Source of the DNA: Lachnospiraceae bacterium | Lineage (GTDB): Bacteria; Bacteroidota; Bacteroidia; Bacteroidales; Muribaculaceae | Direction: 5' to 3' | Length of the DNA stretch: 64,000 nt | NCBI GenBank assembly: GCA_023663655.1 | Contig: JAMPGZ010000002.1 | Span: 1 to 64,000, forward strand | Shown here: positions 1-64,000 of the stretch, one piece after another | Layout: the number at the start of each line of letters is the position of its first letter | Numbering within the stretch: position 1 is the first letter of the stretch | The notes under the pieces: generated by a model | Seen by the model: only the letters and a program-made list of their open reading frames with translations | What the model was told of the DNA's origin: nothing | Database searches by the model: none | Translations under genes and position numbers: made by a program

Positions 1-321
1 GACGGGACTCTCAATCGCAGGTGGATACGGTGGGTTTTCATTCTCGTGATAATTTATTTTGTCACAAAGGTAGTGTATGGATTGAGGGGATTTACCCACT
101 TTTTATCCCACCTGGGTGAATTTTTTTTGTTGGCTCAACGGGCTCGAGTTCGGTGGGGTTGATGGTATTGTCGGACATCTTCGATGCCCGTTTGCTTGTG
201 CCGGCTTTCACCGCACCTCGGCTTCGCCTCGTGGCGGTGCTACGATTGCAATGCCGTTTCACGGCATTTGTGGGCATTTTTCAGGGGCACTCTGCAAGAG
301 CGCGTGGACGAGCTTTGGGGC
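1..321. other. Left-end stretch without a recognised gene
   Basis: Nothing here supports a conserved protein. A short minus-strand frame (177 down to 92) would encode a peptide beginning MSDNTINPTE and ending GGIKSG, with no recognisable domain. A small hairpin (ATGCCG / CGGCAT around 252-268) is present. The stretch may be debris from a rearrangement that also truncated the barrel gene. Confidence 0.35.
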
Positions 322-513
322 ATCGGTGCCAGCGTGACATACCAGAAACTCTACTTTGGCGTAAGCGGATCACGGGGCAGCGGTGCCGGCGTAACATACC
401 AGAAATTCTACTTTGGCGTAAGCGGATCAATCGGAATGTGCAACATGATGGACGAGTCTGACACCAAATTCCACGAAAACCGCGTGTCATTCACCCTCGG
501 CTACAACTTCTAA
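322..513 (+). pseudogene. 3' remnant of an outer-membrane beta-barrel protein
   Basis: The last 63 codons read as the end of a Bacteroidota beta-barrel protein: alternating aromatic and glycine strands (VTYQKFYFGVSGS) and a C-terminal strand ending in GYNF, the terminal Phe typical of outer-membrane barrels. Upstream of about 320 the frame loses this character, with Cys/Arg/His-rich noise, and I see no start codon with a signal peptide. The fragment is therefore truncated or joined to unrelated DNA. It also contains an in-frame duplication of one strand. Family knowledge supports the barrel-end reading; the decay is inferred. Confidence 0.5.
324..429 (+). repeat. Tandem in-frame duplication, 57-bp period
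   Basis: Two 49-bp copies (324-372 and 381-429) differ at only a few positions and start 57 bp (19 codons) apart. Each encodes G-A-x-V-T-Y-Q-K-x-Y-F-G-V-S-G-S, one transmembrane strand and turn of the barrel remnant. Confidence 0.85.
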
Positions 514-537
514 TCCATAAACACTTATCATACATAA

Positions 538-576
538 CAGAAAGGAGATGCATCTTAGTGTAGCATCTCCTTTCTG
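538..576. terminator. 14-bp perfect hairpin, probable bidirectional terminator
   Basis: CAGAAAGGAGATGC (538-551) pairs perfectly with GCATCTCCTTTCTG (563-576) around an 11-nt loop. It sits between the stop of the barrel remnant (513, plus) and the stop of the restriction nuclease (594, minus), so it can end transcripts from both sides. A clear U-run is absent on either side, which lowers certainty about intrinsic termination. Confidence 0.65.
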
Positions 577-593
577 CATATATCACAACTAAT

Positions 594-1487
594 CTATTTT
601 GCCGGATAGCGTTTTACGTCTGATGACAATTTCTTTTTCAGATCCACAAATTTATTAACATTAAGTTGCTTCAGCAGATCACACAAATGATATCCTATTT
701 CATTTCCGTTATGCTTTAGTGGTTCGTCAAAAATCAACTTAGCACAAAGTTTGCCTTTATTTATTGACCATTTAACATATACAGAAAGTGGTCTTGGACC
801 ATCCCATTTTTTCTTATCATGCCTATAGTTTAATGCTTTGCAAGCAAAATATATGGTCTGATTTTTTGCGTATTCCTCTATTGGTTGTAGCATATCTAAA
901 CATTCAGCTAAATCTATATCGCGTTCATCAAGTTCTATTATATAATTTGCAACGCCTGAATTTTCTACTACCACACCATCGATCTTACTGTTCCTTTTGT
1001 CGGGAGAAAGATTTATTCCGGCAAAAATATCATATTTCTGCATATCGGAAAGTTCCATTACTTCCGATTTTAAACCACCCTGCTTGTTGAGTAATTCAAA
1101 TTTCCAACCTAATTTAATCGTTCCAGCTTCAGTTTTGCCCTGAGATTCAAAATACACCAATGAATCCTCGTCAAAACTATCTTTAATAGAAGTCGTGCAT
1201 CTTTCTATAATCTGTTCAGCCTGCGGTCCTAAAATCTCTTTAGCTCGTTCCAGTGAAATCTTATTTTCCAAAAAGTCAGCATTAAATTGCTTCACTGAAA
1301 TCTTTATCTCCCTAACCTCACCATCGGCAGATTGTCCTTTAACATAAACATCTGTTTTACATTCGCCACTGGATGGTCTCGGCTTTCCACACAATACAAT
1401 TTTGTATTCCTTACCTTCAAAAATAAATTTCTCCTCGTTTTTGAATAAATCTACTATCTTTTGTTCCGAATCAATAAATTTAGGCAT
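594..1487 (-). CDS. Predicted type II restriction endonuclease of the controller-regulated R-M system
   Basis: A 297-aa protein with no signal peptide or membrane segment. It has a plausible PD-(D/E)xK core: K-T-D46 on a strand after a Pro-rich loop (residues 35-48), then E60-I-K62 about 14 residues later. It follows the controller gene by 15 bp and shares its promoter; the M gene lies upstream. Because the methylase is closely M.HaeIII-like, the expected target is GGCC and the nuclease is probably HaeIII- or NgoPII-like. That specificity is inferred from the partner, since I could not match the nuclease itself. The gene is clearly more AT-rich than the housekeeping genes nearby, which fits acquisition by transfer. 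Confidence 0.72.
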   Translation of the reverse strand: MPKFIDSEQKIVDLFKNEEKFIFEGKEYKIVLCGKPRPSSGECKTDVYVKGQSADGEVREIKISVKQFNADFLENKISLERAKEILGPQAEQIIERCTTSIKDSFDEDSLVYFESQGKTEAGTIKLGWKFELLNKQGGLKSEVMELSDMQKYDIFAGINLSPDKRNSKIDGVVVENSGVANYIIELDERDIDLAECLDMLQPIEEYAKNQTIYFACKALNYRHDKKKWDGPRPLSVYVKWSINKGKLCAKLIFDEPLKHNGNEIGYHLCDLLKQLNVNKFVDLKKKLSSDVKRYPAK

Positions 1488-1502
1488 AATAACAAATATT
1501 AT

Positions 1503-1703
1503 CTACAACAAATCTTTAAGTGAAATCCCTAAAGCCTTAGCTATCCTATCGGCAATTTTCAATGACACATTACGCTTGCCTTTCTCAATATCAGGTAAAT
1601 ATGTTCTATCAATCTCAGCAAGATTTGCTAAGGCTTCCTGCGATAGTCCAAGAGATAACCTCTTGTCCCTCACTTTATTTCCAAAAGTTTCATTAATATC
1701 CAT
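1503..1703 (-). CDS. R-M controller (C) protein, XRE-family HTH
   Basis: A 66-aa protein that is almost entirely an XRE helix-turn-helix (residues about 8-62: LGLSQEALANLAEIDRTYL, then IEKGKRNVSLKIADRIAKALG). This is the size and fold of C proteins such as C.PvuII and C.Esp1396I, which bind a C-box, first activating then repressing their own C-R operon so that methylation precedes cutting. It lies between M and R on the same strand, 15 bp before R. The ATG is only 8 bp from a TAnnTTTG element, so the message is probably leaderless, as known for C.Esp1396I. The matching operator lies immediately upstream. Confidence 0.9.
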   Translation of the reverse strand: MDINETFGNKVRDKRLSLGLSQEALANLAEIDRTYLPDIEKGKRNVSLKIADRIAKALGISLKDLL

Positions 1704-1710
1704 GGTTGCA

Positions 1711-1758
1711 CAAAATTAAAGTCATGTGGACAATTATGCAACGGACTATAGTCTACAT
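1711..1758 (-). promoter_or_regulatory. C-box operator overlapping a Bacteroidota promoter
   Basis: Read on the minus strand, a C-box-like element spans 1758-1724: outer arms ATGTAGAC and GTCCACAT are inverted repeats (7 of 8), and the distal half contains GACTATAGTC as in published C-boxes. A TTG (1741-1739) lies in the operator between the half sites. It is followed after 20 bp by TAATTTTG (1718-1711), a perfect TAnnTTTG -7 element. The expected start of transcription falls at or just before the C ATG (1703). Binding to the proximal half would cover the -33/-7 spacer and repress; binding only to the distal half could activate. Confidence 0.85.
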
Positions 1759-1824
1759 CATCGTAGATAAGTTATTTATTTTCAATAGCATTAAATTTAA
1801 GACTATCTTACTTCAAAATATAGC

Positions 1825-2862
1825 CTAATATTTATCTGAAACAATAATTCCTTTACCGATTAAAGTTTGTTTTATCTGCATTGCAACATGATATGCAAGA
1901 TTCACCGGCACAGCATTGCCTACCATCTTATAACCATAATTCACATCGTCATATCTAAATATAAAATCATCTGGAAAACTCTGTACTCGAGCCACCTCAC
2001 GAACCGTCATACGGCGATAAAGATGTTCGCTCCCCGGAGCAAATTTCTGCAAATTCTTTTCTACTTTAATCATTTTAGGTGCTTGCGGATGCAATTGACA
2101 TTGACGACCGCTTGCTTGTACTGTGAATCCTGGTTCATCCCAAGCTCTAACTCTATTACGCGACATAAAGATAGGAGAATACGCCCCGATGAAATACTCA
2201 TGATTGGGTTTATGACATTTAGTGCCATTAGTCTTGTTTTTATCAAGAGCCGGAATCGCAGAATCTTTCAAATCCCAAATACATTCTCTAAGAGTAGGCT
2301 TATGCTTCTTAGGCACAGGATATTCAAAATCATGTATATTCAAATCTTTGCGGAATCCTATATAGAATACCCTATCTCGATCCTCTGCCACATCGTAATC
2401 ATTGGCATTCAGCATCTTAAGATTAACATCATAACCGGCTTCATCAAACAATCTCATGAATCCATCAACAGCCGACGAATGTCTTTTTGCAAGCATCCCC
2501 GAAACATTTTCAGCGACAAAGAACAGTGGTTGCTTATCACGAAGAATTCTTATATACTCATAAAACAATTGACCTCGTGCGTCATCAATTCCTTTCAGTG
2601 ACCCGGCCTCACTCCATGATTGACAAGGAGGGCCTCCGATGATGCCAGTAATGCCATCAGGAAAGTAACACGACGGAATTCTACGAATGTCACAATCTAA
2701 AAGCCTTACATCTGGGAAATTAGCACGATACGTAGGACAAATTTTCTTATCAAATTCGTTTGCAATTACTGTTTTGAAACCGGCATTATGGAAACCCAAA
2801 TCCAAACCACCAGCTCCAGAGAAAAGACTAATCAAAGTCAGCATATCGTGCTTTTTATCCAT
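1825..2862 (-). CDS. DNA cytosine-5 methyltransferase, M.HaeIII-like (predicted GGCC)
   Basis: Contains the 5-methylcytosine methylase motifs in order: FSGAGG (I), GGPPCQSWS with catalytic Cys near residue 80 (IV), AENVSGM (VI), a D-R-D-R-V motif VIII, a target-recognition segment with [31 protein letters not shown] (IX) and [13 protein letters not shown] (X). The IV region and the recognition segment closely resemble M.HaeIII as I recall it, so GGCC modification is predicted. A longer start at 2880 lies 2 bp from a -7 element and would not be transcribed, so I chose the next ATG at 2862; 2844 ([10 protein letters not shown]) is also possible. The gene has its own promoter, separate from the C-R promoter, so it can be expressed before R. 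Confidence 0.93.
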
Positions 2863-2881
2863 ACTTCTAAGTTTCGTCATG

Positions 2882-2889
2882 CAAAGTTA
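2882..2889 (-). promoter_or_regulatory. -7 element (TAACTTTG) of the methylase gene
   Basis: A perfect TAnnTTTG lies on the minus strand ending 1 nt before the upstream-most ATG. It rules that ATG out and supports a start at 2862. No good -33 TTG at 19-21 bp was seen. Confidence 0.6.
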
Positions 2890-2931
2890 CTGAAATACAC
2901 TGAAACATATATCTCCTGATAGAAATAAGTT

Positions 2932-2967
2932 TTTTGAATAGAAATTCAGAGATGAAGCTATTCAAAA
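2932..2967 (-). terminator. 10-bp hairpin between the long pdxJ-side operon and the R-M system
   Basis: TTTTGAATAG (2932-2941) pairs perfectly with CTATTCAAAA (2958-2967) around a 16-nt loop. It begins 9 bp after the lipoprotein gene stop (2976, minus) and lies before the methylase promoter, so it probably ends transcription of the 12083-2976 run. Confidence 0.5.
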
Positions 2968-2975
2968 TATCCATA

Positions 2976-3545
2976 TCATAGTTCAAGCCCTATGCCTTTG
3001 TAGAGGACTGAGGTGCGTTCCCATTGCGGATCATGTTCGATGACATAGGAAAATGGGCGTAGATACTTTTCGCTGTTAGAAAATTCCGTAATGGCTTTAT
3101 AAGCCGCCTCTGCATCACGTACACGCCAAAGGCAGAGCATGGTACCGTCAATCAAGGTGTGACCTACATATATCGCGTTGACAGGTTTTAAATCGCCATT
3201 GACGAGTGAATCAATTTTATCTTCAGTTTTATACAACGGTTCAAATTCCGACTCCACCGGCAACCTGTCATCGGTCATATTTTCGATATATATACACACA
3301 CTGCACTCCCAGGGATATGCTCCTTTAGGTTCATATCCTGCAAGCGATGAATTAATCATAGCCGTACCATAATGTTTGCCATCATTAACTTCAGCTCCGA
3401 TAAATACCGAATCTGTAACAGCTACCGGCTCAGGTAACTGAACCTTCTGCACGGCTTTCTTTCTGCTGCTGCAATAATTCAACAGCAGGATTGTGACGAT
3501 CGAAATCACTATTGCAAAAATCATATTCATAGAGTGTTTTTTCAT
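2976..3545 (-). CDS. Hypothetical membrane-anchored or lipoprotein-like protein
   Basis: A 189-aa protein. An N-terminal hydrophobic stretch (residues 8-24) is followed by LLLNYCSS, which could serve as a lipobox with Cys25 but is not canonical. The rest is a soluble domain with W-containing strands (PWECSVCIYIEN; LCLWRVRD) and no family I can name. It is the last gene of the minus-strand run, 17 bp after the AlkD-like gene, so it is probably co-transcribed with it. Function unknown. Confidence 0.7.
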   Translation of the reverse strand: MKKHSMNMIFAIVISIVTILLLNYCSSRKKAVQKVQLPEPVAVTDSVFIGAEVNDGKHYGTAMINSSLAGYEPKGAYPWECSVCIYIENMTDDRLPVESEFEPLYKTEDKIDSLVNGDLKPVNAIYVGHTLIDGTMLCLWRVRDAEAAYKAITEFSNSEKYLRPFSYVIEHDPQWERTSVLYKGIGLEL

Positions 3546-3562
3546 GTTAGTTATATTTATAG

Positions 3563-4327
3563 TTATTTTCTATCTCGTTTTAACCAGCGGAGGCGTTCGG
3601 GGGGATCCATGCGCTCGATGGCATAGCGGAGTGTGGTGCGTGGCAAGGAGCGGTAATTATCATTGAGAAATTCTCGCAGCAGGTCGAGATCCTTCTTGCC
3701 TACCTCTCGCAGCACCCATCCTACAGCCTTGTGGATGAGGTCGTGCTTGTGCGGAAGCAGCTTGCGGGCTATACGCAACGAGTCGTCAAACTGCCGTGCC
3801 CTCACTAATTCCAATGTAGTCACAATCGATATGCGCTGCTCCCACAGGTTGTCGCTCTCAGCCAAGCGGTCAAGAATGTCGCGCGGCGGCATTTCTCCGT
3901 CAACACCCGGATATAGCAGCATGGAGCCAAGAATATATTCGCACGAAAGATCCACAAGATCCCAATTATTGGCTTGGCGGGCATGACGAAGAAAGAAACC
4001 GGTAAGTTCGGCACGTCGCTCAGCCCCGGCAGTGGCAGGCTCTTTACGACGCGGCAACGCCGCCTTCATCTCCTCCACTATAAGCAAAAATCCACACAAC
4101 CTTGCCTCATGCCACTTGGAGTAAAGCAATTTCTCTATTTCATGCAGCGGCACCCGGCATTTTGCCTCCTTCACCACGCTGCGTGTCTGCGGCACTTTGA
4201 GCCCTAAGAAACAATCACCCTCGCCATACTCCCCCTTGCCGGTCTTGAAAAACCGCATCAGAATATCCCGCTGCCGCTCATCAGCCATGTCGGTCAAACT
4301 CTCTATTATCTCTTCGGCTGTTATCAT
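3563..4327 (-). CDS. DNA alkylation repair protein, AlkD/HEAT-repeat family
   Basis: A 254-aa all-helical protein built of HEAT-like repeats. It carries the family-typical N-terminal GxFLGLKVPQTR segment (residues about 40-50), then KWHEARLCGFLLIV, NNWDLVDLS and HKAVGWVLREVGKKD, all recognisable parts of AlkD/AlkC-like glycosylases. Members excise positively charged alkylated bases (3mA, 7mG) without base flipping. The Trp and Asp of NNWDLVD match the DNA-lesion contact region of AlkD. It lies 23 bp downstream of queG on the same strand, probably in one transcript. Confidence 0.88.
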   Translation of the reverse strand: MITAEEIIESLTDMADERQRDILMRFFKTGKGEYGEGDCFLGLKVPQTRSVVKEAKCRVPLHEIEKLLYSKWHEARLCGFLLIVEEMKAALPRRKEPATAGAERRAELTGFFLRHARQANNWDLVDLSCEYILGSMLLYPGVDGEMPPRDILDRLAESDNLWEQRISIVTTLELVRARQFDDSLRIARKLLPHKHDLIHKAVGWVLREVGKKDLDLLREFLNDNYRSLPRTTLRYAIERMDPPERLRWLKRDRK

Positions 4328-4350
4328 ATCGTAATTTTTACAAGTAATGG

Positions 4351-5271
4351 TCAGGAATCAAGATGACGCAGATTTCTCAACAGTCCGGCAAGTTTAGCCC
4401 TCTTAACGGCTGAGTGCCGGAATATGGAATTGAATTTTTCAGGAGTAAGACCGGCGATAGCGTTCCGGTCAAGAACCATAAACGCCTCCGAGGGTTGAAA
4501 CTCGGCAATATCAGTAGGCACGGCATTACGGTTGTGAGGACACACAGACTGGCACTCATCGCATCCGTAAATATGATTACCAAGATTCAGCGGGGCGTCA
4601 AATTCGCCTTTATGCTCGATAGTGAGATAGGAAAGACACCTGCGTGCATCCACCCTGCCATCCGGCAGAATAGCCTTACCAGGGCAGCTCTTAACGCAAG
4701 CCATGCAGTCGCCACACGACAGTCGGCACGGCTCGTCAGGCACAAACTCCACCGTGGTCAGAATCTCGCCAAGAAAGAAATAGGAGCCCTTGCCGGGTAT
4801 TATGAGCTGATTGTTTCTACCGATGAAACCGATTCCCGCTCTTTGCGCCCAATAACGCTCACGCAACGGCGCCGTGTCGACACACACCCTCGTTTCCCCG
4901 CCAAACTCCCCGCGAATCATCGCAGCAAGCTGTGAGAGACGTTCACGCACCACCTCATGATAATCAGTCCCATAGGAGTAAAGAGCAAATTCAGGCAACC
5001 TTTTATCACGGCACACAGCAGGATAATAGTTGAAAGCGCACACAATGACACTCTTAGCCCCCTCAAGCAGAAGACGCGGATCCTCACGCACATCATGATA
5101 TCGGTCAAGATACCCCATTCCGGCATGACACCCGGCTCCAATCCACTCCCTATAGGATTCAGCGGCACACCGCTGCACAGGCATGGCTGCCGCGATGCCA
5201 AGAGCGCTCACGCCAAGACTTGCCGCATGATTCCGGATCGACGCGCTACATGGGGATGGGTGCAAACTCAT
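4351..5271 (-). CDS. queG: Epoxyqueuosine reductase
   Basis: Catalyses the last step of queuosine synthesis, reducing epoxyqueuosine to queuosine in tRNA, using cobalamin and two [4Fe-4S] clusters. The 306-aa protein has the family layout: an N-terminal DUF1730 region with YHEVVRERL (104-112) and D132, the position of the proposed catalytic Asp, then the ferredoxin-like part with CGDCMACVKSC (186-196) and CDECQSVCPHN (237-247). Its 5' end overlaps the deacetylase gene by 26 bp in another frame, so translation may be coupled. Confidence 0.95.
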   Translation of the reverse strand: MSLHPSPCSASIRNHAASLGVSALGIAAAMPVQRCAAESYREWIGAGCHAGMGYLDRYHDVREDPRLLLEGAKSVIVCAFNYYPAVCRDKRLPEFALYSYGTDYHEVVRERLSQLAAMIRGEFGGETRVCVDTAPLRERYWAQRAGIGFIGRNNQLIIPGKGSYFFLGEILTTVEFVPDEPCRLSCGDCMACVKSCPGKAILPDGRVDARRCLSYLTIEHKGEFDAPLNLGNHIYGCDECQSVCPHNRNAVPTDIAEFQPSEAFMVLDRNAIAGLTPEKFNSIFRHSAVKRAKLAGLLRNLRHLDS

Positions 5272-5884
5272 AGCCTTGCTCTTTCAGCCATTCAATCGCA
5301 CGGGGCAAAGCATAACGCAGATTACGTTCCGCCTTCAAAGAGTCGTGAAACACGATTATAGATCCTTTCCTCACGAATCGCTTCACATTCTTAAGCACCT
5401 GTTCGCCGGTAAGTTTCTTGGAATAGTCACGAGTCACGAGATCATACATCACGATGTTGAAATGCTCCTTTATGACACGAGCCTGCCCCCAACGCATCAG
5501 CCCGTGAGGAGGACGATAAAGCGAACTGTCGATCAAGTCATCGGCAATCTTTATATTGCGCAGATACACTCTCGACCTCTCCTTGAATCCTTGCAGATGA
5601 TTCATCGTGTGATTGCCCCAACTGTGACCGCGCCGCTTGATCTCCTCAAGAAGATGCGGATTACGCTTCACATTGTCGCCCACAAGAAAGAATGTGGCTT
5701 TTATATTGTAATAGTCCAACAAGTCCAATACCCAAGGTGTCACCTCGGGTATCGGTCCGTCGTCAAATGTAAGATAGACCACCTTCTGCTTCTTACGCTT
5801 GATGCGCCATATCGCTTCCGGAAAAAGGATGCGATACAACAGCGGCGGCTGTTCTATGAATTTCAGATGAGGCCACTTCATCAC
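5246..5884 (-). CDS. Polysaccharide deacetylase (NodB homology) family protein
   Basis: A 212-aa carbohydrate esterase family 4 protein. It shows the NodB motifs: TFDDGP (residues 39-44, the catalytic Asp and metal-binding Asp), HSWGNHTMNH (motif 2 metal histidines), YRPPHG (motif 3) and the C-terminal FHD motif. There is no signal peptide, so it may act in the cytoplasm or be membrane-associated through its hydrophobic N terminus. It overlaps the GT117 gene by 4 bp (ATGA) and queG by 26 bp. Substrate unknown; the neighbouring glycosyltransferase suggests a glycan intermediate. Confidence 0.88.
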   Translation of the reverse strand: MMKWPHLKFIEQPPLLYRILFPEAIWRIKRKKQKVVYLTFDDGPIPEVTPWVLDLLDYYNIKATFFLVGDNVKRNPHLLEEIKRRGHSWGNHTMNHLQGFKERSRVYLRNIKIADDLIDSSLYRPPHGLMRWGQARVIKEHFNIVMYDLVTRDYSKKLTGEQVLKNVKRFVRKGSIIVFHDSLKAERNLRYALPRAIEWLKEQGYEFAPIPM

Positions 5885-8800
5885 TGCCGTTTCTGTGATC
5901 CGGGAAAATAGCGTGAGAAATTGACACCTTCACCCTGAAGCGTCTTCATCAATTCCTGAAGATCTCCGCCAAGCTCGGCATAAGTCTGCAACAGGTTGAT
6001 GAAATAAGTGTCATAAATATAGCGGTCAGTGAGAGTCAGCGTTGACAACTGTGCCGGAGTCAGGCTCTGGAAGTAGAGCACATACTGTTTATGGCGGTCA
6101 ATCTCGTCGGTCAGTATCTCCATCGCGCGCTCATGGTTCTTGTCATTGCCGGTGGCTATGGCAAGACGGTTGTAGACATTCACCAACTGTGTTCCCATAG
6201 GCACACTCAGCGGCGATGTGTAGAGCGGAAGTTTCTCCATCATCAAGTCGACCACTTCCTGCGCTTTAGCGTAACGATCCTTAGCCAGAGCCTTAAGTTC
6301 GGCTACTTTTGAAGCCTCCATCGAAGCGCTGTCACTGTCAAGCGACATCTCCACAATGGCGCCCTCATTATACAGAGCCGTTGCAAGATCAATCATAGAG
6401 GTGCGCGTGGTGTTCACCATGCGGCGTATAGTCTCGTCAAGATATATGTCGTCAGCCGACTTAGCCTTATCGATTCCACCCCAGCGGAATTTATTCACGA
6501 TATTGTCGTAAGCACGGTCAGTGTCAACGGCAATGTGATAATCATCATAATCCTTGTTAAGGAACGGAGTGATCTCATTTGCCATACCGGTCGAACGCAT
6601 ATATTTCGACAGATTCAGATAGTAGCTGTCGGGCACCGTCATAGCGAAATAAATAGGACGCTTCCATCCATTTGCGGCATTTGTGGCAAGCATATCGAGA
6701 GCAATGACATTGCTCAGGCGCAATCCGCCTTCCGGCTCTTCGCGCTGATCCGCGTCAATGTATTCGGCAACGGCAGGAAGCTCCTCCTCGGTGACACGTC
6801 CCGATTTCAGCAACGCCTCCTTGTCGACGGGAATATACATATTGGGATACTTGACCTCATAAAGTCCCCAGTCATTCTTATTGGCATCGTCGGAATACAA
6901 CGCCTTCAATGATGACAAGATATTGACCTTGGTTGTGTCAGGAGTCAGGAAGTAGTTGAACTGACGCTTGTCATGGGCATATAGATCGGACGTGGCGAGC
7001 ATATCGATAGCATCAGCATCGTAGGAAGGAAGCTTCTGCTGGTCAACATACCAGTCGGTGGTGAGATATGACATATTCACCACCCTCACATCAGTGCGGA
7101 ACCCTTCGACCTCCTGAGCATACCACAAGGGGAATGTGTCATTGTCACCATTGGTGAAGATAATGGCATTCGGCTCAAGACTCGACAGATAGTTCATACC
7201 GAAGTCACGGGTAGTGTAACGGTCGGCACGGTCATGGTCATCCCATGTCTGTGAAACCATCTGAAGCGGCACAAGCAGTCCGATAACGGCAGCCACAGCA
7301 GCAGCCACGATGGAAGTATTGCCATCAGATGATTTCTTCTTTGCCGCAACATACTTGGTGATGAGGTGCCATATACCGGCAACACCCATACCCACCCAGA
7401 TAGCAAACGCATAGAAGGATCCGGCAAACGCATAGTCGCGTTCACGGGGCTGATTGGGGGTCTGGTTCAAGTAAAGCACAATGGCAATACCGGTCATGAA
7501 AAACAGGAATGCCACAATCCAGAATTGCTCTATTCCTCGCTTGGATATAAACGACTGCCACAGCAATCCGATAATACCAAGGATGAGCGGAAGCATGAAG
7601 AACACATTATGCCCCTTGTTGCCCTTTCCGAGATCATCAGGAAGCAGCGACTGGTCACCGAGTCTCATATCGTCGAGGAACGGAATTCCAGAAATCCAGT
7701 TTCCATGAGTCACCTCACCATTTCCTTGAATATCATTCTGACGGCCTGCGAAATTCCACATGAAATACCTCCAATACATGTGGTTCAACTGATAATTGAA
7801 GAAATATCTCAGGTTTTCAAGGAATGTGGGCTTGATCTTGGTAGTGGTTCCAGCCGGATACACACTGCCGTCGGGAGAACGATAGGGATTCACTTGCACC
7901 GGAGTGCCTGTCATGCCTGTCCACTCTCTGTATTGATCGGCATATTTTCCGTCATACATTCTCGGGAACAGCATATTCAGCTCCGGATTCATCACATAAT
8001 CAGTCTTATTTCCAATCACCTCATAACGGTCGGGCTGCTCGGGAGAAGTTTTCACAGTCTTGCCATACAGCGTCTTTCCGGTCTTCTTCAACGCCTGAGG
8101 ACGTCCGCCGGCATCCACCTTATACACAATACCGGAATTGAATGTCTGTCCGTAGAACAGAGGACGGTCGCCATACTGCTCGCGGTTAAGATAAGAACTG
8201 AGGGCAAACACATTGTCAGGAGCATTCTGATTCATAGGCGTATGAGCCGATGAACGAATGAGCAACAATGCATAGGAAGAATATCCTATAAATATAACGA
8301 ATATGCTAAGAACCACCACATTGAGTATTCTGACAGGAACGCGTTTCATGAACCGGAACAGATACACGCACAATGCAGCAATAAGCACAACCGGAATCCA
8401 CAGATTATCGCCGATGAAAGACATACCTGACATCACGATTGTCAGCAACACCGAGATTTTAATCATCAAGGCGCTACGCTGGCGATAAAGCTCGCTTATG
8501 CTCCACCCCATCACACACATCAACAGAATGGCATAGATCAGTGTGCCGGTATTGTAGCTCATTCCAAAGACATTCACACAAAGCAGCTCGAAATATTGAG
8601 CTATCTCGATAAAGCCCGGAACAAGACCGTAAAGAATAAGTCCCACAATGACAAATGACACGCCGAGAGCCATCAATGAACCCTTGGCTGTGGGGTTGGA
8701 GAACTTTTTATAGTAGAACACAAGCACAATCGCCGGAATACACAGCAAGTTAAGCAAGTGGACAGCAATAGAGATACCTATCACGTATGATATAAGCACC

Positions 8801-9333
8801 AGATAGCGGTCGCTGTGAGGCATATCCGCCCTGTTCTCCCACTTCAATATGAGCCAGAACACAAGCGCCGTGCAGAATGATGAAAAGGCATACACCTCAC
8901 CTTCGACGGCAGAAAACCAGAATGTGTCGCTCCAAGTGTAGACCAACGAGCCACATATACCCGAGCCGAAAATCACAAGCATTTGGGCAAGCGACACTTC
9001 AGTAGCATCATCAGCCACCACAAGGCGTTTCACAAGATGAGTCACCGTCCAGAACAACAACAGGATTGTAGCCGCGCTCAACAATGCCGACATAGCGTTC
9101 ACTGCAAGGGCGACATGGGCGGCATCAGGCGCGAAATTAACGAAGAAACGTGCCGCAAGCATAAAGATAGGGTTGCCCGGCGGGTGACCGATTTCAAGTT
9201 TATAACCCTGGGAAATAAATTCGGGGCAATCCCAGAAGCTGGCGGTAGGCTCAAGCGTGAGCAGATAGGTCACAGCCGCGATGACAAACATCAGCCAGCC
9301 GAGAGAATTGTTTATTATGCTATATTTCTTCAT
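5881..9333 (-). CDS. DUF2723 (GT117-type) multi-pass membrane glycosyltransferase
   Basis: An 1150-aa protein beginning with the DUF2723 signature (LEPTASFWDCPEFI, then LEIGHPPGNPIFMLAARF, residues 27-62), which resembles the first loop of GT-C protein O-mannosyltransferases with acidic residues near the catalytic centre. About a dozen hydrophobic segments fill residues 10-360 and 580-700. The C-terminal 450 residues are soluble and contain TNGDNDTFPLWYAQEVE, common in this family. Such proteins are near-universal in Bacteroidota and are assigned to glycosylation of secreted proteins or lipids. It sits 18 bp after the TonB-like gene and overlaps the deacetylase by 4 bp. Confidence 0.9.
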   Translation of the reverse strand: MKKYSIINNSLGWLMFVIAAVTYLLTLEPTASFWDCPEFISQGYKLEIGHPPGNPIFMLAARFFVNFAPDAAHVALAVNAMSALLSAATILLLFWTVTHLVKRLVVADDATEVSLAQMLVIFGSGICGSLVYTWSDTFWFSAVEGEVYAFSSFCTALVFWLILKWENRADMPHSDRYLVLISYVIGISIAVHLLNLLCIPAIVLVFYYKKFSNPTAKGSLMALGVSFVIVGLILYGLVPGFIEIAQYFELLCVNVFGMSYNTGTLIYAILLMCVMGWSISELYRQRSALMIKISVLLTIVMSGMSFIGDNLWIPVVLIAALCVYLFRFMKRVPVRILNVVVLSIFVIFIGYSSYALLLIRSSAHTPMNQNAPDNVFALSSYLNREQYGDRPLFYGQTFNSGIVYKVDAGGRPQALKKTGKTLYGKTVKTSPEQPDRYEVIGNKTDYVMNPELNMLFPRMYDGKYADQYREWTGMTGTPVQVNPYRSPDGSVYPAGTTTKIKPTFLENLRYFFNYQLNHMYWRYFMWNFAGRQNDIQGNGEVTHGNWISGIPFLDDMRLGDQSLLPDDLGKGNKGHNVFFMLPLILGIIGLLWQSFISKRGIEQFWIVAFLFFMTGIAIVLYLNQTPNQPRERDYAFAGSFYAFAIWVGMGVAGIWHLITKYVAAKKKSSDGNTSIVAAAVAAVIGLLVPLQMVSQTWDDHDRADRYTTRDFGMNYLSSLEPNAIIFTNGDNDTFPLWYAQEVEGFRTDVRVVNMSYLTTDWYVDQQKLPSYDADAIDMLATSDLYAHDKRQFNYFLTPDTTKVNILSSLKALYSDDANKNDWGLYEVKYPNMYIPVDKEALLKSGRVTEEELPAVAEYIDADQREEPEGGLRLSNVIALDMLATNAANGWKRPIYFAMTVPDSYYLNLSKYMRSTGMANEITPFLNKDYDDYHIAVDTDRAYDNIVNKFRWGGIDKAKSADDIYLDETIRRMVNTTRTSMIDLATALYNEGAIVEMSLDSDSASMEASKVAELKALAKDRYAKAQEVVDLMMEKLPLYTSPLSVPMGTQLVNVYNRLAIATGNDKNHERAMEILTDEIDRHKQYVLYFQSLTPAQLSTLTLTDRYIYDTYFINLLQTYAELGGDLQELMKTLQGEGVNFSRYFPGSQKRQ

Positions 9334-9351
9334 TTATAAATGATATGTTTT

Positions 9352-10161
9352 TTATTCAAATTTCCATGTTATGATACCCACTTGCTCGGCAGGAGCCTCA
9401 AGACTTACCGAGAAGCGGGAATTGCGTGAAGCCTCTATGCAGCTCTGTCTCACCGCCGAACTGGACGCGGCAGGAGCCGTGCCACCTACAATCTCGGGAT
9501 TTCCCACCACATAGCCTTTGCGGTTCACCCTCACCTTTACCTGCACCGAGCCCGACATCGTGCTCTTGGGTCGTCCCCACGACTGCGCGGTGCGTCCCTT
9601 CAATGTATGTCCGGGAGCGCCTGATAGAGCGCCGGTCGAAGCATTGCCATTTTTAGCACCCGGAGTTCCTGAGCCTTTCTTACTGCTACTGAACCCCGAC
9701 TTCATGCGGTTCTTTATCTTGGCTTGCTTCTCAGCTTCCTCACGTTGCCGCTTTATGCGTTGCTGCTCGGCGATCTCCTCCTTGGTGGGTCCTGTCTTTT
9801 CAGGCACAGGCTTCTTGTCGACTTCCATAGTCGATTCAGTCTCAGTCGATACAAGTTGCTCGGCTGCCGACTCTTTAGCCCCTGCATCAGCAAGGTCAGT
9901 ACCCTCCAATGTCGGTTCTTCAGGAGCCGATTCAGGAGCGGGTGAGGAATTTTCCTGATTGGATGGAAGCGGCATATCGCCAAGCTTCACAAATTCGCCG
10001 CCAAACACAATTTCGCTTGAGTCGACCGGAGGCCAGGTGCGGTCCTCCAGCATTGCGGGATCGACCTCATAATAAAGCATAGTAAGACCAAGCAGCAGCA
10101 ACACCGCTATGACCGAGGTGGAAACACCTGCAATTATATGGTCTTTCTGCGATTGCGTCAT
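9352..10161 (-). CDS. TonB-like energy transducer partner of ExbB/ExbD
   Basis: A 269-aa protein with one N-terminal membrane helix (residues about 12-32), a long Pro/Glu/Lys-rich periplasmic spacer (60-150) ending in a charged coiled stretch (EEIAEQQRIKRQREEAEKQAKIKNRM), and a C-terminal domain (about 190-269) with VQVKVRVNRKGYV, the TonB-type C-terminal strand. It overlaps exbD by 4 bp, giving a complete ExbB-ExbD-TonB set that would couple the proton gradient to outer-membrane transport. The C-terminal domain is divergent, so a TolA-like role is an alternative. Confidence 0.82.
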   Translation of the reverse strand: MTQSQKDHIIAGVSTSVIAVLLLLGLTMLYYEVDPAMLEDRTWPPVDSSEIVFGGEFVKLGDMPLPSNQENSSPAPESAPEEPTLEGTDLADAGAKESAAEQLVSTETESTMEVDKKPVPEKTGPTKEEIAEQQRIKRQREEAEKQAKIKNRMKSGFSSSKKGSGTPGAKNGNASTGALSGAPGHTLKGRTAQSWGRPKSTMSGSVQVKVRVNRKGYVVGNPEIVGGTAPAASSSAVRQSCIEASRNSRFSVSLEAPAEQVGIITWKFE

Positions 10162-10598
10162 AAGGATTCCTGCGGTTTGGCGACTGGGGTTTGAACCGGT
10201 TTGGTGGCAAGCACCATCTTCAGATTATTGCGTGAGCCCATGTCGAGCACCTCCACAATTTTACCATAGGGGACTTCTTCGTCGGCATATATGGCGATAA
10301 AGCCCTCAGGCTCGTTCTGTTGGGCAAGGCGCAGGAACGCAAGCAACGCATCACCCTGGATGGGTGTGGGCTCCTCGTCGCCAAACGAAGCAAACAGATT
10401 GCTGTCCTTGTCTATATAAATGCGTGTGCCCGGCTTGAGAGCAGTCTGCACCGAACTTTGCGGAAGATTCACTTCAAGAGCCGTGGGAAACACAAATGTC
10501 GAGGTAATCATGAAAAAGATGAGCAACAGAAATATGACATCAGTCATTGATGCCATAGAAAACATCGCCATCATGTCATGCGGACGTCGTAAAGCCAT
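10158..10598 (-). CDS. exbD: ExbD/TolR-family biopolymer transport protein
   Basis: A 146-aa protein with a single N-terminal membrane helix containing the conserved proton-carrying Asp (SMTDVIFLLLIFFMITSTF, Asp at residue 19) and a small periplasmic domain ending ILxMGSRNNLKMVLATKP. It is the stator partner of the ExbB-like protein encoded 11 bp upstream and of the overlapping TonB-like protein downstream. Confidence 0.93.
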   Translation of the reverse strand: MALRRPHDMMAMFSMASMTDVIFLLLIFFMITSTFVFPTALEVNLPQSSVQTALKPGTRIYIDKDSNLFASFGDEEPTPIQGDALLAFLRLAQQNEPEGFIAIYADEEVPYGKIVEVLDMGSRNNLKMVLATKPVQTPVAKPQESL

Positions 10599-10609
10599 CG
10601 TCAGTAAGA

Positions 10610-11338
10610 TTAAGCGGGCTCATTGAGCAAATCCATAAATTCCATCGTCTTCCCCTCAAGAAGCTTCATGACTCCGTTGATGCGCGCCACAAGAGCATTG
10701 TAGGCAAACAGAGCTATGATACCGACCGTAAGACCGGCGACCGTGGTCACAAGAGCTTCATAAATACCTCCGGCAAGCACGGTGACATTTGCCGACGAAC
10801 CGGCATTGGCGAGAGCGAAGAATGCCTCTACCATGCCCACCACGGTTCCGAGGAAGCCGAGCATAGGAGCACCGGCTGCGGTTGTGGCAAGCCACGGCAA
10901 CCCTTTGCCGAGATTGGCGATTTCAAGATTGCCGGTATTCTCGATAGCTACCAGCACGTCATTCATCGGTCTGCCTATACGGGTGATACCCTTAAGAATC
11001 AATCGGCTGTAGGGAGTGTCGGTCTTTTTACAAAGATTCTTGGCACTCTCAATCTCGCCTTCATGGATATAATCCTTTATGCGCTTCATGAATGATGCAT
11101 CCTGCTTGTCAGCACGCGAAATCACAATATAACGCTCAATGAATATATATATGCTTATCAAAAGCAGGATGGCAAGCGGAATCATGATGAAACCGCCCTT
11201 AATGCAAAGTTCCCACACCGACAGTTCCAACGGCTGTGCGGCAGCAACGGCGGTTGACGATATTTCATTTTCCATCACAGCGACAGTATCGCTCAAAGAC
11301 TCGATTGTCTGGACGGAGATCATGTTTAATAGTGACAT
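10610..11338 (-). CDS. exbB: MotA/TolQ/ExbB proton channel family protein
   Basis: A 242-aa inner-membrane protein with three membrane helices (about 48-70, 145-175, 190-215). The family signature GKGLPWLATTAAGAPMLGFLGTVVGMVEAF is followed by the third-helix segment EALVTTVAGLTVGI. It forms the pentameric channel around ExbD and powers the TonB-like protein. Its start is 31 bp after pdxJ, so it probably shares the pdxJ promoter. Confidence 0.94.
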   Translation of the reverse strand: MSLLNMISVQTIESLSDTVAVMENEISSTAVAAAQPLELSVWELCIKGGFIMIPLAILLLISIYIFIERYIVISRADKQDASFMKRIKDYIHEGEIESAKNLCKKTDTPYSRLILKGITRIGRPMNDVLVAIENTGNLEIANLGKGLPWLATTAAGAPMLGFLGTVVGMVEAFFALANAGSSANVTVLAGGIYEALVTTVAGLTVGIIALFAYNALVARINGVMKLLEGKTMEFMDLLNEPA

Positions 11339-11369
11339 ATTGTGATTAATGATAGATTAGAAAAATTTT

Positions 11370-12083
11370 TTACACAAGGCACTCCTTGTATTGCCTGATA
11401 GCCTCCTTCAGTCCGAGATACAGAGCGTCGGCAATCAGAGCATGACCGATCGACACCTCGTTGAGATAAGGGATATTGGCATGGAAGTACTTGAGATTTT
11501 CCAGGCTCAGGTCATGACCGGCATTAACGCCTATACCGGCATTATGGGCGGCACGGCTCGCACGTATATAAGGCTCGATCGCCTCCTCGGCATTACGGCT
11601 GTAATTGTCGGCATAGGGCTTGGTGTAAAGCTCCACGCGGTCGGCGCCAGTGGATGCCGCGAGCTTCACTGTCTCCTCATCGGGATCCACAAATATAGAG
11701 GTTCTGATTCCCGCCTCTTTGAAACGGTCGACTATTTCCGACAAAAAAGCATGATTAGCTTTTACATCCCAGCCGGAATTGGACGTGATGGCATCAGGGG
11801 CATCGGGCACCAGCGTCACCTGCTCGGGCTTCACTTTAAGCACAAGGTCGATGAAATCAGGGCTCGGATATCCCTCGATGTTAAATTCCGTCTTTACCAG
11901 CGGACGCAAGGCAAACACATCGGAGTGGCGTATGTGGCGCTCGTCAGGACGCGGATGAATCGTTATCCCGTTAGCTCCGAATGCCTCACAATCTACCGCA
12001 ACGTGCTCCACATTGGGCACATTCTCTCCTCGTGCATTACGCAATGTCGCTATCTTGTTAATGTTAACACTTAAATTTGTCAT
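11370..12083 (-). CDS. pdxJ: Pyridoxine 5'-phosphate synthase
   Basis: Condenses 1-deoxy-D-xylulose 5-phosphate with 3-amino-2-oxopropyl phosphate to make pyridoxine 5'-phosphate. The TIM-barrel protein shows the typical N terminus [26 protein letters not shown] (phosphate and active-site His/Arg), [21 protein letters not shown] and the C-terminal [13 protein letters not shown]. An ATG at 12098 lies inside the -7 element and cannot be used; starts at 12086 and 12083 are adjacent, and 12083 matches the family. pdxB of the same pathway is encoded about 4.5 kb away. Confidence 0.95.
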
Positions 12084-12095
12084 CATTAAAAACCT

Positions 12096-12103
12096 CAAAT
12101 TTA
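12096..12103 (-). promoter_or_regulatory. -7 element (TAAATTTG) of pdxJ
   Basis: A perfect TAnnTTTG on the minus strand, ending 9 nt before the ATG at 12086. Transcription would start about 4-6 nt before the coding region, giving a nearly leaderless pdxJ message. Confidence 0.6.
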
Positions 12104-12158
12104 ATTTCTAAATTGTTGTTATAATGTAAATGTTACATTCAATATGAGGAAAAATACC

Positions 12159-12166
12159 TATATTTG
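12159..12166 (+). promoter_or_regulatory. -7 element (TATATTTG) of the CBS-nadK-ygjP operon
   Basis: A perfect TAnnTTTG on the plus strand, about 60 nt before the TTG start of the CBS protein. It is divergent from the pdxJ promoter; the two share a 150-bp intergenic region. Confidence 0.55.
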
Positions 12167-12227
12167 TAACCATATACAACAAATGCAACTGCAAAAGTAA
12201 TCAGAAATAATAAAACAACGAAAAGTT

Positions 12228-12767
12228 TTGACTGCAAAAGATGCCATTTTCCCACAAAATACCCGATTGAACTTATCTCAAGAGGATAAAAAGGCTTTTA
12301 ACCCGCAAAAAAAGCCCGTAATCGCATCGGCGCCTCTGACCATGGTTCTTGAGCGCATGGCATCGGGAGAAGATGTTGTGACAGTGATCGACGATGTGAC
12401 CGAAACTCCGATAGGTGTCATCGACCGTGCCGCTATGATAAAGGCTATTGCCGGTATGTTTCCGCAACTTGATGAAAGCGCGGAGCTGACCATAACTTGC
12501 CCACCGAGCCAATACAGTGCCTCGGCGATAGCTCATGCCGTGGAGGATGCCGACGCCCATCTGCTGAATCTTAACGTAACTGCCGGCACAGAGCCCGACA
12601 GCCTCACCACAGTCATGCTGCGTGTGAACCACAGCCGTGGAGAATCGGTGGCAAAATCACTCGCCCGATACGGATATGACACTATCGAAATAGCCACCCC
12701 CTCAGGAATGCCGGCAAGCGAGATGATCGAGCGCGCAAGGGAATTCATGCGGTATCTGGAAATCTAA
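12228..12767 (+). CDS. CBS-domain protein encoded before nadK
   Basis: A 179-aa protein. Residues 1-75 look like a degraded or short CBS pair (TAKDAIFPQ near the start; EDVVTVIDDVTETPIGVIDRAAMIKAI), and the C-terminal half (about 85-179) is an ACT-like fold segment (AHLLNLNVTAG...LRVNHSRGESVAKSLARYGYDTI). I chose the TTG start because the usual CBS opening aligns there; the first in-frame ATG (12342) would remove it. It lies 15 bp before nadK. A regulatory role through nucleotide binding is possible but unproven. Confidence 0.75.
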   Translation: MTAKDAIFPQNTRLNLSQEDKKAFNPQKKPVIASAPLTMVLERMASGEDVVTVIDDVTETPIGVIDRAAMIKAIAGMFPQLDESAELTITCPPSQYSASAIAHAVEDADAHLLNLNVTAGTEPDSLTTVMLRVNHSRGESVAKSLARYGYDTIEIATPSGMPASEMIERAREFMRYLEI

Positions 12768-12782
12768 CCCCACCATAGATCT

Positions 12783-13652
12783 ATGAGAATAGCGGTATTC
12801 GGCAACACTTATCAGGAAAGATACATCGACGGCATCGACAGACTGTTCAAAATTCTGTCGCAACGCAACGTGTGCATAGAGATGGAAGCATCATTCTATG
12901 AATACCTGTGCCACATCCTGCCCTCTCCGCCTCAGATAAACGAAACAATCAACGACCACAACTTCGATGCCGCCCTCGCGATGAGCATCGGAGGTGACGG
13001 CACATTTCTGCACACAGCCCAATGGATCGGCGAAAAGGAGATTCCAATATTAGGCATAAACACCGGACATTTGGGATACCTCGCCGACGCATCGATTGAA
13101 AACATCGAGTCTTCACTCGATGATATCTTCATGGGACATTACCGCATCGAATCACGCACCATGATCAAGGCGACAAGCCCCGACTGGGGAGACGCTCATC
13201 CACGATATGCACTTAATGAGGTGGCGATAATGAAGAACGACACCTCGTCAATGGTAGACATGGATGCCCTTATCGACGGTGTAAAAGTCGCTAATTACCG
13301 TGCTGACGGACTTATCATATCCACCCCCACCGGCTCCACCGGATATAACCTTTCCGTTGGTGGTCCCATTGTGGCTCCACTCGCTCCGGTGTGGATCATA
13401 TCGCCCATCGCAGCACATTCACTGACCATGCGCCCGCTTGTGGTGAGCGACGAAAGCATAGTGTCGGTCACAACGCGGTCAAGAAGCGAATCCTACCGTA
13501 TAAGCCTTGACGGACGGTCATTCTCAATGGCTGAAAGCACCACGATTGTCATGCGGCGGGCACCGTTCGTGACTAAAGTAGTACAACGCAGCGATCATCA
13601 ATTCATCGAAACACTGAGATCAAAATTATTATGGGGAGTCGACAAACGATGA
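12783..13652 (+). CDS. nadK: NAD kinase
   Basis: Phosphorylates NAD to NADP in the cytoplasm. The 289-aa protein has the family motifs GGDGTFLH (70-77, catalytic Asp72), GINTGHLGYLAD, NEVAI and the phosphate-binding TPTGSTGYNLSVGGPIV. Length is normal for bacteria. The 3' end overlaps the start of the metallopeptidase gene by 22 bp, indicating coupled translation. nadB, an earlier enzyme of NAD synthesis, lies at the far right of the window. Confidence 0.96.
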   Translation: MRIAVFGNTYQERYIDGIDRLFKILSQRNVCIEMEASFYEYLCHILPSPPQINETINDHNFDAALAMSIGGDGTFLHTAQWIGEKEIPILGINTGHLGYLADASIENIESSLDDIFMGHYRIESRTMIKATSPDWGDAHPRYALNEVAIMKNDTSSMVDMDALIDGVKVANYRADGLIISTPTGSTGYNLSVGGPIVAPLAPVWIISPIAAHSLTMRPLVVSDESIVSVTTRSRSESYRISLDGRSFSMAESTTIVMRRAPFVTKVVQRSDHQFIETLRSKLLWGVDKR

Positions 13653-14347
13653 AATTCATGCACAATGAAATAGGTCCCATCGAAATCACGTTCCGCAAAA
13701 ACACATCGAAAATCAGCGCCCGATGGAAAAACGGAGTCGCTGTCTTCATTTTTCCTGAAAGCATAGACCGCAGAGAAATCCCCGATTATGTAAACCGTAT
13801 GGCGAGTGCTGTCATTGCGCGACGGCATGACGTGACATTCTCCGAAAACCAGGTGATTGAAGTGCCGGGATTCACATTCTTGATAAGCCGGCAGTCCCAT
13901 CAGCCACGCAACGTGTGGGGCACCGTCAAAGACCGCAAAGCCTATATCGAAGTGGGGACACTTCTTGACTTTGACAACCTCAACGTGAAACAAAGCATAT
14001 CACGTATCATGAGCAACATAGCCCACGACATCGCTGCCGAGATATTGCTCCCAAGAGCCAAAGAGGTAGCGGCAACAATAGGAGCATCGCCTCGCTCATG
14101 GGCGATAATGAACGGATTCAAAACATTGGGAAAATGTTCGTCACGCGGCGATATTCACATCAGTTATATGTGCCTGTTTCTGCCTCTTGAACTCAGGGAC
14201 TACATCGTGTGCCACGAACTCGCCCATCTCAGCGAGATGTCCCACTCTCCGCGTTTCCACGCTATATGCGACCATTACTGTGACGGCAAAGAAAAAGAAC
14301 TCATCCGCAAGCTGAACCACTTCCCCTGGCAAATCCTCCGCCGCTGA
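13631..14347 (+). CDS. YgjP/SprT-like (DUF45) metal-dependent hydrolase
   Basis: A 238-aa protein with the DUF45 zinc motif: CHELAHLSEMSHSPRFH (residues about 195-211), an HExxH-type HELAH with a downstream His as third ligand. N-terminal beta-rich residues 8-100 match the family. It is the last gene of the CBS-nadK operon and converges on the pdxB operon. At its stop, the hairpin CCGCCC (14352-14357) / GGGCGG (14370-14375) is the likely shared terminator; the second R-M cassette is inserted exactly here. Confidence 0.85.
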   Translation: MGSRQTMKFMHNEIGPIEITFRKNTSKISARWKNGVAVFIFPESIDRREIPDYVNRMASAVIARRHDVTFSENQVIEVPGFTFLISRQSHQPRNVWGTVKDRKAYIEVGTLLDFDNLNVKQSISRIMSNIAHDIAAEILLPRAKEVAATIGASPRSWAIMNGFKTLGKCSSRGDIHISYMCLFLPLELRDYIVCHELAHLSEMSHSPRFHAICDHYCDGKEKELIRKLNHFPWQILRR

Positions 14348-14351
14348 GACC

Positions 14352-14375
14352 CCGCCCTATTTCACTTCGGGGCGG
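14352..14375. terminator. Hairpin at the ygjP / inserted methylase boundary
   Basis: CCGCCC (14352-14357) pairs with GGGCGG (14370-14375) around a 12-nt loop, 4 bp after the ygjP stop. In the reconstructed pre-insertion sequence the same hairpin would lie at the end of pdxB, serving both convergent operons. Confidence 0.5.
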
Positions 14376-15703
14376 TAATCAACAATCTCGTCACACACCA
14401 TTCCTTCAAATAATCCATGAAGTTTAGTATAGTGTCTGCATTCCGCCGACTCTTCTCCAAAAGACATTGATTCACAACCTTTCATATCATTAAACAACCT
14501 GATCAATGAACGACCTATGGCCCATGCAAGATTGACAGGCACCGCATTTCCAATCTGTTTGTACTTAGAGCCTAAGCTGCCTTCAAATTGCCAGTCATCA
14601 GGAAATGTTTGAATTCTAGCATATTCCCGCACAGAAAGCGGACGAGTCTCAAGTGGATGGCATCTTTCTGTTTGTTTTTGCGCTGGTGCACATGTTAAAG
14701 TCAGACAGGGTTCATCCAAAGCCAAGCGACGAGCCATTCCTGTTTTTCCACCACCCAACTCATAACTACCTTTCATGTATTCACGGGCGATCTCTTCCGG
14801 AAGGTTTCTCCAGTCACCACCTTCAGGAACCATTTCCATTACACGTCTTTTTGAATCAGGATATTTTTGTCCCTCCGATGATGGAACATCTTCGGGGTAA
14901 AGTTCTCCTGCGTAAAAAGCATCTCTAAGAGTCCTTATACCAGGATAAACATCGGGCCACTTATATTCAACATTTTGGGCAAAATCATTTCTGATTGCAA
15001 TTAAAATAAGCCTTTCTCTCTTTTGAGGTACATTATATTGTATAGCACGAAGGACTCGTGGTTCAACTAAGATATATCCTAATTCATTGATCACTTTTTT
15101 TATAGTTTGCAGAGTGCGTCCTTGATCATGCTCTACCAATCCTTTTACATTTTCACACAAAAATACTTTGGGCTGAATCTCTTTCACTGCTCTCGCTAAT
15201 TCAAAAAATAGTGTTCCTCTGGTTTCTTCAAACCCTAAACGCTTACCGGCATAAGAAAACGCTTGGCAAGGAAATCCTCCTGAAAGAAAATCTACTTTAT
15301 CTCGAAATTGAGTGAAATCAATCTGATGGATATCGCCTTCCACCACATTCCAATTCGGTCTATTTTTACGAAGTGTCTCACATGCAGAATGATCAAATTC
15401 ATTAAGCAAAACATGATTAAAACCAGCTAACTCCATCCCTAAAGCTAATCCACCACCTCCTGCAAATAATTCGACCGAAGTATATCGTCTCAATGGATTT
15501 ACAACAAGCTCTTCATCCCATCTTGATGCGAATATAGCAGCGATTTCAGGAACAGACTTTACATCTTCATAATAAAAAAAACGATTCCCAGACTCATCAA
15601 TCTGCAAAGGAAACTTGCCAGTTCTAATCCACGACTCTACTGTCGCCCTTGATACTCCAAGCAAGTCAGCAAAATTATTGACTGTAATTTTACGATTCTC
15701 CAT
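14357..15703 (-). CDS. DNA cytosine-5 methyltransferase with N-terminal HTH (Sau96I/Eco47II-like, predicted GGNCC)
   Basis: A 448-aa protein. Residues 6-55 form a helix-turn-helix (ITVNNFADLLGVSRATVESWI, then a wing-like YYEDVKSVPEI). The catalytic part follows: ELFAGGGGLALGM (I), GGFPCQAFSYAG (IV, catalytic Cys), CENVKGL (VI), QKRERL (VIII), a recognition region with GKTGMARRLALDEPCLTLT, VREYARIQTFPDDW (IX) and [13 protein letters not shown] (X). An HTH extension occurs in methylases of the Sau96I/Eco47II group, where it may regulate the operon. The last six codons and most of the stop are identical to the end of pdxB (20-bp repeat). The start is 5 bp after the nuclease stop. Confidence 0.9.
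   Translation of the reverse strand: MENRKITVNNFADLLGVSRATVESWIRTGKFPLQIDESGNRFFYYEDVKSVPEIAAIFASRWDEELVVNPLRRYTSVELFAGGGGLALGMELAGFNHVLLNEFDHSACETLRKNRPNWNVVEGDIHQIDFTQFRDKVDFLSGGFPCQAFSYAGKRLGFEETRGTLFFELARAVKEIQPKVFLCENVKGLVEHDQGRTLQTIKKVINELGYILVEPRVLRAIQYNVPQKRERLILIAIRNDFAQNVEYKWPDVYPGIRTLRDAFYAGELYPEDVPSSEGQKYPDSKRRVMEMVPEGGDWRNLPEEIAREYMKGSYELGGGKTGMARRLALDEPCLTLTCAPAQKQTERCHPLETRPLSVREYARIQTFPDDWQFEGSLGSKYKQIGNAVPVNLAWAIGRSLIRLFNDMKGCESMSFGEESAECRHYTKLHGLFEGMVCDEIVDYRPEVK
14358..14377. repeat. Left copy of the 20-bp direct repeat
   Basis: Identical to 16529-16548; flanking bases on both sides differ between copies. On the minus strand it encodes in frame Y-R-P-E-V-K at the C terminus of the methylase. 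It also contains the 3' arm (GGGCGG) of the ygjP/pdxB terminator hairpin. Confidence 0.95.
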
Positions 15704-15708
15704 ATTGC

Positions 15709-16470
15709 TTAATTCGTCAATGTGTCAAAACCCTCGTATGTAGAGAATGCTAGAATATAAAGAGCTGTCAACAAATCGGAATGTTCTTTTATAAGTTCTT
15801 TATAAACAGTGTTTGTTAAAGCTAATTCATCATTATTACGAATAACATCTTCTATTATAGTTGGCAATGCAAAACATAACTTGAAAAAAGCTTTGGAATC
15901 TCCGAAAACAAGCTCATAAAATTTGTCCATGGACATACGTCTTATCCTATTATGCCCTCTTGTCTTTTTATCCAAAGTAATACGCCAAGTCTCGTCTTTT
16001 GATTTTTTTGAAATCACTTCTACAAGATAGCATATTGCTTTATCATCATCCAGCAATTTGGACTGCATCTTCATATATGTTTTTTGAGAAGATGCCGAAT
16101 TCATAGTATTATGCTTATTTTTCAACTCCACATAGATGTGAAGTTCATCATTTTCAACGTCAAAACCCTCCTTAGGCACCTTCCAATTACCACCAGCATA
16201 TTTAAACAAATTCTGATGAAAATATCCTATTTTATTAGTATTTGACTTATCTATTTGTCTGAAACACTCATCCTCGATGGCTTGTTTGAGACTCTTACCA
16301 TAAACCTTAGAATCAAATGTAAGCTTGATAGGATCAACAATATTCTCATTAAATTGAGCTAAAGTAATCTCTCTACGATATGCTTCAACCGTAAGTTTGA
16401 CATGTTCGTATATTGCTTCATTAGATATGAATCCAAGGTTATAGTCTTGCATAATATAATTTTGACACAT
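15709..16470 (-). CDS. Eco47II/Sau96I-family type II restriction endonuclease (predicted GGNCC)
   Basis: About 253 aa from the ATG at 16470; a start at 16452 is also possible. A TTG at 16482 lies inside the -7 element and is excluded. The core fits RE_Eco47II: F-D-V-E-N-D followed by YVELKNKHNTMNSAS, giving a PD-(D/E)xK set (Asp near 104, E115-x-K117 in this numbering), preceded by NLFKYAGGNWKVP. The enzyme should cut GGNCC, matching the methylase encoded 5 bp downstream. Specificity is inferred from family resemblance. Low GC compared with the neighbours. Confidence 0.85.
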   Translation of the reverse strand: MCQNYIMQDYNLGFISNEAIYEHVKLTVEAYRREITLAQFNENIVDPIKLTFDSKVYGKSLKQAIEDECFRQIDKSNTNKIGYFHQNLFKYAGGNWKVPKEGFDVENDELHIYVELKNKHNTMNSASSQKTYMKMQSKLLDDDKAICYLVEVISKKSKDETWRITLDKKTRGHNRIRRMSMDKFYELVFGDSKAFFKLCFALPTIIEDVIRNNDELALTNTVYKELIKEHSDLLTALYILAFSTYEGFDTLTN

Positions 16471-16479
16471 GATATTATA

Positions 16480-16487
16480 CAAAAGTA
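16480..16487 (-). promoter_or_regulatory. -7 element (TACTTTTG) of the second R-M operon
   Basis: A perfect TAnnTTTG lies 9 nt before the ATG at 16470, inside the inserted segment about 40 bp from its right edge. The cassette therefore brings its own promoter. A TTG lies 23 bp upstream, slightly far for a -33 element. Confidence 0.6.
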
Positions 16488-16527
16488 CTCATTTTCCTGC
16501 AAATTTCCTACAAGAATAAACACTTAA

Positions 16528-17532
16528 TTATTTCACTTCGGGGCGGTAGGCGTAGGTGTTGCGTAGTGATTCAAATGCCACAGGGTCCTGTTTAAGCGAC
16601 GCGGTGTCGACCTGTGGAGAATAGCTTTCGGTCACGGCAGTCCATGTGACTGATGCGGCAGCCCCTGCCGGAACAGATTCCTTTAGCTTCACAGGTGCAA
16701 GATTGAAGTGACGGCAGAATGCGTCAAGCGACATTTGGGTTGCCCTTATCTTTCCTTCACGCGAATATCCGGCTATGTGGGGTGTGGCGATAACAGCTCT
16801 GTCAAGCAGCTCACTGGATATATCCGGCTCATTTTCCCAGCAGTCAATCACCGCAGCCTTCACCACCTCTTCATCCAGCATTTTCACGAGAGCGGAATTG
16901 TCGACAACTCCGCCACGAGCAGCATTGATTATGACCGGACAACGCTCAATGGATTTTGCAGCCTCGGCATCAAGCAGATGATAGGTGGGATATTTTCCTT
17001 CACGTGTCAATGGAGTGTGGAATGTGATTATGTCCGACTCACTTAGAATCGTCGAAAAGTCGCAAAAACCGTCAGCTCCTTCTCTCTCACTGCGTGGAGG
17101 GTCGCATAGCAGCACTCTGAAGCCGAGCTGTCGAGCCCACCGCTCCACAATCTTGCCCACGTTTCCGACTCCCACGATGCCCATTGTCATCGTGCCGGCA
17201 TCACGCCCATCCAACAATGGCGCTACTGAAGCAAACACATACTGAGCCACTGCGGGAGCATTACACCCCGGAGCATTGGCAACGGCAATGCCATTCTTCC
17301 TGCAATAGTCCAAGTCGATATGGTCAGTGCCGATGGTAGCGGTGGCGATAAACTTACACCTTGATCCATCAAGCAACGAAGCGTCACATCGGGTACGGGT
17401 GCGGGTGATAAGGGCGTCGGCATCCTTCATAGCCTCGCGTGTTATCTCGTCAGCCGACAGATACCTCACATCGGCTATATCGTCAAGATACCCGTGTATA
17501 AAAGGTATATTTTTCTCGATTATTACATTCAT
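16528..17532 (-). CDS. pdxB: Erythronate-4-phosphate dehydrogenase
   Basis: Oxidises 4-phosphoerythronate in the DXP-dependent vitamin B6 pathway. The protein is 334 aa from ATG 17532 (MNVIIEKNIPFI); the longer open frame upstream overlaps the neighbouring gene and lacks family similarity. The D-2-hydroxyacid dehydrogenase fold is shown by NAPGCNAPAVAQYV, the Rossmann motif GIVGVGNVG, FHTPLTREGKYPTYHLL, NAARGGVVDNSAL (Arg), and the C-terminal Glu/His pair (WENEPDI; TPHIAGYSREGK). It overlaps the upstream membrane-protein gene by 4 bp. The R-M insertion directly after the stop has removed the 5' arm of its terminator hairpin. Confidence 0.93.
   Translation of the reverse strand: MNVIIEKNIPFIHGYLDDIADVRYLSADEITREAMKDADALITRTRTRCDASLLDGSRCKFIATATIGTDHIDLDYCRKNGIAVANAPGCNAPAVAQYVFASVAPLLDGRDAGTMTMGIVGVGNVGKIVERWARQLGFRVLLCDPPRSEREGADGFCDFSTILSESDIITFHTPLTREGKYPTYHLLDAEAAKSIERCPVIINAARGGVVDNSALVKMLDEEVVKAAVIDCWENEPDISSELLDRAVIATPHIAGYSREGKIRATQMSLDAFCRHFNLAPVKLKESVPAGAAASVTWTAVTESYSPQVDTASLKQDPVAFESLRNTYAYRPEVK
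16529..16548. repeat. Right copy of the 20-bp direct repeat
   Basis: Identical to 14358-14377. Here it is the natural 3' end of pdxB, encoding Y-R-P-E-V-K and the first two bases of the stop codon on the minus strand. Confidence 0.95.
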
Positions 17533-18509
17533 GCCGCAAAATTCCAAATATAGATACCGGCGTACACCAATATGAAGCACACCACGAGAAAGTATCCGCG
17601 TTTCAATTGATTGATGGCGAAAAAGTGTCCTATCTGCACCGCCGTGCAGCAATTAAGCATCGGAATATAGATAAACCAATGGAAATAGTCCACGAAAAGC
17701 AACGCTACGGTAGTGATCGATATCACAACCCAAAATCCATTGTAAGCTCTCGCGCGGGAATTATATCCGTAAATCTTTATCAGGTTCCATGCTCCGAGAA
17801 CACAACCTATTATCAATGTGATAGCTGTGTAGACGATGATGCGCAGCAATTCCTGACCGTTCAATGCCTCAAAGACACTGACAAATTCAGGCAACTTGAA
17901 ATCGGAAGGGTCAATGGAGCCGAACCCCACAAGAATCCATATAGGAGTGACCATACCCAGAAGTATTGCCAATATGCCCCTGAAAGAAAGACACTGCATC
18001 TGCAAGCAGCCTATGATGAAGGCGACCATATAAGCTAAGTAAGCATAATCGGTCAGCGATCCGAAAGCGAGAATGCAGAACACAAGATAGATGCTGCGTG
18101 TACGCTGAGGACGCTGAAACACAGAAAACAGCGGTATCACCGCAAGCAGAACCAACAGGCACAACAGGGATCCGTCAGACACCTGACCCAACACCGAAGG
18201 CAAGGCACATTGCATCACCAAAAAAGCTCCGGCAAACATGGGCGAGACCGTTCGCAACAGGTTGAACCGCCGGTTTATATAAACGAGCAGAAACGATTGC
18301 AAAGCACAGATTCCGAGGCTCGCGTAAAGCGAAATTTCAGGATCAGTGATCCACTCATTGAATGAAGGCAACCCGAATCCGTCGTTTCCCGCCACAGGAA
18401 TGACCTCGCCGGAGTAAAAAGCAAGGATAGCGGCGGCAAAAGACACGCAAAGCACTATAAAAAATGCATCGCGTGACTGCACAAACCGCGTTACCTCCTG
18501 CTCTTTCAA
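17529..18509 (-). CDS. Multi-pass membrane protein of unknown function
   Basis: A 326-aa protein with about nine hydrophobic segments spread over its length (first at 15-33, last at 303-322) and a short hydrophilic N terminus. Its position between purD (3 bp gap) and pdxB (4 bp overlap) indicates one transcript. I do not recognise catalytic motifs; similar conserved membrane proteins occur beside purD in Bacteroidales. Function unknown. Confidence 0.8.
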   Translation of the reverse strand: MKEQEVTRFVQSRDAFFIVLCVSFAAAILAFYSGEVIPVAGNDGFGLPSFNEWITDPEISLYASLGICALQSFLLVYINRRFNLLRTVSPMFAGAFLVMQCALPSVLGQVSDGSLLCLLVLLAVIPLFSVFQRPQRTRSIYLVFCILAFGSLTDYAYLAYMVAFIIGCLQMQCLSFRGILAILLGMVTPIWILVGFGSIDPSDFKLPEFVSVFEALNGQELLRIIVYTAITLIIGCVLGAWNLIKIYGYNSRARAYNGFWVVISITTVALLFVDYFHWFIYIPMLNCCTAVQIGHFFAINQLKRGYFLVVCFILVYAGIYIWNFAA

Positions 18510-18512
18510 TCT

Positions 18513-19793
18513 CTATTTTTTGTAATTCAACAAATCCTTGCCTATATCGCGGCGGCTGTATTTGCCGTCAAAGTTTATGCGGGCGATATTCTCATAGCTC
18601 TTGGCAAGAGCGTCGACAACTGTTTCACCGTAAGAGCTGACTGACAGCACTCGTCCTCCGGAAGTCACAATATTGTCGCCATCGGCTTTCGTTCCGGCAT
18701 GGAACACAATGCTTCCATCGACATCTTCAAGACCGGTTATAATTTTGCCCTTCTCATAATCACCCGGATATCCGCCCGACACCATCATCACAGTCACAGC
18801 AGGACGGGGATCGATATTAAGCGGCATATCGCCGAGGTTGCCGTTGGCGGCGGCTATCATAAGCTCAAGCAAGTCGCTGTCAACACGAAGCATAACAGCT
18901 TCAGTCTCGGGATCGCCCATTCTCACATTATATTCTATCACCATAGGCTCACCGTCGACATTGATCAAGCCTAAGAAAATGAATCCTTTATACACGATTC
19001 CTTCCTCAGCGAGACCCTTCACGGTAGGCTCGATGATGCGTTCACGCACCTTTGACATAAACTCGTCATCGGCAAACACCACGGGGCTCACGGCACCCAT
19101 GCCACCGGTGTTCAGCCCGGTGTCACCCTCGCCGATACGTTTGTAATCCTTTGCCACCGGAAGCACACGATAATCCTTGCCATCGGTGAGCACAAACACT
19201 GAGCATTCGATGCCTGAAAGGAACTCCTCAATGACAACCGTAGCCGACGATGCGCCAAACATTCCCGACAGCATCTCCTTCAACGATGCTTTAGCCTCAT
19301 CAAGAGTGGGCAGAATCAGCACACCCTTACCGGCGGCAAGACCATCGGCTTTCAGCACGTAGGGAGCCTTAAGGCTTTCAAGAAACTTATATCCTTCCTC
19401 AATGTTATCGGCATTGAAGCTGCAGTAGCGTGCTGTGGGGATATTATGACGCACCATGAACTGCTTGGCAAAGTCCTTGCTGCCTTCAAGAGCCGCACCA
19501 GCCTGACTCGGTCCCACAACCAATATGCCACGCTCTTTAAAATAATCGTAAATGCCCTTCACAAGGGGATCCTCATTTCCGGCGACTATCACCTCCACGT
19601 CATTTGACTTCACAAATTCCTCAATAGCTGGAAAATCCACCGGAGAGATGTTCACATTTGTGCCATATTGCGGCGTACCCCCATTGCCGGGAGCTATAAA
19701 CAGTTTTCCCAGACGCGGGCTTTGATTCATTTTCCACGCAAGAGCTGACTCTCTGCCTCCCGAGCCGAGCAACAGGACATTTACTTTATTCAT
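18513..19793 (-). CDS. purD: Phosphoribosylamine-glycine ligase
   Basis: Second step of purine synthesis: joins phosphoribosylamine and glycine with ATP. The 426-aa ATP-grasp protein begins [17 protein letters not shown] and contains [31 protein letters not shown] (ATP binding), [18 protein letters not shown] and [17 protein letters not shown] (metal-binding Glu/Asn). Normal length. It lies 25 bp after the RNA methyltransferase gene and 3 bp before the membrane-protein gene. Confidence 0.97.
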
Positions 19794-19818
19794 TATGCTG
19801 AGTGATTGGGTTGGTTAT

Positions 19819-21555
19819 TTATTGATTTTCGTTATTACTATCATTTTCTGAGCTTCCGGGCTTCCATCCTTTGCGCTTTCTCATCGCAGGGAGTGATGGC
19901 TGGCGACCTATGATTCCCTTAAGTGCCTGCTCATTGCGACGTATGGCAAGCGGATTTTCCGAATCAAAAGTCTTTTCAGGCTGCTGACGCTCATCTCTTC
20001 TGAAATCACGTTGACGGTCATCACGGTCATTACGGTTGCGGCCGAAAGGACGTTTCTTGTAATTCTCCTCAAGCGGGCTGCGACGGCGCTCCTCACGGCG
20101 TTCTCCGTCAAATTCCCGTTTACCGAACCTGCTCTCTTTACGGTCATCTCTGAAACGACGCTCCTTGCCATCATCATGGCGACGGTCTTTAAAGCGGTCA
20201 CCGCCACCTTTGCGGTTATCCTTGAAACGTGATTTACGGCGGTCGTCGAATTCTTCATCGCGGTCATCGGAGAATTTTCTGCCATTCTTTCCGCCAAATC
20301 CACGCTTGCGCGCATCCTGTCGCCACTCGGTGTCGGTCAACCGACGTTGCTGGGGGCGCTTGCGGTCGTCATGACGCTTATTCAAGCTGTTTCCATCTTG
20401 ACGGAAGCTCTTGTAATCACCCTCAAAAGTGATATATTCACGCAGTTCACATTCAAGAGCGCCGTTAAGTATCGGCATCTTTACCGAGGGGGTAAGCCCT
20501 ATGCGGTTGAAATATTCATCCTTATACCCTATCACCCACGAATGATAGCCTTTGAACACTCTCTTCAACTTGGTACCAAGCAAGCTGTACAATCCCTCCA
20601 TGTCATCGACCGAGATACGCTCGCCATAAGGAGGATTGGTCACGAGCACTCCCTCTTCCGGAGCTGAATCCCACTGCGACAGCGGCTTTATCTCAAGAGT
20701 GACATATTTGCCCACTCCTGCCTGCTTCACATTCTTTTCGGCAATAGCGATAGCCTTAGGCGATATGTCGGCTCCCATGATTGGGAAATCGATATCACGC
20801 TCATTGGAATCATCGTTATAAAGCTGTTCAAACAGCTCCTCATCGAAATCGCTCCAATGCTCAAACGCAAAACTCTTGCGATAGACACCGGGGTTAATGT
20901 TGGCGGCGATCAAAGCCGCTTCTATAAGGAATGTGCCCGACCCGCACATGGGATCGACAAAGGGTGAGCCGCCCTTCCAGCCGCTCTTAAGAATGATTCC
21001 GGCAGCAAGCACCTCATTGATGGGAGCATCGGTCTGCGCCACTCTGTAACCGCGCTTATGCAACGACTCGCCCGATGAATCAAGCGACAAAGTGACACGA
21101 TTGTCATCTATATGCACATTTATCATGACATCGGCATCCTGTAGACGCACTCCGGGACGACGGTCAGCGCCGAAACGATCCTTGAAAAAGTCGACGATGC
21201 CGTCCTTTACGCGGTAAGTCACGAAACGTGAATTGGTGAATATCTCTGAATTCACAACCGGATCAACGGAAAAGGTCTTATCAACCGACAGAACTGTAGT
21301 CCAGTCAAAGTCCTTGGTCATCTCATAAAGAGCGTCAGTGTCATCCGCAGTGAACTTCACTATCGGCTTCAGAATCCTCAATGCCGTGCGGCAGCTCAAA
21401 TTAGCCCTGTACATAATCTCCTTGTCACCTTCAAAGGAGACCATGCGCCTGCCGACTGTAACATTCTGCGCGCCTATTCCACGCAGTTCGTCAGCGAGAA
21501 TTTCTTCAAGACCCTGAAAGGTTTTGGCAACCATTTCGTAAGTTTCCGTTTTCAT
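19819..21555 (-). CDS. THUMP-domain class I RNA methyltransferase with Arg/Asp-rich tail
   Basis: A 578-aa protein. Residues about 50-155 form a THUMP RNA-binding domain, and 160-380 a Rossmann methyltransferase with DPMCGSGTFLIEAALIA (SAM site) and VTNPPYGERI (NPPY catalytic motif). It resembles the RlmL N-terminal half, which makes m2G in 23S rRNA. From about 385 to 560 it carries a low-complexity tail extremely rich in Arg, Asp, Lys and Gly (for example DDRKRPQQRR, FKDNRKGGGDRF), unusual for the core enzyme. It overlaps the cysE stop by 1 bp (TAATG). Confidence 0.88.
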   Translation of the reverse strand: MKTETYEMVAKTFQGLEEILADELRGIGAQNVTVGRRMVSFEGDKEIMYRANLSCRTALRILKPIVKFTADDTDALYEMTKDFDWTTVLSVDKTFSVDPVVNSEIFTNSRFVTYRVKDGIVDFFKDRFGADRRPGVRLQDADVMINVHIDDNRVTLSLDSSGESLHKRGYRVAQTDAPINEVLAAGIILKSGWKGGSPFVDPMCGSGTFLIEAALIAANINPGVYRKSFAFEHWSDFDEELFEQLYNDDSNERDIDFPIMGADISPKAIAIAEKNVKQAGVGKYVTLEIKPLSQWDSAPEEGVLVTNPPYGERISVDDMEGLYSLLGTKLKRVFKGYHSWVIGYKDEYFNRIGLTPSVKMPILNGALECELREYITFEGDYKSFRQDGNSLNKRHDDRKRPQQRRLTDTEWRQDARKRGFGGKNGRKFSDDRDEEFDDRRKSRFKDNRKGGGDRFKDRRHDDGKERRFRDDRKESRFGKREFDGERREERRRSPLEENYKKRPFGRNRNDRDDRQRDFRRDERQQPEKTFDSENPLAIRRNEQALKGIIGRQPSLPAMRKRKGWKPGSSENDSNNENQ

Positions 21556-22460
21556 TAATTCTTTAGTCTTAATATGTTATTTGCTTTTGCCTGTATCAAT
21601 TTCTCTCCCGGCTCCACATCCTGTGTCACCCATATATTACCTCCTATCACCGCGTTATCACCTATAGTGATACGCCCAAGGATAGTGGCATTAGAGTATA
21701 TAATTACATTATTGCCGATGATAGGATGGCGAGGAACGCCTTTCACCGGATTGCCGTTCTCATCAAGATCGAAGCTTTTCGCTCCGAGAGTCACACCCTG
21801 ATAAATCTTCACATTGTTTCCCACTATCGCCGTGGCTCCGATCACTATGCCGGTGCCATGGTCTATGGTGAGAGACTCCCCTATGGTGGCTTCGGGATGG
21901 ATATCCACACCGGTCTCCGAGTGAGCCTGCTCGCTTATCATTCGCGGCAGCACCGGCACGCCGAGCACCGCAAGCTCATGAGCGATGCGGTAATGGCATA
22001 TAGCCCTTATACCGGGGTAACAATAAATGACCTCGCCCACAGAAGATGCTGCAGGGTCGCCATGGTAAGTGGCTATTGCGTCAGCTTTCAGTAGTCGCCG
22101 CAACTCCGGCAAACGGCTGATAAAACGATCTGCTTTATCCTCGGCTACAACTCGTGCGTCAGCCAAAGTGCCGTTGAGGCTTATTCCGGCATGAATCTGA
22201 TGAGCCAATATCCGGTAAAGTTTCTCAATCCACACTCCGGTGAAATCACGGATATTCTCGCACCCGGCATCATTGTCGCCGAAATAGCCCGGAAAAACGA
22301 TGGCGCACGTCAAGTCCACAATCTGCCGGGCGGCTTCATGCGAAGGGAGCGGTCCACGGTGGCACAACGACGCACAGATACCTGCCAGGGATTCCTCGGA
22401 GGAAAGCCTGTCGGCGGCGTCACGCAATATCGCGTCATGATGTCGATTATCAGCACTCAT
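21555..22460 (-). CDS. cysE: Serine O-acetyltransferase (EpsC type)
   Basis: Makes O-acetylserine for cysteine synthesis. The 301-aa protein has an N-terminal helical domain (to about 155), then GVDIHPEATIGESLTIDHGTGIVIGATAIVG and YQGVTLGA, the left-handed beta-helix hexapeptide repeats with catalytic His, and RHPIIGNNVIIYSNATILGRITIG. This is the SAT variant common in Bacteroidota. It is first in the operon that runs through the RNA methyltransferase, purD and pdxB. Confidence 0.9.
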   Translation of the reverse strand: MSADNRHHDAILRDAADRLSSEESLAGICASLCHRGPLPSHEAARQIVDLTCAIVFPGYFGDNDAGCENIRDFTGVWIEKLYRILAHQIHAGISLNGTLADARVVAEDKADRFISRLPELRRLLKADAIATYHGDPAASSVGEVIYCYPGIRAICHYRIAHELAVLGVPVLPRMISEQAHSETGVDIHPEATIGESLTIDHGTGIVIGATAIVGNNVKIYQGVTLGAKSFDLDENGNPVKGVPRHPIIGNNVIIYSNATILGRITIGDNAVIGGNIWVTQDVEPGEKLIQAKANNILRLKN

Positions 22461-22470
22461 AAATATTATG

Positions 22471-22501
22471 CAAATTTACACGAAAAACTCTTACCATACA
22501 A
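22471..22501 (-). promoter_or_regulatory. Promoter of the cysE-purD-pdxB operon
   Basis: On the minus strand TTG (22501-22499), a 20-bp spacer and TAAATTTG (22478-22471) fit the Bacteroidota -33/-7 consensus. The ATG (22460) follows 10 nt later, leaving a leader of a few bases. Confidence 0.75.
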
Positions 22502-22566
22502 CAAATAATATAACAGAAGATTTTCAAATTACGCAGCAAAGGCTTCGTAGTGACGCAGAAAATACG

Positions 22567-22574
22567 TATTTTTG
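22567..22574 (+). promoter_or_regulatory. -7 element (TATTTTTG) of dapB
   Basis: A perfect TAnnTTTG lies 19 nt before the dapB ATG (22594). It is divergent from the cysE promoter about 65 bp away. No strong -33 was seen. Confidence 0.6.
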
Positions 22575-22593
22575 TCAGGTTAATTTGAAAATT

Positions 22594-23346
22594 ATGAAAA
22601 TTGCATTAATAGGCTACGGCAAAATGGGTAAGGCGATAGAGAGCATCGCCATTCAACGCGGACACACCATCGTGTGCAAAATAGATGTCGACAATCAGGA
22701 TGATTTCGATTCCGAGGAATTCGGATCAGCCGACATTGCTATCGAATTCACGACACCCGCTACCGCCGTCGCCAACTATAAGCGCGCATTCTCACGAGGC
22801 GTGCCGGTAGTATCGGGAAGCACCGGTTGGCTCGCCGAAATGCCACAGATAAAGGCTATGTGCGACAATGGCGAGGCTACATTCTTCTGGACCTCCAATT
22901 TCTCTCTCGGCGTGAACATCTTCTTCGCTGTCAACAAGTATCTCGCGTCACTCATGGCAGGGTTGCCCCAATACACCCCCTCAATGACCGAGGTGCACCA
23001 CATCCACAAGCTCGACCACCCAAGCGGAACGGCAATCACCCTCGCCGAAGGAATCATCGAGAAGGACAGCAACATCAAGAGCTGGACTGAAGCCGACCAA
23101 CACGCCGACGACCAGATCCGCATAACCGCCGAGCGCGAAGGTGAAGTGCCCGGAACCCACATCATAAAGTGGGAAAGCGAAGCCGATGCTATCACCATTG
23201 AACACCGTGCCAAATCACGCATGGGATTTGCCCTCGGAGCTGTCATGGCGGCTGAATGGGCGTGTGGTAAAAAAGGATTTTTGACAATGGACGAGATGAT
23301 GCACAGCCTTGTGGCTGAATCTCAACTCCTCGATATTATAAAGTAA
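22594..23346 (+). CDS. dapB: 4-hydroxy-tetrahydrodipicolinate reductase
   Basis: Lysine and diaminopimelate pathway reductase. The protein is 250 aa from ATG 22594 (MKIALIGYGKMGKAIE, NAD(P)-binding Rossmann motif); upstream in-frame codons precede the promoter and are excluded. It also has VSGSTGW, the substrate motif EVHHIHKLDHPSGTA and RAKSRMGFALGA. It is followed after 5 bp by lepB and then wbqC, a synteny seen in Bacteroidales. Confidence 0.95.
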   Translation: MKIALIGYGKMGKAIESIAIQRGHTIVCKIDVDNQDDFDSEEFGSADIAIEFTTPATAVANYKRAFSRGVPVVSGSTGWLAEMPQIKAMCDNGEATFFWTSNFSLGVNIFFAVNKYLASLMAGLPQYTPSMTEVHHIHKLDHPSGTAITLAEGIIEKDSNIKSWTEADQHADDQIRITAEREGEVPGTHIIKWESEADAITIEHRAKSRMGFALGAVMAAEWACGKKGFLTMDEMMHSLVAESQLLDIIK

Positions 23347-23351
23347 TCGTA

Positions 23352-24800
23352 ATGACTGTAAAACCATCTTTCGCCGATGATTTCAAACGCCGCATAAAAG
23401 AGGTGAAGCCCACCCGGTGGGCACGGTTCACAATTGTAGCGCTTATATTCATCGCCTGGGTAGCTTGGCTCGGAAGCTGGTGGGTGCTCATATTCCTCCC
23501 GCTTCTGTTTGACATATACATCACCGGCTATATACCCCTCACCTGGTGGAAAAAGAGCAAGAGCAAAACCGTGCGCTCAATCATGAGCTGGGTCGATGCC
23601 ATCCTCTACGCCCTCATCCTTGTGTATTTCGTGTTCACATTCATAGGGCAGAACTACCAGATTCCATCTTCGTCACTTGAAAAATCGCTCCTCGTAGGCG
23701 ACTATCTGTGGGTGAACAAGACCGCCTACGGTCCTCGCGTGCCGATGACCCCCATCCACTTCCCGCTGGCTCAGCACACTCTCCCTGTAATCAACACCAA
23801 GAGCTACATCGAGTCACCGCAATGGAAGTACAAGCGCCTCAAGGGGCTCGGAAAGGTGGAACGTGGCGACATTGTGGTGTTCAATTTCCCCGCCGGCGAC
23901 ACTGTAGCCACAAAAATGCAGAATCCCGACTATTACACCCTCGTGAATATGTTCGGACGATTTGCCGTCCACAACAATAAAGAGCAGTTTGGCGACATTA
24001 TATACCGTCCGGTGGATCGTCGCGAAAACTATGTGAAGCGTGCCGTAGGACTTCCGGGCGAAACAATATCAATAGTCGACGGTGTGATACACATCGACGG
24101 CAAGCCCATCCCGCAGCCTCAGAACGTGCAGTTCAACCACTTCTTCCAGCTAAAGGACGGAATGATGACCGAGCAGGACTGGGAACGTCTCGGAATAAGT
24201 GTCGATGACCGCCACATGGTGCCACTTTCAGCTCAGGATGTGGCAAACGTAGCGGCAAACGGATTCCTTGTGCGTGAAGACGGATCAGTGCCACCCATCT
24301 ACGCCTCCCCGCTCACTCCGGCTATGGTCGACGCTCTCGAAGCTGACCCGCGCGTGGCAAACATCATGAAGGTGCCAGCATCGGAATCCACTCCGCTATT
24401 CCCCGATAAAATCTCGCAGGGATGGACACGCGCCGACTATGGCGAGCTATGGATACCCAAGAAAGGCGAATCCATCGAGCTGACACCTCGCAACTGGGAC
24501 ATATACAACCGCTGCATACGCAACTATGAAGGTCACCATGACGCATACATAAAAGATGATGTGGTGTACATTGACGGAAAGCCCGCCAAATCCTACACAT
24601 TCAACATGGATTATTACTTCATGATGGGCGACAACCGCGACAACTCTGCCGACTCTCGCTATTGGGGATTCGTGCCCGAGGACCACATCGTCGGAAAACC
24701 GTGGCGTGTGCTCGTATCATTTGACAAAGACAAGAACCTGTTCAATGGCGGAATAAGATGGAACCGCGTGTTCAAACCCGCCAACCCCGACAAAGAATAA
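23352..24800 (+). CDS. lepB: Signal peptidase I, large Bacteroidota form
   Basis: Cleaves signal peptides of exported proteins. Two N-terminal hydrophobic segments (about 26-62) and a further helix (82-99) lead into the catalytic box YQIPSSSLEKSLLVGD (Ser near 108). ENYVKRAVGLPGE holds the catalytic Lys, and GDNRDNSADSRYWGFV is box E. At 482 aa it is much longer than E. coli LepB because of an insertion between the boxes, normal for this phylum. The stop overlaps the wbqC ATG (TAATG). Confidence 0.94.
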   Translation: MTVKPSFADDFKRRIKEVKPTRWARFTIVALIFIAWVAWLGSWWVLIFLPLLFDIYITGYIPLTWWKKSKSKTVRSIMSWVDAILYALILVYFVFTFIGQNYQIPSSSLEKSLLVGDYLWVNKTAYGPRVPMTPIHFPLAQHTLPVINTKSYIESPQWKYKRLKGLGKVERGDIVVFNFPAGDTVATKMQNPDYYTLVNMFGRFAVHNNKEQFGDIIYRPVDRRENYVKRAVGLPGETISIVDGVIHIDGKPIPQPQNVQFNHFFQLKDGMMTEQDWERLGISVDDRHMVPLSAQDVANVAANGFLVREDGSVPPIYASPLTPAMVDALEADPRVANIMKVPASESTPLFPDKISQGWTRADYGELWIPKKGESIELTPRNWDIYNRCIRNYEGHHDAYIKDDVVYIDGKPAKSYTFNMDYYFMMGDNRDNSADSRYWGFVPEDHIVGKPWRVLVSFDKDKNLFNGGIRWNRVFKPANPDKE

Positions 24801-25417
24801 TGATTCCCACCAACCCGCTCATCATATACCCCGACATCACTCTCACGTTGCCACCCGCTTACTGTGGCAGCGTGAGGCGTTACGCGGCGATGGCGGCTTT
24901 CGGAAATGCAGTGATCGACTTTTCACGCCGATTCAACAAGCGCGAGAAAGACACTCACCGCTGCTCCATAAGCGGGCCCAACGGCATACAGCGACTTACC
25001 GTCCCTCTTGAAAAACCGACTGAATGGCACTCCACCCATCTGTCGGATGTGCGTGTATCAACCCACGGCGAGTGGTGGAACGTGCACTGGGGTGCCATAA
25101 GCTCAGCCTACGGACGCACCCCTTTCTTTGAATATTATGCCGACGACCTCCTCCCGGCATTCTCCGGAAAAATAGAATCACTCATGGAGCTTGACGATAT
25201 GATCGACCGTTTCTGCCGCCGAGCCCTCGGCATACCCATGCCGGGTGAATTTCCTACGGAAACGGCAACTCGTGAACTCCCTGAGATAATCGACACGCCC
25301 TACTACCAGATATGGGCGGACCGCTACGGGTTCATACCTGATTTAAGCGTTCTCGACCTCATCTTCAACATGGGACCGGAAGCACCACTCGTGCTGCAGA
25401 GAATGGTGAAGAAGTAA
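24800..25417 (+). CDS. WbqC family protein
   Basis: A 205-aa WbqC-like protein, a family found in O-antigen clusters and thought to act on thiol- or CoA-linked amino sugars, though no reaction is established. Visible family features are the N-terminal Y-P-D...A-Y-C-G-S-V-R-R-Y, INxxDxF-like F-N-K-R-E-K-D-T-H-R and NVHWGAISSAYGRTPFFEYY. It is translated from an ATG overlapping the lepB stop. Its own stop codon is the first triplet of a 9-bp repeat array. Confidence 0.82.
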   Translation: MIPTNPLIIYPDITLTLPPAYCGSVRRYAAMAAFGNAVIDFSRRFNKREKDTHRCSISGPNGIQRLTVPLEKPTEWHSTHLSDVRVSTHGEWWNVHWGAISSAYGRTPFFEYYADDLLPAFSGKIESLMELDDMIDRFCRRALGIPMPGEFPTETATRELPEIIDTPYYQIWADRYGFIPDLSVLDLIFNMGPEAPLVLQRMVKK

Positions 25418-25459
25418 AGTCCTTAGGGTCATTAAAGTCGTTAAAGTCCTTAAGGTCCT
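25415..25459 (+). repeat. Five tandem 9-bp units (consensus TAAAGTCCT)
   Basis: Five imperfect 9-bp units begin with the wbqC stop TAA and end 3 bp before the DEAD helicase stop. The same unit occurs four times at 28403-28438 in the same orientation. It fills the whole gap between two convergent genes, so it may function in 3'-end formation. Confidence 0.8.
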
Positions 25460-25462
25460 GAG

Positions 25463-26710
25463 TTATTTAGCTTGCTTGGGTTTATTGGGCTTGCGGTTAA
25501 ACCGGCGTCCACCACCCGGTTTCTTGGCGCCTCCTGCCGGCTTGGAACGACGTCTCTCCGGACGATACTCCGGTGTTTCACCAAGTTCCACGGGCACCGC
25601 ATCCTTACGCACTTCATACTTGAGAAAACGCTCGATGCTGCCAAATTTCACCTGATCACGCTCGTTGACAAGCGTCACAGCCTTGCCGTCGGCGTTTGCT
25701 CGTGCCGTGCGCCCTATGCGGTGGATGTAGTCCTCAGCCTCACGCGGCACATCGTAATTCACCACCATCGATATGTCGTCAATGTCTATGCCTCGCGCAA
25801 GAATGTCGGTGGCTACAAGAACATCGATTCTGCCCGCACGGAAATCAAGCATCACCTTGTCGCGTTCATTCTGGTCAAGATCGGAGTGCATCTCGCCGGT
25901 CTTGATTTTGCTACGACGCAAGTCACGCGCCAGATCCCTCACGGCGAGCTTTGATGCCGAGAACACAATCACTCGTTTGGAATGATAAGTTTTGAGAAGA
26001 TATTTCAACAGCGGAGTCTTTTGCGGCTCATAGCACACGTATGCCGACTGGTCGATCTTCTCCGTCGGACGCGACACTGCGATCTTCACCTCTGCCGGAT
26101 TATTAAGGATAGCCTTCGCGAGCTGCTGGATTTTGGGAGGCATCGTTGCCGAAAACATCAATGTCTGTCGCGACTTGGGAAGTTGTTTCACAATCTGCAT
26201 GATGTCGTCATAAAATCCCATGTCGAGCATACGGTCAGCCTCGTCGAGAATGAAATAAGACACCTTCGACAAGTCCACATATCCCATGCTCAGATGGGCG
26301 AGCAATCTGCCTGGAGTGGCGATGACCACATCAGCGCCAAGTTTAAGTCCGCGTTGCTGTTGGGCGAATCCGGCACCGTCGGTACCGCCGTATATGGCGA
26401 CACTGTTGATCGGCACAAAATAGGCGAATCCCTCCATCTGGCGGTCTATCTGCTGAGCGAGTTCGCGCGTGGGAGCCATCACTATGCAATTGACCGCATC
26501 CTCCGGAACAGGCTCATCCACAAGGCGGTCAATAACCGGAAGCAGATAGGCGGCTGTCTTTCCCGTACCGGTCTGTGCCACCGCGATAAGGTCCTTTCCC
26601 TCAAGAATCACAGGGATCGCCTGTTCCTGAATGGGAGTGCATTCATTAAAGTTCATCGCGTCGAGCGCGTCAAGTATATCATCGCTAAGATCCAGCTCGT
26701 CAAATCTCAT
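25463..26710 (-). CDS. DEAD-box RNA helicase (RhlE-like)
   Basis: A 415-aa ATP-dependent RNA helicase. It contains the Q motif (FNECTPIQEQAIP), AQTGTGKTAA (I), PTRELAQQ (Ia), TPGRLL (Ib), DEADRMLDMGF (II), SAT (III), the C-terminal domain with ARGIDIDDISMVVNYDVP (V) and HRIGRTAR (VI), and a basic Gly/Lys/Arg tail (about 375-415) likely to bind RNA. It is transcribed from the palindromic divergent promoter shared with the TrmH-like gene. Confidence 0.95.
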   Translation of the reverse strand: MRFDELDLSDDILDALDAMNFNECTPIQEQAIPVILEGKDLIAVAQTGTGKTAAYLLPVIDRLVDEPVPEDAVNCIVMAPTRELAQQIDRQMEGFAYFVPINSVAIYGGTDGAGFAQQQRGLKLGADVVIATPGRLLAHLSMGYVDLSKVSYFILDEADRMLDMGFYDDIMQIVKQLPKSRQTLMFSATMPPKIQQLAKAILNNPAEVKIAVSRPTEKIDQSAYVCYEPQKTPLLKYLLKTYHSKRVIVFSASKLAVRDLARDLRRSKIKTGEMHSDLDQNERDKVMLDFRAGRIDVLVATDILARGIDIDDISMVVNYDVPREAEDYIHRIGRTARANADGKAVTLVNERDQVKFGSIERFLKYEVRKDAVPVELGETPEYRPERRRSKPAGGAKKPGGGRRFNRKPNKPKQAK

Positions 26711-26750
26711 ATATATCTATGTATTCTTCTTAAAATCTTTTCTACTACGA

Positions 26751-26790
26751 CAAAAGTACACAAAAATCACGAGATTTTTCACTACTTTTG
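26751..26790. promoter_or_regulatory. Palindromic divergent promoter (helicase / RNA methyltransferase)
   Basis: Two identical -7 elements, TACTTTTG, face outward: minus strand 26758-26751 for the helicase and plus strand 26783-26790 for the methyltransferase. Between them AAAAATC (26763-26769) and GATTTTT (26774-26780) form an inner inverted repeat, so the 40-bp block is nearly symmetrical. No -33 TTG is evident for either direction. Confidence 0.7.
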
Positions 26791-26794
26791 TGCC

Positions 26795-27325
26795 ATGAAC
26801 AAAAAGAAAACCATCTGGGAGCTCCATCGCTTGAGCGCCGAAGAGTTCAAACAGGCGCCTAAATTGCCGATAGCGGCGGTGCTCGACAACGTGAGAAGCC
26901 TGAGCAATGTAGGAGCGATATTGCGCACTTGCGACGCGTTTGCAATTGATAAAGTGATGCTGTGCGGTGTCACCGGGACACCACCGTCACCCGAAATTCA
27001 CAAGACAGCGCTCGGTGCGGAAGATTCGGTCGACTGGAGATATTATGAAAACACCCTTGATGCCTTGAAAGCGTTGAAAGAGGATGGCTACACGATATGT
27101 GCGCTTGAACAGGTAGCCGACAGCATATCACTCGAACAATTCAACCCGGAGCCAGGAAAAAAATATGCCATCGTAGCAGGACATGAGGTCAACGGAGTGG
27201 CGCAGGAAGTGGTCGATGCCGCCGACATCTGCCTCGAAATACCGCAGCACGGCACCAAGCACTCGCTCAATGTGTCGGTAAGCACAGCCATAGCCCTATG
27301 GCACTTGTTCTCAAAAATGATATAG
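26795..27325 (+). CDS. TrmH-family (SPOUT) RNA methyltransferase
   Basis: A 176-aa SPOUT-fold 2'-O-methyltransferase. It shows motif 1 (LDNVRSLSNVGAILRTCDAF), IVAGHEVNGV (motif 2) and IPQHGTKHSLNVSVSTAIALW (motif 3), together forming the SAM knot. The ATG lies 4 nt after a -7 element, so the message should be leaderless; a much longer in-frame open region upstream is antisense to the helicase and is not a start. The RNA target (tRNA or rRNA) cannot be told. Confidence 0.92.
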   Translation: MNKKKTIWELHRLSAEEFKQAPKLPIAAVLDNVRSLSNVGAILRTCDAFAIDKVMLCGVTGTPPSPEIHKTALGAEDSVDWRYYENTLDALKALKEDGYTICALEQVADSISLEQFNPEPGKKYAIVAGHEVNGVAQEVVDAADICLEIPQHGTKHSLNVSVSTAIALWHLFSKMI

Positions 27326-27349
27326 AGCCTGAGGCGTGACTTGCCCCAT

Positions 27350-28375
27350 TCAATCATGACGCGGCGACACTATGCCTACAAGCCGCTTTAAGCCCCACGC
27401 AACAGCCACGCTCAGCGTAAATGCCGTCAGAAAGGCACATCCCCAAGGCAGATCCACACAGTAATGTCGGCACACACGCCCGAGCAATCCTATGACCGAA
27501 ACGTGGACAAGATAAAACTCAAAGGAGATAGCCCCGAGCCACAACAAAACTCGCCACCGGAGAATACGTCCTGCCACGCCGGAAGAAAAATCGCCCACGG
27601 CAAAGGCAAGAATCACTCCGGCACATGGCAGCCAGAACAATGATGCCGTGGCATAGCCCTCAGGCACATACCGATACACCGCGAAAGCCGCGCACAACAA
27701 CGCTATCGCCGAAATTTCAACCGCTGTGGCACACACTGCCGACATAGCCGCTCCTTTAGAGTGTATCCACATAAAGAGCCGTGCCGTGCATATACCAAGG
27801 CAAAAATCAATCATCCGCAACGGCGGGAAAACATAAAGAAGCCAATTCACCCTATCCGCCGGCACCATCGGAACCACCATGACATAAAGCGCCGCAACTG
27901 CCATGACAGCAGCTAAAAGCACCATCCCCCTCATTCCGAACACTCCCCTCTTCAACCATGGAAAAGCGATGTAACAAAGCACCAGATCACTCAAAAACCA
28001 GCTCACCGCATTAGCACCGAAATAAACATCTTTCCACGGCACCCAACTCTGCAACAAAAGCAATGACAGCACGGTATTAAGCATGTCAAAACACCACGGC
28101 ACACATACAAACGCCAACAACAACGCCAACAGATGAACAGGATAAACACGCTTCATCCGCCTCAACATATAATCACCGTAGCCACCAGAAAGCGTCCTTC
28201 CCGAAAGCGACAGAACAAAACCGCTCAAAATAAAAAAGAAGCTCACACCGCAGTCGCCACCGGCATCCCAGAAGCCACTCCCATTCCACGAAAAATGAGA
28301 GACAAAAATGAGAAATATAAAAATAAATCTCAGCGACTCAAGCGCCCCTATATGTCTTACATCCGGCAATCCCAT
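27350..28375 (-). CDS. Acyltransferase family 3 membrane protein
   Basis: About 341 aa with some ten membrane segments, of the Acyltransferase_3 (OafA/WecH-like) family. Near the N terminus are ALESLRFIFIFLIFVSHFSW (catalytic-type His) and GVSFFFILSGFVLS, the family's hallmark. Members O-acylate cell-surface glycans, such as LPS or peptidoglycan sugars. I start at ATG 28375; a longer frame to 28432 would begin inside the 9-bp repeat array. It converges with the TrmH-like gene and diverges from the efflux operon. Confidence 0.85.
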   Translation of the reverse strand: MGLPDVRHIGALESLRFIFIFLIFVSHFSWNGSGFWDAGGDCGVSFFFILSGFVLSLSGRTLSGGYGDYMLRRMKRVYPVHLLALLLAFVCVPWCFDMLNTVLSLLLLQSWVPWKDVYFGANAVSWFLSDLVLCYIAFPWLKRGVFGMRGMVLLAAVMAVAALYVMVVPMVPADRVNWLLYVFPPLRMIDFCLGICTARLFMWIHSKGAAMSAVCATAVEISAIALLCAAFAVYRYVPEGYATASLFWLPCAGVILAFAVGDFSSGVAGRILRWRVLLWLGAISFEFYLVHVSVIGLLGRVCRHYCVDLPWGCAFLTAFTLSVAVAWGLKRLVGIVSPRHD

Positions 28376-28402
28376 ATCCACAAAGATACAAATAAATCTC
28401 CT

Positions 28403-28438
28403 TAATGTCTTTAAAGTCCTTAATATCTTCAAGGTCTC
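28403..28438 (+). repeat. Four tandem 9-bp units related to TAAAGTCCT
   Basis: Units at 28403, 28412, 28421 and 28430 match the array at 25415-25459. Here the array lies upstream of two divergent genes rather than after a stop codon. Confidence 0.7.
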
Positions 28439-28530
28439 GACTCTAAGTTAATATTCCTTAAATAAAGTTTCAACATAAAAACCGAAATTTCCCCAAGAGA
28501 GTTATTACTTAGACTAATGCTCTTTTATTT

Positions 28531-29949
28531 ATGAGACGACCCCATCTGATATGCCTGCTAATTGCTTCGGCATCACTATGCACAGCGAAAATCATCGCCG
28601 AGACCCCTCAGGGAAAATATCTGGACAAAGATATGCCCCGGCAATGGTCATATAACGAATACTTCACACAGAATATCCCCACCGATGATTATTGGTGGAA
28701 GACTTTCGACGACCCGCACCTTGACTCGCTTATCGCTGCCGGGGTCGACAACAACTACAACATCATCATGGCGGCTCACAGAATAAGAATAGCCGCACAG
28801 GCGGTCAACAGTTCAAGAGCGGCATACTTCCCCGACATAAATCTCAACGCCGGATGGCAGAAATCCCAATCATCAGGAGGCTTAGGTCCGAATTTGCAGG
28901 ATGCATCCGTGTCCGACAACTTCGCCCTCGGACTGAAAATGAACTGGGAGATAGACCTGTTTGGGAAAATAACACAAAAAGTCAAGGCAAGCAAAAGAGC
29001 CTACGATGCTACCGAAGCGGAATATGCCGGTGTCATGACCGCACTATGCGCCAACATAGCCAAGTCCTACATAACGCTGCGTATGTATCAAGCCGAATAC
29101 CAGGTGGCGATGGAGCATATACAGTCACAGGGAAAAATCCTGAAGATAGCCGAAGCACGACATGAGGCGGGGCTTGCCTCAATGCTCGATGTCACACAGG
29201 CTAAGACACTCTACTACTCGACTCAGGCATCTGTGCCCGGACTTGAATCGGCTATACACTCAACCATCAACTCCATCGCTATACTCACCGGGGTATATCC
29301 CGACTCGATATATTCTCAGCTCAATATTCCGCGACGGCTTCCCGACCACCGCCAGATAATCCCCATAGGTGTGCCCGCGCAACTGCTCCGCCGCCGCCCC
29401 GACATTGTTCAGGCTGAATCACAGCTCGCGCAATACGCCGCACAGCTCGGAATCGAGAAAAAAGATTTCCTCCCCACTCTGTCGCTCAACGCCTCGATAG
29501 GCACATCGGCTCGGGATGCCGGCGATCTGTTCAAGAAACAGACCCTCACCTACACCATTGCGCCCACCCTGAGCTGGACCATATTTGACGGCTTGGCTCG
29601 AAAAGCCGACGTCATATCGGCTCGGGAACAGATGGAAATAGGAATCGACAACTATAACCTCACGGTGATGAATGCCGTAGAGGAGGTCGACAATGCCATC
29701 GCATCCTACACCGCATCGCTGAAAAACATCGCCGTGCTGGAGGATGTAATCGAAAACAGCAACAAGTCGCTCGATCTTTCGCTCGACCTTTACAAGCGCG
29801 GGCTCAACCCATTCACTGATGTGGTCAACGCGCAATTGAACTGTCTGAACTACGAAAACTCCATTATAGAATCAAAAGGACGTGCCCTGTCATCGCTCAT
29901 CACTCTCTATGAAGCGCTCGGTGGTGGCTGGGATCCGAGCCAAATATAA
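28531..29949 (+). CDS. TolC/NodT-family outer-membrane efflux protein
   Basis: A 472-aa outer-membrane channel of a tripartite pump. It has an N-terminal signal peptide (cleavage near residue 22), the NodT-type segment DDYWWKTFDDPHLDSLIAAGVDNNYNI, two OEP repeats with RAAYFPDINL and KDFLPTLSLNA, and the characteristic RRRPDIVQAE and YKRGLNPFTDVVNAQ. Unlike many NodT members, I see no lipobox Cys. It is first of three co-directional genes with the membrane-fusion protein and RND pump. Confidence 0.92.
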   Translation: MRRPHLICLLIASASLCTAKIIAETPQGKYLDKDMPRQWSYNEYFTQNIPTDDYWWKTFDDPHLDSLIAAGVDNNYNIIMAAHRIRIAAQAVNSSRAAYFPDINLNAGWQKSQSSGGLGPNLQDASVSDNFALGLKMNWEIDLFGKITQKVKASKRAYDATEAEYAGVMTALCANIAKSYITLRMYQAEYQVAMEHIQSQGKILKIAEARHEAGLASMLDVTQAKTLYYSTQASVPGLESAIHSTINSIAILTGVYPDSIYSQLNIPRRLPDHRQIIPIGVPAQLLRRRPDIVQAESQLAQYAAQLGIEKKDFLPTLSLNASIGTSARDAGDLFKKQTLTYTIAPTLSWTIFDGLARKADVISAREQMEIGIDNYNLTVMNAVEEVDNAIASYTASLKNIAVLEDVIENSNKSLDLSLDLYKRGLNPFTDVVNAQLNCLNYENSIIESKGRALSSLITLYEALGGGWDPSQI

Positions 29950-29970
29950 CTTACCTAAACCTCATCGAAT

Positions 29971-31098
29971 ATGGCTAACGTCAAAGCATATAACTGCGCT
30001 ATCGCTCTCGCAACAGCACTGTCGATCGGCGCCTGCTCATCAAAGCATTCCGAATCACGCCTCGAAGAGATTCCCGAAATTCAAGTCGCGACTCCAGTCA
30101 TCGACTCAATCGTCATGTACAAAACCTATCCCGGATATGCCGGCGCCATAAGCTCTGCCCGAATTGTGGGACGAGTCAACGGAACCCTGCTCACTAAACA
30201 GTACTCCGGCGGCGACCTTGTGAAAAAAGGACAGGTGCTCTACACCATCGAGTCAGCTAAATATGCCGATGCAGTCAATCAAGCGAAAGCGGCGTTGAAC
30301 AAAGCCGAAAGCGACTATCAGTACGCGTCCAATCAATACAACGCCATGAAAAAAGCACTGGAAAGTGATGCCGTGGCACAGATTGAAGTAATCCAGGCGA
30401 AGAGCAACATGGAAGGGGCGCTCGCAGCGATCAACACTGCAAAAGCAGCGCTAAACACCGCAATAACCAATCTCGGCTACTGCACAGTGAAAGCACCTTT
30501 CACAGGACACATCGACAACGGCACTACCGACCCCGGAAACTATATCAACGGCGAGGGCTCGCCATTCCTCCTCGCCAATCTATATGACGACTCGATGATA
30601 AGCATTGAATTTGCCATCGAGGAGAACCAATATGAAAAAATCATGGGCGACATAAAGACCCCCATCGGACACGAGCTTTACGACAGCATCCCGCTGTCAT
30701 TCACCGAGCCGCTTGCCCGCACTTATGCCGGAAAACTAAGCTATGAGTCGCCCACGGTCGACAAGTCCACGGGAACAATCACTCTAAAGGTGCGTACCCC
30801 CAATCCCGACGGCGAGATACGCAACGGCATGTATGTCAACATCCATCTGCCATTCGGTGAAAACGACAAGGCTATTCTTGTAAAAGATGCCTCAATAGGC
30901 ACCGACCAGCTCGGAAAATATCTCTACGTGGTCAATGATTCCGGCACCGTGACCTACACACCAATTAAAATCGGCGACATATACAATGACTCGATGCGTG
31001 TGGTAACCGAAGGCATAAACCCCGACACCCGCTACGTCACATCGGCTCTGCTGCGTGTGCGCGACGGAATGACCGTCAAGCCGGTGCTCGAAAAATAA
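29971..31098 (+). CDS. RND efflux periplasmic adaptor (membrane fusion lipoprotein)
   Basis: A 375-aa protein with signal peptide and lipobox SIGAC (Cys22). The HlyD-like order is seen: a barrel-sandwich strand ARIVGRVNGTLLTKQYSGGDLVKKGQVLYTIE, a coiled-coil hairpin of Ala/Lys-rich helices (about 90-155), then GYCTVKAPFTGHIDNG and beta-barrel and membrane-proximal regions with KVRTPNPDGEIRNGMYVNI. It links the inner pump to the TolC-like channel; genes are spaced 21 and 36 bp. Confidence 0.94.
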   Translation: MANVKAYNCAIALATALSIGACSSKHSESRLEEIPEIQVATPVIDSIVMYKTYPGYAGAISSARIVGRVNGTLLTKQYSGGDLVKKGQVLYTIESAKYADAVNQAKAALNKAESDYQYASNQYNAMKKALESDAVAQIEVIQAKSNMEGALAAINTAKAALNTAITNLGYCTVKAPFTGHIDNGTTDPGNYINGEGSPFLLANLYDDSMISIEFAIEENQYEKIMGDIKTPIGHELYDSIPLSFTEPLARTYAGKLSYESPTVDKSTGTITLKVRTPNPDGEIRNGMYVNIHLPFGENDKAILVKDASIGTDQLGKYLYVVNDSGTVTYTPIKIGDIYNDSMRVVTEGINPDTRYVTSALLRVRDGMTVKPVLEK

Positions 31099-31134
31099 CA
31101 ACCCTCTTCGTTTCACCTGATGAATCTCTGAATT

Positions 31135-34100
31135 ATGTTTTCCAAATACTTCATCGACCGCCCTATATTTGCCACAGTGCTGGCGATTATCATGGTAATA
31201 GCGGGGCTTATCACCATACACACTCTGCCCGTTGCGCAGTACCCCGACATAACACCCCCCACCATTAGCGTAATGGCGTCATATCCCGGCGCCGATGCTA
31301 AAACTGTGGCACAGACAATAGGGGCGCCGGTTGAAGAGCAGATCAACGGAGTCGAGAATATGCTTTACATGAGCTCAAACTCCGGATCGGACGGAACCTA
31401 CAATCTCACCATCACCTTTGAACAGGGCACCGACATCGACCAGGCGGCGATAAACGTACAGAACCGACTTAACGCTGCCGAGGCGACACTGCCGACAGCC
31501 GTAAAGGAGCAAGGCATAACAGTGAATAAGGAATCGACCAACAATGTCCTGTTCTGCACGCTCGAAGGGGACAGCACGGGACGATACGACGCGCTGTACC
31601 TTACCAACTATGCCAATATCAACATCGTCAACTCCCTGTCGCGCGTGAAAGGCGTGGGCGGCGTGGAGGCTTTCGGCGGTGGCGACTACAGTATGCGTGT
31701 GTGGCTCGACCCCGAGCTTATGAGAGCGCGCGGTGTCACTCCTGCCGATGTGCGGGCTGCGATACAATCGCAGAATATGCAGGTGTCAGCCGGCGAGGTC
31801 GGTGCAGCTCCCAATCCTGCGGGAGGCGCGTTTGAATTCACAATCGTTTCGCAAGGAGAACTGTCGAAAGCCGACCAGTTTGCCGATATCATAATCCGCA
31901 GCGACGGAAACGGAATACTACGCCTTAAAGACATTGCCCGGGTGGATCTCGGAAGCATAAGCTACACGGCTAATACTCTCGTATCAGGCAAGCAAGCGGC
32001 ACTTCTCGGAGTGAAACAGCTTCCGGGAGCCAACGCACTCGACGTATCGAAAGGAGCCCGTGCCGAGCTCGAACGTCTCAGCCAATACTTCCCACCGGGT
32101 GTGAAATACAGAGTGGTGCTCGACACATCCGACTATGTGACCGCATCCATCGATGAAGTGCTCACCACATTCATCGAGACTTCACTCATCGTGCTCATCG
32201 TGATTCTGCTGTTCTTGCAGAATTGGAGAGCGGTGATAATACCCATGCTCACTATTCCGGTTTCGCTCATCGCCACTTTTGCGGTGATGAAAGTGATGGG
32301 ATTCACCATCAACACTTTGACTTTATTCGGACTTGTTCTGGCGATTGCGATAGTCGTCGACGACGCAATTGTAGTAGTTGAGGACTGTGCCCGCCTCGTC
32401 GACACAGGTAAACTATCGCGTCGCCAGGCCGCCGAAAAAGCGATGAATGAGCTCACCGGACCTGTTGTCGGCGAAGTGCTCGTGCTGCTGTCGGTATTCA
32501 TCCCCACGGCATTTGTCAGCGGAATAACAGGGCAGCTCTACAAGCAGTTCGCGCTCACAATCGCCGTCTCCACGGCATTCTCCGGGTTCAATGCCTTGAC
32601 GTTCACTCCGGCTATGTGCGCCCTGTTTCTCACTCCTCGCAACAAAAATTCCAAAAATCCCGTTTACCGCGTCTTCAACAAGGGATATGACGCTACCGAG
32701 AATTTCTACAAGCGGTGCGTATCCCGTATGCTCAACCATCCGGGACTCTCGCTGGGAGCATTCCTGATATTGGCGGCGGCAGGCGTGGCAGCATTCCTGA
32801 AATGGCCCACAAGCTACGTTCCTCAGGAAGACCAAGGCTACTTTGTGACCTCGGTGCAGCTACCTCAGGGAGCCTCCTTGGAAAGAACCGAAAAAGTGGT
32901 CAACGGACTGTCGGAAGAGATGCGGAAACGTCTGCCCGAAATCTCCGACGTGATGGCGATCTCAGGATTCTCCATGATGGGAGGAGGAGCATCGTCCAAC
33001 ATGGGCACCCTGCTCGTGGTCCTGAAGCCGTGGAAAGAACGCAAGGAGAAAAGTCAGAGCGTGTTTGCCCTCATCGACAGCGTCGACGCAATCGCCGCAT
33101 CCTATCAGGAAGCCATCACCTTCTCGGTCAATCCATCATCAATCCCGGGACTCGGAATGTCGTCAGGACTTGAGATGATGATACTCGACATAAACAACCA
33201 CGGAGCCGCAGAAATGAAGAAGGCCCTCCAGAGCATTGAGCAGGCTGTCAAAGACGAACCTAAGATAAAATCCATAACATCATTGTATCAAGGAACCGTA
33301 CCGCAATACAGCCTCAACATCGACCGCGACAAGGCTAAACTCCAAGGGCTCGAGATGAGCGACATCTTCTCGACACTCTCAGCCTATATGGGAGGCAACT
33401 ATGTCAACGACTTCAACGACTTCGGAAGAGTGTACCAAGTCACACTCATGGGCGATGACTCAGCACGCGGAAACATCGAGGATGTGACACGGCTCAGCGT
33501 GAGAAACTCCTCCGGAAAAATGGTTCCGTTCTCAGCTTTCACCACAATAGAGCCTACTATGGGCGAACCGTCGGCTGCACGCTACAATATGTATGGAGCT
33601 GCATCGCTCACAGCCAACCTCGCCGATGGCGTAAGCTCGTCCGACGGCATAAAAGCCATGGAAGAGCTCTTCAACCGCACCCTCGGCAACAACTACTCAT
33701 TCGCATGGACAGGAGAAGCCTATCAGGAAACCCAGTCAGGAACCACCATAACCGTAGTATTCATATTTGCCATCATAATGACTCTGCTCGTCCTCGCGGC
33801 ACAATATGAAAGCTGGACCGACCCCATCGCCGTAGTGCTCTCTATGCCCGTGGCAATCCTCGGAACAGTACTCGGATGTATGCTCATGGGAGAAAGCATA
33901 AGCATATACACCCAGATAGGATTGATACTGCTGCTGGGACTATCGGCGAAAAACGCCATCCTCATCGTGGAATATGCCTCCGACTTCCGAAAATCGGGCA
34001 CGCCCATACTCACCTCAGCCCTCAATGCCGGAGTAATACGCTTCCGACCCATCATGATGACAGCCCTCGCATTCATCTTCGGAGTAATGCCAATGATGTT

Positions 34101-34263
34101 TGCCACAGGTGCCGGAGCCGAAAGCCGCATATCGCTCGGCACGGCAGTCGTATTCGGAATGCTCCTCAACGCCATCATCGGCACCCTCTTCGTCCCCAAC
34201 TTCTGGGAACTCATGCAACGCCTACAAGAAAACTACCTCTCAAAAATCTTCAAAGAACAATAA
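31135..34263 (+). CDS. RND multidrug efflux pump (HAE1/AcrB family)
   Basis: A 1042-aa inner-membrane proton-driven transporter, normal length. It starts [24 protein letters not shown] and contains DIxPPTI, the proton-relay Asp pair in TM4 ([15 protein letters not shown]), [15 protein letters not shown] and the second half with [14 protein letters not shown] and [17 protein letters not shown]. Twelve hydrophobic segments fit the fold. It is the last gene of the pump operon; a 7-bp repeat array starts directly after its stop. Substrates cannot be told. Confidence 0.97.
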
Positions 34264-34333
34264 ATGGAAAATTGAGAATGGAGAATTGAGAATCGTGAAT
34301 CGTGAGTCGTGAGTCGAGAGTTGAGAGTTGAAC
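34264..34333 (+). repeat. Ten 7-bp units after the RND stop codon
   Basis: Ten imperfect heptamers (ATGGAAA, ATTGAGA, ATGGAGA, ATCGTGA, GTCGAGA, GTTGAGA types) begin at the base after the TAA at 34261-34263. The mirror array at 34506-34589 has the same unit on the other strand. Confidence 0.85.
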
Positions 34334-34505
34334 CGCCGGGGCGGTGATATTGTCTGAAGCCCCACACTCGCGTTTGCTCATGTGGGGGAGCGAGTATGGT
34401 GTTAGTAGAAAATGACGCAATTGAGCTTCGGAGATGCGATATATAACTGTAAATTGGCAGTTTACAGCTACTTGACATATCTAAAAAATGGAGGATTAAA
34501 AACAC
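34334..34505. other. Structured spacer between the two heptamer arrays
   Basis: No coding signal. Several hairpins are visible: ACCGCC/GGCGGT (34332-34345); CCCCACA (34360-34366) with TGTGGGG (34381-34387); and CTGTAAA/TTTACAG around a 7-nt loop (34447-34467). CTCGC (34367-34371) can also pair with GCGAG (34390-34394), which would make an H-type pseudoknot with the second stem. It lies between convergent genes and could be a bidirectional terminator or a small RNA. Confidence 0.45.
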
Positions 34506-34589
34506 TCAACTCTCCATTTTCAATTCTCCATTTTCAATTTTCCATTCTCCATTCTCCATTCTCCATTCTCCATTCTCAATTCTCAACCT
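34506..34589 (-). repeat. Twelve 7-bp units spanning the AddA-like stop codon
   Basis: Twelve heptamers (TCCATTC / TCAATTC on the plus strand; the minus strand reads the same purine-rich unit as 34264-34333). The array overlaps the last codons and stop (34576) of the helicase gene and extends downstream of it, so both convergent genes carry the same-sense array at their 3' ends. Confidence 0.85.
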
Positions 34590-37500
34590 CGACCACGCGC
34601 TTTTCGAGAGGATACCACAGATAGCCTCGCACACGCTCGTCGGGGAACGCCTTGGAGAGATAAGCCATATAACGCTTCACCTGCGTCAGATATTTCTTAG
34701 GTTCCTCCTCGCCAAATTTAAAATCCACCACGTCGATAGTGCCCTCTGCAGTCCACACTACCCGGTCGGGGCGATACCGTTTGGATCCCGATTTTCCCAA
34801 GACTATCACCGAACGCTCATTCAACACTCTAACCACATCATTGAACCAGGGAGCAACCCGGACATCCTCCATAGCTCCACGCAAGAAATCCTCACAACGC
34901 CCGGCATCCTCCTCCGGAATGTTACCGTTGACCACGGCACGACGCACAGCGCCATGAAGATCCGAAGCCGTGCGAATGCGGCTCATCAATCCGTGAAGCA
35001 CAATACCACGTTGACGCGGACGCGACATATCGGCGATGTCCTCGATGCAGCTCATATCCCATATATGATTATTATCATACGTGTAATAATCGGGAACCGC
35101 AACCATGTTGGACGGCTCAACTTTTTTCTCCGGAGAGGTAGGTTGACCATAGCATATCCCACCTTCAGGCACTCTCATCTCCTTCAGAGAGGCAACCGCG
35201 TCGGAAGAGGGGGTCAACCCCACATTTCGCAGGGGATCGGCACACTCAAATGCATCCTCAAGCAACGCCGAAATGCTAACTGACTTGCTATTCTTGGCCG
35301 GCAATTTATAGCCTATCACAAGTTCCCTCACCGCACGGGTAAACGCCACATAGGCACGGTTCATAGTGTCAATCCACTCCTTGCGGCTATTCTCCTCATA
35401 CTGAATGGATAACGCTGTAGATGAAAGCTCACGCGATATATTCAACGGCATCAACGGCGGAATATCCTTTTTGTCAAACCACTCATTATCAAACGGATTC
35501 CACGTCAGCCGACCGCTCTTCTCACGAAAATCAAACCATATCAAACCCTTGCCCGAATTAAGACTCCAATCTACAAACGGAATATGGACACACTGGAACT
35601 CCAGACCCTTTGATTTATGTATAGTCATGACTCTCAGGGCATTGACCTCGGTAGGCGTGTCGAGCGTAGCATGACATCCCGCATCATCCCACCACTGCAT
35701 GAATGAACGCAGATCGGCTCCGGGACGCTCACAGAAATCGATGATCTTATCTTGAAATGCGCTGATATACACGTTCTCTGACTCAAAAAGACCTGCCGAC
35801 ACGCAACGTGCCGCTATACGCTCGACAAGCGAAGGCAAGCTGATACACTCCATGTCGACCGCCTCCACCATCAACTGTGTCATCTCGCTATTGTCGGTGA
35901 ACGATGCCGCAATAGCATCAGCACGCTCCATACCCATAGCGCAATAATACCTGAAACGCTTCTCAAACTCCTCGGCAGTAAGTCGTTCAGCCACTCGCTC
36001 TGATGGAGCCAAGCTGCGGTAAGAGTCTATGAACCTCATCACGGCAACAATGAGCTGCACGGAATACGCCCTGCCTATCACAAGCGAGTCCTCCGACATC
36101 ACCTGCAATGAAGCAAGATCGGGATCACTGATTTTACGTTGCAACAGATAGTCCACCACACGCGACCCCTCATTGCGGGTAGCAGTCAGCACCGTTATAT
36201 CGCCCTGCCTGTAACCGGCGGCAAGCTGCCTCTTAATCCCCTCAGCCATACGGTCAAGTGTCTCCTCCTCATCGTCATAAGGAGTAGCCACGACATATCC
36301 CGGAAGATCCTTCTTCGCCACCTCCTGAACCACATTGGCATAGATGTCGTCAAGATTCACTGCCGATGTAATCAGCTTAAAGACAGTATTGTTAAATCTC
36401 ACCACCTCGGCAGCACTTCGCCAATTGGTGTTCTCGGAAGGGATGTTTCCGTGAAACTCTATGCGTTCGGCAAATTCCTCCGGCACACGTTTCATCAACA
36501 GGTCAGGATCAGAATTTCGGAACCGGTATATGGACTGCTTCTCATCGCCGATGATAAGATTGTCATTTCCAATGGAAAGGCTCTCTCTCACCAACGCGCT
36601 GAGATTCTCCCACTGAAGCCTCGACGTGTCCTGAAACTCATCAATCAGGAAGTGAGACAGTCTCACTCCCAAACGCTCATATATGAACGGCGCCTCCTCC
36701 TCACTGATTATGCGACGCAGTATGTCGGAGGTGTCACGTAGCAGAATGGCATTGTTCTCATTCTGCAATTCATTCACCTGACGGTTGACCGCACCTATAA
36801 GTCCAAGCTTGTAAATCTCGCTTTCAAGCCGGCTGTAGAGAGTGATGTCGCCGAAAAACTTCACCGCCTCAGCAAGCAGTTCATCGACAATCATATCAAC
36901 CTCCATCGACGGCAAGTATTTCTTTTTAAAGCGCTTGTCGGGATTATGCACACATGTATAGGCATAATCGGTAATCTTCAGCACACCTTGCGTCCAGCGT
37001 TCCAGATTGTTCTTCAGATGCGCCACCATCGCCTCAATCGCCCCATGGGACTGAAGGATGGCATATTTCTCTTTCGCATAGTCGACAAACGCCTTTCCAC
37101 GATTCCTGCGAGCCGCAGCCAGCGACGCCGAGAAATTTATGATACGCTCATAATCGGCAAGATAATCATCAATATCCGCCGCATTAAGGCGGTATTCTTC
37201 CGAAAATGCATTCTGCATAAACTTGACTATCTCGGAATTAAGCGAAGAGCCACGATTAAATATATTGAATGTCTTTCCCTCCTCTATGCGTAGCTTCATG
37301 TAACGAGTGAGCCAGCTCACCAGAGCTTTCTTCTCAGGATTCTGCCTAAGTTCGGCACGAGAAAGGCGATTAAGCATCGAAAGCAATTCATTCACGCCTA
37401 TCGACACGGCATTCTTATCATCAAGCTCCACCTCATAATTGCCGGTCAACTCGGCTTCACGGGCAAAAGTGCGAAGCACTATCTGGAAAAAGGAGTCGAT

Positions 37501-37854
37501 AGTGCTTACATTGAAGTTTGTGAAGTCGGCAAGAAGCGATGTCAGCGCCATGCGCGAACAATGGCACAGCTTATCCTCATCGCAGTCAAATTCACGGCAC
37601 AACCGCTCGCTGTAATCACTTTTCTTCCCTGTTATTCCGGCAAGCGCCGCGAGCTGCGCCACAATGCGCCGCTTCATCTCGTCGGTAGCCTTATTGGTGA
37701 ATGTTATCGCAAGAATTGACCGATGGCGATTATGTGAGGCAGACAGAACATATCTTCCCGAAGAAGACTTTTCTCCAAGAAGCAACTTAATATAGTTGTA
37801 GGTCAATGTAAAAGTCTTTCCCGAGCCTGCCGACGCCTTATGAATCTGAAGCAT
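34576..37854 (-). CDS. UvrD-family helicase with C-terminal nuclease (AddA/RecB-like)
   Basis: A 1092-aa protein. It has Walker A ASAGSGKTFTLTYN (residues 7-20), ITFTNKATDEMKRRI, HFLIDEFQDTSRLQW (Walker B), IGDEKQSIYRFRNSDP, VMTIHKSKGLEFQCVHIP and YVAFTRAVREL, the superfamily 1 motifs in order. The C terminus has a RecB-type nuclease core: YRPDRVVW, then VVDFKFGEE, then QVKRYM. It should act with an AddB-like partner in double-strand break processing, but no addB is in this window. It is separated by 7 bp from the upstream SUI1 gene. Confidence 0.9.
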   Translation of the reverse strand: MLQIHKASAGSGKTFTLTYNYIKLLLGEKSSSGRYVLSASHNRHRSILAITFTNKATDEMKRRIVAQLAALAGITGKKSDYSERLCREFDCDEDKLCHCSRMALTSLLADFTNFNVSTIDSFFQIVLRTFAREAELTGNYEVELDDKNAVSIGVNELLSMLNRLSRAELRQNPEKKALVSWLTRYMKLRIEEGKTFNIFNRGSSLNSEIVKFMQNAFSEEYRLNAADIDDYLADYERIINFSASLAAARRNRGKAFVDYAKEKYAILQSHGAIEAMVAHLKNNLERWTQGVLKITDYAYTCVHNPDKRFKKKYLPSMEVDMIVDELLAEAVKFFGDITLYSRLESEIYKLGLIGAVNRQVNELQNENNAILLRDTSDILRRIISEEEAPFIYERLGVRLSHFLIDEFQDTSRLQWENLSALVRESLSIGNDNLIIGDEKQSIYRFRNSDPDLLMKRVPEEFAERIEFHGNIPSENTNWRSAAEVVRFNNTVFKLITSAVNLDDIYANVVQEVAKKDLPGYVVATPYDDEEETLDRMAEGIKRQLAAGYRQGDITVLTATRNEGSRVVDYLLQRKISDPDLASLQVMSEDSLVIGRAYSVQLIVAVMRFIDSYRSLAPSERVAERLTAEEFEKRFRYYCAMGMERADAIAASFTDNSEMTQLMVEAVDMECISLPSLVERIAARCVSAGLFESENVYISAFQDKIIDFCERPGADLRSFMQWWDDAGCHATLDTPTEVNALRVMTIHKSKGLEFQCVHIPFVDWSLNSGKGLIWFDFREKSGRLTWNPFDNEWFDKKDIPPLMPLNISRELSSTALSIQYEENSRKEWIDTMNRAYVAFTRAVRELVIGYKLPAKNSKSVSISALLEDAFECADPLRNVGLTPSSDAVASLKEMRVPEGGICYGQPTSPEKKVEPSNMVAVPDYYTYDNNHIWDMSCIEDIADMSRPRQRGIVLHGLMSRIRTASDLHGAVRRAVVNGNIPEEDAGRCEDFLRGAMEDVRVAPWFNDVVRVLNERSVIVLGKSGSKRYRPDRVVWTAEGTIDVVDFKFGEEEPKKYLTQVKRYMAYLSKAFPDERVRGYLWYPLEKRVVEVEN

Positions 37855-37861
37855 TGCGAGA

Positions 37862-38206
37862 TCAGATTATGCGAGCCTTGTAACCAAGTGATTTAAGGAT
37901 ATCAACCACCTCCTTGCGGCGGTCTCCTTGAATAAGTATCTCACCGCCACGAGCCGATCCTCCGGTAGCAAGTTTGCGTTTAAGAGTCGAGGCAAGATCC
38001 AACAGATCATCATCCGATCCCTGGAAACCGCATATAATTGTAGCTTGCTTTCCGGCACGACCCTTTTTCTCCAGCACGACATCCATGCGGAAATTCTTGT
38101 CAACGGCGCTTTCAGCGGGCTGCTCAACGGGGGCTTCCCCTTCAGGCAAGTCGGGATTATTCTTCAGAAAGGCTTCCATTGCAGCCTGAAAATCATTGGT
38201 TTTCAT
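37862..38206 (-). CDS. SUI1/eIF1-like translation factor (YciH family)
   Basis: A 114-aa protein whose C-terminal two thirds form the SUI1 fold: RMDVVLEKKGRAGKQATIICGF, DDLLDLASTLKRKLATGGSARGGEILIQGD, VVDILKSLGYKARII. Bacterial members are thought to monitor start-codon selection or ribosome assembly. It lies between the lipoprotein gene (16 bp) and the AddA-like gene (7 bp). Confidence 0.93.
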   Translation of the reverse strand: MKTNDFQAAMEAFLKNNPDLPEGEAPVEQPAESAVDKNFRMDVVLEKKGRAGKQATIICGFQGSDDDLLDLASTLKRKLATGGSARGGEILIQGDRRKEVVDILKSLGYKARII

Positions 38207-38222
38207 AGAGACTCAAAACGTG

Positions 38223-38690
38223 TTATGGCATTATTCCGCTACTGTCGGCTTCATTTACATATCTCATTTCATCTTCATCAAGATCTCTGATCTCATCAGA
38301 CTGTAGCGATTGAGTCACAATTGATGACATTACCGCCCAATGAGCCATATCGTCGACCGCGATACTGTCATAGCAAGCTGCCGCCTGCGCGGAGTCAGCC
38401 TCATAAGCCTCACGGTAGCATCTCACTGCGTTCTCTATATTCGTGTCATAGTCATTCCAGTCGGCTATCTTCATATACAGCAATGAAAGATCGCACAATG
38501 ACTGTACCCTGCCGGAAGTGGTATCATTCTTCGTGGCAGTGTAAAGCTGGTCACACACACGCTTGGCGTAAGCATAGTCCTTGTTTTCAATAGCCTGAGC
38601 GGCATATTGCTTGGCATCTTCAACAGTACCGGAACTCATGCATGACACAACCAGCATTGACAGAAATATGAATAGATAACAGTGTTTCAT
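38223..38690 (-). CDS. Hypothetical lipoprotein
   Basis: About 155 aa from ATG 38690 (MKHCYLFIFL); an upstream ATG adds four residues. Signal peptide with lipobox LVVSC. The mature part is helical with repeated Ala/Tyr/Asp patterns (AKQYAAQAIENKDYAYAKRVCDQLY; AVRCYREAYEADSAQ) that suggest TPR-like helices. No family recognised. It probably forms a transcript with the SUI1 gene downstream. Confidence 0.75.
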   Translation of the reverse strand: MKHCYLFIFLSMLVVSCMSSGTVEDAKQYAAQAIENKDYAYAKRVCDQLYTATKNDTTSGRVQSLCDLSLLYMKIADWNDYDTNIENAVRCYREAYEADSAQAAACYDSIAVDDMAHWAVMSSIVTQSLQSDEIRDLDEDEMRYVNEADSSGIMP

Positions 38691-38734
38691 AATCAGATTC
38701 AACTATTTGTAAAAACAAATATATGAAAAACTTT

Positions 38735-39826
38735 TCAATGAGCCAAAACCGATTTATAGACATCGACGGTTTGGCGGGCTATATTATCCCAATTATAAGA
38801 GGCAAGATCATACTCGCGGCGATGTATAGCGGCAATTTTGCGGTCAAGAGCTTTTTTAAGAGAATCAACATCGCCGGTATTGAAAAAATCGGAACTCTCA
38901 AGCTCAGGCAACCTGTTGGCGGGAATGTCGCTCACGAGCACATCAAGGTCATAGCTCATAGCTTCAAGCAAGGCTATAGGCAACCCTTCATGATAAGAAG
39001 GGAGCACAAAAAGAGCTGCGTTGGAAAGAACTTGGTTCAACTCTTCGCCTTTTATAAAACCGGTAAGAATTACTCCCGCATCGGCTGCCATACGTTTAAG
39101 TTCGGTGGAATATGGATCGGGGTGATCGGCATCACCTGCTATCACAAGCTGTATGTCGCCGCAATCAAGCCGTGAGTATGCCTCAATCAGGTCGTGAAAA
39201 CCTTTTTCCTTCACAAAACGTCCCAAGGCAAGAATGTATCGTCCCGGAACTATCCCTTTCTTTTCAAGAAAATCGACAGAAACCGACTTTACCGGCTTAT
39301 TGACTCCATTGTAAATAAGGTCTACATCCTCACGACCATAGTTGCTTTTAAGAATTCCGGCAATCACACTTGATATCACAATCACCTTATTGCTCCACTT
39401 TGTGCCCCACCGCTCACCGGTACGCAGCATATTCTTTGCAAGCTTACCCCACTTCTGGCGATCATAATCGGGACCGTGGTTGGTCATAACCACTTTCAAG
39501 CCGAGAATACGGGCAAAAGGCACCATTAACGATGGTCCCACGGCATGAATGTGCAGAATGTCGGGATTCATCCTGCGAGCCTTTATCACAGCAAGAGCCG
39601 TGTGTAGAATCGCTTCCAAGCTCTTTTTCCGAGGCGCATATACATCGGCGAGCTTCACACCCTTGTACTCAGAAACGCGATTGGAATCATTTACATAGCA
39701 TGAACGTCTTATCACAGTGACATTATGTCCCATCGCGGCAATCCTCGGATAAAGGTTTTCGCAATGAGTCTCGACTCCACCCTGAATATCGGGAATCCCC
39801 CTTGTTCCTGTAACAACGATTTTCAT
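38735..39826 (-). CDS. GT4-family glycosyltransferase
   Basis: A 363-aa GT-B enzyme. Its N-terminal start MKIVVTGTRGIPDIQGGVETHCENLYPRIA is typical of rhamnosyl- or galactosyltransferase-like GT4 proteins. The donor-site region has ILALGRFVKEKGFHDLIEAYSRL and LPSYHEGLPIALLEAMSYDLDVLVSD (the E-x7-E motif). It is third in an operon with the radical SAM/SPASM protein and another GT4, pointing to a cell-surface glycan. Sugar unknown. Confidence 0.9.
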   Translation of the reverse strand: MKIVVTGTRGIPDIQGGVETHCENLYPRIAAMGHNVTVIRRSCYVNDSNRVSEYKGVKLADVYAPRKKSLEAILHTALAVIKARRMNPDILHIHAVGPSLMVPFARILGLKVVMTNHGPDYDRQKWGKLAKNMLRTGERWGTKWSNKVIVISSVIAGILKSNYGREDVDLIYNGVNKPVKSVSVDFLEKKGIVPGRYILALGRFVKEKGFHDLIEAYSRLDCGDIQLVIAGDADHPDPYSTELKRMAADAGVILTGFIKGEELNQVLSNAALFVLPSYHEGLPIALLEAMSYDLDVLVSDIPANRLPELESSDFFNTGDVDSLKKALDRKIAAIHRREYDLASYNWDNIARQTVDVYKSVLAH

Positions 39827-39844
39827 GATACCTATGTATTTTTA

Positions 39845-40894
39845 TCAGATACCGCGACCCTGCGCAGGATCCTGTCCTACGTCATACCACGTCTTGTCAA
39901 GACACGGCTTAAGTCCACGCATCACTCTCAATTTATTAGTAAGCGCCCATTTTGCCGGATGCTGTATATATTTTTTCATCACTGGCGCGGCAGTACCCAC
40001 CATCCAGCAGTTTTTAGGACACTTTCTAACCTTTTCCCTCACCTTCTCAGCCTGAGGGCTATTCCAGATGGCTATAAAATCGGCATCGTGAATGTTGCCC
40101 ATCGACTCCTTCCAGCATTTCTCCTCCAGACCGTTGCAAGGATAGACCTCGCCCCACGGATCAATGAAAAAGTTAGCCATTCCAGCTTCACATGGCAACA
40201 TTCTGCGTCCACCTTCGATATAGTTAATAAGCCCCATATTGAAAAACGCTCTGAACCATGATTTAGGATGATTCTCTTTAAGCTGCCATTCAATAAGCTG
40301 CTCAAAGTTGCCGATAACCTCATCCTTATTGGTGATTACGTTGTCATCCTTATGGAAATAATATGAATTGTGGAACGCCGCCGTGGCAAACTCCAGCCCT
40401 AACTCTTTGGACAGCTGATACAATGCGAGCATATCCGATGAATTATTATTGGAAACGGTGCAGCCAAATCCGATATCCTTCACTCCCATTGATTTCAATT
40501 TGAGCAAAGTGCGCAGACCCTTGTCAAAGCCACCTTTACGTCCTCTCAACTCATCATTTTTCCCACTGAGACCTTCTATGGATATACGGATTCCGATATT
40601 AGGAAACCGCTCAGCGAGCTTTATCACCCTGTCCTCAAACCACCCTGATGTTGAGATAACAATGCGAGGAGCATGACGATAGCATTCCTCGACAATCTCA
40701 GGAAGATCCTCACGAACGAACGGCTCGCCGCCGGTCAAGTTTATAAATTTAAGCCGTGGAAGCGATTTAAGGTCTTCTGCCGTAATTTCCTCCTTCTTAT
40801 CCGTAGGATATTGCCAGATGTTGCACATACGACATTGCATGGGGCAACGATAGGTCAATATGATAGAAGCATCGGTAGGTTGCTGAACTTTCAT
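39845..40894 (-). CDS. Radical SAM / SPASM-domain protein
   Basis: A 349-aa protein with the SAM-cluster motif CPMQCRMC (residues 18-25), the GGEPF segment (NLTGGEPFVREDL), and a C-terminal region with Cys residues (MLPCEAGMANFFIDPWGEVYPCNG, KCWKESMG, KCPKNCW) that match a SPASM auxiliary cluster. SPASM enzymes modify peptides or sugars. Here it is embedded between two GT4 genes, so modification of a glycan or glycan-linked substrate is inferred. No precursor peptide gene was seen next to it. Confidence 0.88.
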   Translation of the reverse strand: MKVQQPTDASIILTYRCPMQCRMCNIWQYPTDKKEEITAEDLKSLPRLKFINLTGGEPFVREDLPEIVEECYRHAPRIVISTSGWFEDRVIKLAERFPNIGIRISIEGLSGKNDELRGRKGGFDKGLRTLLKLKSMGVKDIGFGCTVSNNNSSDMLALYQLSKELGLEFATAAFHNSYYFHKDDNVITNKDEVIGNFEQLIEWQLKENHPKSWFRAFFNMGLINYIEGGRRMLPCEAGMANFFIDPWGEVYPCNGLEEKCWKESMGNIHDADFIAIWNSPQAEKVREKVRKCPKNCWMVGTAAPVMKKYIQHPAKWALTNKLRVMRGLKPCLDKTWYDVGQDPAQGRGI

Positions 40895-40930
40895 ATCATT
40901 AATAAATCGTGGTTCTAATTATAACGTAAC

Positions 40931-42121
40931 TTAACCGTTGTATATTTTATCCAAACCAAGATAATGTTGCTCGGGAGAGAATCGGGTTAAAGCATTTTGC
41001 TGTATCTCAACATAGTCCCACTGATGTTTCCATGCCTCTTCAATAGCAAATTGCAAACTTTTTCCATCTCCGGATGTAAATATAATTCCATTCTTTCTAT
41101 TGGCAAGCTCGGGAATGCCGCCGATGTCAGCACCGATGAACGGGGTGCCTCCACACAGCGATTCGATCACGCTGAACGGATTATTCTCGTACCATTCCGA
41201 CGGAACCACAGAGAAACGGGCATTGGCAAACAGCTCCTGAACCTCTTCAAGGCTGCAATGCCCCAAAAATTTGATATTAGCACATGATGAAAATTCTTTT
41301 TTCAATTCATTTTCAAGCGGACCGGTGCCGGCAACACGAAGTTCGTAAGGGAGTTTAGATGCCACTTTAAGCAGAGTCCTTATCCCCTTCTCTACCGACA
41401 GGCGACCTACATAGCAGTAGTAGTCCTGACGCTCCACATTCACTTTGCGAGACGAATAGTGTGCAATCATCTCGGGAGAGATGAAATTGTAGAGTTGATA
41501 TAGTTTGGCGGGAGTAAACCCACCCTCTTCCATTTTCAACGACATAAAGCGGCTCGGGCAAATAAACACATCAGTCCAAGCCGATAACTTTTCCTTGCTC
41601 CATGCTTTAGCTTCGGCATAGGCAAGCACACTCGCGGCAAGAGAGCCTTTCATACACCGCTTTTTGATGACTGCGGCAGGATTGTCGAAACACTCCTCAC
41701 ACACATTCCCATTATAAAGACAAGAATAGGACGGACACACAAGTTTATAGTCATGCAGCGTCCACACCACCCTCGCCCCGAATTCCGATGCCATACGAGC
41801 CAACACCGGCGACAGATAGGAGTGGATATTGTTAAGATGCACCACGTCGGGACGGAAACTGCCGAGCATACGCCCGAAAGATTCTTTTATGTCGCCATAG
41901 CCGAAAATACGTGAGGCTCCCTTAATCTTATCCTTTCCAAAGTCAACTTCCTCAGGAAAATAACCGGACCATTCCGAAGGAATATTGTCGGGATAGTCCA
42001 TGGCGTAAACAGCAACATCGTGACCGCGACTTTTGAGCAGAGACTCAAGATTGAGCACATACACACAGTCGCCGCCACGACGGTAATAAAATTTATTTAC
42101 AATTAAAATTCTTTTCTTCAC
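40931..42121 (-). CDS. GT4-family glycosyltransferase, GTG start
   Basis: A 396-aa GT-B enzyme: N terminus ILIVNKFYYRRGGDCVYVLNLESLLKSRGH, acceptor-side segment VVHLNNIHSYLSPVLARM, a Cys cluster CPSYSCLYNGNVCEECF, and donor site YVGRLSVEKGIRTLLKVA and SVVPSEWYENNPFSVIESLCGGTPFIGAD. The GTG at 42121 lies 5 nt after a -7 element, predicting a leaderless message. First gene of the GT4/radical SAM/GT4 operon. Confidence 0.88.
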   Translation of the reverse strand: MKKRILIVNKFYYRRGGDCVYVLNLESLLKSRGHDVAVYAMDYPDNIPSEWSGYFPEEVDFGKDKIKGASRIFGYGDIKESFGRMLGSFRPDVVHLNNIHSYLSPVLARMASEFGARVVWTLHDYKLVCPSYSCLYNGNVCEECFDNPAAVIKKRCMKGSLAASVLAYAEAKAWSKEKLSAWTDVFICPSRFMSLKMEEGGFTPAKLYQLYNFISPEMIAHYSSRKVNVERQDYYCYVGRLSVEKGIRTLLKVASKLPYELRVAGTGPLENELKKEFSSCANIKFLGHCSLEEVQELFANARFSVVPSEWYENNPFSVIESLCGGTPFIGADIGGIPELANRKNGIIFTSGDGKSLQFAIEEAWKHQWDYVEIQQNALTRFSPEQHYLGLDKIYNG

Positions 42122-42126
42122 AAATG

Positions 42127-42134
42127 CAAATATA
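42127..42134 (-). promoter_or_regulatory. -7 element (TATATTTG) of the GT4 operon
   Basis: A perfect TAnnTTTG lies in the 25-bp gap between the DJ-1/PfpI gene and the GT4 gene. A TTG lies 17 bp upstream, shorter than usual. Confidence 0.6.
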
Positions 42135-42146
42135 GTGATTTTTCAC

Positions 42147-42701
42147 TTATACAAGCATACCCGAAGCCACAGAAGAAGCAACATCAGGACCAAGAGTGTT
42201 GGCTACAATAGCGAAAGCAAACAGCAGCGCCGACGACGGACCATTGGCGGTGATGAGGTTTCCGCTCTCCACCACACGCATATCCATATACTGACCGCCT
42301 GCGTTCACCAAGTCATCCTTAAATGTGGGATAACACGTGACTTCCTGTCCTCTGACTATTCCGAGCGGAGCCAGAACCACTGCCGGAGCGGCACAGATAG
42401 CTGCGATTTTACCCTGCTTGTTCCACTGCATAGTAAGCATATCATTGAGTTTGCCACATGACGCAAGATTGGTTGACCCGGGCATACCTCCGGGAATTAT
42501 CAGCCATTCCGCATCATCAGCATCAATATCAGAAATAGTTTTATCGGCAACCACCATGATGCCGTTGGCACCTTTAACCTGCTTATCAGTTGTAATAGAA
42601 ACTGTATATACTGTCATTCCGGCACGACGCATCACATCAACGGTGGAAAGCGCTTCGATCTCCTCAAATCCTTCGGCAAGGAACAAATAAGATGTTTTCA
42701 T
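42147..42701 (-). CDS. DJ-1/PfpI family protein
   Basis: A 184-aa DJ-1 superfamily protein: SYLFLAEGFEEIEALSTVDVMRRAG (with the conserved Glu), IIPGGMPGSTNL, and the nucleophile elbow AAICAAPAVVLAPLG with Cys near 104. It ends with ITANGPSSALLFAFAIVANTL. This is the YajL/ThiJ subgroup, linked to protein or glyoxal stress repair; the exact activity is debated. Normal length. Confidence 0.9.
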   Translation of the reverse strand: MKTSYLFLAEGFEEIEALSTVDVMRRAGMTVYTVSITTDKQVKGANGIMVVADKTISDIDADDAEWLIIPGGMPGSTNLASCGKLNDMLTMQWNKQGKIAAICAAPAVVLAPLGIVRGQEVTCYPTFKDDLVNAGGQYMDMRVVESGNLITANGPSSALLFAFAIVANTLGPDVASSVASGMLV

Positions 42702-42802
42702 AATTCAATTATATTTGGTTAGCATTATCTTATATACACCCAAATTTAGCCTTTTGTTACGACAAAAACCAAACTATATGTGCAAATTTTTTTAATTTTC
42801 CT

Positions 42803-42832
42803 TTGCATATTTGAAAATAAGCACTACATTTG
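42803..42832 (+). promoter_or_regulatory. Promoter of the TraB/GumN-ABC operon
   Basis: TTG (42803-42805), a 19-bp spacer and TACATTTG (42825-42832) match the Bacteroidota consensus. The ATG follows at 42875, leaving a leader of about 35 nt. Confidence 0.75.
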
Positions 42833-42874
42833 CACCATCATAGTAATGCACATCACTACATCACTTAATAAATT

Positions 42875-43753
42875 ATGAAAAAAGTATTATTATCAGCACT
42901 CGTGCTTCTGACAGGACTGTCGGCATCGGCACAACTATTATGGAAAGTTTCAGGCAATGGCTCAAAAGGTGATTCATTCATTTTCGCCACCCACCACATC
43001 GCTCCCACCTCGGTACTTGACAGCATAACAGGATTGAATGACGCAATAAAAAGTGTGGATGCTGTTTATGGAGAAATAGACATGGCAGAGATGACCTCAC
43101 CCTCAGCCGAGCAGGTGATCATGACCTTCGGCATGGCTCCAGCAGACAGCACACTCACCAAGGTTCTCAATAAATCACAGATTGACTCAATTGACGCCAT
43201 TCTCGCCAAATATACACAGGGCATGGTGAAAACAGCACAGATGGATGTGCTCAAACCTGCGATGGTCAATACCCAGATCGCGATGTTTCAGGCAATGGTT
43301 GACTTTCCGGAATTCAACGGCAAAGAACAGCTTGACATGACCGTACAGCAGAGAGGTCGACAGGCAGGGAAAACAGTAAAAGGATTTGAGACGATGGATG
43401 AGCAACTCGGAATGCTCATGTGCGACCCTATATCCCAGCAAGTGGAGGATCTTATGCACACCGTGCGCACCGACTCAAAAGCCTCGGAGCAATCCCACGC
43501 CCTCGCAAAAGCATATCGCACAGGTAATCTGGACGATATCAAGGCAATCATGTTTGATGCCGAATTAGGGATGAGCGAAGACGCCGCAGAGAGACTATTG
43601 TATCGCCGCAATGATAACTGGACCGCTAAACTCAAGGAAATATTGCCAAAAGAAACTGTCTTTGTGGCTGTAGGAGCAGGACACCTGATAGGAGACCGCG
43701 GACTTCTTAATCAATTGAAAAACATGAGCTACACAGTTGAACCGGTCAAATAA
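42875..43753 (+). CDS. TraB/GumN family protein
   Basis: A 292-aa secreted protein with a clear signal peptide (cleavage after SASA, residue 19). Family features are LLWKVSGNGSKGDSFIFATHHI near the start, the paired Gly/His/Glu pattern (DAVYGEIDMAEM), and the end VFVAVGAGHLIGDRGLLNQLKNMSYTVEPV. TraB/GumN proteins are predicted periplasmic metalloproteases related to Tiki. It lies 11 bp before an ABC ATPase gene. Confidence 0.88.
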   Translation: MKKVLLSALVLLTGLSASAQLLWKVSGNGSKGDSFIFATHHIAPTSVLDSITGLNDAIKSVDAVYGEIDMAEMTSPSAEQVIMTFGMAPADSTLTKVLNKSQIDSIDAILAKYTQGMVKTAQMDVLKPAMVNTQIAMFQAMVDFPEFNGKEQLDMTVQQRGRQAGKTVKGFETMDEQLGMLMCDPISQQVEDLMHTVRTDSKASEQSHALAKAYRTGNLDDIKAIMFDAELGMSEDAAERLLYRRNDNWTAKLKEILPKETVFVAVGAGHLIGDRGLLNQLKNMSYTVEPVK

Positions 43754-43764
43754 CCGCATAACCA

Positions 43765-44601
43765 ATGATTAGACTCAACAACATTTCATACAACTATCGC
43801 AACGGGGCGGAGGCATTGAAGAATGTTTCCGCCTCCATCGGGGAGGGAATCCACATCATGATGGGCGAAAACGGTGCCGGAAAGAGCACCATGCTCCACA
43901 TCATGAGCGGACTGCTCCGACCAACAACAGGAGAGTGCCTGATAGACGAAAAGAATGTGTGGCTTCGGGAAACAGACACTCTTGAAAAGGTATTCTTTTT
44001 AGACAACAATATGCCTTTTCCTGCCGATACGATAAACGAGACGGCACGCATCCATGCTTGCTTTTATCCGGATTTTGACAGGTCGATGCTTGAATATAAT
44101 CTTAGGAGATTCGGGCTGACGGGAAACGAGAAATTGTCACGTCTCTCATACGGTAACCGCCAAAAAGCATTGCTGTCTTACGCCATGTCACTCAGAAGCC
44201 GCGTGCTTCTTCTTGATGAACCCACCAACGGCCTCGACATCTCATCCAAACAACAACTCCAATCCATGCTTGCCGAATGCACCGATGAGAATCAAACCGT
44301 CATTGTATCTACCCACACTGTGGGTGACCTTGAGAATTTATATGACGGAGTCATCATGCTTTGGAGGAGTGAATTGCTGACGGCATTGCCGACAGAAGAT
44401 ATATGTTCGAGGCTTCTTTTTCACACAACCATGTCGCCAATAGAGTCAAGCATATATTCAGAAATGAAACTTGGACTTTATCACACAATCGAACCCAATG
44501 TCGCCGGAACATTCTGCGACATGGACTATGTGTCACTGTACAATGCCATGCACAATGATGAATCACGCCAACAAATACTTGCCGTGTTGAAAACCGATTA
44601 A
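43765..44601 (+). CDS. ABC transporter ATP-binding protein
   Basis: A 278-aa ATPase with Walker A GENGAGKST (residues 34-42), the signature LSYGNRQK, Walker B RVLLLDEPTNGLD and a switch His in VSTHTV. The C-terminal 70 residues are an extension without known motif. It pairs with the membrane protein encoded 22 bp downstream. With the GntR regulator it resembles YtrA-type transporter operons. Confidence 0.92.
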   Translation: MIRLNNISYNYRNGAEALKNVSASIGEGIHIMMGENGAGKSTMLHIMSGLLRPTTGECLIDEKNVWLRETDTLEKVFFLDNNMPFPADTINETARIHACFYPDFDRSMLEYNLRRFGLTGNEKLSRLSYGNRQKALLSYAMSLRSRVLLLDEPTNGLDISSKQQLQSMLAECTDENQTVIVSTHTVGDLENLYDGVIMLWRSELLTALPTEDICSRLLFHTTMSPIESSIYSEMKLGLYHTIEPNVAGTFCDMDYVSLYNAMHNDESRQQILAVLKTD

Positions 44602-44623
44602 CCACAAACATAGATTCTATCAG

Positions 44624-45385
44624 ATGACAAATATCCAACGCCTTAGGGCAGTAGCAAGGTTCTACCTGCCACGGCTTAAAAAACAACTTATATGGTATCC
44701 GATAATCTCTTCATTACTGGGTCTCGTCACCACGATGTGTTATCTCACGAAATCACCATCGTTGTTTCTACTTTCAATAATAGGCGACGCGTTCATTTTC
44801 TCAATACTGATGGAGTATGGACCTCTCGCTTTCGCCATCCACTCAAGCCCGGAGATGGAAACGGCACTGCCGGCAACAGGAAAAGAGAAAGCAACATTCA
44901 TACTTGGATACACATTCATCATTCTGCCCCTCCTGCTCATAGTGCCATTAGGCATAATTGATGTGCTCTTTTACCGGCAATTCAACGAGCTATTACTAAG
45001 CATACCCGAAATAGGCTCAATCGTAACAGAATCAATAAGCATAAAGACAATTGTTTTCTCCTTACTGCAATATATCGTGCCTATGAGTGTGTGTCTTTAT
45101 GCGGTGATGCATTACACCCGGAAAAGAGTGGTCTACGGAATAGTCTGGACCATAATCACCAATGTAGTTTTGGCGATAACAGGTTTCTTTTTCGGTGCTA
45201 TAACAGCATTCATTGAAGGTTATAACGACGGACGCAACGGAGTGGAACTATCAGAAGATGCCATAGTCAATAAAATGGTTTCAGTTGTGGAGCCTACAAT
45301 AGAATGGTGCTGTGTTATTTTGGCAATTTGTTCTATCTTTGTAGTCTATAAAACTTATCGAGCCATACGGTTCCGACAGTTGTAA
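44624..45385 (+). CDS. ABC-2-type permease-like membrane protein
   Basis: A 253-aa protein with about six hydrophobic helices (25-45, 48-70, 95-115, 140-160, 175-200, 225-243). It has no strong sequence signature; assignment as the permease rests on position between the ATPase and GntR genes and on topology. Confidence 0.75.
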   Translation: MTNIQRLRAVARFYLPRLKKQLIWYPIISSLLGLVTTMCYLTKSPSLFLLSIIGDAFIFSILMEYGPLAFAIHSSPEMETALPATGKEKATFILGYTFIILPLLLIVPLGIIDVLFYRQFNELLLSIPEIGSIVTESISIKTIVFSLLQYIVPMSVCLYAVMHYTRKRVVYGIVWTIITNVVLAITGFFFGAITAFIEGYNDGRNGVELSEDAIVNKMVSVVEPTIEWCCVILAICSIFVVYKTYRAIRFRQL

Positions 45386-45388
45386 ACA

Positions 45389-45745
45389 ATGGAGTTCAAT
45401 ACAAGCAAACCTATATACAGGCAGATTGTCGATTTTTGCTATCATGAAATCGCTACCGAAAACTGGGCAGCCGAAGGTAGAATACCTTCGGTCAAGGACT
45501 TGTCGGTTAAACTTGCGGTGAATAATCGCACTATCCTGAACGCGTATGACGAACTACAGGAACAAGGGGTCATCTATCAGAAACGCGGATTGGGATATTT
45601 TGTCAGCTCCGATGCCAAAGAACGCATTCTGGAAAGCCAACGAAAGGAATTCTTTGAAGAAACGGTTCCGGCAATTTGCGCCCGCATGAAATTGCTCGGC
45701 ATCACTCCGGAAGAGCTCGCCCACTACCTCAATAACGCAATGTGA
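45389..45745 (+). CDS. GntR-family (YtrA-type) transcriptional regulator
   Basis: A 118-aa protein: winged HTH (residues 1-75) with PIYRQIVDFCYHEIATENW, RIPSVKDLSVKLAVNNRTILNAYDEL and GVIYQKRGLGYFVS, followed by a short helical dimerisation part. The lack of a large effector domain is typical of YtrA regulators of ABC operons. It lies 3 bp after the permease gene and its 3' end overlaps the convergent LD-carboxypeptidase gene by 17 bp. It probably represses its own operon. Confidence 0.92.
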   Translation: MEFNTSKPIYRQIVDFCYHEIATENWAAEGRIPSVKDLSVKLAVNNRTILNAYDELQEQGVIYQKRGLGYFVSSDAKERILESQRKEFFEETVPAICARMKLLGITPEELAHYLNNAM

Positions 45746-46634
45746 CCCTATCCTCGGCTACTTCCAGTCGAGCCGCAGCCGACATGACGAGCGGAAGATT
45801 GCGGTCGACATGACCAACAGGGAAATTAAACGCAACAGGAAAATCGAATCCTGAGATGGCTTCACGTATCATATCCTCCATGACAGAATAATTTCTGTCG
45901 GGTCGATATTCGGTGAACTGCCCTACTATAAGGGCACTTATGCGGTCAAAGACACCGGCGAGTCTTAATTGATAGAGAATACGCTCCACCTTGTAGATGG
46001 GTTCGGCTATATCCTCAATTACCAATATGCTTCCCGGAGTTTCAAACGGGGAATAAGGAGTTGCCAGCAAAGCTGAGATTACGGCAAGATTGCCCCCTAC
46101 TATTTTCCCTGACGCACATCCATGATGATTGTAAGGATGGGGAGCGATTGTATATGACGGCATCTCTCCTTGCAATATCCCAATCAAGGCTCGGGAACAC
46201 TCGTCATGCTCGCCACACAGAGCAAGATGCTTGCACATGGAGCTGTGGATGCTCGCCACATTGTGATGTGAGGCATAGGCATGAAGAGCCGATATGTCAC
46301 TAAACCCGATTATCCACTTAGGATCCTTCTCAAATGCATTACTATCCAGCTTATCGAGGAGATGCACTGCTCCATAACCTCCACGGCTGCAAAGTATGGC
46401 TCTCACTTCGGGATCGTTGAGGGCTTGGTTTATGTCGGCAAGACGCTCACTTACAGTGCCGCTGAACGATCCGGAAGCACCTAAAGCATGAGGAGCCACG
46501 TAAGGATTCCATCCGAGACGACGGAGCACTTCGACAGCTCCCGACACATACTCGGGATTGATAATCGACGCGGGAGAAACGATAGCTACCTTGTCGCCAT
46601 GCACGAGTGGACGAGGGAATGTGACCTGCTCCAT
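45729..46634 (-). CDS. LD-carboxypeptidase (S66 family)
   Basis: A 301-aa cytoplasmic enzyme that removes the terminal D-Ala from recycled muropeptides. Motifs: KVAIVSPAS, ILCSRGGYGAVHLLD, WIIGFSDISALHAYA (nucleophilic Ser), and the C-terminal Glu/His of the triad (VIEDIAEPIYKVERILYQL; NFPVGHVDRNLPL). Its start overlaps the radical SAM gene stop by 1 bp. Confidence 0.92.
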   Translation of the reverse strand: MEQVTFPRPLVHGDKVAIVSPASIINPEYVSGAVEVLRRLGWNPYVAPHALGASGSFSGTVSERLADINQALNDPEVRAILCSRGGYGAVHLLDKLDSNAFEKDPKWIIGFSDISALHAYASHHNVASIHSSMCKHLALCGEHDECSRALIGILQGEMPSYTIAPHPYNHHGCASGKIVGGNLAVISALLATPYSPFETPGSILVIEDIAEPIYKVERILYQLRLAGVFDRISALIVGQFTEYRPDRNYSVMEDMIREAISGFDFPVAFNFPVGHVDRNLPLVMSAAARLEVAEDRVTLRY

Positions 46635-47410
46635 CAGTTGACCTGCACTTTTATACCAGCCTCGCGGATGCGGTCGGCGATACGTTCAAGCTCATCTTTC
46701 TCAACTTTCCGCAGATTGCTCTCGGGGGTGGGGCGGTCGATAGAGTATAGCATTACTTCGGCAGGAGCTATCGCCTTATATGCCTCAATAAGCGCGGCGA
46801 TCTCCTCATCGCCGGTATTGTCGACCGGCTGCCCGTTGTGAGAGCCGCGCAGCATCATTGTCTGCACGATGCACTTATAACCAAACTCAGCCAACTGAGG
46901 GATAAGCTTCTCGCAGGAGAAATCTTTGCTGACAGGACGGTCTATGAGCCGCATGGTGGGCGTGATCGCCGAATCGAGCTTAAGGATGCAGTTGTCAACC
47001 CGTCTGAGCCCTCGGCATACATCCTCGCGGTCAAGACGCGTGGAATTGCAGAGTACTGATACCTTTGCCGCCGGATAATACTTGTCGCGAAGCTCAATCG
47101 TGTCATCTACTATGCCTTCAAAGTCGGGATGGAGCGTGGGCTCGCCGTTGCCGGAAAATGTGATAACATCCAGCCCGTCACCGGCATCAGCCATTGACTT
47201 CAGCTTTTCCTCCAGCAGCATTTTCACTTTTTCACGCGAGGGCAACCCTGAAGTGCCGGGACCCTGCGAATTGTATCCCGCCTCGCAATAGAGGCAGTCA
47301 AAGGAACACACCTTTCCATCGTCGGGCATGAGATTTATGCCGAGCGATGTGCCGAGACGCCGGCTATGTATAGGACCAAATATTGTGGAATGAAATAAAA
47401 TCGTGACCAT
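46634..47410 (-). CDS. Radical SAM protein
   Basis: About 258 aa from ATG 47410 (MVTILFHSTIFGPIHSRRLG); a TTG at 47434 lies inside a -7 element and is excluded. The motif CSFDCLYC (SAM cluster) and TFSGNGEPTLHPDF are typical of the wybutosine/PflA-like group of small radical SAM proteins found widely in Bacteroidota. Further text such as KLDSAITPTMRLIDRPV and TMMLRGSHN fits that group. Substrate unknown. Probably co-transcribed with the LD-carboxypeptidase. Confidence 0.87.
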   Translation of the reverse strand: MVTILFHSTIFGPIHSRRLGTSLGINLMPDDGKVCSFDCLYCEAGYNSQGPGTSGLPSREKVKMLLEEKLKSMADAGDGLDVITFSGNGEPTLHPDFEGIVDDTIELRDKYYPAAKVSVLCNSTRLDREDVCRGLRRVDNCILKLDSAITPTMRLIDRPVSKDFSCEKLIPQLAEFGYKCIVQTMMLRGSHNGQPVDNTGDEEIAALIEAYKAIAPAEVMLYSIDRPTPESNLRKVEKDELERIADRIREAGIKVQVN

Positions 47411-47431
47411 AATCATGTTATTTGAGGAAGA

Positions 47432-47439
47432 CAAAAATA
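47432..47439 (-). promoter_or_regulatory. -7 element (TATTTTTG) of the radical SAM / LD-carboxypeptidase pair
   Basis: A perfect TAnnTTTG on the minus strand, 15-21 nt before the ATGs at 47416 and 47410. It shows that a longer reading from 47434 is not used. Confidence 0.55.
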
Positions 47440-47556
47440 ATCATTTTCACAATAATCTCTGTGATAAATGACAAAATCTAATATCAAAACTTATTATTTT
47501 TACTATAAAAACTTGATTTTACACAGTCGATATAATTCCTCTTCATCAGAATTTAT

Positions 47557-47564
47557 TAAATTTG
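47557..47564 (+). promoter_or_regulatory. -7 element (TAAATTTG) of the aminotransferase unit
   Basis: A perfect TAnnTTTG, 42 nt before the ATG at 47607. The surrounding 47411-47606 gap is AT-rich and otherwise without features. Confidence 0.55.
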
Positions 47565-47606
47565 TATGTGTGGTTGCATTCATTTGCCATCACAATTAAT
47601 ACTTTT

Positions 47607-48698
47607 ATGGATAAATATTCAAATATGCTGAATTTTACGGTTGGTCCTGTGATGTCCAACGAAGAGGTTTTAGCCATCGGCGGAGAACAAGTCCCCTATT
47701 TCCGCACTCAGGAGTTTTCTAATATAATGTTAGAGAACGAGGAATTGATGAAAGAATTTGTCAATGCTCCCGTAAACTCCAAAGCCGTATTTATCACCGG
47801 TTCAGGCACAGCATCCATGGAGGCTGTGGTGATGAATATATTCACTGACAAAGACAAGCTTCTAGTGGTTGACGGAGGCTCATTCGGACATCGTTTCGTA
47901 GAACTTTGTGAGATACATAAGATTCCATTCACCTCCATAAAGCTCAAACATGGACAGAATCTGAAAAAAGAGATGCTCGCGAAATACTCCGGAAAAGGCT
48001 ATACGGGGCTTTTGGTAAATATCCATGAAACATCGACCGGCGTTCATTATGATCCATTGATGATAGGGGATTTTTGTCGCACAGAAGGGATGATCTACGT
48101 GATTGACGCGATCAGTTCATTCCTTGCCGATCCTCTTGATATGAAAGAATGCAATGCAGATGTTATCATCACCGGTTCACAAAAAGTGCTCGCTTGCGCT
48201 CCCGGAATCTCAATCATCGTTATGGGAGAAAAGGCATTGAAGCGTGTTGAAGAAGGTGAAACCAAATGCATGTATCTCAATTTGAAGGATGCTCTAAAGA
48301 ATGCAGAAAGGGGACAAACACCTTTTACTCCTGCCGTTGGAATCCTCCGACAGATTCACGCACGCCTCCTACAGATAAAACGAGATGGAGGCGCTTCATC
48401 AGAGATAGCAAAAATAAAGGCTCAAGCTGATGATTTTAGAGAAAAAATAAAAGATCTGCCGTTTGAAACCGTATCGGAAAATATGTCAAACGCTCTCACA
48501 CCTCTGCATCCATTAAACGCCTCAGCCTACGAGATATTCCTTAAACTAAAGGATGAATACGGTATCTGGATATGTCCCAATGGCGGCGACATGAAAGATG
48601 AAATTTTCCGAGTAGGACACTTTGGAGCCTTAACTACTGAAGATAATGACACCTTGATTGCGGCATTGCATGACTTGCAATATAAAGGTTTCCTATAA
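47607..48698 (+). CDS. Class V PLP aminotransferase (PhnW/AepZ-like)
   Basis: A 363-aa protein from ATG 47607 ([16 protein letters not shown]). It has [14 protein letters not shown] at the start, [16 protein letters not shown] (cofactor phosphate), [28 protein letters not shown] (Asp for the pyridine N) and the Schiff-base Lys in [14 protein letters not shown]. Its closest functional relatives are alanine-glyoxylate and 2-aminoethylphosphonate aminotransferases. 2-Aminoethylphosphonate decorates some Bacteroides capsules, where AepZ makes it, but no PEP mutase (AepX) or decarboxylase is in this window. It lies 29 bp before the cytidylyltransferase fusion gene. Confidence 0.82.
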
Positions 48699-48727
48699 AT
48701 CATAGCCTCATATATGCCACCTCTACC

Positions 48728-50065
48728 ATGATAAAAGTTATTACTTACGGTACATACGATCTGCTCCACGAAGGTCATGTAAAACTTTTAGAAAGAGCGA
48801 AAGCCCTTGGCGATTATCTAATCGTAGGAGTCACTGCCGATGGATTTGACAAAGCACGAGGAAAAATAAATGTGCAGCAATCACTCATAGAACGCATTGA
48901 AGCTGTCAAGAAAACAGGACTTGCCGATAAAATAATCATCGAGGAATATGAGGGGCAAAAAATCGACGACATTCGCCGGTATGGTGCCGATATATTTACT
49001 GTAGGATCGGACTGGAAAGGAAAATTTGATTATCTGAACGAATTTTGCAAGGTAATTTATCTTGACCGGACAAAAGGAGTGTCAAGCACTCAGATAAGAT
49101 CGGACAAAAAGTCACTACGCATAGGAATAATCGGAGAATCGAGGGTGGCAAACAAATTTTTCAATGAGAGCAAATATGTGAATGGGGTCACTATTTCAGG
49201 AATATGCGCCGAGGATTATTCTGAAATCACTGATGAACTCATAAATATATCGTGCGATTCGATAGACCGTCTGCTCGATAATTCAGATGCAATATACATT
49301 GCATCGCTACCTCAACACCATTATGAGCAAGCAAAACTCGCGTTGGAAAAAGGACTTCATGTGCTGTGTGAGTCTCCTATAGCTTTAAACGTGACACACT
49401 TTGATGAACTGGCAAAACTGGCACAAGATAAAAAACTTGTTCTGATGGATGGAGTGAAGACAGCTTACTCCCTTGCTTTTTCACGGCTCATACTGTTGGT
49501 GAAAAGCGGAATAATAGGAGAAGTCCTGTCAGTTGACACTACCTGCACAAGCCTGATTGACATCGACAAAGAAGGAAGCATCTCTTCGCCATACACGTGG
49601 AACAGCCTATGCTGGTGGGGACCAAATGCTATATTGCCCATTCTCGATATTTTTGGATCGGAATATCGTTCAGCCATTTTATCGTCTAAAGTTCTTTCAT
49701 CGGATCCATCATTTGATCTATTCACTCAGGGATTTCTTATATTCAACAATGGTGTCGCGACATTCAAAGTGGGACAAGGTGTTAAATCGGAAGGAGAAAT
49801 GGTGATTTCCGGCACAAAAGGCTATATATATGTTCCGGCACCTTGGTGGAAAACCGATTATTTTGAAATAAGATATGAGAACCAGTCGGAAAACAAGCGT
49901 CATTTCTACCAACTGGAAGGGGAAGGCATAAGAAACGAGATACGCACTTTCCAGCGTCTTATAAACGGAGAGGAAGGATTGGAGCAAATCAATGAGTCAG
50001 TAAGTCGCTCAATGATTTCCATCATAGAAAAATTTTATAACGGAGATTATTGCATAATAAGCTGA
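48728..50065 (+). CDS. Fusion: TagD-type cytidylyltransferase + Gfo/Idh/MocA oxidoreductase
   Basis: A 445-aa protein of two parts. Residues 1-128 closely resemble glycerol-3-phosphate cytidylyltransferase: TYGTYDLLHEGHVKLL (HxGH), SDWKGKFDYL and RTKGVSSTQIR (RTxGISTT motif). Residues 129-445 are a Gfo/Idh-like oxidoreductase: LRIGIIGESRVA (dinucleotide fold, imperfect glycine motif), LHVLCESPIALN (the EKP-type motif, with SP instead of KP), then a C-terminal sheet domain with WWGPNAILPILDIFG. A single chain could both reduce or oxidise and CDP-activate a polyol- or phosphonate-like unit. Its stop is 2 bp from the convergent Wzx stop. Confidence 0.85.
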   Translation: MIKVITYGTYDLLHEGHVKLLERAKALGDYLIVGVTADGFDKARGKINVQQSLIERIEAVKKTGLADKIIIEEYEGQKIDDIRRYGADIFTVGSDWKGKFDYLNEFCKVIYLDRTKGVSSTQIRSDKKSLRIGIIGESRVANKFFNESKYVNGVTISGICAEDYSEITDELINISCDSIDRLLDNSDAIYIASLPQHHYEQAKLALEKGLHVLCESPIALNVTHFDELAKLAQDKKLVLMDGVKTAYSLAFSRLILLVKSGIIGEVLSVDTTCTSLIDIDKEGSISSPYTWNSLCWWGPNAILPILDIFGSEYRSAILSSKVLSSDPSFDLFTQGFLIFNNGVATFKVGQGVKSEGEMVISGTKGYIYVPAPWWKTDYFEIRYENQSENKRHFYQLEGEGIRNEIRTFQRLINGEEGLEQINESVSRSMISIIEKFYNGDYCIIS

Positions 50066-50067
50066 AT

Positions 50068-51522
50068 TTATCTCTTAAATAATTTCATCGAATATTCCTT
50101 AATCTGCTCATAAGCCTGATCATGAATCACTTGCATTGTCGCCATATAGACTGTAATGCAAGTCACTACCGACATTATTACTTTCACTATTCTATCAATA
50201 TCAAGCATATTTATCCCCAATACAATAGGGATAAATAACAATGATACCAATATATACCGGTAGGTAGTCCACTGAAAAATTCCCACTTTTACTTTCAGAT
50301 TACGTTTTATATAGGACAAGCATAAAATCTCAAAAACAATCTCACTGGCTAACGTGCATAAGATTGATATGAATGGAGTCAAAATGCTTATGAATAAGAA
50401 ATTCAACACCAGATTTATTCCTCCGCATATAAGATTATATTTCACAAGCACACGCTCCTTACCATGCAGGAAAATAATTTGATTATACAGAACAGCATCA
50501 ACCCCCAGCAAAATGATGCGTAGAGAAAATACCCTCATCGCATCCACACCTTTAAGATACTGGCTTCCTCCAAATATCCATATCAAACTGTCAGATAACA
50601 TGAATAGCCCTATTCCCGCCGGAACAATTATAAATAGCAGCAGCCTGATGACTTTTAAAATACCCTCCTGATACTTCTCTCTGTCTTCATTCAGATAAAG
50701 AGCAAATCGTGGCAAAGTAGCAAACACCACCGATAATAATAGTGTTTTTGTAAGTTCTACAATGCGCTGTCCTATCGAAAAATAGGCGACATTTTCCAGA
50801 TTAGTAAAATGTCCTAATATAGTACGGTCGGCAATAGTATACAATATTCCTGTATTATTCAGCACCAATATCATAAGAAGCGGAACAATATATGGCTTCA
50901 TGTCCAAACCATGAAACAAATCCTTTATACGGAATTTTATATTTCGTATACCATAAACAAAGCTCACAATATAATTGACAAACTGCACGACAACAGTTAT
51001 ACAAACATAAATCACCGCATCAGAGACAGAACGTACAAACAAAAAGATAAATATCAAGCTTATACTTCTGATTATAACCGTTTTTACAGTTATGAATTTG
51101 AATTCTTCAAGAGCTTCATTCAACCATTCTATATAAAATATCTGAGATACAAGGTTACCACATAATATATAAGAAATTATTTTGAGTTCAGGGGTAGTTA
51201 AACAAAAATGAATAAACAATATATATACCCCAAGAAAAAACATATTACTCAATATGCCAATCGCAAACAGATTTTTGAATATTGAATTTCTTTTGGCTAT
51301 GTCATTCCTATGAGCACTGATTTCCCGAAGTCCGTAATTATATATTCCGAGCATACCGAGCATACCAAAATATCCGAACAGAACTGTGGCATACTCAATA
51401 TTACCCATCCCCTCCGGTCCAAGCAGATGATACACGTATGGCGTTATAACTAAAGGCAATAGCGTGTTGAATATATTTAGCACGCCTTTAGCCATTACAT
51501 TATGTACAAGATTTTTAGCCAT
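50068..51522 (-). CDS. Wzx-type oligosaccharide flippase
   Basis: A 484-aa membrane protein with about 14 hydrophobic helices, of the MATE/polysaccharide-synthase superfamily. The N terminus NVMAKGVLNIFNTLLPLVITPYVYHLLGPEGMGNIEYA is the family hallmark. It moves lipid-linked glycan repeats across the inner membrane. Last gene of the minus-strand polysaccharide operon, overlapping the upstream licD-like gene by 8 bp. Low GC. Confidence 0.93.
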   Translation of the reverse strand: MAKNLVHNVMAKGVLNIFNTLLPLVITPYVYHLLGPEGMGNIEYATVLFGYFGMLGMLGIYNYGLREISAHRNDIAKRNSIFKNLFAIGILSNMFFLGVYILFIHFCLTTPELKIISYILCGNLVSQIFYIEWLNEALEEFKFITVKTVIIRSISLIFIFLFVRSVSDAVIYVCITVVVQFVNYIVSFVYGIRNIKFRIKDLFHGLDMKPYIVPLLMILVLNNTGILYTIADRTILGHFTNLENVAYFSIGQRIVELTKTLLLSVVFATLPRFALYLNEDREKYQEGILKVIRLLLFIIVPAGIGLFMLSDSLIWIFGGSQYLKGVDAMRVFSLRIILLGVDAVLYNQIIFLHGKERVLVKYNLICGGINLVLNFLFISILTPFISILCTLASEIVFEILCLSYIKRNLKVKVGIFQWTTYRYILVSLLFIPIVLGINMLDIDRIVKVIMSVVTCITVYMATMQVIHDQAYEQIKEYSMKLFKR

Positions 51523-52333
51523 AAATCTCTATTTTTTTTGCATGGACATGAATCTTATCCATAGGAGGAATCTTAGTGTAATCGCCATATATGAGCCGCA
51601 AATAAGCATCTGTATTGCCGGGAGCGGGAAATTCATATCCCTCAAACATCACTTTGCTTAACGGAAATATATCTTCCTTGCGTCGCGGAGCGTGGAAAGG
51701 GGCGGAAAGAGTGTGACGCAACCGGCTGCCGGCGTTTATTCGTGAAAGCATGGTAAGAAGAGGCAAGGCAATCTGTCGTATAGGAAAGTCAATTATGCCT
51801 TTTAGCAAGGATTGCTGCCATTCAGTTTTTCCGGCAATGGCACGCCACAGAGTCATCTCTTTGCCTATACATTTACGGGCAAACACATGGAGCTTGCGTG
51901 AATTGCTCGGCACCATAGTAAAGATGTCGATCGAGCAGCCTTCATACCGCAATTTCTGCGGCACTACCTTTTCTTCCTCGATGCGGGTGTGGAGATCACG
52001 GAGTTTAGTGAACGCGAATAGATAGTTGGGATCATTGGAATGATTATGGATGGCATACTGTCCTGTCTTGTCAAGTTCCACAGCTTTTATAAAACGTCTT
52101 AATCCCTCAGGCATCATTTCCACATCTACATCATCATCCCATGGAATGAATCCGCCATGACGCACGGCACCGATGAGGGTGCCTGAACTAAGCCAGTAAT
52201 CAATGTCATTCTCCTTACAGATGCGGTCAATGTACAGAAGCATATCAAGTAACCGCAACTGCACCTTACGGAGATCCGATCCGGTGGGATTAAACCGCAT
52301 CCTCAATTCATCCTGTATCTTCTGCGGCACCAT
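51515..52333 (-). CDS. LicD-family phosphotransferase, copy 1
   Basis: A 272-aa protein of the LicD/fukutin family, which moves phospho-groups (such as phosphocholine) from CDP donors to glycans. The core is WLSSGTLIGAVRHGGFIPWD with DDDVDVEM (metal-binding acids); the N-terminal ELRMRFNPTGSDLRKVQLRLLDML and C-terminal FEGYEFPAPGNTDAYLRLIYGDY are also typical. It lies 4 bp after a GT4 gene and overlaps Wzx. A second copy (57648-58499) is in the same operon. Confidence 0.92.
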   Translation of the reverse strand: MVPQKIQDELRMRFNPTGSDLRKVQLRLLDMLLYIDRICKENDIDYWLSSGTLIGAVRHGGFIPWDDDVDVEMMPEGLRRFIKAVELDKTGQYAIHNHSNDPNYLFAFTKLRDLHTRIEEEKVVPQKLRYEGCSIDIFTMVPSNSRKLHVFARKCIGKEMTLWRAIAGKTEWQQSLLKGIIDFPIRQIALPLLTMLSRINAGSRLRHTLSAPFHAPRRKEDIFPLSKVMFEGYEFPAPGNTDAYLRLIYGDYTKIPPMDKIHVHAKKIEIYG

Positions 52334-52337
52334 AAAT

Positions 52338-53441
52338 TCATTTTATCTTATTCCAAATACACATAAACTTTTGTGCCACTCCTATATTGGTAAGCTCATC
52401 CCTATAAATCCTACAAGCCTGCACGTATTCCTCATTATTATCCACTATCATAGCCAATTCATTAGAGCCCCAGTTATCATTCACTATGCCCAATTTATTG
52501 TCCTTTATATAGTTTATCGATGAAGGAACAGAATTTGTTACAATAGGTGTTCCGGATACTATTGATTCAGGTATTGACACAATATTCAAATCCTGTCTTG
52601 TATTTACGAGAAATCCCATTGATTCCCTTATATATGTATTAAGTTCTTTCTGAGAAATAAATCCAAGAAAGTTGACACACTCCGACATATCAAGTTCTTC
52701 CACCATTGATCTAAGTTTACTTTCCATCTCTCCACGACCTGCGATCAATAGTTTTACATCAGCATATTGAGGTAATTCATGGAATTGCTTAAATTTTAAG
52801 ATTATACCCTCCACATTTTTTCTTGGAATAAGCTGTGAAGATGAAATAAACTGCCTTTTCTTATAATTTGAAAATAGAAATTTGTCAATGTCTATACCAT
52901 GTTCAACTATATCTTCTGATACGGAAGAAGAATATCTTTTAATAAATTTCTTGGCATAGTCTGACCTTGGCACAATCAATCGAATCTTATTCATAAAGAT
53001 TTTAAGAATAAAATTATGCCAAATTTTAGAAGGAATCTTAAAGAATTTCTTCTGGTGCATCGACATTTCCTGCCATACTATAAGTTTTTCAGGACAAACT
53101 CTTGACGCTATCAAAGTCGCCATTGAAAAAACTTCACTTGAAATAATCAAATCGTAATTTTTTCCATGCTTCAATAGAAAATCTCTTAATCCTGTTGGAA
53201 AAGGAATCAATGATGGCTTAAATAAAGATGGAAATGTAGACTTAAAAAATTTTATATCAAATTCATAAGTTTCATTGGATAAAGGTCGATATTCCTCAGA
53301 AGCTGCCAATGTAACTTTATTTCCGACTCTTGTCAATCCTGAGCAAAGACTATGAATCATAGTATCCTTAATCGTATTCACGCAAGGAATCACACCTTTG
53401 TCAGGAGTAAATAAGATTAAATTGACAACAAGTATATTCAT
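52338..53441 (-). CDS. GT4-like glycosyltransferase
   Basis: A 367-aa GT-B protein, AT-rich. Donor-site features: QFISSSQLIPRKNVEGIILKF, KLLIAGRGEMESKLRSMV, VNFLGFISQKELNTYIRES and FLVNTRQDLNIVSIPESIVSGTPIVTNSVP (E-x7-E-like). It lies 8 bp after the Wzz-like gene. Sugar unknown. Confidence 0.88.
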   Translation of the reverse strand: MNILVVNLILFTPDKGVIPCVNTIKDTMIHSLCSGLTRVGNKVTLAASEEYRPLSNETYEFDIKFFKSTFPSLFKPSLIPFPTGLRDFLLKHGKNYDLIISSEVFSMATLIASRVCPEKLIVWQEMSMHQKKFFKIPSKIWHNFILKIFMNKIRLIVPRSDYAKKFIKRYSSSVSEDIVEHGIDIDKFLFSNYKKRQFISSSQLIPRKNVEGIILKFKQFHELPQYADVKLLIAGRGEMESKLRSMVEELDMSECVNFLGFISQKELNTYIRESMGFLVNTRQDLNIVSIPESIVSGTPIVTNSVPSSINYIKDNKLGIVNDNWGSNELAMIVDNNEEYVQACRIYRDELTNIGVAQKFMCIWNKIK

Positions 53442-53449
53442 AACTACAT

Positions 53450-55474
53450 CTACTTAACAATTAAGGCGTATATTTTTTTAGAATCTATATTTTCAATATC
53501 AGCCTTTAGAGTATTTATTTTTGTCTTTCCTGAATCAAGAAGCACAAGAACACCCTTACCATCGGTATCAACAACTGAAGATACAGCACAAAATGAATCC
53601 TTATCCGGAATATTTACGAATATAAAGTCATATTTATCAGACATTTCATTTAAATGAGATACGAATGCTTGAGTCATAATATTATCATTATCTTTCAAAT
53701 GATCATCCCATAGGACTTTCTTTTCTATATTACCAAAACTTTGGGATATCTTTTCCTTTATATCATTGCTGCTGTAATTTAACACGTAAAATACTTTGCA
53801 CCTGCTGTTAACTATTATCTGACGGAATAAAGAGAGTTCCTTATTGCCTCCATTATACATATTGGAATTATTTTCAATACCAATCGATTTCAAATCCATA
53901 GATTGATATATCTTATTATTAAATAACAGCAAGAATGCAGCTAATAAAGTAGGCAATATTAAAGAAAGAGCCAAGGCGACAAGTAACATTAACAAAGCTT
54001 TATTATTATTTGGCTTCAAGTCGCTATAAGCTTCCTCAAACACAAATCCAAGAGTAGAATTGGAATAGAATTTCAACTCAGCACTCTCCTTTTTCTGTAA
54101 TAGGAACAGGTAAAGTTCCTGATTGAATTTTTGATCTCGTAATAGAGAAGCATATTCGCGTTCAAGTTCAGGCAATTTATTGATTTTATCAGTCGCAACA
54201 TCTGTCAACTGGTTCAATGTTGCCATATTCATTTCAGCCTGATTGAGCATGAGTTCCATATTGCCTTTCACAAAATCACGCAGATAATCAATCTGGCTAT
54301 TGAGCAGCTGCAACGATTTGTTTTCAGGAGTAGCTGACAATTCAAGGCTTTTGCGTTTCATTATAGCCTCGTTATAAGCCTCAACCGCTGAATTTTTAGA
54401 TGCTTCCATCACAGGTAGCAGATCACCCATGCTACTGTTTTTCAATATTTTCAACACATCATTATAGTAGTCAATCTGAGCCTGTAATTTTATCAGTTCC
54501 TCCTTTTTGCCGACAGTTCCTCCGATAAGCATTCCGGCTATCTGCTCGCCACCTACAAAATCTTTCTCTTTAACAAAATTTTCAAGATTGGCTTCAGATT
54601 CATTAAGGCTTTTACCAACTACAATCAACCGTTTTTTAAAATAATCAATTTCCTGACGGGCATTAAAATGACGGCGTTCAACACGAATTTTATTATATTC
54701 ATTCATCACCGTATTGACTACCTGCATTCCTCTTGCTCTATTAGGACAATCGTAGGTCATTGATATAACATCTGTCTTAGCATCACTGATCTCCATATAA
54801 AGCTGTTCTGAAAGTAATTTTGACGCAGCTTCGTCGCCCATAACAGTCACATCTATGTCGGCTTTAATACTATCGACATAACTCGTTGACTTAAGAATCT
54901 GGAGATATCCATAAGGTGTTGAAATAACACATGGCAATTCAGCATTTTTTACCTCTGCAATAGTTTTATTGAAAATGCGTCCTTGAGTTACTTTTGCACT
55001 CACTTTATCATCTTTTATAGACATACGCACCATCATAGCCGATGTCAAAGTATCAAGCATCCCGTATTGCGGCTCCACTAAAACAGGGGTATCGCGATAG
55101 AGCATTTTCTTTTTCAACCCGTCACGTTCAACATATATGCGGTTTAACCTAAGCAATTTAACCACACGAAGGCGCAGTTTATTGGATTGCATGATTTCAA
55201 TCTCATTGTCGACAGAGGATGACCCGAATCCACCAATGGAAAAAGAGCGCATGATTGCTGATACACCACCGGCACCTGCCGACGGAGTGTTTTCAGAAGA
55301 ATCCTCAATCAATACTTTACCAACAGCTGTATATTCTGGCATACTCCTAAGATAATATGCGATTCCTGCTCCCATAAAGACGATGAAAGCAGCCACATAT
55401 ATCCATTTCAGTCTTTTGATTTCACGTATGAATCTCCGGAAATCGAGCTCGTTATTATATTTTTCCATTGTCAA
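53450..55474 (-). CDS. Wzz-type chain-length/export protein with a decayed tyrosine-kinase domain
   Basis: A 674-aa protein with Wzz topology: membrane helix at about 25-43, a long periplasmic coiled-coil region (270-470, including a GNVR-like LPELEREYASLLRDQKFNQELYLFLLQKKESAELK) and a second helix at about 495-515. In Bacteroidota the C terminus is usually an active BY-kinase. Here residues 540-674 keep its outline (LFRQIIVNS; KKVLWDDHLK at Walker A'; YDFIFVNIPD at Walker B) but lack the GxGKT Walker A, have Asn for Asp in Walker B, and end without a Tyr cluster. The start overlaps the Wzy gene by 20 bp. Confidence 0.88.
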   Translation of the reverse strand: MTMEKYNNELDFRRFIREIKRLKWIYVAAFIVFMGAGIAYYLRSMPEYTAVGKVLIEDSSENTPSAGAGGVSAIMRSFSIGGFGSSSVDNEIEIMQSNKLRLRVVKLLRLNRIYVERDGLKKKMLYRDTPVLVEPQYGMLDTLTSAMMVRMSIKDDKVSAKVTQGRIFNKTIAEVKNAELPCVISTPYGYLQILKSTSYVDSIKADIDVTVMGDEAASKLLSEQLYMEISDAKTDVISMTYDCPNRARGMQVVNTVMNEYNKIRVERRHFNARQEIDYFKKRLIVVGKSLNESEANLENFVKEKDFVGGEQIAGMLIGGTVGKKEELIKLQAQIDYYNDVLKILKNSSMGDLLPVMEASKNSAVEAYNEAIMKRKSLELSATPENKSLQLLNSQIDYLRDFVKGNMELMLNQAEMNMATLNQLTDVATDKINKLPELEREYASLLRDQKFNQELYLFLLQKKESAELKFYSNSTLGFVFEEAYSDLKPNNNKALLMLLVALALSLILPTLLAAFLLLFNNKIYQSMDLKSIGIENNSNMYNGGNKELSLFRQIIVNSRCKVFYVLNYSSNDIKEKISQSFGNIEKKVLWDDHLKDNDNIMTQAFVSHLNEMSDKYDFIFVNIPDKDSFCAVSSVVDTDGKGVLVLLDSGKTKINTLKADIENIDSKKIYALIVK

Positions 55475-56720
55475 TTAATTTTTCTTCGTCAATTTGTTCC
55501 CTTATTTCTTTTCCCTTTGCACAAATCATTCCTAAAAGCATCATTGCCATCATGCCGCAATTTTGAGTAATTACAGTTGAAGCTATGCTTTCAATCAGCA
55601 GAAAACATATTAATAATACTCCTGTACAGAATGTATATTTATATAACGTATTGTCAGAACGTAACAGAATTTTAATATATCTATAAATATAGATCCAATA
55701 ATATATGAACAGCATAACACCTACAATTCCAAATTGAGCAAGTGATGGATAAAAAGCGTCGCATATAAAATTTGGCATTGTCGGAGACAAACCCCATATT
55801 TTATCCAAATGATATTCATAGTATAAATTTGAATAATTTTCAGCAGACGGAAAGGAGGCAAAAGAAGCAAGTCCGGTACCAAGAGGAAAATAATCACACA
55901 AGATAAATCCTGATGTAACATATAACACCGGACGCGCAAACGATTCTATCGCATTAGGATCAAATATATCAGAAGCTCCTTCTATAAAATAAAATTCAAA
56001 TTTACTCCAGCCCACTCCTATGAATATAGCAATCACAGATATAATCAAAGCTGCATGCTTAATATTGAAATTTTTTAATATGCCCGGACGATAAATAAAT
56101 ATAAAGAATATAGCCAAAACAAACTCCCCATAATACTTAGATCGAGTACACATGAGTCCGGATATTAAGAATAATATGATAGACACAAGATCCCGTTTGT
56201 TAATATATCCGCTTCTATCTATTGAACAATACAAATACACCATTGTCGATACAAAAATAGTTGTACCTGCATTCATTACATGATGCAAAACAGGTGTCAA
56301 TATAACATATCCTATTACATAACGTGATAACAGAATTAACGCTGCTACAACTACATTAAATACTGCTACAATTTTTAAAATAGCTTTATCTTTATCTGTT
56401 AATGATGGGGTAATTGCAAAAATGACAATGAATGGAAGAAATGGCTTTAATTCAATAATAAGATCTTTCAAGATATATTTCGGAGTATTGAAGTTAAAGC
56501 AAACAATAGAATATATAGCGTATGCCGAAAAAATTGCTATTAATAACCACAAAAGATTGTATCTCTTCCAATTTCGATTTAAGAAGCAGTCAATCAGTGC
56601 TATTCCTAAAAATAACACTGATATAAGTTCATCGGCATATTTAAGAATCTGATTGCTTGGAATAAGCAATATAAAACTTATTATAAATATCCAACAACAT
56701 AATCTGTCGAGTCTTATCAT
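55455..56720 (-). CDS. O-antigen polymerase/ligase-like membrane protein (Wzy)
   Basis: A 421-aa protein with about 11-12 hydrophobic helices and a large loop (about 255-310) containing FPLGTGLASFASFPSAENYSNLYYEYH, typical of Wzy/WaaL proteins. It would join repeat units in the periplasm. It lies 9 bp after the Wza gene and overlaps Wzz. Sequence identity among such proteins is low, so the assignment rests on topology and neighbours. Confidence 0.85.
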   Translation of the reverse strand: MIRLDRLCCWIFIISFILLIPSNQILKYADELISVLFLGIALIDCFLNRNWKRYNLLWLLIAIFSAYAIYSIVCFNFNTPKYILKDLIIELKPFLPFIVIFAITPSLTDKDKAILKIVAVFNVVVAALILLSRYVIGYVILTPVLHHVMNAGTTIFVSTMVYLYCSIDRSGYINKRDLVSIILFLISGLMCTRSKYYGEFVLAIFFIFIYRPGILKNFNIKHAALIISVIAIFIGVGWSKFEFYFIEGASDIFDPNAIESFARPVLYVTSGFILCDYFPLGTGLASFASFPSAENYSNLYYEYHLDKIWGLSPTMPNFICDAFYPSLAQFGIVGVMLFIYYWIYIYRYIKILLRSDNTLYKYTFCTGVLLICFLLIESIASTVITQNCGMMAMMLLGMICAKGKEIREQIDEEKLIDNGKI

Positions 56721-56729
56721 AACCCTCTC

Positions 56730-57557
56730 TTACTTTATTGATAAAGCAATGATTAATGATGACACAACTGAAACAGCACTTACAATGGTTGATATCACAG
56801 AAAGTTTGAAACCGTTATTTTGATTATATTTTGAATTATCTTGTTTAACATTATTAGGTTCTACATAAACCACGTCATTCTGCTTTAAATAAAAGAATGG
56901 AGACCCGGTGATAGAGCTGTCATGCAAGTTCAATCGTTGATATACAGTTTCTCCATCAGGCATCTGACGAATCACCATAATACCATCACGTTTGCCATAT
57001 TCAGTCAAGTCGCCACACGATGCAAGAGCGTCAAATACCGAAAATTTCTCGCTTTGTACTTTAATCATCTGCGGTTCTTTAACCTCTCCTAGTACATTTA
57101 TTTTAAAATTCTGAAGTATGACACTTACCTGGGGATCTTTAACCGTTTTGCCTATCTGTTCTACCAAATAATTCTTCAATTGCATTGTTGTCATCCCTTG
57201 CACTTTTATTTCTCCAATACCAGGAAAATCAATGGAACCATTCTTATTAACTATATAATTTAATGCTCGCACTGTTGATGTCATTTCAGTATTATCCGAC
57301 TGCTTTGCTACAGGAGCTACACTATTAAACTGAGCACTTGCTTCCGGAACTATAGACGAAACCCATATAGTCAATTCATCCTCTGGCTCTATCTTTATCT
57401 GATAGTCAGATGAAGGTAATTTTCCAGATTCAGTTACTTGAAGGTCTTTAAAATAAGCTAAATCTTTTTTTGTGCTACATGAAATACACATGATAGCGGA
57501 TAAAATAAATATGTAAATCTTAGTATTAAGCATAGTTAACATTGTATAATATTTCAC
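56730..57557 (-). CDS. Polysaccharide export lipoprotein (Wza/BexD family)
   Basis: A 275-aa lipoprotein (lipobox MCISC) with the Poly_export domain (YQIKIEPEDELTIWVSS, VNKNGSIDFPGIGEIKVQGMTTMQLKNYL) and an SLBB domain (INVLGEVKEPQMIKVQSEKFSVFDALASCGDL), plus a C-terminal helix (about 253-273). It forms the outer-membrane export channel. Start may be ATG 57557, 57542 or 57533; the last gives the most compact signal peptide. No clear TAnnTTTG was seen in the 90-bp gap upstream. Confidence 0.92.
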   Translation of the reverse strand: MKYYTMLTMLNTKIYIFILSAIMCISCSTKKDLAYFKDLQVTESGKLPSSDYQIKIEPEDELTIWVSSIVPEASAQFNSVAPVAKQSDNTEMTSTVRALNYIVNKNGSIDFPGIGEIKVQGMTTMQLKNYLVEQIGKTVKDPQVSVILQNFKINVLGEVKEPQMIKVQSEKFSVFDALASCGDLTEYGKRDGIMVIRQMPDGETVYQRLNLHDSSITGSPFFYLKQNDVVYVEPNNVKQDNSKYNQNNGFKLSVISTIVSAVSVVSSLIIALSIK

Positions 57558-57647
57558 TGATATAAACGGAATAAATTGGTAATTATTGCAATTACAAACA
57601 ATAATAAGATTACACTGAAATAGTAATAATGAAATAGTTGGAATTAT

Positions 57648-58499
57648 CTATATACCTTTTAATGATTCCCCATAAGTAATAGAATGTGATTGACAGTCAG
57701 GAAAAATTTGAATATGACGCATATCAGTCACTTTATCAAGATCAGGAAGAGTTGCATAATCACCAAATAGATTAGTAAGGTATGCTTCAACATTTTTCGG
57801 TGCCATAAACTCATATCCCTCAAATTTTATGCTTGACAATGGGAAGATATATTCTTTGTATTCACCCCATTTAAATCCTTCAAATCCATAGCACATGGCA
57901 TATTCATCAGCTTTTAACAATCTACCAGTAAGTTTACGGCAGACATTGCGTACAAGAAAAGCCAATTGCATAGTTATCCATACCATAGGAACTCGCAATG
58001 CACTCGACACATTCAAGCGCGCTATTCTATTAGGTAAACGGAATAAATTAAAACTGAATTTAGCAGCTTTATGATTGATTGGTTCCATGGGAAATATATC
58101 TATAAATACACCTCTGTATTTAAACTCACGATCCATTCCATCTACCTGATTTATTATCACCTCTTTATCTCTAAATTTAGCAAAAGGAATATGATACATT
58201 CTGTCATTTTTATGAGTCTGTATCACAAACCGCTTACTGCCATGATAATTTTCAATCAGTCTGTTATAATCCTCAATTGGCATCTTAACATCCACATCAT
58301 CATCCCACGGAATAAATCCTCCGTGTCTTACAGCTCCCAACAAAGTTCCCCATGAAATCCAATATCTTACATTAAGTTTTTTACAAATAGCATCAAATTC
58401 TTTGAGCATATCAACAAGATGCAACTGATATTGTCTCAAATTTGATCCATCAGGATTAAATCTTTCACGAAGTTTATTTTGAGTTATTGGATCTATCAT
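57648..58499 (-). CDS. LicD-family phosphotransferase, copy 2
   Basis: A 283-aa paralogue of the protein at 51515-52333. They share the N-terminal LRxRFNPxGSxLRxxQL, the core WGTLLGAVRHGGFIPWD with DDDVDVKM, and the C-terminal FEGYEFMAPKNVEAYLTNLFGDY. The middle part differs, which suggests another acceptor. It sits between the GT2 gene (24 bp) and wza (90 bp). Confidence 0.92.
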   Translation of the reverse strand: MIDPITQNKLRERFNPDGSNLRQYQLHLVDMLKEFDAICKKLNVRYWISWGTLLGAVRHGGFIPWDDDVDVKMPIEDYNRLIENYHGSKRFVIQTHKNDRMYHIPFAKFRDKEVIINQVDGMDREFKYRGVFIDIFPMEPINHKAAKFSFNLFRLPNRIARLNVSSALRVPMVWITMQLAFLVRNVCRKLTGRLLKADEYAMCYGFEGFKWGEYKEYIFPLSSIKFEGYEFMAPKNVEAYLTNLFGDYATLPDLDKVTDMRHIQIFPDCQSHSITYGESLKGI

Positions 58500-58523
58500 A
58501 ATTTAAGGTTATTGATTAAAAAT

Positions 58524-59711
58524 TTATTGTTGGTTGCCGATTGCCTGCCAGGTGAAATGGGCTGTGTGGATGCGGCGTGAACGCAGATGGTAAATAAAAT
58601 TATAGAATGGACGCCAAAGCATACACCCGGGCACGCTAAGCATGAATCGGCGTGTGGATAGCAATCTCGACGCTCTACGCCAAACCAATATCTGAGGCAG
58701 CCACAACAGCAACGCTGTTCCCCCAAGCACAGCCATCACAATCCAGTTATTGAATGCTATAACAGCAGCGGCTATCGTAGACAGGAGCCACATCCACATC
58801 AGTACACTTACTGTATCATATAACCAGTTTTGCGAACAATTACAGTAACGCGAAGTATAGTCATACCTATATTTCTTCGCTTTATAAACCTCTACCGGAT
58901 GCGGAGTCGAGGTCATCACCTGAGCATCGCGGGCTATCATTACTGCTGTATTGGATGGTGTGGCAACATCGCTCACAAATATATCATCATCACCATAATG
59001 AAGGTTCAACGAATTGCTGAACCCCTTCATTTCAAAAAATTTGTCACGGCGGTAGGCAAGATTATCGCCATCGCCGCGATAAGTGTGAGCCGTAAGAGCC
59101 GAAGCCAGATAATGCACCGAAGTGATCAGCATATCATGAGCCCTGCGGCGGCTTCCTCTCTCCCTGTCGTCTGCCGTATCAGGATACGCATAGCCTATAA
59201 CCATTTCTATCTCAGGGTCATTGAACTGCATCGCCATGAGTTTCAGCCAATCAGGCGAATTTATACGCGACGAAGAGGTCACATTGACCACCACATCATA
59301 TCGTGCCGCTTTCATGCCAAGAGTAAGCGCAAGTTTTTTACGCGACACGTTTCTCATCACTTTAGGGGTGAACGTGTGACGCAGATTGCTCCATTGCGAT
59401 GCCAGCGACATCAACAGCATGTCAGTCTCATAATCCTTGCCGTCATTCACCACTATCACTTCCCACGGAGCCGGATAGGACTGTCCTCTCAACTGCCGCA
59501 GCAATGTGGCAAGCCCGGCGGCATCACCATTACTGTAAACAATGACCGATACTGACGGAAATTTATCCGGAAATGAAGATGATGATTGAGCATTGACCGT
59601 TTTACACACTTTTGCCACTCTTAGAGTATAAAATACAGTGACAGTGATAGCCATCACTGCCGCAATACCGGTAAAACACCATGCTGTCGCTATATCCACG
59701 CCGGAAAACAC
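58524..59711 (-). CDS. Membrane-anchored GT2-family glycosyltransferase
   Basis: A 395-aa protein: N-terminal helix (about 10-30), a GT-A domain with VSVIVYSNGDAAGLATLLRQLRGQSYP, VIVVNDGKDYETD, a divalent-metal-type loop NVTSSSR (degenerate DxD) and GDDDIFV, and three C-terminal hydrophobic helices (about 298-345). First gene of the polysaccharide operon and divergent from nadB. Its GC is higher than the rest of the operon, so it may be an older neighbour. Confidence 0.85.
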   Translation of the reverse strand: MFSGVDIATAWCFTGIAAVMAITVTVFYTLRVAKVCKTVNAQSSSSFPDKFPSVSVIVYSNGDAAGLATLLRQLRGQSYPAPWEVIVVNDGKDYETDMLLMSLASQWSNLRHTFTPKVMRNVSRKKLALTLGMKAARYDVVVNVTSSSRINSPDWLKLMAMQFNDPEIEMVIGYAYPDTADDRERGSRRRAHDMLITSVHYLASALTAHTYRGDGDNLAYRRDKFFEMKGFSNSLNLHYGDDDIFVSDVATPSNTAVMIARDAQVMTSTPHPVEVYKAKKYRYDYTSRYCNCSQNWLYDTVSVLMWMWLLSTIAAAVIAFNNWIVMAVLGGTALLLWLPQILVWRRASRLLSTRRFMLSVPGCMLWRPFYNFIYHLRSRRIHTAHFTWQAIGNQQ

Positions 59712-59737
59712 CTGCTACAATTTTTTTGTTCAAGATG

Positions 59738-59745
59738 CAAAGTTA
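59738..59745 (-). promoter_or_regulatory. -7 element (TAACTTTG) of the polysaccharide operon
   Basis: A perfect TAnnTTTG, 26 nt before the GT2 ATG (59711). It faces away from the nadB promoter, which has the identical TAACTTTG. No -33 TTG at the right distance was seen. Confidence 0.55.
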
Positions 59746-59756
59746 GCAAGAATTTT

Positions 59757-59787
59757 TTGTTTACTTATAAGGTTTACATTAACTTTG
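59757..59787 (+). promoter_or_regulatory. nadB promoter
   Basis: TTG (59757-59759), a 20-bp spacer and TAACTTTG (59780-59787) fit the consensus. The ATG at 59809 follows 21 nt later. Confidence 0.8.
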
Positions 59788-59808
59788 CGTGACAATAATT
59801 CAAGTGCT

Positions 59809-61380
59809 ATGACTTACGAATATGACTATCTGGTAATAGGCTCCGGAATTGCAGGAATGAGTTTTGCTCTCAAAGTGGCAGGAACCGGAAAAGTGGCATT
59901 AATCTGTAAAACTACTCTCGAAGAAGCCAACACTTATTTAGCACAGGGTGGAGTGGCTTCGGTCACTAATCTGAAAGTTGACAATTTCGACAAGCACATA
60001 GAGGACACCATGATTGCCGGTGACTGGTTAAGTGACCGGGATGCGGTTGAAAAAGTAGTGAAAGGCGCGCCACAGCAAATTAACGAGCTTATAAACTGGG
60101 GTGTGGATTTTGATAAAAATGATGACGGCAATTTTGACCTGCACCGCGAAGGTGGACATTCCGAATTCAGAATCCTGCATCACAAAGACAATACAGGTGC
60201 CGAAATCCAGGACAGCCTGATCAAAGCTGTAAAAAACAATCCCAATATAGACATATTCGAAAATCACTTCGCCATTGAGATAATAACTCAGCATCACTTA
60301 GGAAAAATCGTCACACGACGCACCCCCGACATCACTTGCTACGGAGCATACGTTCTTGACAACAATACCGGAAATGTCGACAAATTCCTTGCTAAAATAA
60401 CACTCATGGCTACCGGAGGAGTAGGTGCGGTATATACGACTACCACCAATCCATTGGTAGCCACAGGCGATGGAATAGCCATGGTTTATCGCGCCAAAGG
60501 CACTGTAAAGGACATGGAATTCATCCAATTCCATCCCACTGCGCTCTATCATCCCGGCGACCGCCCTTCATTTCTCATCACTGAGGCGATGCGCGGATAC
60601 GGAGCGGTGCTACGCAACCTCAACGGCGAGGAGTTCATGCACAAATATGATCCGAGACTTTCACTTGCCCCCCGTGATATAGTGGCACGTGCCATCGACT
60701 CGGAAATGAAGCTCACAGGCGATGATCATGTTTATCTCGACGTGACTCACAAGGATGCGGAAGAAACACGCCATCACTTCCCGAATATCTACAAAAAGTG
60801 CCTTTCATTAGGCATCGATATAACCAAGGATTACATTCCTGTAGCTCCGGCAGCCCATTATCTGTGCGGCGGAATAAAAGTCGATATGAACGCCGAATCA
60901 TCGATTAAACGTCTGTATGCCGTAGGAGAATGCTCATGCACCGGTCTTCACGGAGGAAACCGTCTCGCATCCAATTCTCTCATTGAAGCTGTAGTATATG
61001 CCGATGCTGCCGCCAAACACGCAGTTGAGGCAAAAGAGCACTACACATTCCGCACCGATGTTCCCGACTGGAATGACGAAGGCACACGCCATCCCGAGGA
61101 AATGGTGCTGATAACACAGAGCATAAAAGAGGTGGGACAGATAATGTCATCCTACGTCGGAATTGTGAGAAGTGACCTGCGTCTAAAACGCGCATGGAAC
61201 CGTCTCGACATCCTTTATGAGGAGACTGAACGTCTATTCAAACGCTCTAAAGCAAGCCGTGAAATATGTGAGCTGCGTAACATTATCAACGTAGGCTACC
61301 TCATAATGCGTCAAGCCATGGAGCGTAAAGAATCGCGCGGATTGCACTACACTGTGGACTATCCTCACACCGACCATTAA
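59809..61380 (+). CDS. nadB: L-aspartate oxidase
   Basis: First step of NAD synthesis: oxidises aspartate to iminoaspartate with FAD. The 523-aa protein begins YDYLVIGSGIAGMSFALKVA (FAD motif) and has TYLAQGGVASV, HREGGHSEFRILHHKDNTG, MATGGVGAVYTTTTNP, MEFIQFHPTALY, TEAMRGYGAVLRN, and YAVGECSCTGLHGGNRLASNSLIEAV. The upstream open frame precedes the promoter and is excluded. nadA and nadC are not adjacent. Confidence 0.95.
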   Translation: MTYEYDYLVIGSGIAGMSFALKVAGTGKVALICKTTLEEANTYLAQGGVASVTNLKVDNFDKHIEDTMIAGDWLSDRDAVEKVVKGAPQQINELINWGVDFDKNDDGNFDLHREGGHSEFRILHHKDNTGAEIQDSLIKAVKNNPNIDIFENHFAIEIITQHHLGKIVTRRTPDITCYGAYVLDNNTGNVDKFLAKITLMATGGVGAVYTTTTNPLVATGDGIAMVYRAKGTVKDMEFIQFHPTALYHPGDRPSFLITEAMRGYGAVLRNLNGEEFMHKYDPRLSLAPRDIVARAIDSEMKLTGDDHVYLDVTHKDAEETRHHFPNIYKKCLSLGIDITKDYIPVAPAAHYLCGGIKVDMNAESSIKRLYAVGECSCTGLHGGNRLASNSLIEAVVYADAAAKHAVEAKEHYTFRTDVPDWNDEGTRHPEEMVLITQSIKEVGQIMSSYVGIVRSDLRLKRAWNRLDILYEETERLFKRSKASREICELRNIINVGYLIMRQAMERKESRGLHYTVDYPHTDH

Positions 61381-61424
61381 CTTTTATTTCACAATATTTC
61401 AGCTATATTCATTGTTATAGTGAC

Positions 61425-62057
61425 ATGAGAGTACTCTATGCCATCATTATAATCATGTCATTCCATGTCACCGCGCTCACGCAAACAATGGATAACAACG
61501 GTGTGCCCGTACCTCCCAACCCAAGACAGAAGCCTATCGAAGGAAGATACCATTTCATTACTGAAGCCGGCGACACCGCACTTATGGTGGTGCTTAACAA
61601 TATCACAGTATTCCCTACTCTTAAATTTAAAAATAAAAAACAGGAGGAATTCTACTGGCGCACGGTGAGAGATGTGAAACGCACTCTACCCTATGCCAAA
61701 CTCATTGCCGAAACCCTTCTTGAAACCTATGAGTACATCGAGACTTTCCCCACTCAAAAAGAACGTGAGGAATATCTGTCACAGATGGAAAAAGAAATTT
61801 TCGCGCAATACAAGCCTGAATTGAAAAAATTCACCAAGTCACAGGGTAAAATGCTTGTGAAGCTCATCAACCGCGAGACAAATCAGAGCAGCTACTCAAT
61901 ACTAAAAGCATTTCTCGGCACATTCCGAGCCGGTTTCTGGCAGACATTCGGACACTTTTTCGGCGTAAACCTGAAATCATCCTACCGCCCTGACAAAAAC
62001 AAAGAGGATGCCATCATAGAGCGTGTGTGCATCCTTGTTGAGGAAGGTGCCCTATGA
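61425..62057 (+). CDS. DUF4294 family protein
   Basis: A 210-aa secreted protein with an N-terminal signal (about 1-20). The DUF4294 body is seen as EFYWRTVRDVKRTLPYAKLIAETLLETYEYIETFPTQKERE and KFTKSQGKMLVKLINRETNQSSYSILKAFLGTFRAGFWQTFGHFFG. A conserved Bacteroidota family of unknown function. It lies 44 bp after nadB on the same strand. Confidence 0.88.
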   Translation: MRVLYAIIIIMSFHVTALTQTMDNNGVPVPPNPRQKPIEGRYHFITEAGDTALMVVLNNITVFPTLKFKNKKQEEFYWRTVRDVKRTLPYAKLIAETLLETYEYIETFPTQKEREEYLSQMEKEIFAQYKPELKKFTKSQGKMLVKLINRETNQSSYSILKAFLGTFRAGFWQTFGHFFGVNLKSSYRPDKNKEDAIIERVCILVEEGAL

Positions 62058-62077
62058 TGTGGCAACAGTTCAATATA

Positions 62078-62599
62078 TCAATACATCTGCAAGGCTCTGA
62101 GTTTATCTATCATCTCGCCGCGTGACATTCTGCGGCAATCCTTAAGAGCGGTGGCGAAATCATGAGCCACACGCTGCACACCTGCATGATTAAATACTCT
62201 GTAGAGATAGTTGTAATGACGGTTAAACATATTCTCTATTTCATCATTTTCAAGTTGGCAAGTATCTCTACCCTCCTCCTCTACAAGTTCAAGAAGCTGT
62301 TTACGCGTGTCATTATCAAGACCGGAATTATTCAGCACATAGCTTCTGCACAACACATTGCCAAGCAGCATCCCCATCGACACCTCAAAATGCTTCAAAA
62401 TATGATTCCACGAGACTTTAGCCGATAATCTTGGATTTCCATTGAAATAATATCCGGGAGAAAATTCAATGGATTCACCCGATTCTGAATCGAGGGAAAT
62501 GGATGAGACAATCTCATCGGCATCAAAAATAGTCACACCGATCGCCATGCCTGTGATGCCGTAACATTTATCATTCTCGTCTATATATTGAAGCTTCAT
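62078..62599 (-). CDS. Conserved hypothetical protein
   Basis: A 173-aa soluble protein without signal peptide. The N-terminal half is strand-rich (CYGITGMAIGVTIFDADEIVSSISLD) and the C-terminal half helical with many charged residues. It looks like a real gene (good codon use, start ATG, no overlap), and similar proteins of unknown role occur in Bacteroidales. It lies 20 bp from the convergent DUF4294 stop. Confidence 0.72.
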   Translation of the reverse strand: MKLQYIDENDKCYGITGMAIGVTIFDADEIVSSISLDSESGESIEFSPGYYFNGNPRLSAKVSWNHILKHFEVSMGMLLGNVLCRSYVLNNSGLDNDTRKQLLELVEEEGRDTCQLENDEIENMFNRHYNYLYRVFNHAGVQRVAHDFATALKDCRRMSRGEMIDKLRALQMY

Positions 62600-62674
62600 A
62601 TTCTATGATGTTAAATACTATTTTTATAACGACAAATATAACTGTTTGGATTGGAATTTTTCCAATTTTTATTT

Positions 62675-64000
62675 TCAATTAATCACCATTATCTTTGTCA
62701 CAGCGCCATTGGAAGAACTTCCGTCAGACCCTCCGCTTGAAGCAAACACAAGATAAACACCTGTTTTTACACGTCGTCCTGACCCGTCACAGCAATCCCA
62801 CACTGCTGTTCCACCCGTAGCTTTGCATTGATAAAACACATTTCCTGCTATATCGGCTATTTTAACAAGCGATCCATCCATCAGTCCTGTGATGGTTATA
62901 GGCCCCGTATATTCAGGTTTCACCGGATTAGGATAAGCATATACATCAGAATAATCATCAGCTCCTGGCGACGCATCGGAAGCATATTCGAGCAGTCCGT
63001 AACGGGTACCCGCATACACTGAATTACCGTTAGGATCGCAAGCAAGAGCCGATACCTCATCAATGTCTATCCCTGTATTCTCCGATGTGAAATTGGAGAT
63101 GATTTCTTTTCCATCTTCACTCACAAGATACAATCCTGACGAAGATGTGCCCAACCATTTTCTATTGGCATTATCCACAGCAATTGCCGTGACGAGACGA
63201 TTGGATAACAAGTAATCGGCGTATTGTGTACCGTCATTTCTCGGCACCTTCACCCTCTCAACAGTTCCATTTCCGCCAAGCATCGACGATGGGTTATGAA
63301 TCACTATAACCCCATCGGTAGTGCCTATCCACAATGCTCCGTTCTTATCTTCGGCGACACTGAATATGGCAAGCGGTCCAAATGATTTTCCATCCTGATC
63401 TATGAAACCGTTATATACATGATAAGTATCATCTGATGTAGAGTCAATCGTTCCGTTAGTGTTATATATCAAAAATTTATAAGGAGAATCACTTGAGGTG
63501 ACAATCACAAGATTCTTGTTCTTGGAATGCTTGAGAGCCATGATGCGTGAATCACGGGTAAAGAACACCCCCACATCACTTGCTTTGATATTTATCCAGT
63601 CACTTTTTGACACCTCCGATTGTTTTCTTTTCGATGCCGGAAGCACACCTATGAATATATTTTCCTTAAAATCATACCCATACACCCAAAGATTATTGGA
63701 TGTGTCAAAATCGATGGATACGGCAGTGCAGTTATAGGTTTGGTTAAGAGGCATATTACGCCAATCATATTTTGCCACCTGCTTGCCGTCACGGAACTTA
63801 TATATACCCTCAAACCACGTGCCCACATACAGTGTGCCCGGCTCCTCCGGATCTTCCACTATTGAAAAGCCCGGATAAAGATTGCCTGACTCGGAATTTG
63901 TAAGCTCAACATCCTTCACATCAGGAGTGACGTCGGTAACAAAACCATCTTTAAGAACATTGATCGACATCAGGTCACGGCTCACCGAAATGTAAGCGCC
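62675..64000 (-). CDS. porZ: PorZ-like beta-propeller protein, 5' end beyond the window
   Basis: The last 441 codons are seen; the frame stays open to the right edge, so the gene continues outside. Repeated propeller blades of the two-component-regulator type occur (EDKNGALWIGTTDGVIVIHN; AVDNANRKWLGTSSSGLYLVSEDG; ACDPNGNSVYAGTRYGLLEYA). They are followed by a C-terminal beta-sandwich with YAYPNPVKPEYTGPITITGLMDGSLVKIADIAGNVFYQ and an end KIMVIN, as in PorZ of the type IX secretion system. PorZ helps process and attach cargo at the cell surface. A different propeller protein with a type IX sorting domain is the alternative. Confidence 0.7.
   Translation of the reverse strand, partial: GAYISVSRDLMSINVLKDGFVTDVTPDVKDVELTNSESGNLYPGFSIVEDPEEPGTLYVGTWFEGIYKFRDGKQVAKYDWRNMPLNQTYNCTAVSIDFDTSNNLWVYGYDFKENIFIGVLPASKRKQSEVSKSDWINIKASDVGVFFTRDSRIMALKHSKNKNLVIVTSSDSPYKFLIYNTNGTIDSTSDDTYHVYNGFIDQDGKSFGPLAIFSVAEDKNGALWIGTTDGVIVIHNPSSMLGGNGTVERVKVPRNDGTQYADYLLSNRLVTAIAVDNANRKWLGTSSSGLYLVSEDGKEIISNFTSENTGIDIDEVSALACDPNGNSVYAGTRYGLLEYASDASPGADDYSDVYAYPNPVKPEYTGPITITGLMDGSLVKIADIAGNVFYQCKATGGTAVWDCCDGSGRRVKTGVYLVFASSGGSDGSSSNGAVTKIMVIN

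Follow-up and report, generated by a model that had tools for sequence, protein, structure and literature searches.

Within the window, the 64,000-nucleotide stretch of DNA that was analysed, a small restriction-modification (R-M) cassette lies between pdxB and a ygjP-like gene. On the minus strand, pdxB is upstream and in the same orientation as the cassette, followed by the restriction endonuclease gene (R), the methylase gene (M), and then the convergent ygjP-like gene. The features of the locus were as follows.

13631..14347, plus strand: ygjP-like metallopeptidase gene, convergent neighbour, frame intact
14352..14375, minus strand: predicted hairpin CCGCCC-12 nt-GGGCGG, across the repeat at the methylase and the adjoining ygjP-side flank
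14357..15703, minus strand: M, C5 cytosine methyltransferase of 448 amino acids, last five residues RPEVK, likely from pdxB
14358..14377, minus strand: repeat copy 1, the ygjP-side copy, methylase last 6 codons plus TA of TAG
14378..16528, minus strand: R-M cassette, very probably inserted, 2,151 bp excluding the repeats, 36.8% GC
15709..16452, minus strand: R, Eco47II-family restriction endonuclease, start ATG 16452 (MQDYNLGF) placed by eye
16453..16528, minus strand: cassette leader, TAnnTTTG promoter-like motif at 16480-16487, by eye
16528..17532, minus strand: pdxB, 334 amino acids, frame intact, final stop-codon base from the cassette
16529..16548, minus strand: repeat copy 2, the natural pdxB 3' end, YRPEVK plus TA of TAA, a tail common to PdxB relatives

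The cassette and its direct repeats

R was assigned by the Pfam domain RE_Eco47II (PF09553; E 1.3e-80, 270 bits) and M by the C5 methylase domain PF00145 (E 1.9e-85). M contains FAGGGG, FPCQ, ENV, and GNAVPV, which we take to be an intact set of C5 methylase motifs. The mechanical open reading frame of R extends to 16482; the ATG at 16452 was chosen because relatives begin there. A sigma-70-like promoter match was predicted at 16503-16474, within the leader, and we likened the TAnnTTTG motif to what is presumably the Bacteroidales promoter consensus. The specificity of Eco47II is GGNCC. The ratio of GGNCC to CCNGG sites was 0.43 for the window, compared to 0.80 for loci of the same genus that lack M and 0.52 over the 80 named loci.

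GC content of the cassette was lower than that of the remainder of the window (46.1%). Apart from R and M, the sole cassette open reading frame of at least 60 amino acids was one of 91 amino acids, antisense inside M. The open reading frame list and a domain search yielded no transposase or integrase in the cassette, only R and M, which bears out the original statement that neither lies inside the interval. A repeat search found no inverted-repeat pair linking the cassette ends.

Two identical 20-bp direct repeats (14358-14377 and 16529-16548, spacing 2,171 bp) bound the cassette. Their sequence on the minus strand is TACCGCCCCGAAGTGAAATA, of which the terminal base is the second base of a stop codon. 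Allowing up to 3 mismatches, this sequence occurred twice in the 64-kb window compared to 0.01 occurrences expected from shuffling; allowing up to 2 mismatches, it occurred twice in the whole 2.9-Mb genome, both times flanking the cassette. The pair of identical repeats around an AT-rich, Eco47II-like R-M pair, as originally described, was therefore confirmed. Both copies read in frame as Y-R-P-E-V-K, and the same-frame ending in pdxB (TAA) and the methylase (TAG) was likewise as claimed, with the correction that the repeat stops at TA. The last A of the pdxB stop (16528-16530) is not part of the repeat but belongs to the cassette, and the G of the methylase stop (14357-14359) likewise falls beyond the repeat, in the ygjP-side sequence. 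The two stops differ because the repeat ends at the second base. The predicted hairpin was no stronger than those of shuffled sequences (z -0.96).

Origin of the methylase tail and the ygjP-pdxB junction

The comparison of methylase C termini at other loci, proposed along with the original prediction, came out in its favor. YRPEVK ended none of the 29 family methylases besides that of the window (those provided as loci from the 51 other genomes that matched), and RPEVK, with or without the preceding tyrosine, ended none of 119 database methylase relatives (best of 7,981). Methylase relatives mostly retain Y443, near-invariant across 15 aligned methylase rows, and then diverge, often as LSSSQK or SSHK. 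Among the PdxB matches listed, all 6 relatives at 87-98% identity end AYRPEV(K/R), and in the final 12 residues of the 120 PdxB rows listed, the window's own included, YR-x-E appeared in 92, YRPEV in 22, and RPEVK in 13. Since RPEVK is found in close PdxB relatives and is absent from methylase relatives, these sequence comparisons suggest that M likely lost its own last codons and that RPEVK and the stop were supplied by the pdxB end. The TAC codon in the repeat could be Y443 of M itself rather than a codon of pdxB, so that the claim of a methylase tail borrowed from the host gene stands for the last five residues and perhaps not for the tyrosine. The DNA similarity of two loci (L066 and L079, 86%) likewise stops exactly at codon 443, and that of two others (L063 and L064, 88%) continues beyond the stop; either endpoint could be explained by drift of a free tail.

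We also compared ygjP-pdxB junctions without the cassette. In two species of genus g6 (G018 and G123), pdxB and ygjP are convergent, abutting, and cassette-free, and their 3' ends overlap by 14 nt. PdxB in these two genomes, which belong to a genus other than that of the window, has a tail that differs in part, ending YRSEVKNIILE and not YRPEVK, and a second copy is absent from the locus. In the nearest of 13 other same-genus genomes (G006; PdxB 75%), ygjP and pdxB are convergent on one contig with approximately 1.6 kb of other DNA inserted between them, and M is absent. Two genomes among 66 other pdxB regions (G064 and G135) have ygjP at most 4 kb downstream of pdxB, not adjoining. An exact search of the GTDB collection, which may lack the window's own genome and very close ones, gave 0 matches to the window's joined empty site. 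The clean junction that had been predicted was seen in G018 and G123, with a partly different tail. No conspecific empty allele was found, and for that reason we infer the single-copy ancestor of the window. Neither of the two outcomes named beforehand as refuting the original reading was observed. There are hints of an empty allele beside one PdxB relative (P0123, 98%), as the length of the longest contig in its protein cluster, 2.56 Mb, is absent from the 120 methylase rows listed (best of 7,981).

Related cassettes and the choice between explanations

At a related locus, L069 (genome G278, genus g9, MAG contig CAMWUX010000085.1), R and M immediately follow pdxB. The insert of 2,261 bp is flanked by 19-bp repeats, CGCGAACCTCAATAATCAC, that span the last four codons of PdxB, the stop, and 4 additional nt. 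In the closest relative of G278 in the genus search (G100; PdxB 94%), pdxB is joined to the downstream flank with a single repeat copy, one base different from the 19-bp repeat. Positions 776-3272 and 5534-5786 of L069 align to positions 1-2497 and 2479-2728 of L173, the empty relative, in which no R or M was found over its 3,079 bp. The alignments overlap by exactly the 19-bp repeat, as target duplication predicts, so the duplication is directly visible. The repeat starts 6 codons before the stop in the window and 4 codons before it in L069, an offset of 6 nt, and the cassette edge in L069 is 55 nt past the M stop.

AU tests on a 34-methylase tree addressed the possibility of a single ancestral, vertically inherited pdxB insertion. 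They rejected a clade uniting the window, L069, and L075 (p-AU 0.021) and the pair of L069 and L075 (0.006), but not the pairs of the window with L069 (0.22) or with L075 (0.12). Because the tree allows the window and L069 together, the case for their independence comes from the empty L069 relative and from the differing end points.

At a third locus, L110 (uncultured Prevotellaceae bacterium RUG216, contig ONDS01000005.1), the repeat is 109 bp long, with 106 of 109 positions identical. The first copy is the 3' end of the upstream gene, finishing at the TA of the stop as in the window, and the second copy begins at the last base of the M stop codon. The cassette edge is in the M stop codon in L110 and inside M, at codon 443, in the window. 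A search of the L110 genome with 104 of the 109 bp returned 2 matches. One copy of this repeat is present at locus L195 of G416; synteny there resumes only after another 4 kb of L110 DNA, and this is therefore not a clean empty site.

We surveyed flanking repeats in 56 cassettes from 81 loci, the window included, that had R directly upstream and enough flank. An exact repeat of at least 15 bp across the cassette was found at 6 of the 56 loci (window, L069, L081, L089, L092, and L110) compared to 2 of 3,080 mismatched locus pairs, and one of at least 19 bp at 5 loci compared to 0 of 3,080. The other 50 cassettes had no exact flanking repeat of at least 15 bp, indicating that target duplication is not the sole mode or that repeats decay. 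The repeat at L081, 42 bp when exact and 73 bp when imperfect matches are allowed, at first seemed the second longest duplication but was dropped as dispersed, with further copies elsewhere in the same genome, and the L114 repeat was dropped after being read as a promoter-like motif. L085 (84 nt, imperfect), L092 (60 nt, imperfect), and L089 (15 bp) were not counted as cases. These data support three cases of target duplication: the window, L069, and L110. Repeat length and sequence vary by insertion (20, 19, and 109 bp), and each repeat matches its own host gene.

The window repeats could also have arisen with no target duplication, either because the 20 bp already existed as a tandem duplication or because chance or gene conversion gave M the YRPEVK tail. 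Beyond Y443 the methylase tail varies naturally, and one relative (P0017) ends GYRPS. However, identity extends over 20 nt, including synonymous positions and the first two stop-codon bases, and neither the mismatched pairs, with their lack of repeats of 19 bp or more, nor the single-copy empty site of L069 fits such an origin, which we regard as extremely improbable. We instead consider it very likely that an Eco47II-type cassette inserted at the pdxB 3' end with target duplication, an event from which M likely received its final five residues and its stop codon. The original reading of R-M insertion with target duplication is supported, with the single-copy empty site at the same gene end in the related L069.

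Tyrosine integrases typically insert at the 3' ends of genes, with repeats. The cassette could have been integrated site-specifically by a recombinase that acted in trans and is now absent from it, the element bringing the repeats along as its left and right attachment sites. Two cassettes at the same pdxB end, with repeat starts 6 nt apart, would fit this scenario, and PMC4978471 suggests site-specific integration of one R-M cluster in Helicobacter, where the target duplication is long. In contrast, the cassette encodes no integrase, only R and M, and the three repeats share no constant attachment sequence. The pdxB operon adjoins only 3 of 31 clade-1 cassettes, the other 28 being in other neighbourhoods, and R or M was found downstream of pdxB in 0 of 66 other regions of the family. 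Site-specific integration is, on this evidence, very unlikely. Other neighbour-gene groups also have three clade-1 cassette loci, and no downstream gene family was common to at least 4 of 67 pdxB regions. The lack of R or M in the 66 other regions and of a common downstream family suggests that the pdxB site may be just a tolerant operon end. It is doubtful that some targeting feature of the pdxB 3' end repeatedly draws in transposase-free cassettes of Muribaculaceae, with the duplication repairing both the host gene and a broken methylase by means of captured codons and stop.

Homologous transfer of conserved flanks is common, and recombination of this kind with the pdxB locus of a carrier strain, in which the target duplication had occurred, could have brought in the cassette. 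A near-identical methylase was absent from the database matches listed, the nearest being 78%, and the event could have taken place in this lineage or in another. However, a target-duplicating insertion is still required by this scenario, and the repeat on the methylase side matches the local pdxB end exactly. Such an arrival is unlikely, and insertion with target duplication at this pdxB end remains the preferred reading.

Proposed route of insertion and comparison with known systems

The starting material for such an insertion would be a linear R-M fragment with no specialised ends; it would have its own promoter, and M would be broken off within its final codons. The fragment would join a staggered break approximately 20 nt wide at the pdxB end, and fill-in of the single-stranded ends would create the second repeat copy. 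The upstream copy would preserve PdxB, while the downstream copy would give M both RPEVK and a stop, the TA from the repeat and the G from the ygjP side. We infer this entry with arbitrary ends, staggered break, and fill-in from the trace left in the DNA, which template switching would produce as well. Cells that lost the cassette would then likely suffer post-segregational killing, which has been reported for Type II R-M systems (PMC3031569), and cells keeping the cassette would be favoured. Either the source of the break or the selection retaining the insert could be R-M attack, after Kobayashi's model (PMC3031569, PMC3874152).

The locus presents a recent-looking case in gut Bacteroidales, with perfect repeats and, at the same end of pdxB, a related case whose empty site is available. 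The exact breakpoints given by the repeat ends (in M's last codons and in stop codons) constrain joining models, and R-M capture could be studied at the pdxB end as a defined target. To our knowledge, transposase-free movement of small R-M systems has been unexplained since the Helicobacter comparisons of 2000.

R-M gene insertion with long target duplication was reportedly described by Nobusato et al. in 2000 (Gene 259:99), and is said to have been described again by Furuta et al. in 2010 (NAR 38:2428). Accounts of R-M insertion with long, variable target duplications appear in PMC3874152, PMC1643837, and PMC4978471. Like those insertions, the cases here consist of an R-M pair alone, with no transposase and with direct repeats of variable length derived from the target, and the 20-bp window repeats also exceed IS-type duplications in length. 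Unlike them, the duplications here include repeats of 20 and 19 bp besides 109 bp, the hosts are Bacteroidales, and the last codons of M appear to be replaced by target codons.

The PaeR7I R-M system has been described as moving to a new chromosomal site with target duplication, linked to IS elements, with duplications of 8-10 bp for IS1 and 4 bp for IS5, and 2 of 28 products in that study arose by illegitimate crossing-over at 1-3 bp of identity (PMC3031569). In contrast, there is no IS in the window cassette. The PabI-family insertions of PMC4615327 likewise comprise only the R and M genes; however, in that account 4 bp of the target are replaced and target site duplication is unclear. The window pair resembles Eco47II Type II R-M (PF09553) in its R domain and C5 methylase partner, from which its cleavage and methylation specificity is predicted. 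Among the papers listed on R-M target duplication, direct repeats and stop codons, Muribaculaceae R-M, and Eco47II R-M, we recognised no methylase tail borrowed from a target. The type of insertion is already known; what is new is the methylase end replaced by host codons and the second insertion at the same gene end.

Variable DNA at the end of the pdxB operon

The end of the pdxB operon is highly variable. In G006, the nearest relative among the 13 other genus genomes compared, different DNA occupies the ygjP-pdxB junction, and it holds an open reading frame that looks secreted by eye together with an inverted repeated sequence. No gene family downstream of pdxB was common to at least 4 genomes across the 67 regions compared (L202-L261 plus the genus loci). 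Upstream, an abrB-like gene adjoins pdxB in 10 of the 12 genus loci. The same kind of gene directly precedes the R-M cassette at locus L075 (genome G012), and this cassette occupies the position expected for the start of pdxB.

G006:C200, about 22791-24360 (L004, L166): different insert at the ygjP-pdxB junction
L075:5102-7400, genome G012: R-M cassette

A PdxB-like N-terminal remnant, NIIVENNIPTI, was found 3' of M in L075, with a score of 33 versus 22, the best among all loci. The cassette lies between copies of an 11-bp repeat, AATATTATTGT, which is weak by control. A complete pdxB is present in G012 approximately 6 kb from the cassette, in the opposite orientation.

The edge of the L089 insert

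L089:7395-7505: sequence 3' of M, start of another C5 methylase (read by eye)

At L089, another locus with a related cassette, MKILSLFCGCGGI lies downstream of M and resembles, by eye, the first 13 codons of a different C5 methylase; a 15-bp repeat comes next. The insert thus seems to be a piece of a larger R-M locus that was cut at an arbitrary point.

GGNCC sites and putative control elements

GGNCC was rare in the window without its cassette (61.8 kb), at 43 sites versus 101 for CCNGG. Same-genus loci had 104 versus 130 where M was absent and 65 versus 87 where it was present. Because the 80 named loci gave 987 versus 1902, the rarity in the window is not clearly exceptional.

Window:15605-15685, minus strand: helix-turn-helix stretch (PF12728), N-terminal in M
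L063:5110-5245; also L064, L065, L079, L090, and L085 in part: conserved R leader

The PF12728 match in M (E 2.8e-5) reached 24.7 bits, under the Pfam cut-off of 27; M may autoregulate the R-M operon through this putative helix-turn-helix. A stretch of approximately 120 nt between the promoter and the start of R was conserved in several Eco47II-type cassettes spanning two methylase sub-clades, and none was seen in the window cassette. Scanning of 8 loci against Rfam gave no match to the leader at gathering, its consensus fold was weak (compensatory pairs, 3 of 21), and single-sequence folding z values were -0.9 to -2.1 in 4 sequences. R could possibly be under RNA control via this leader.
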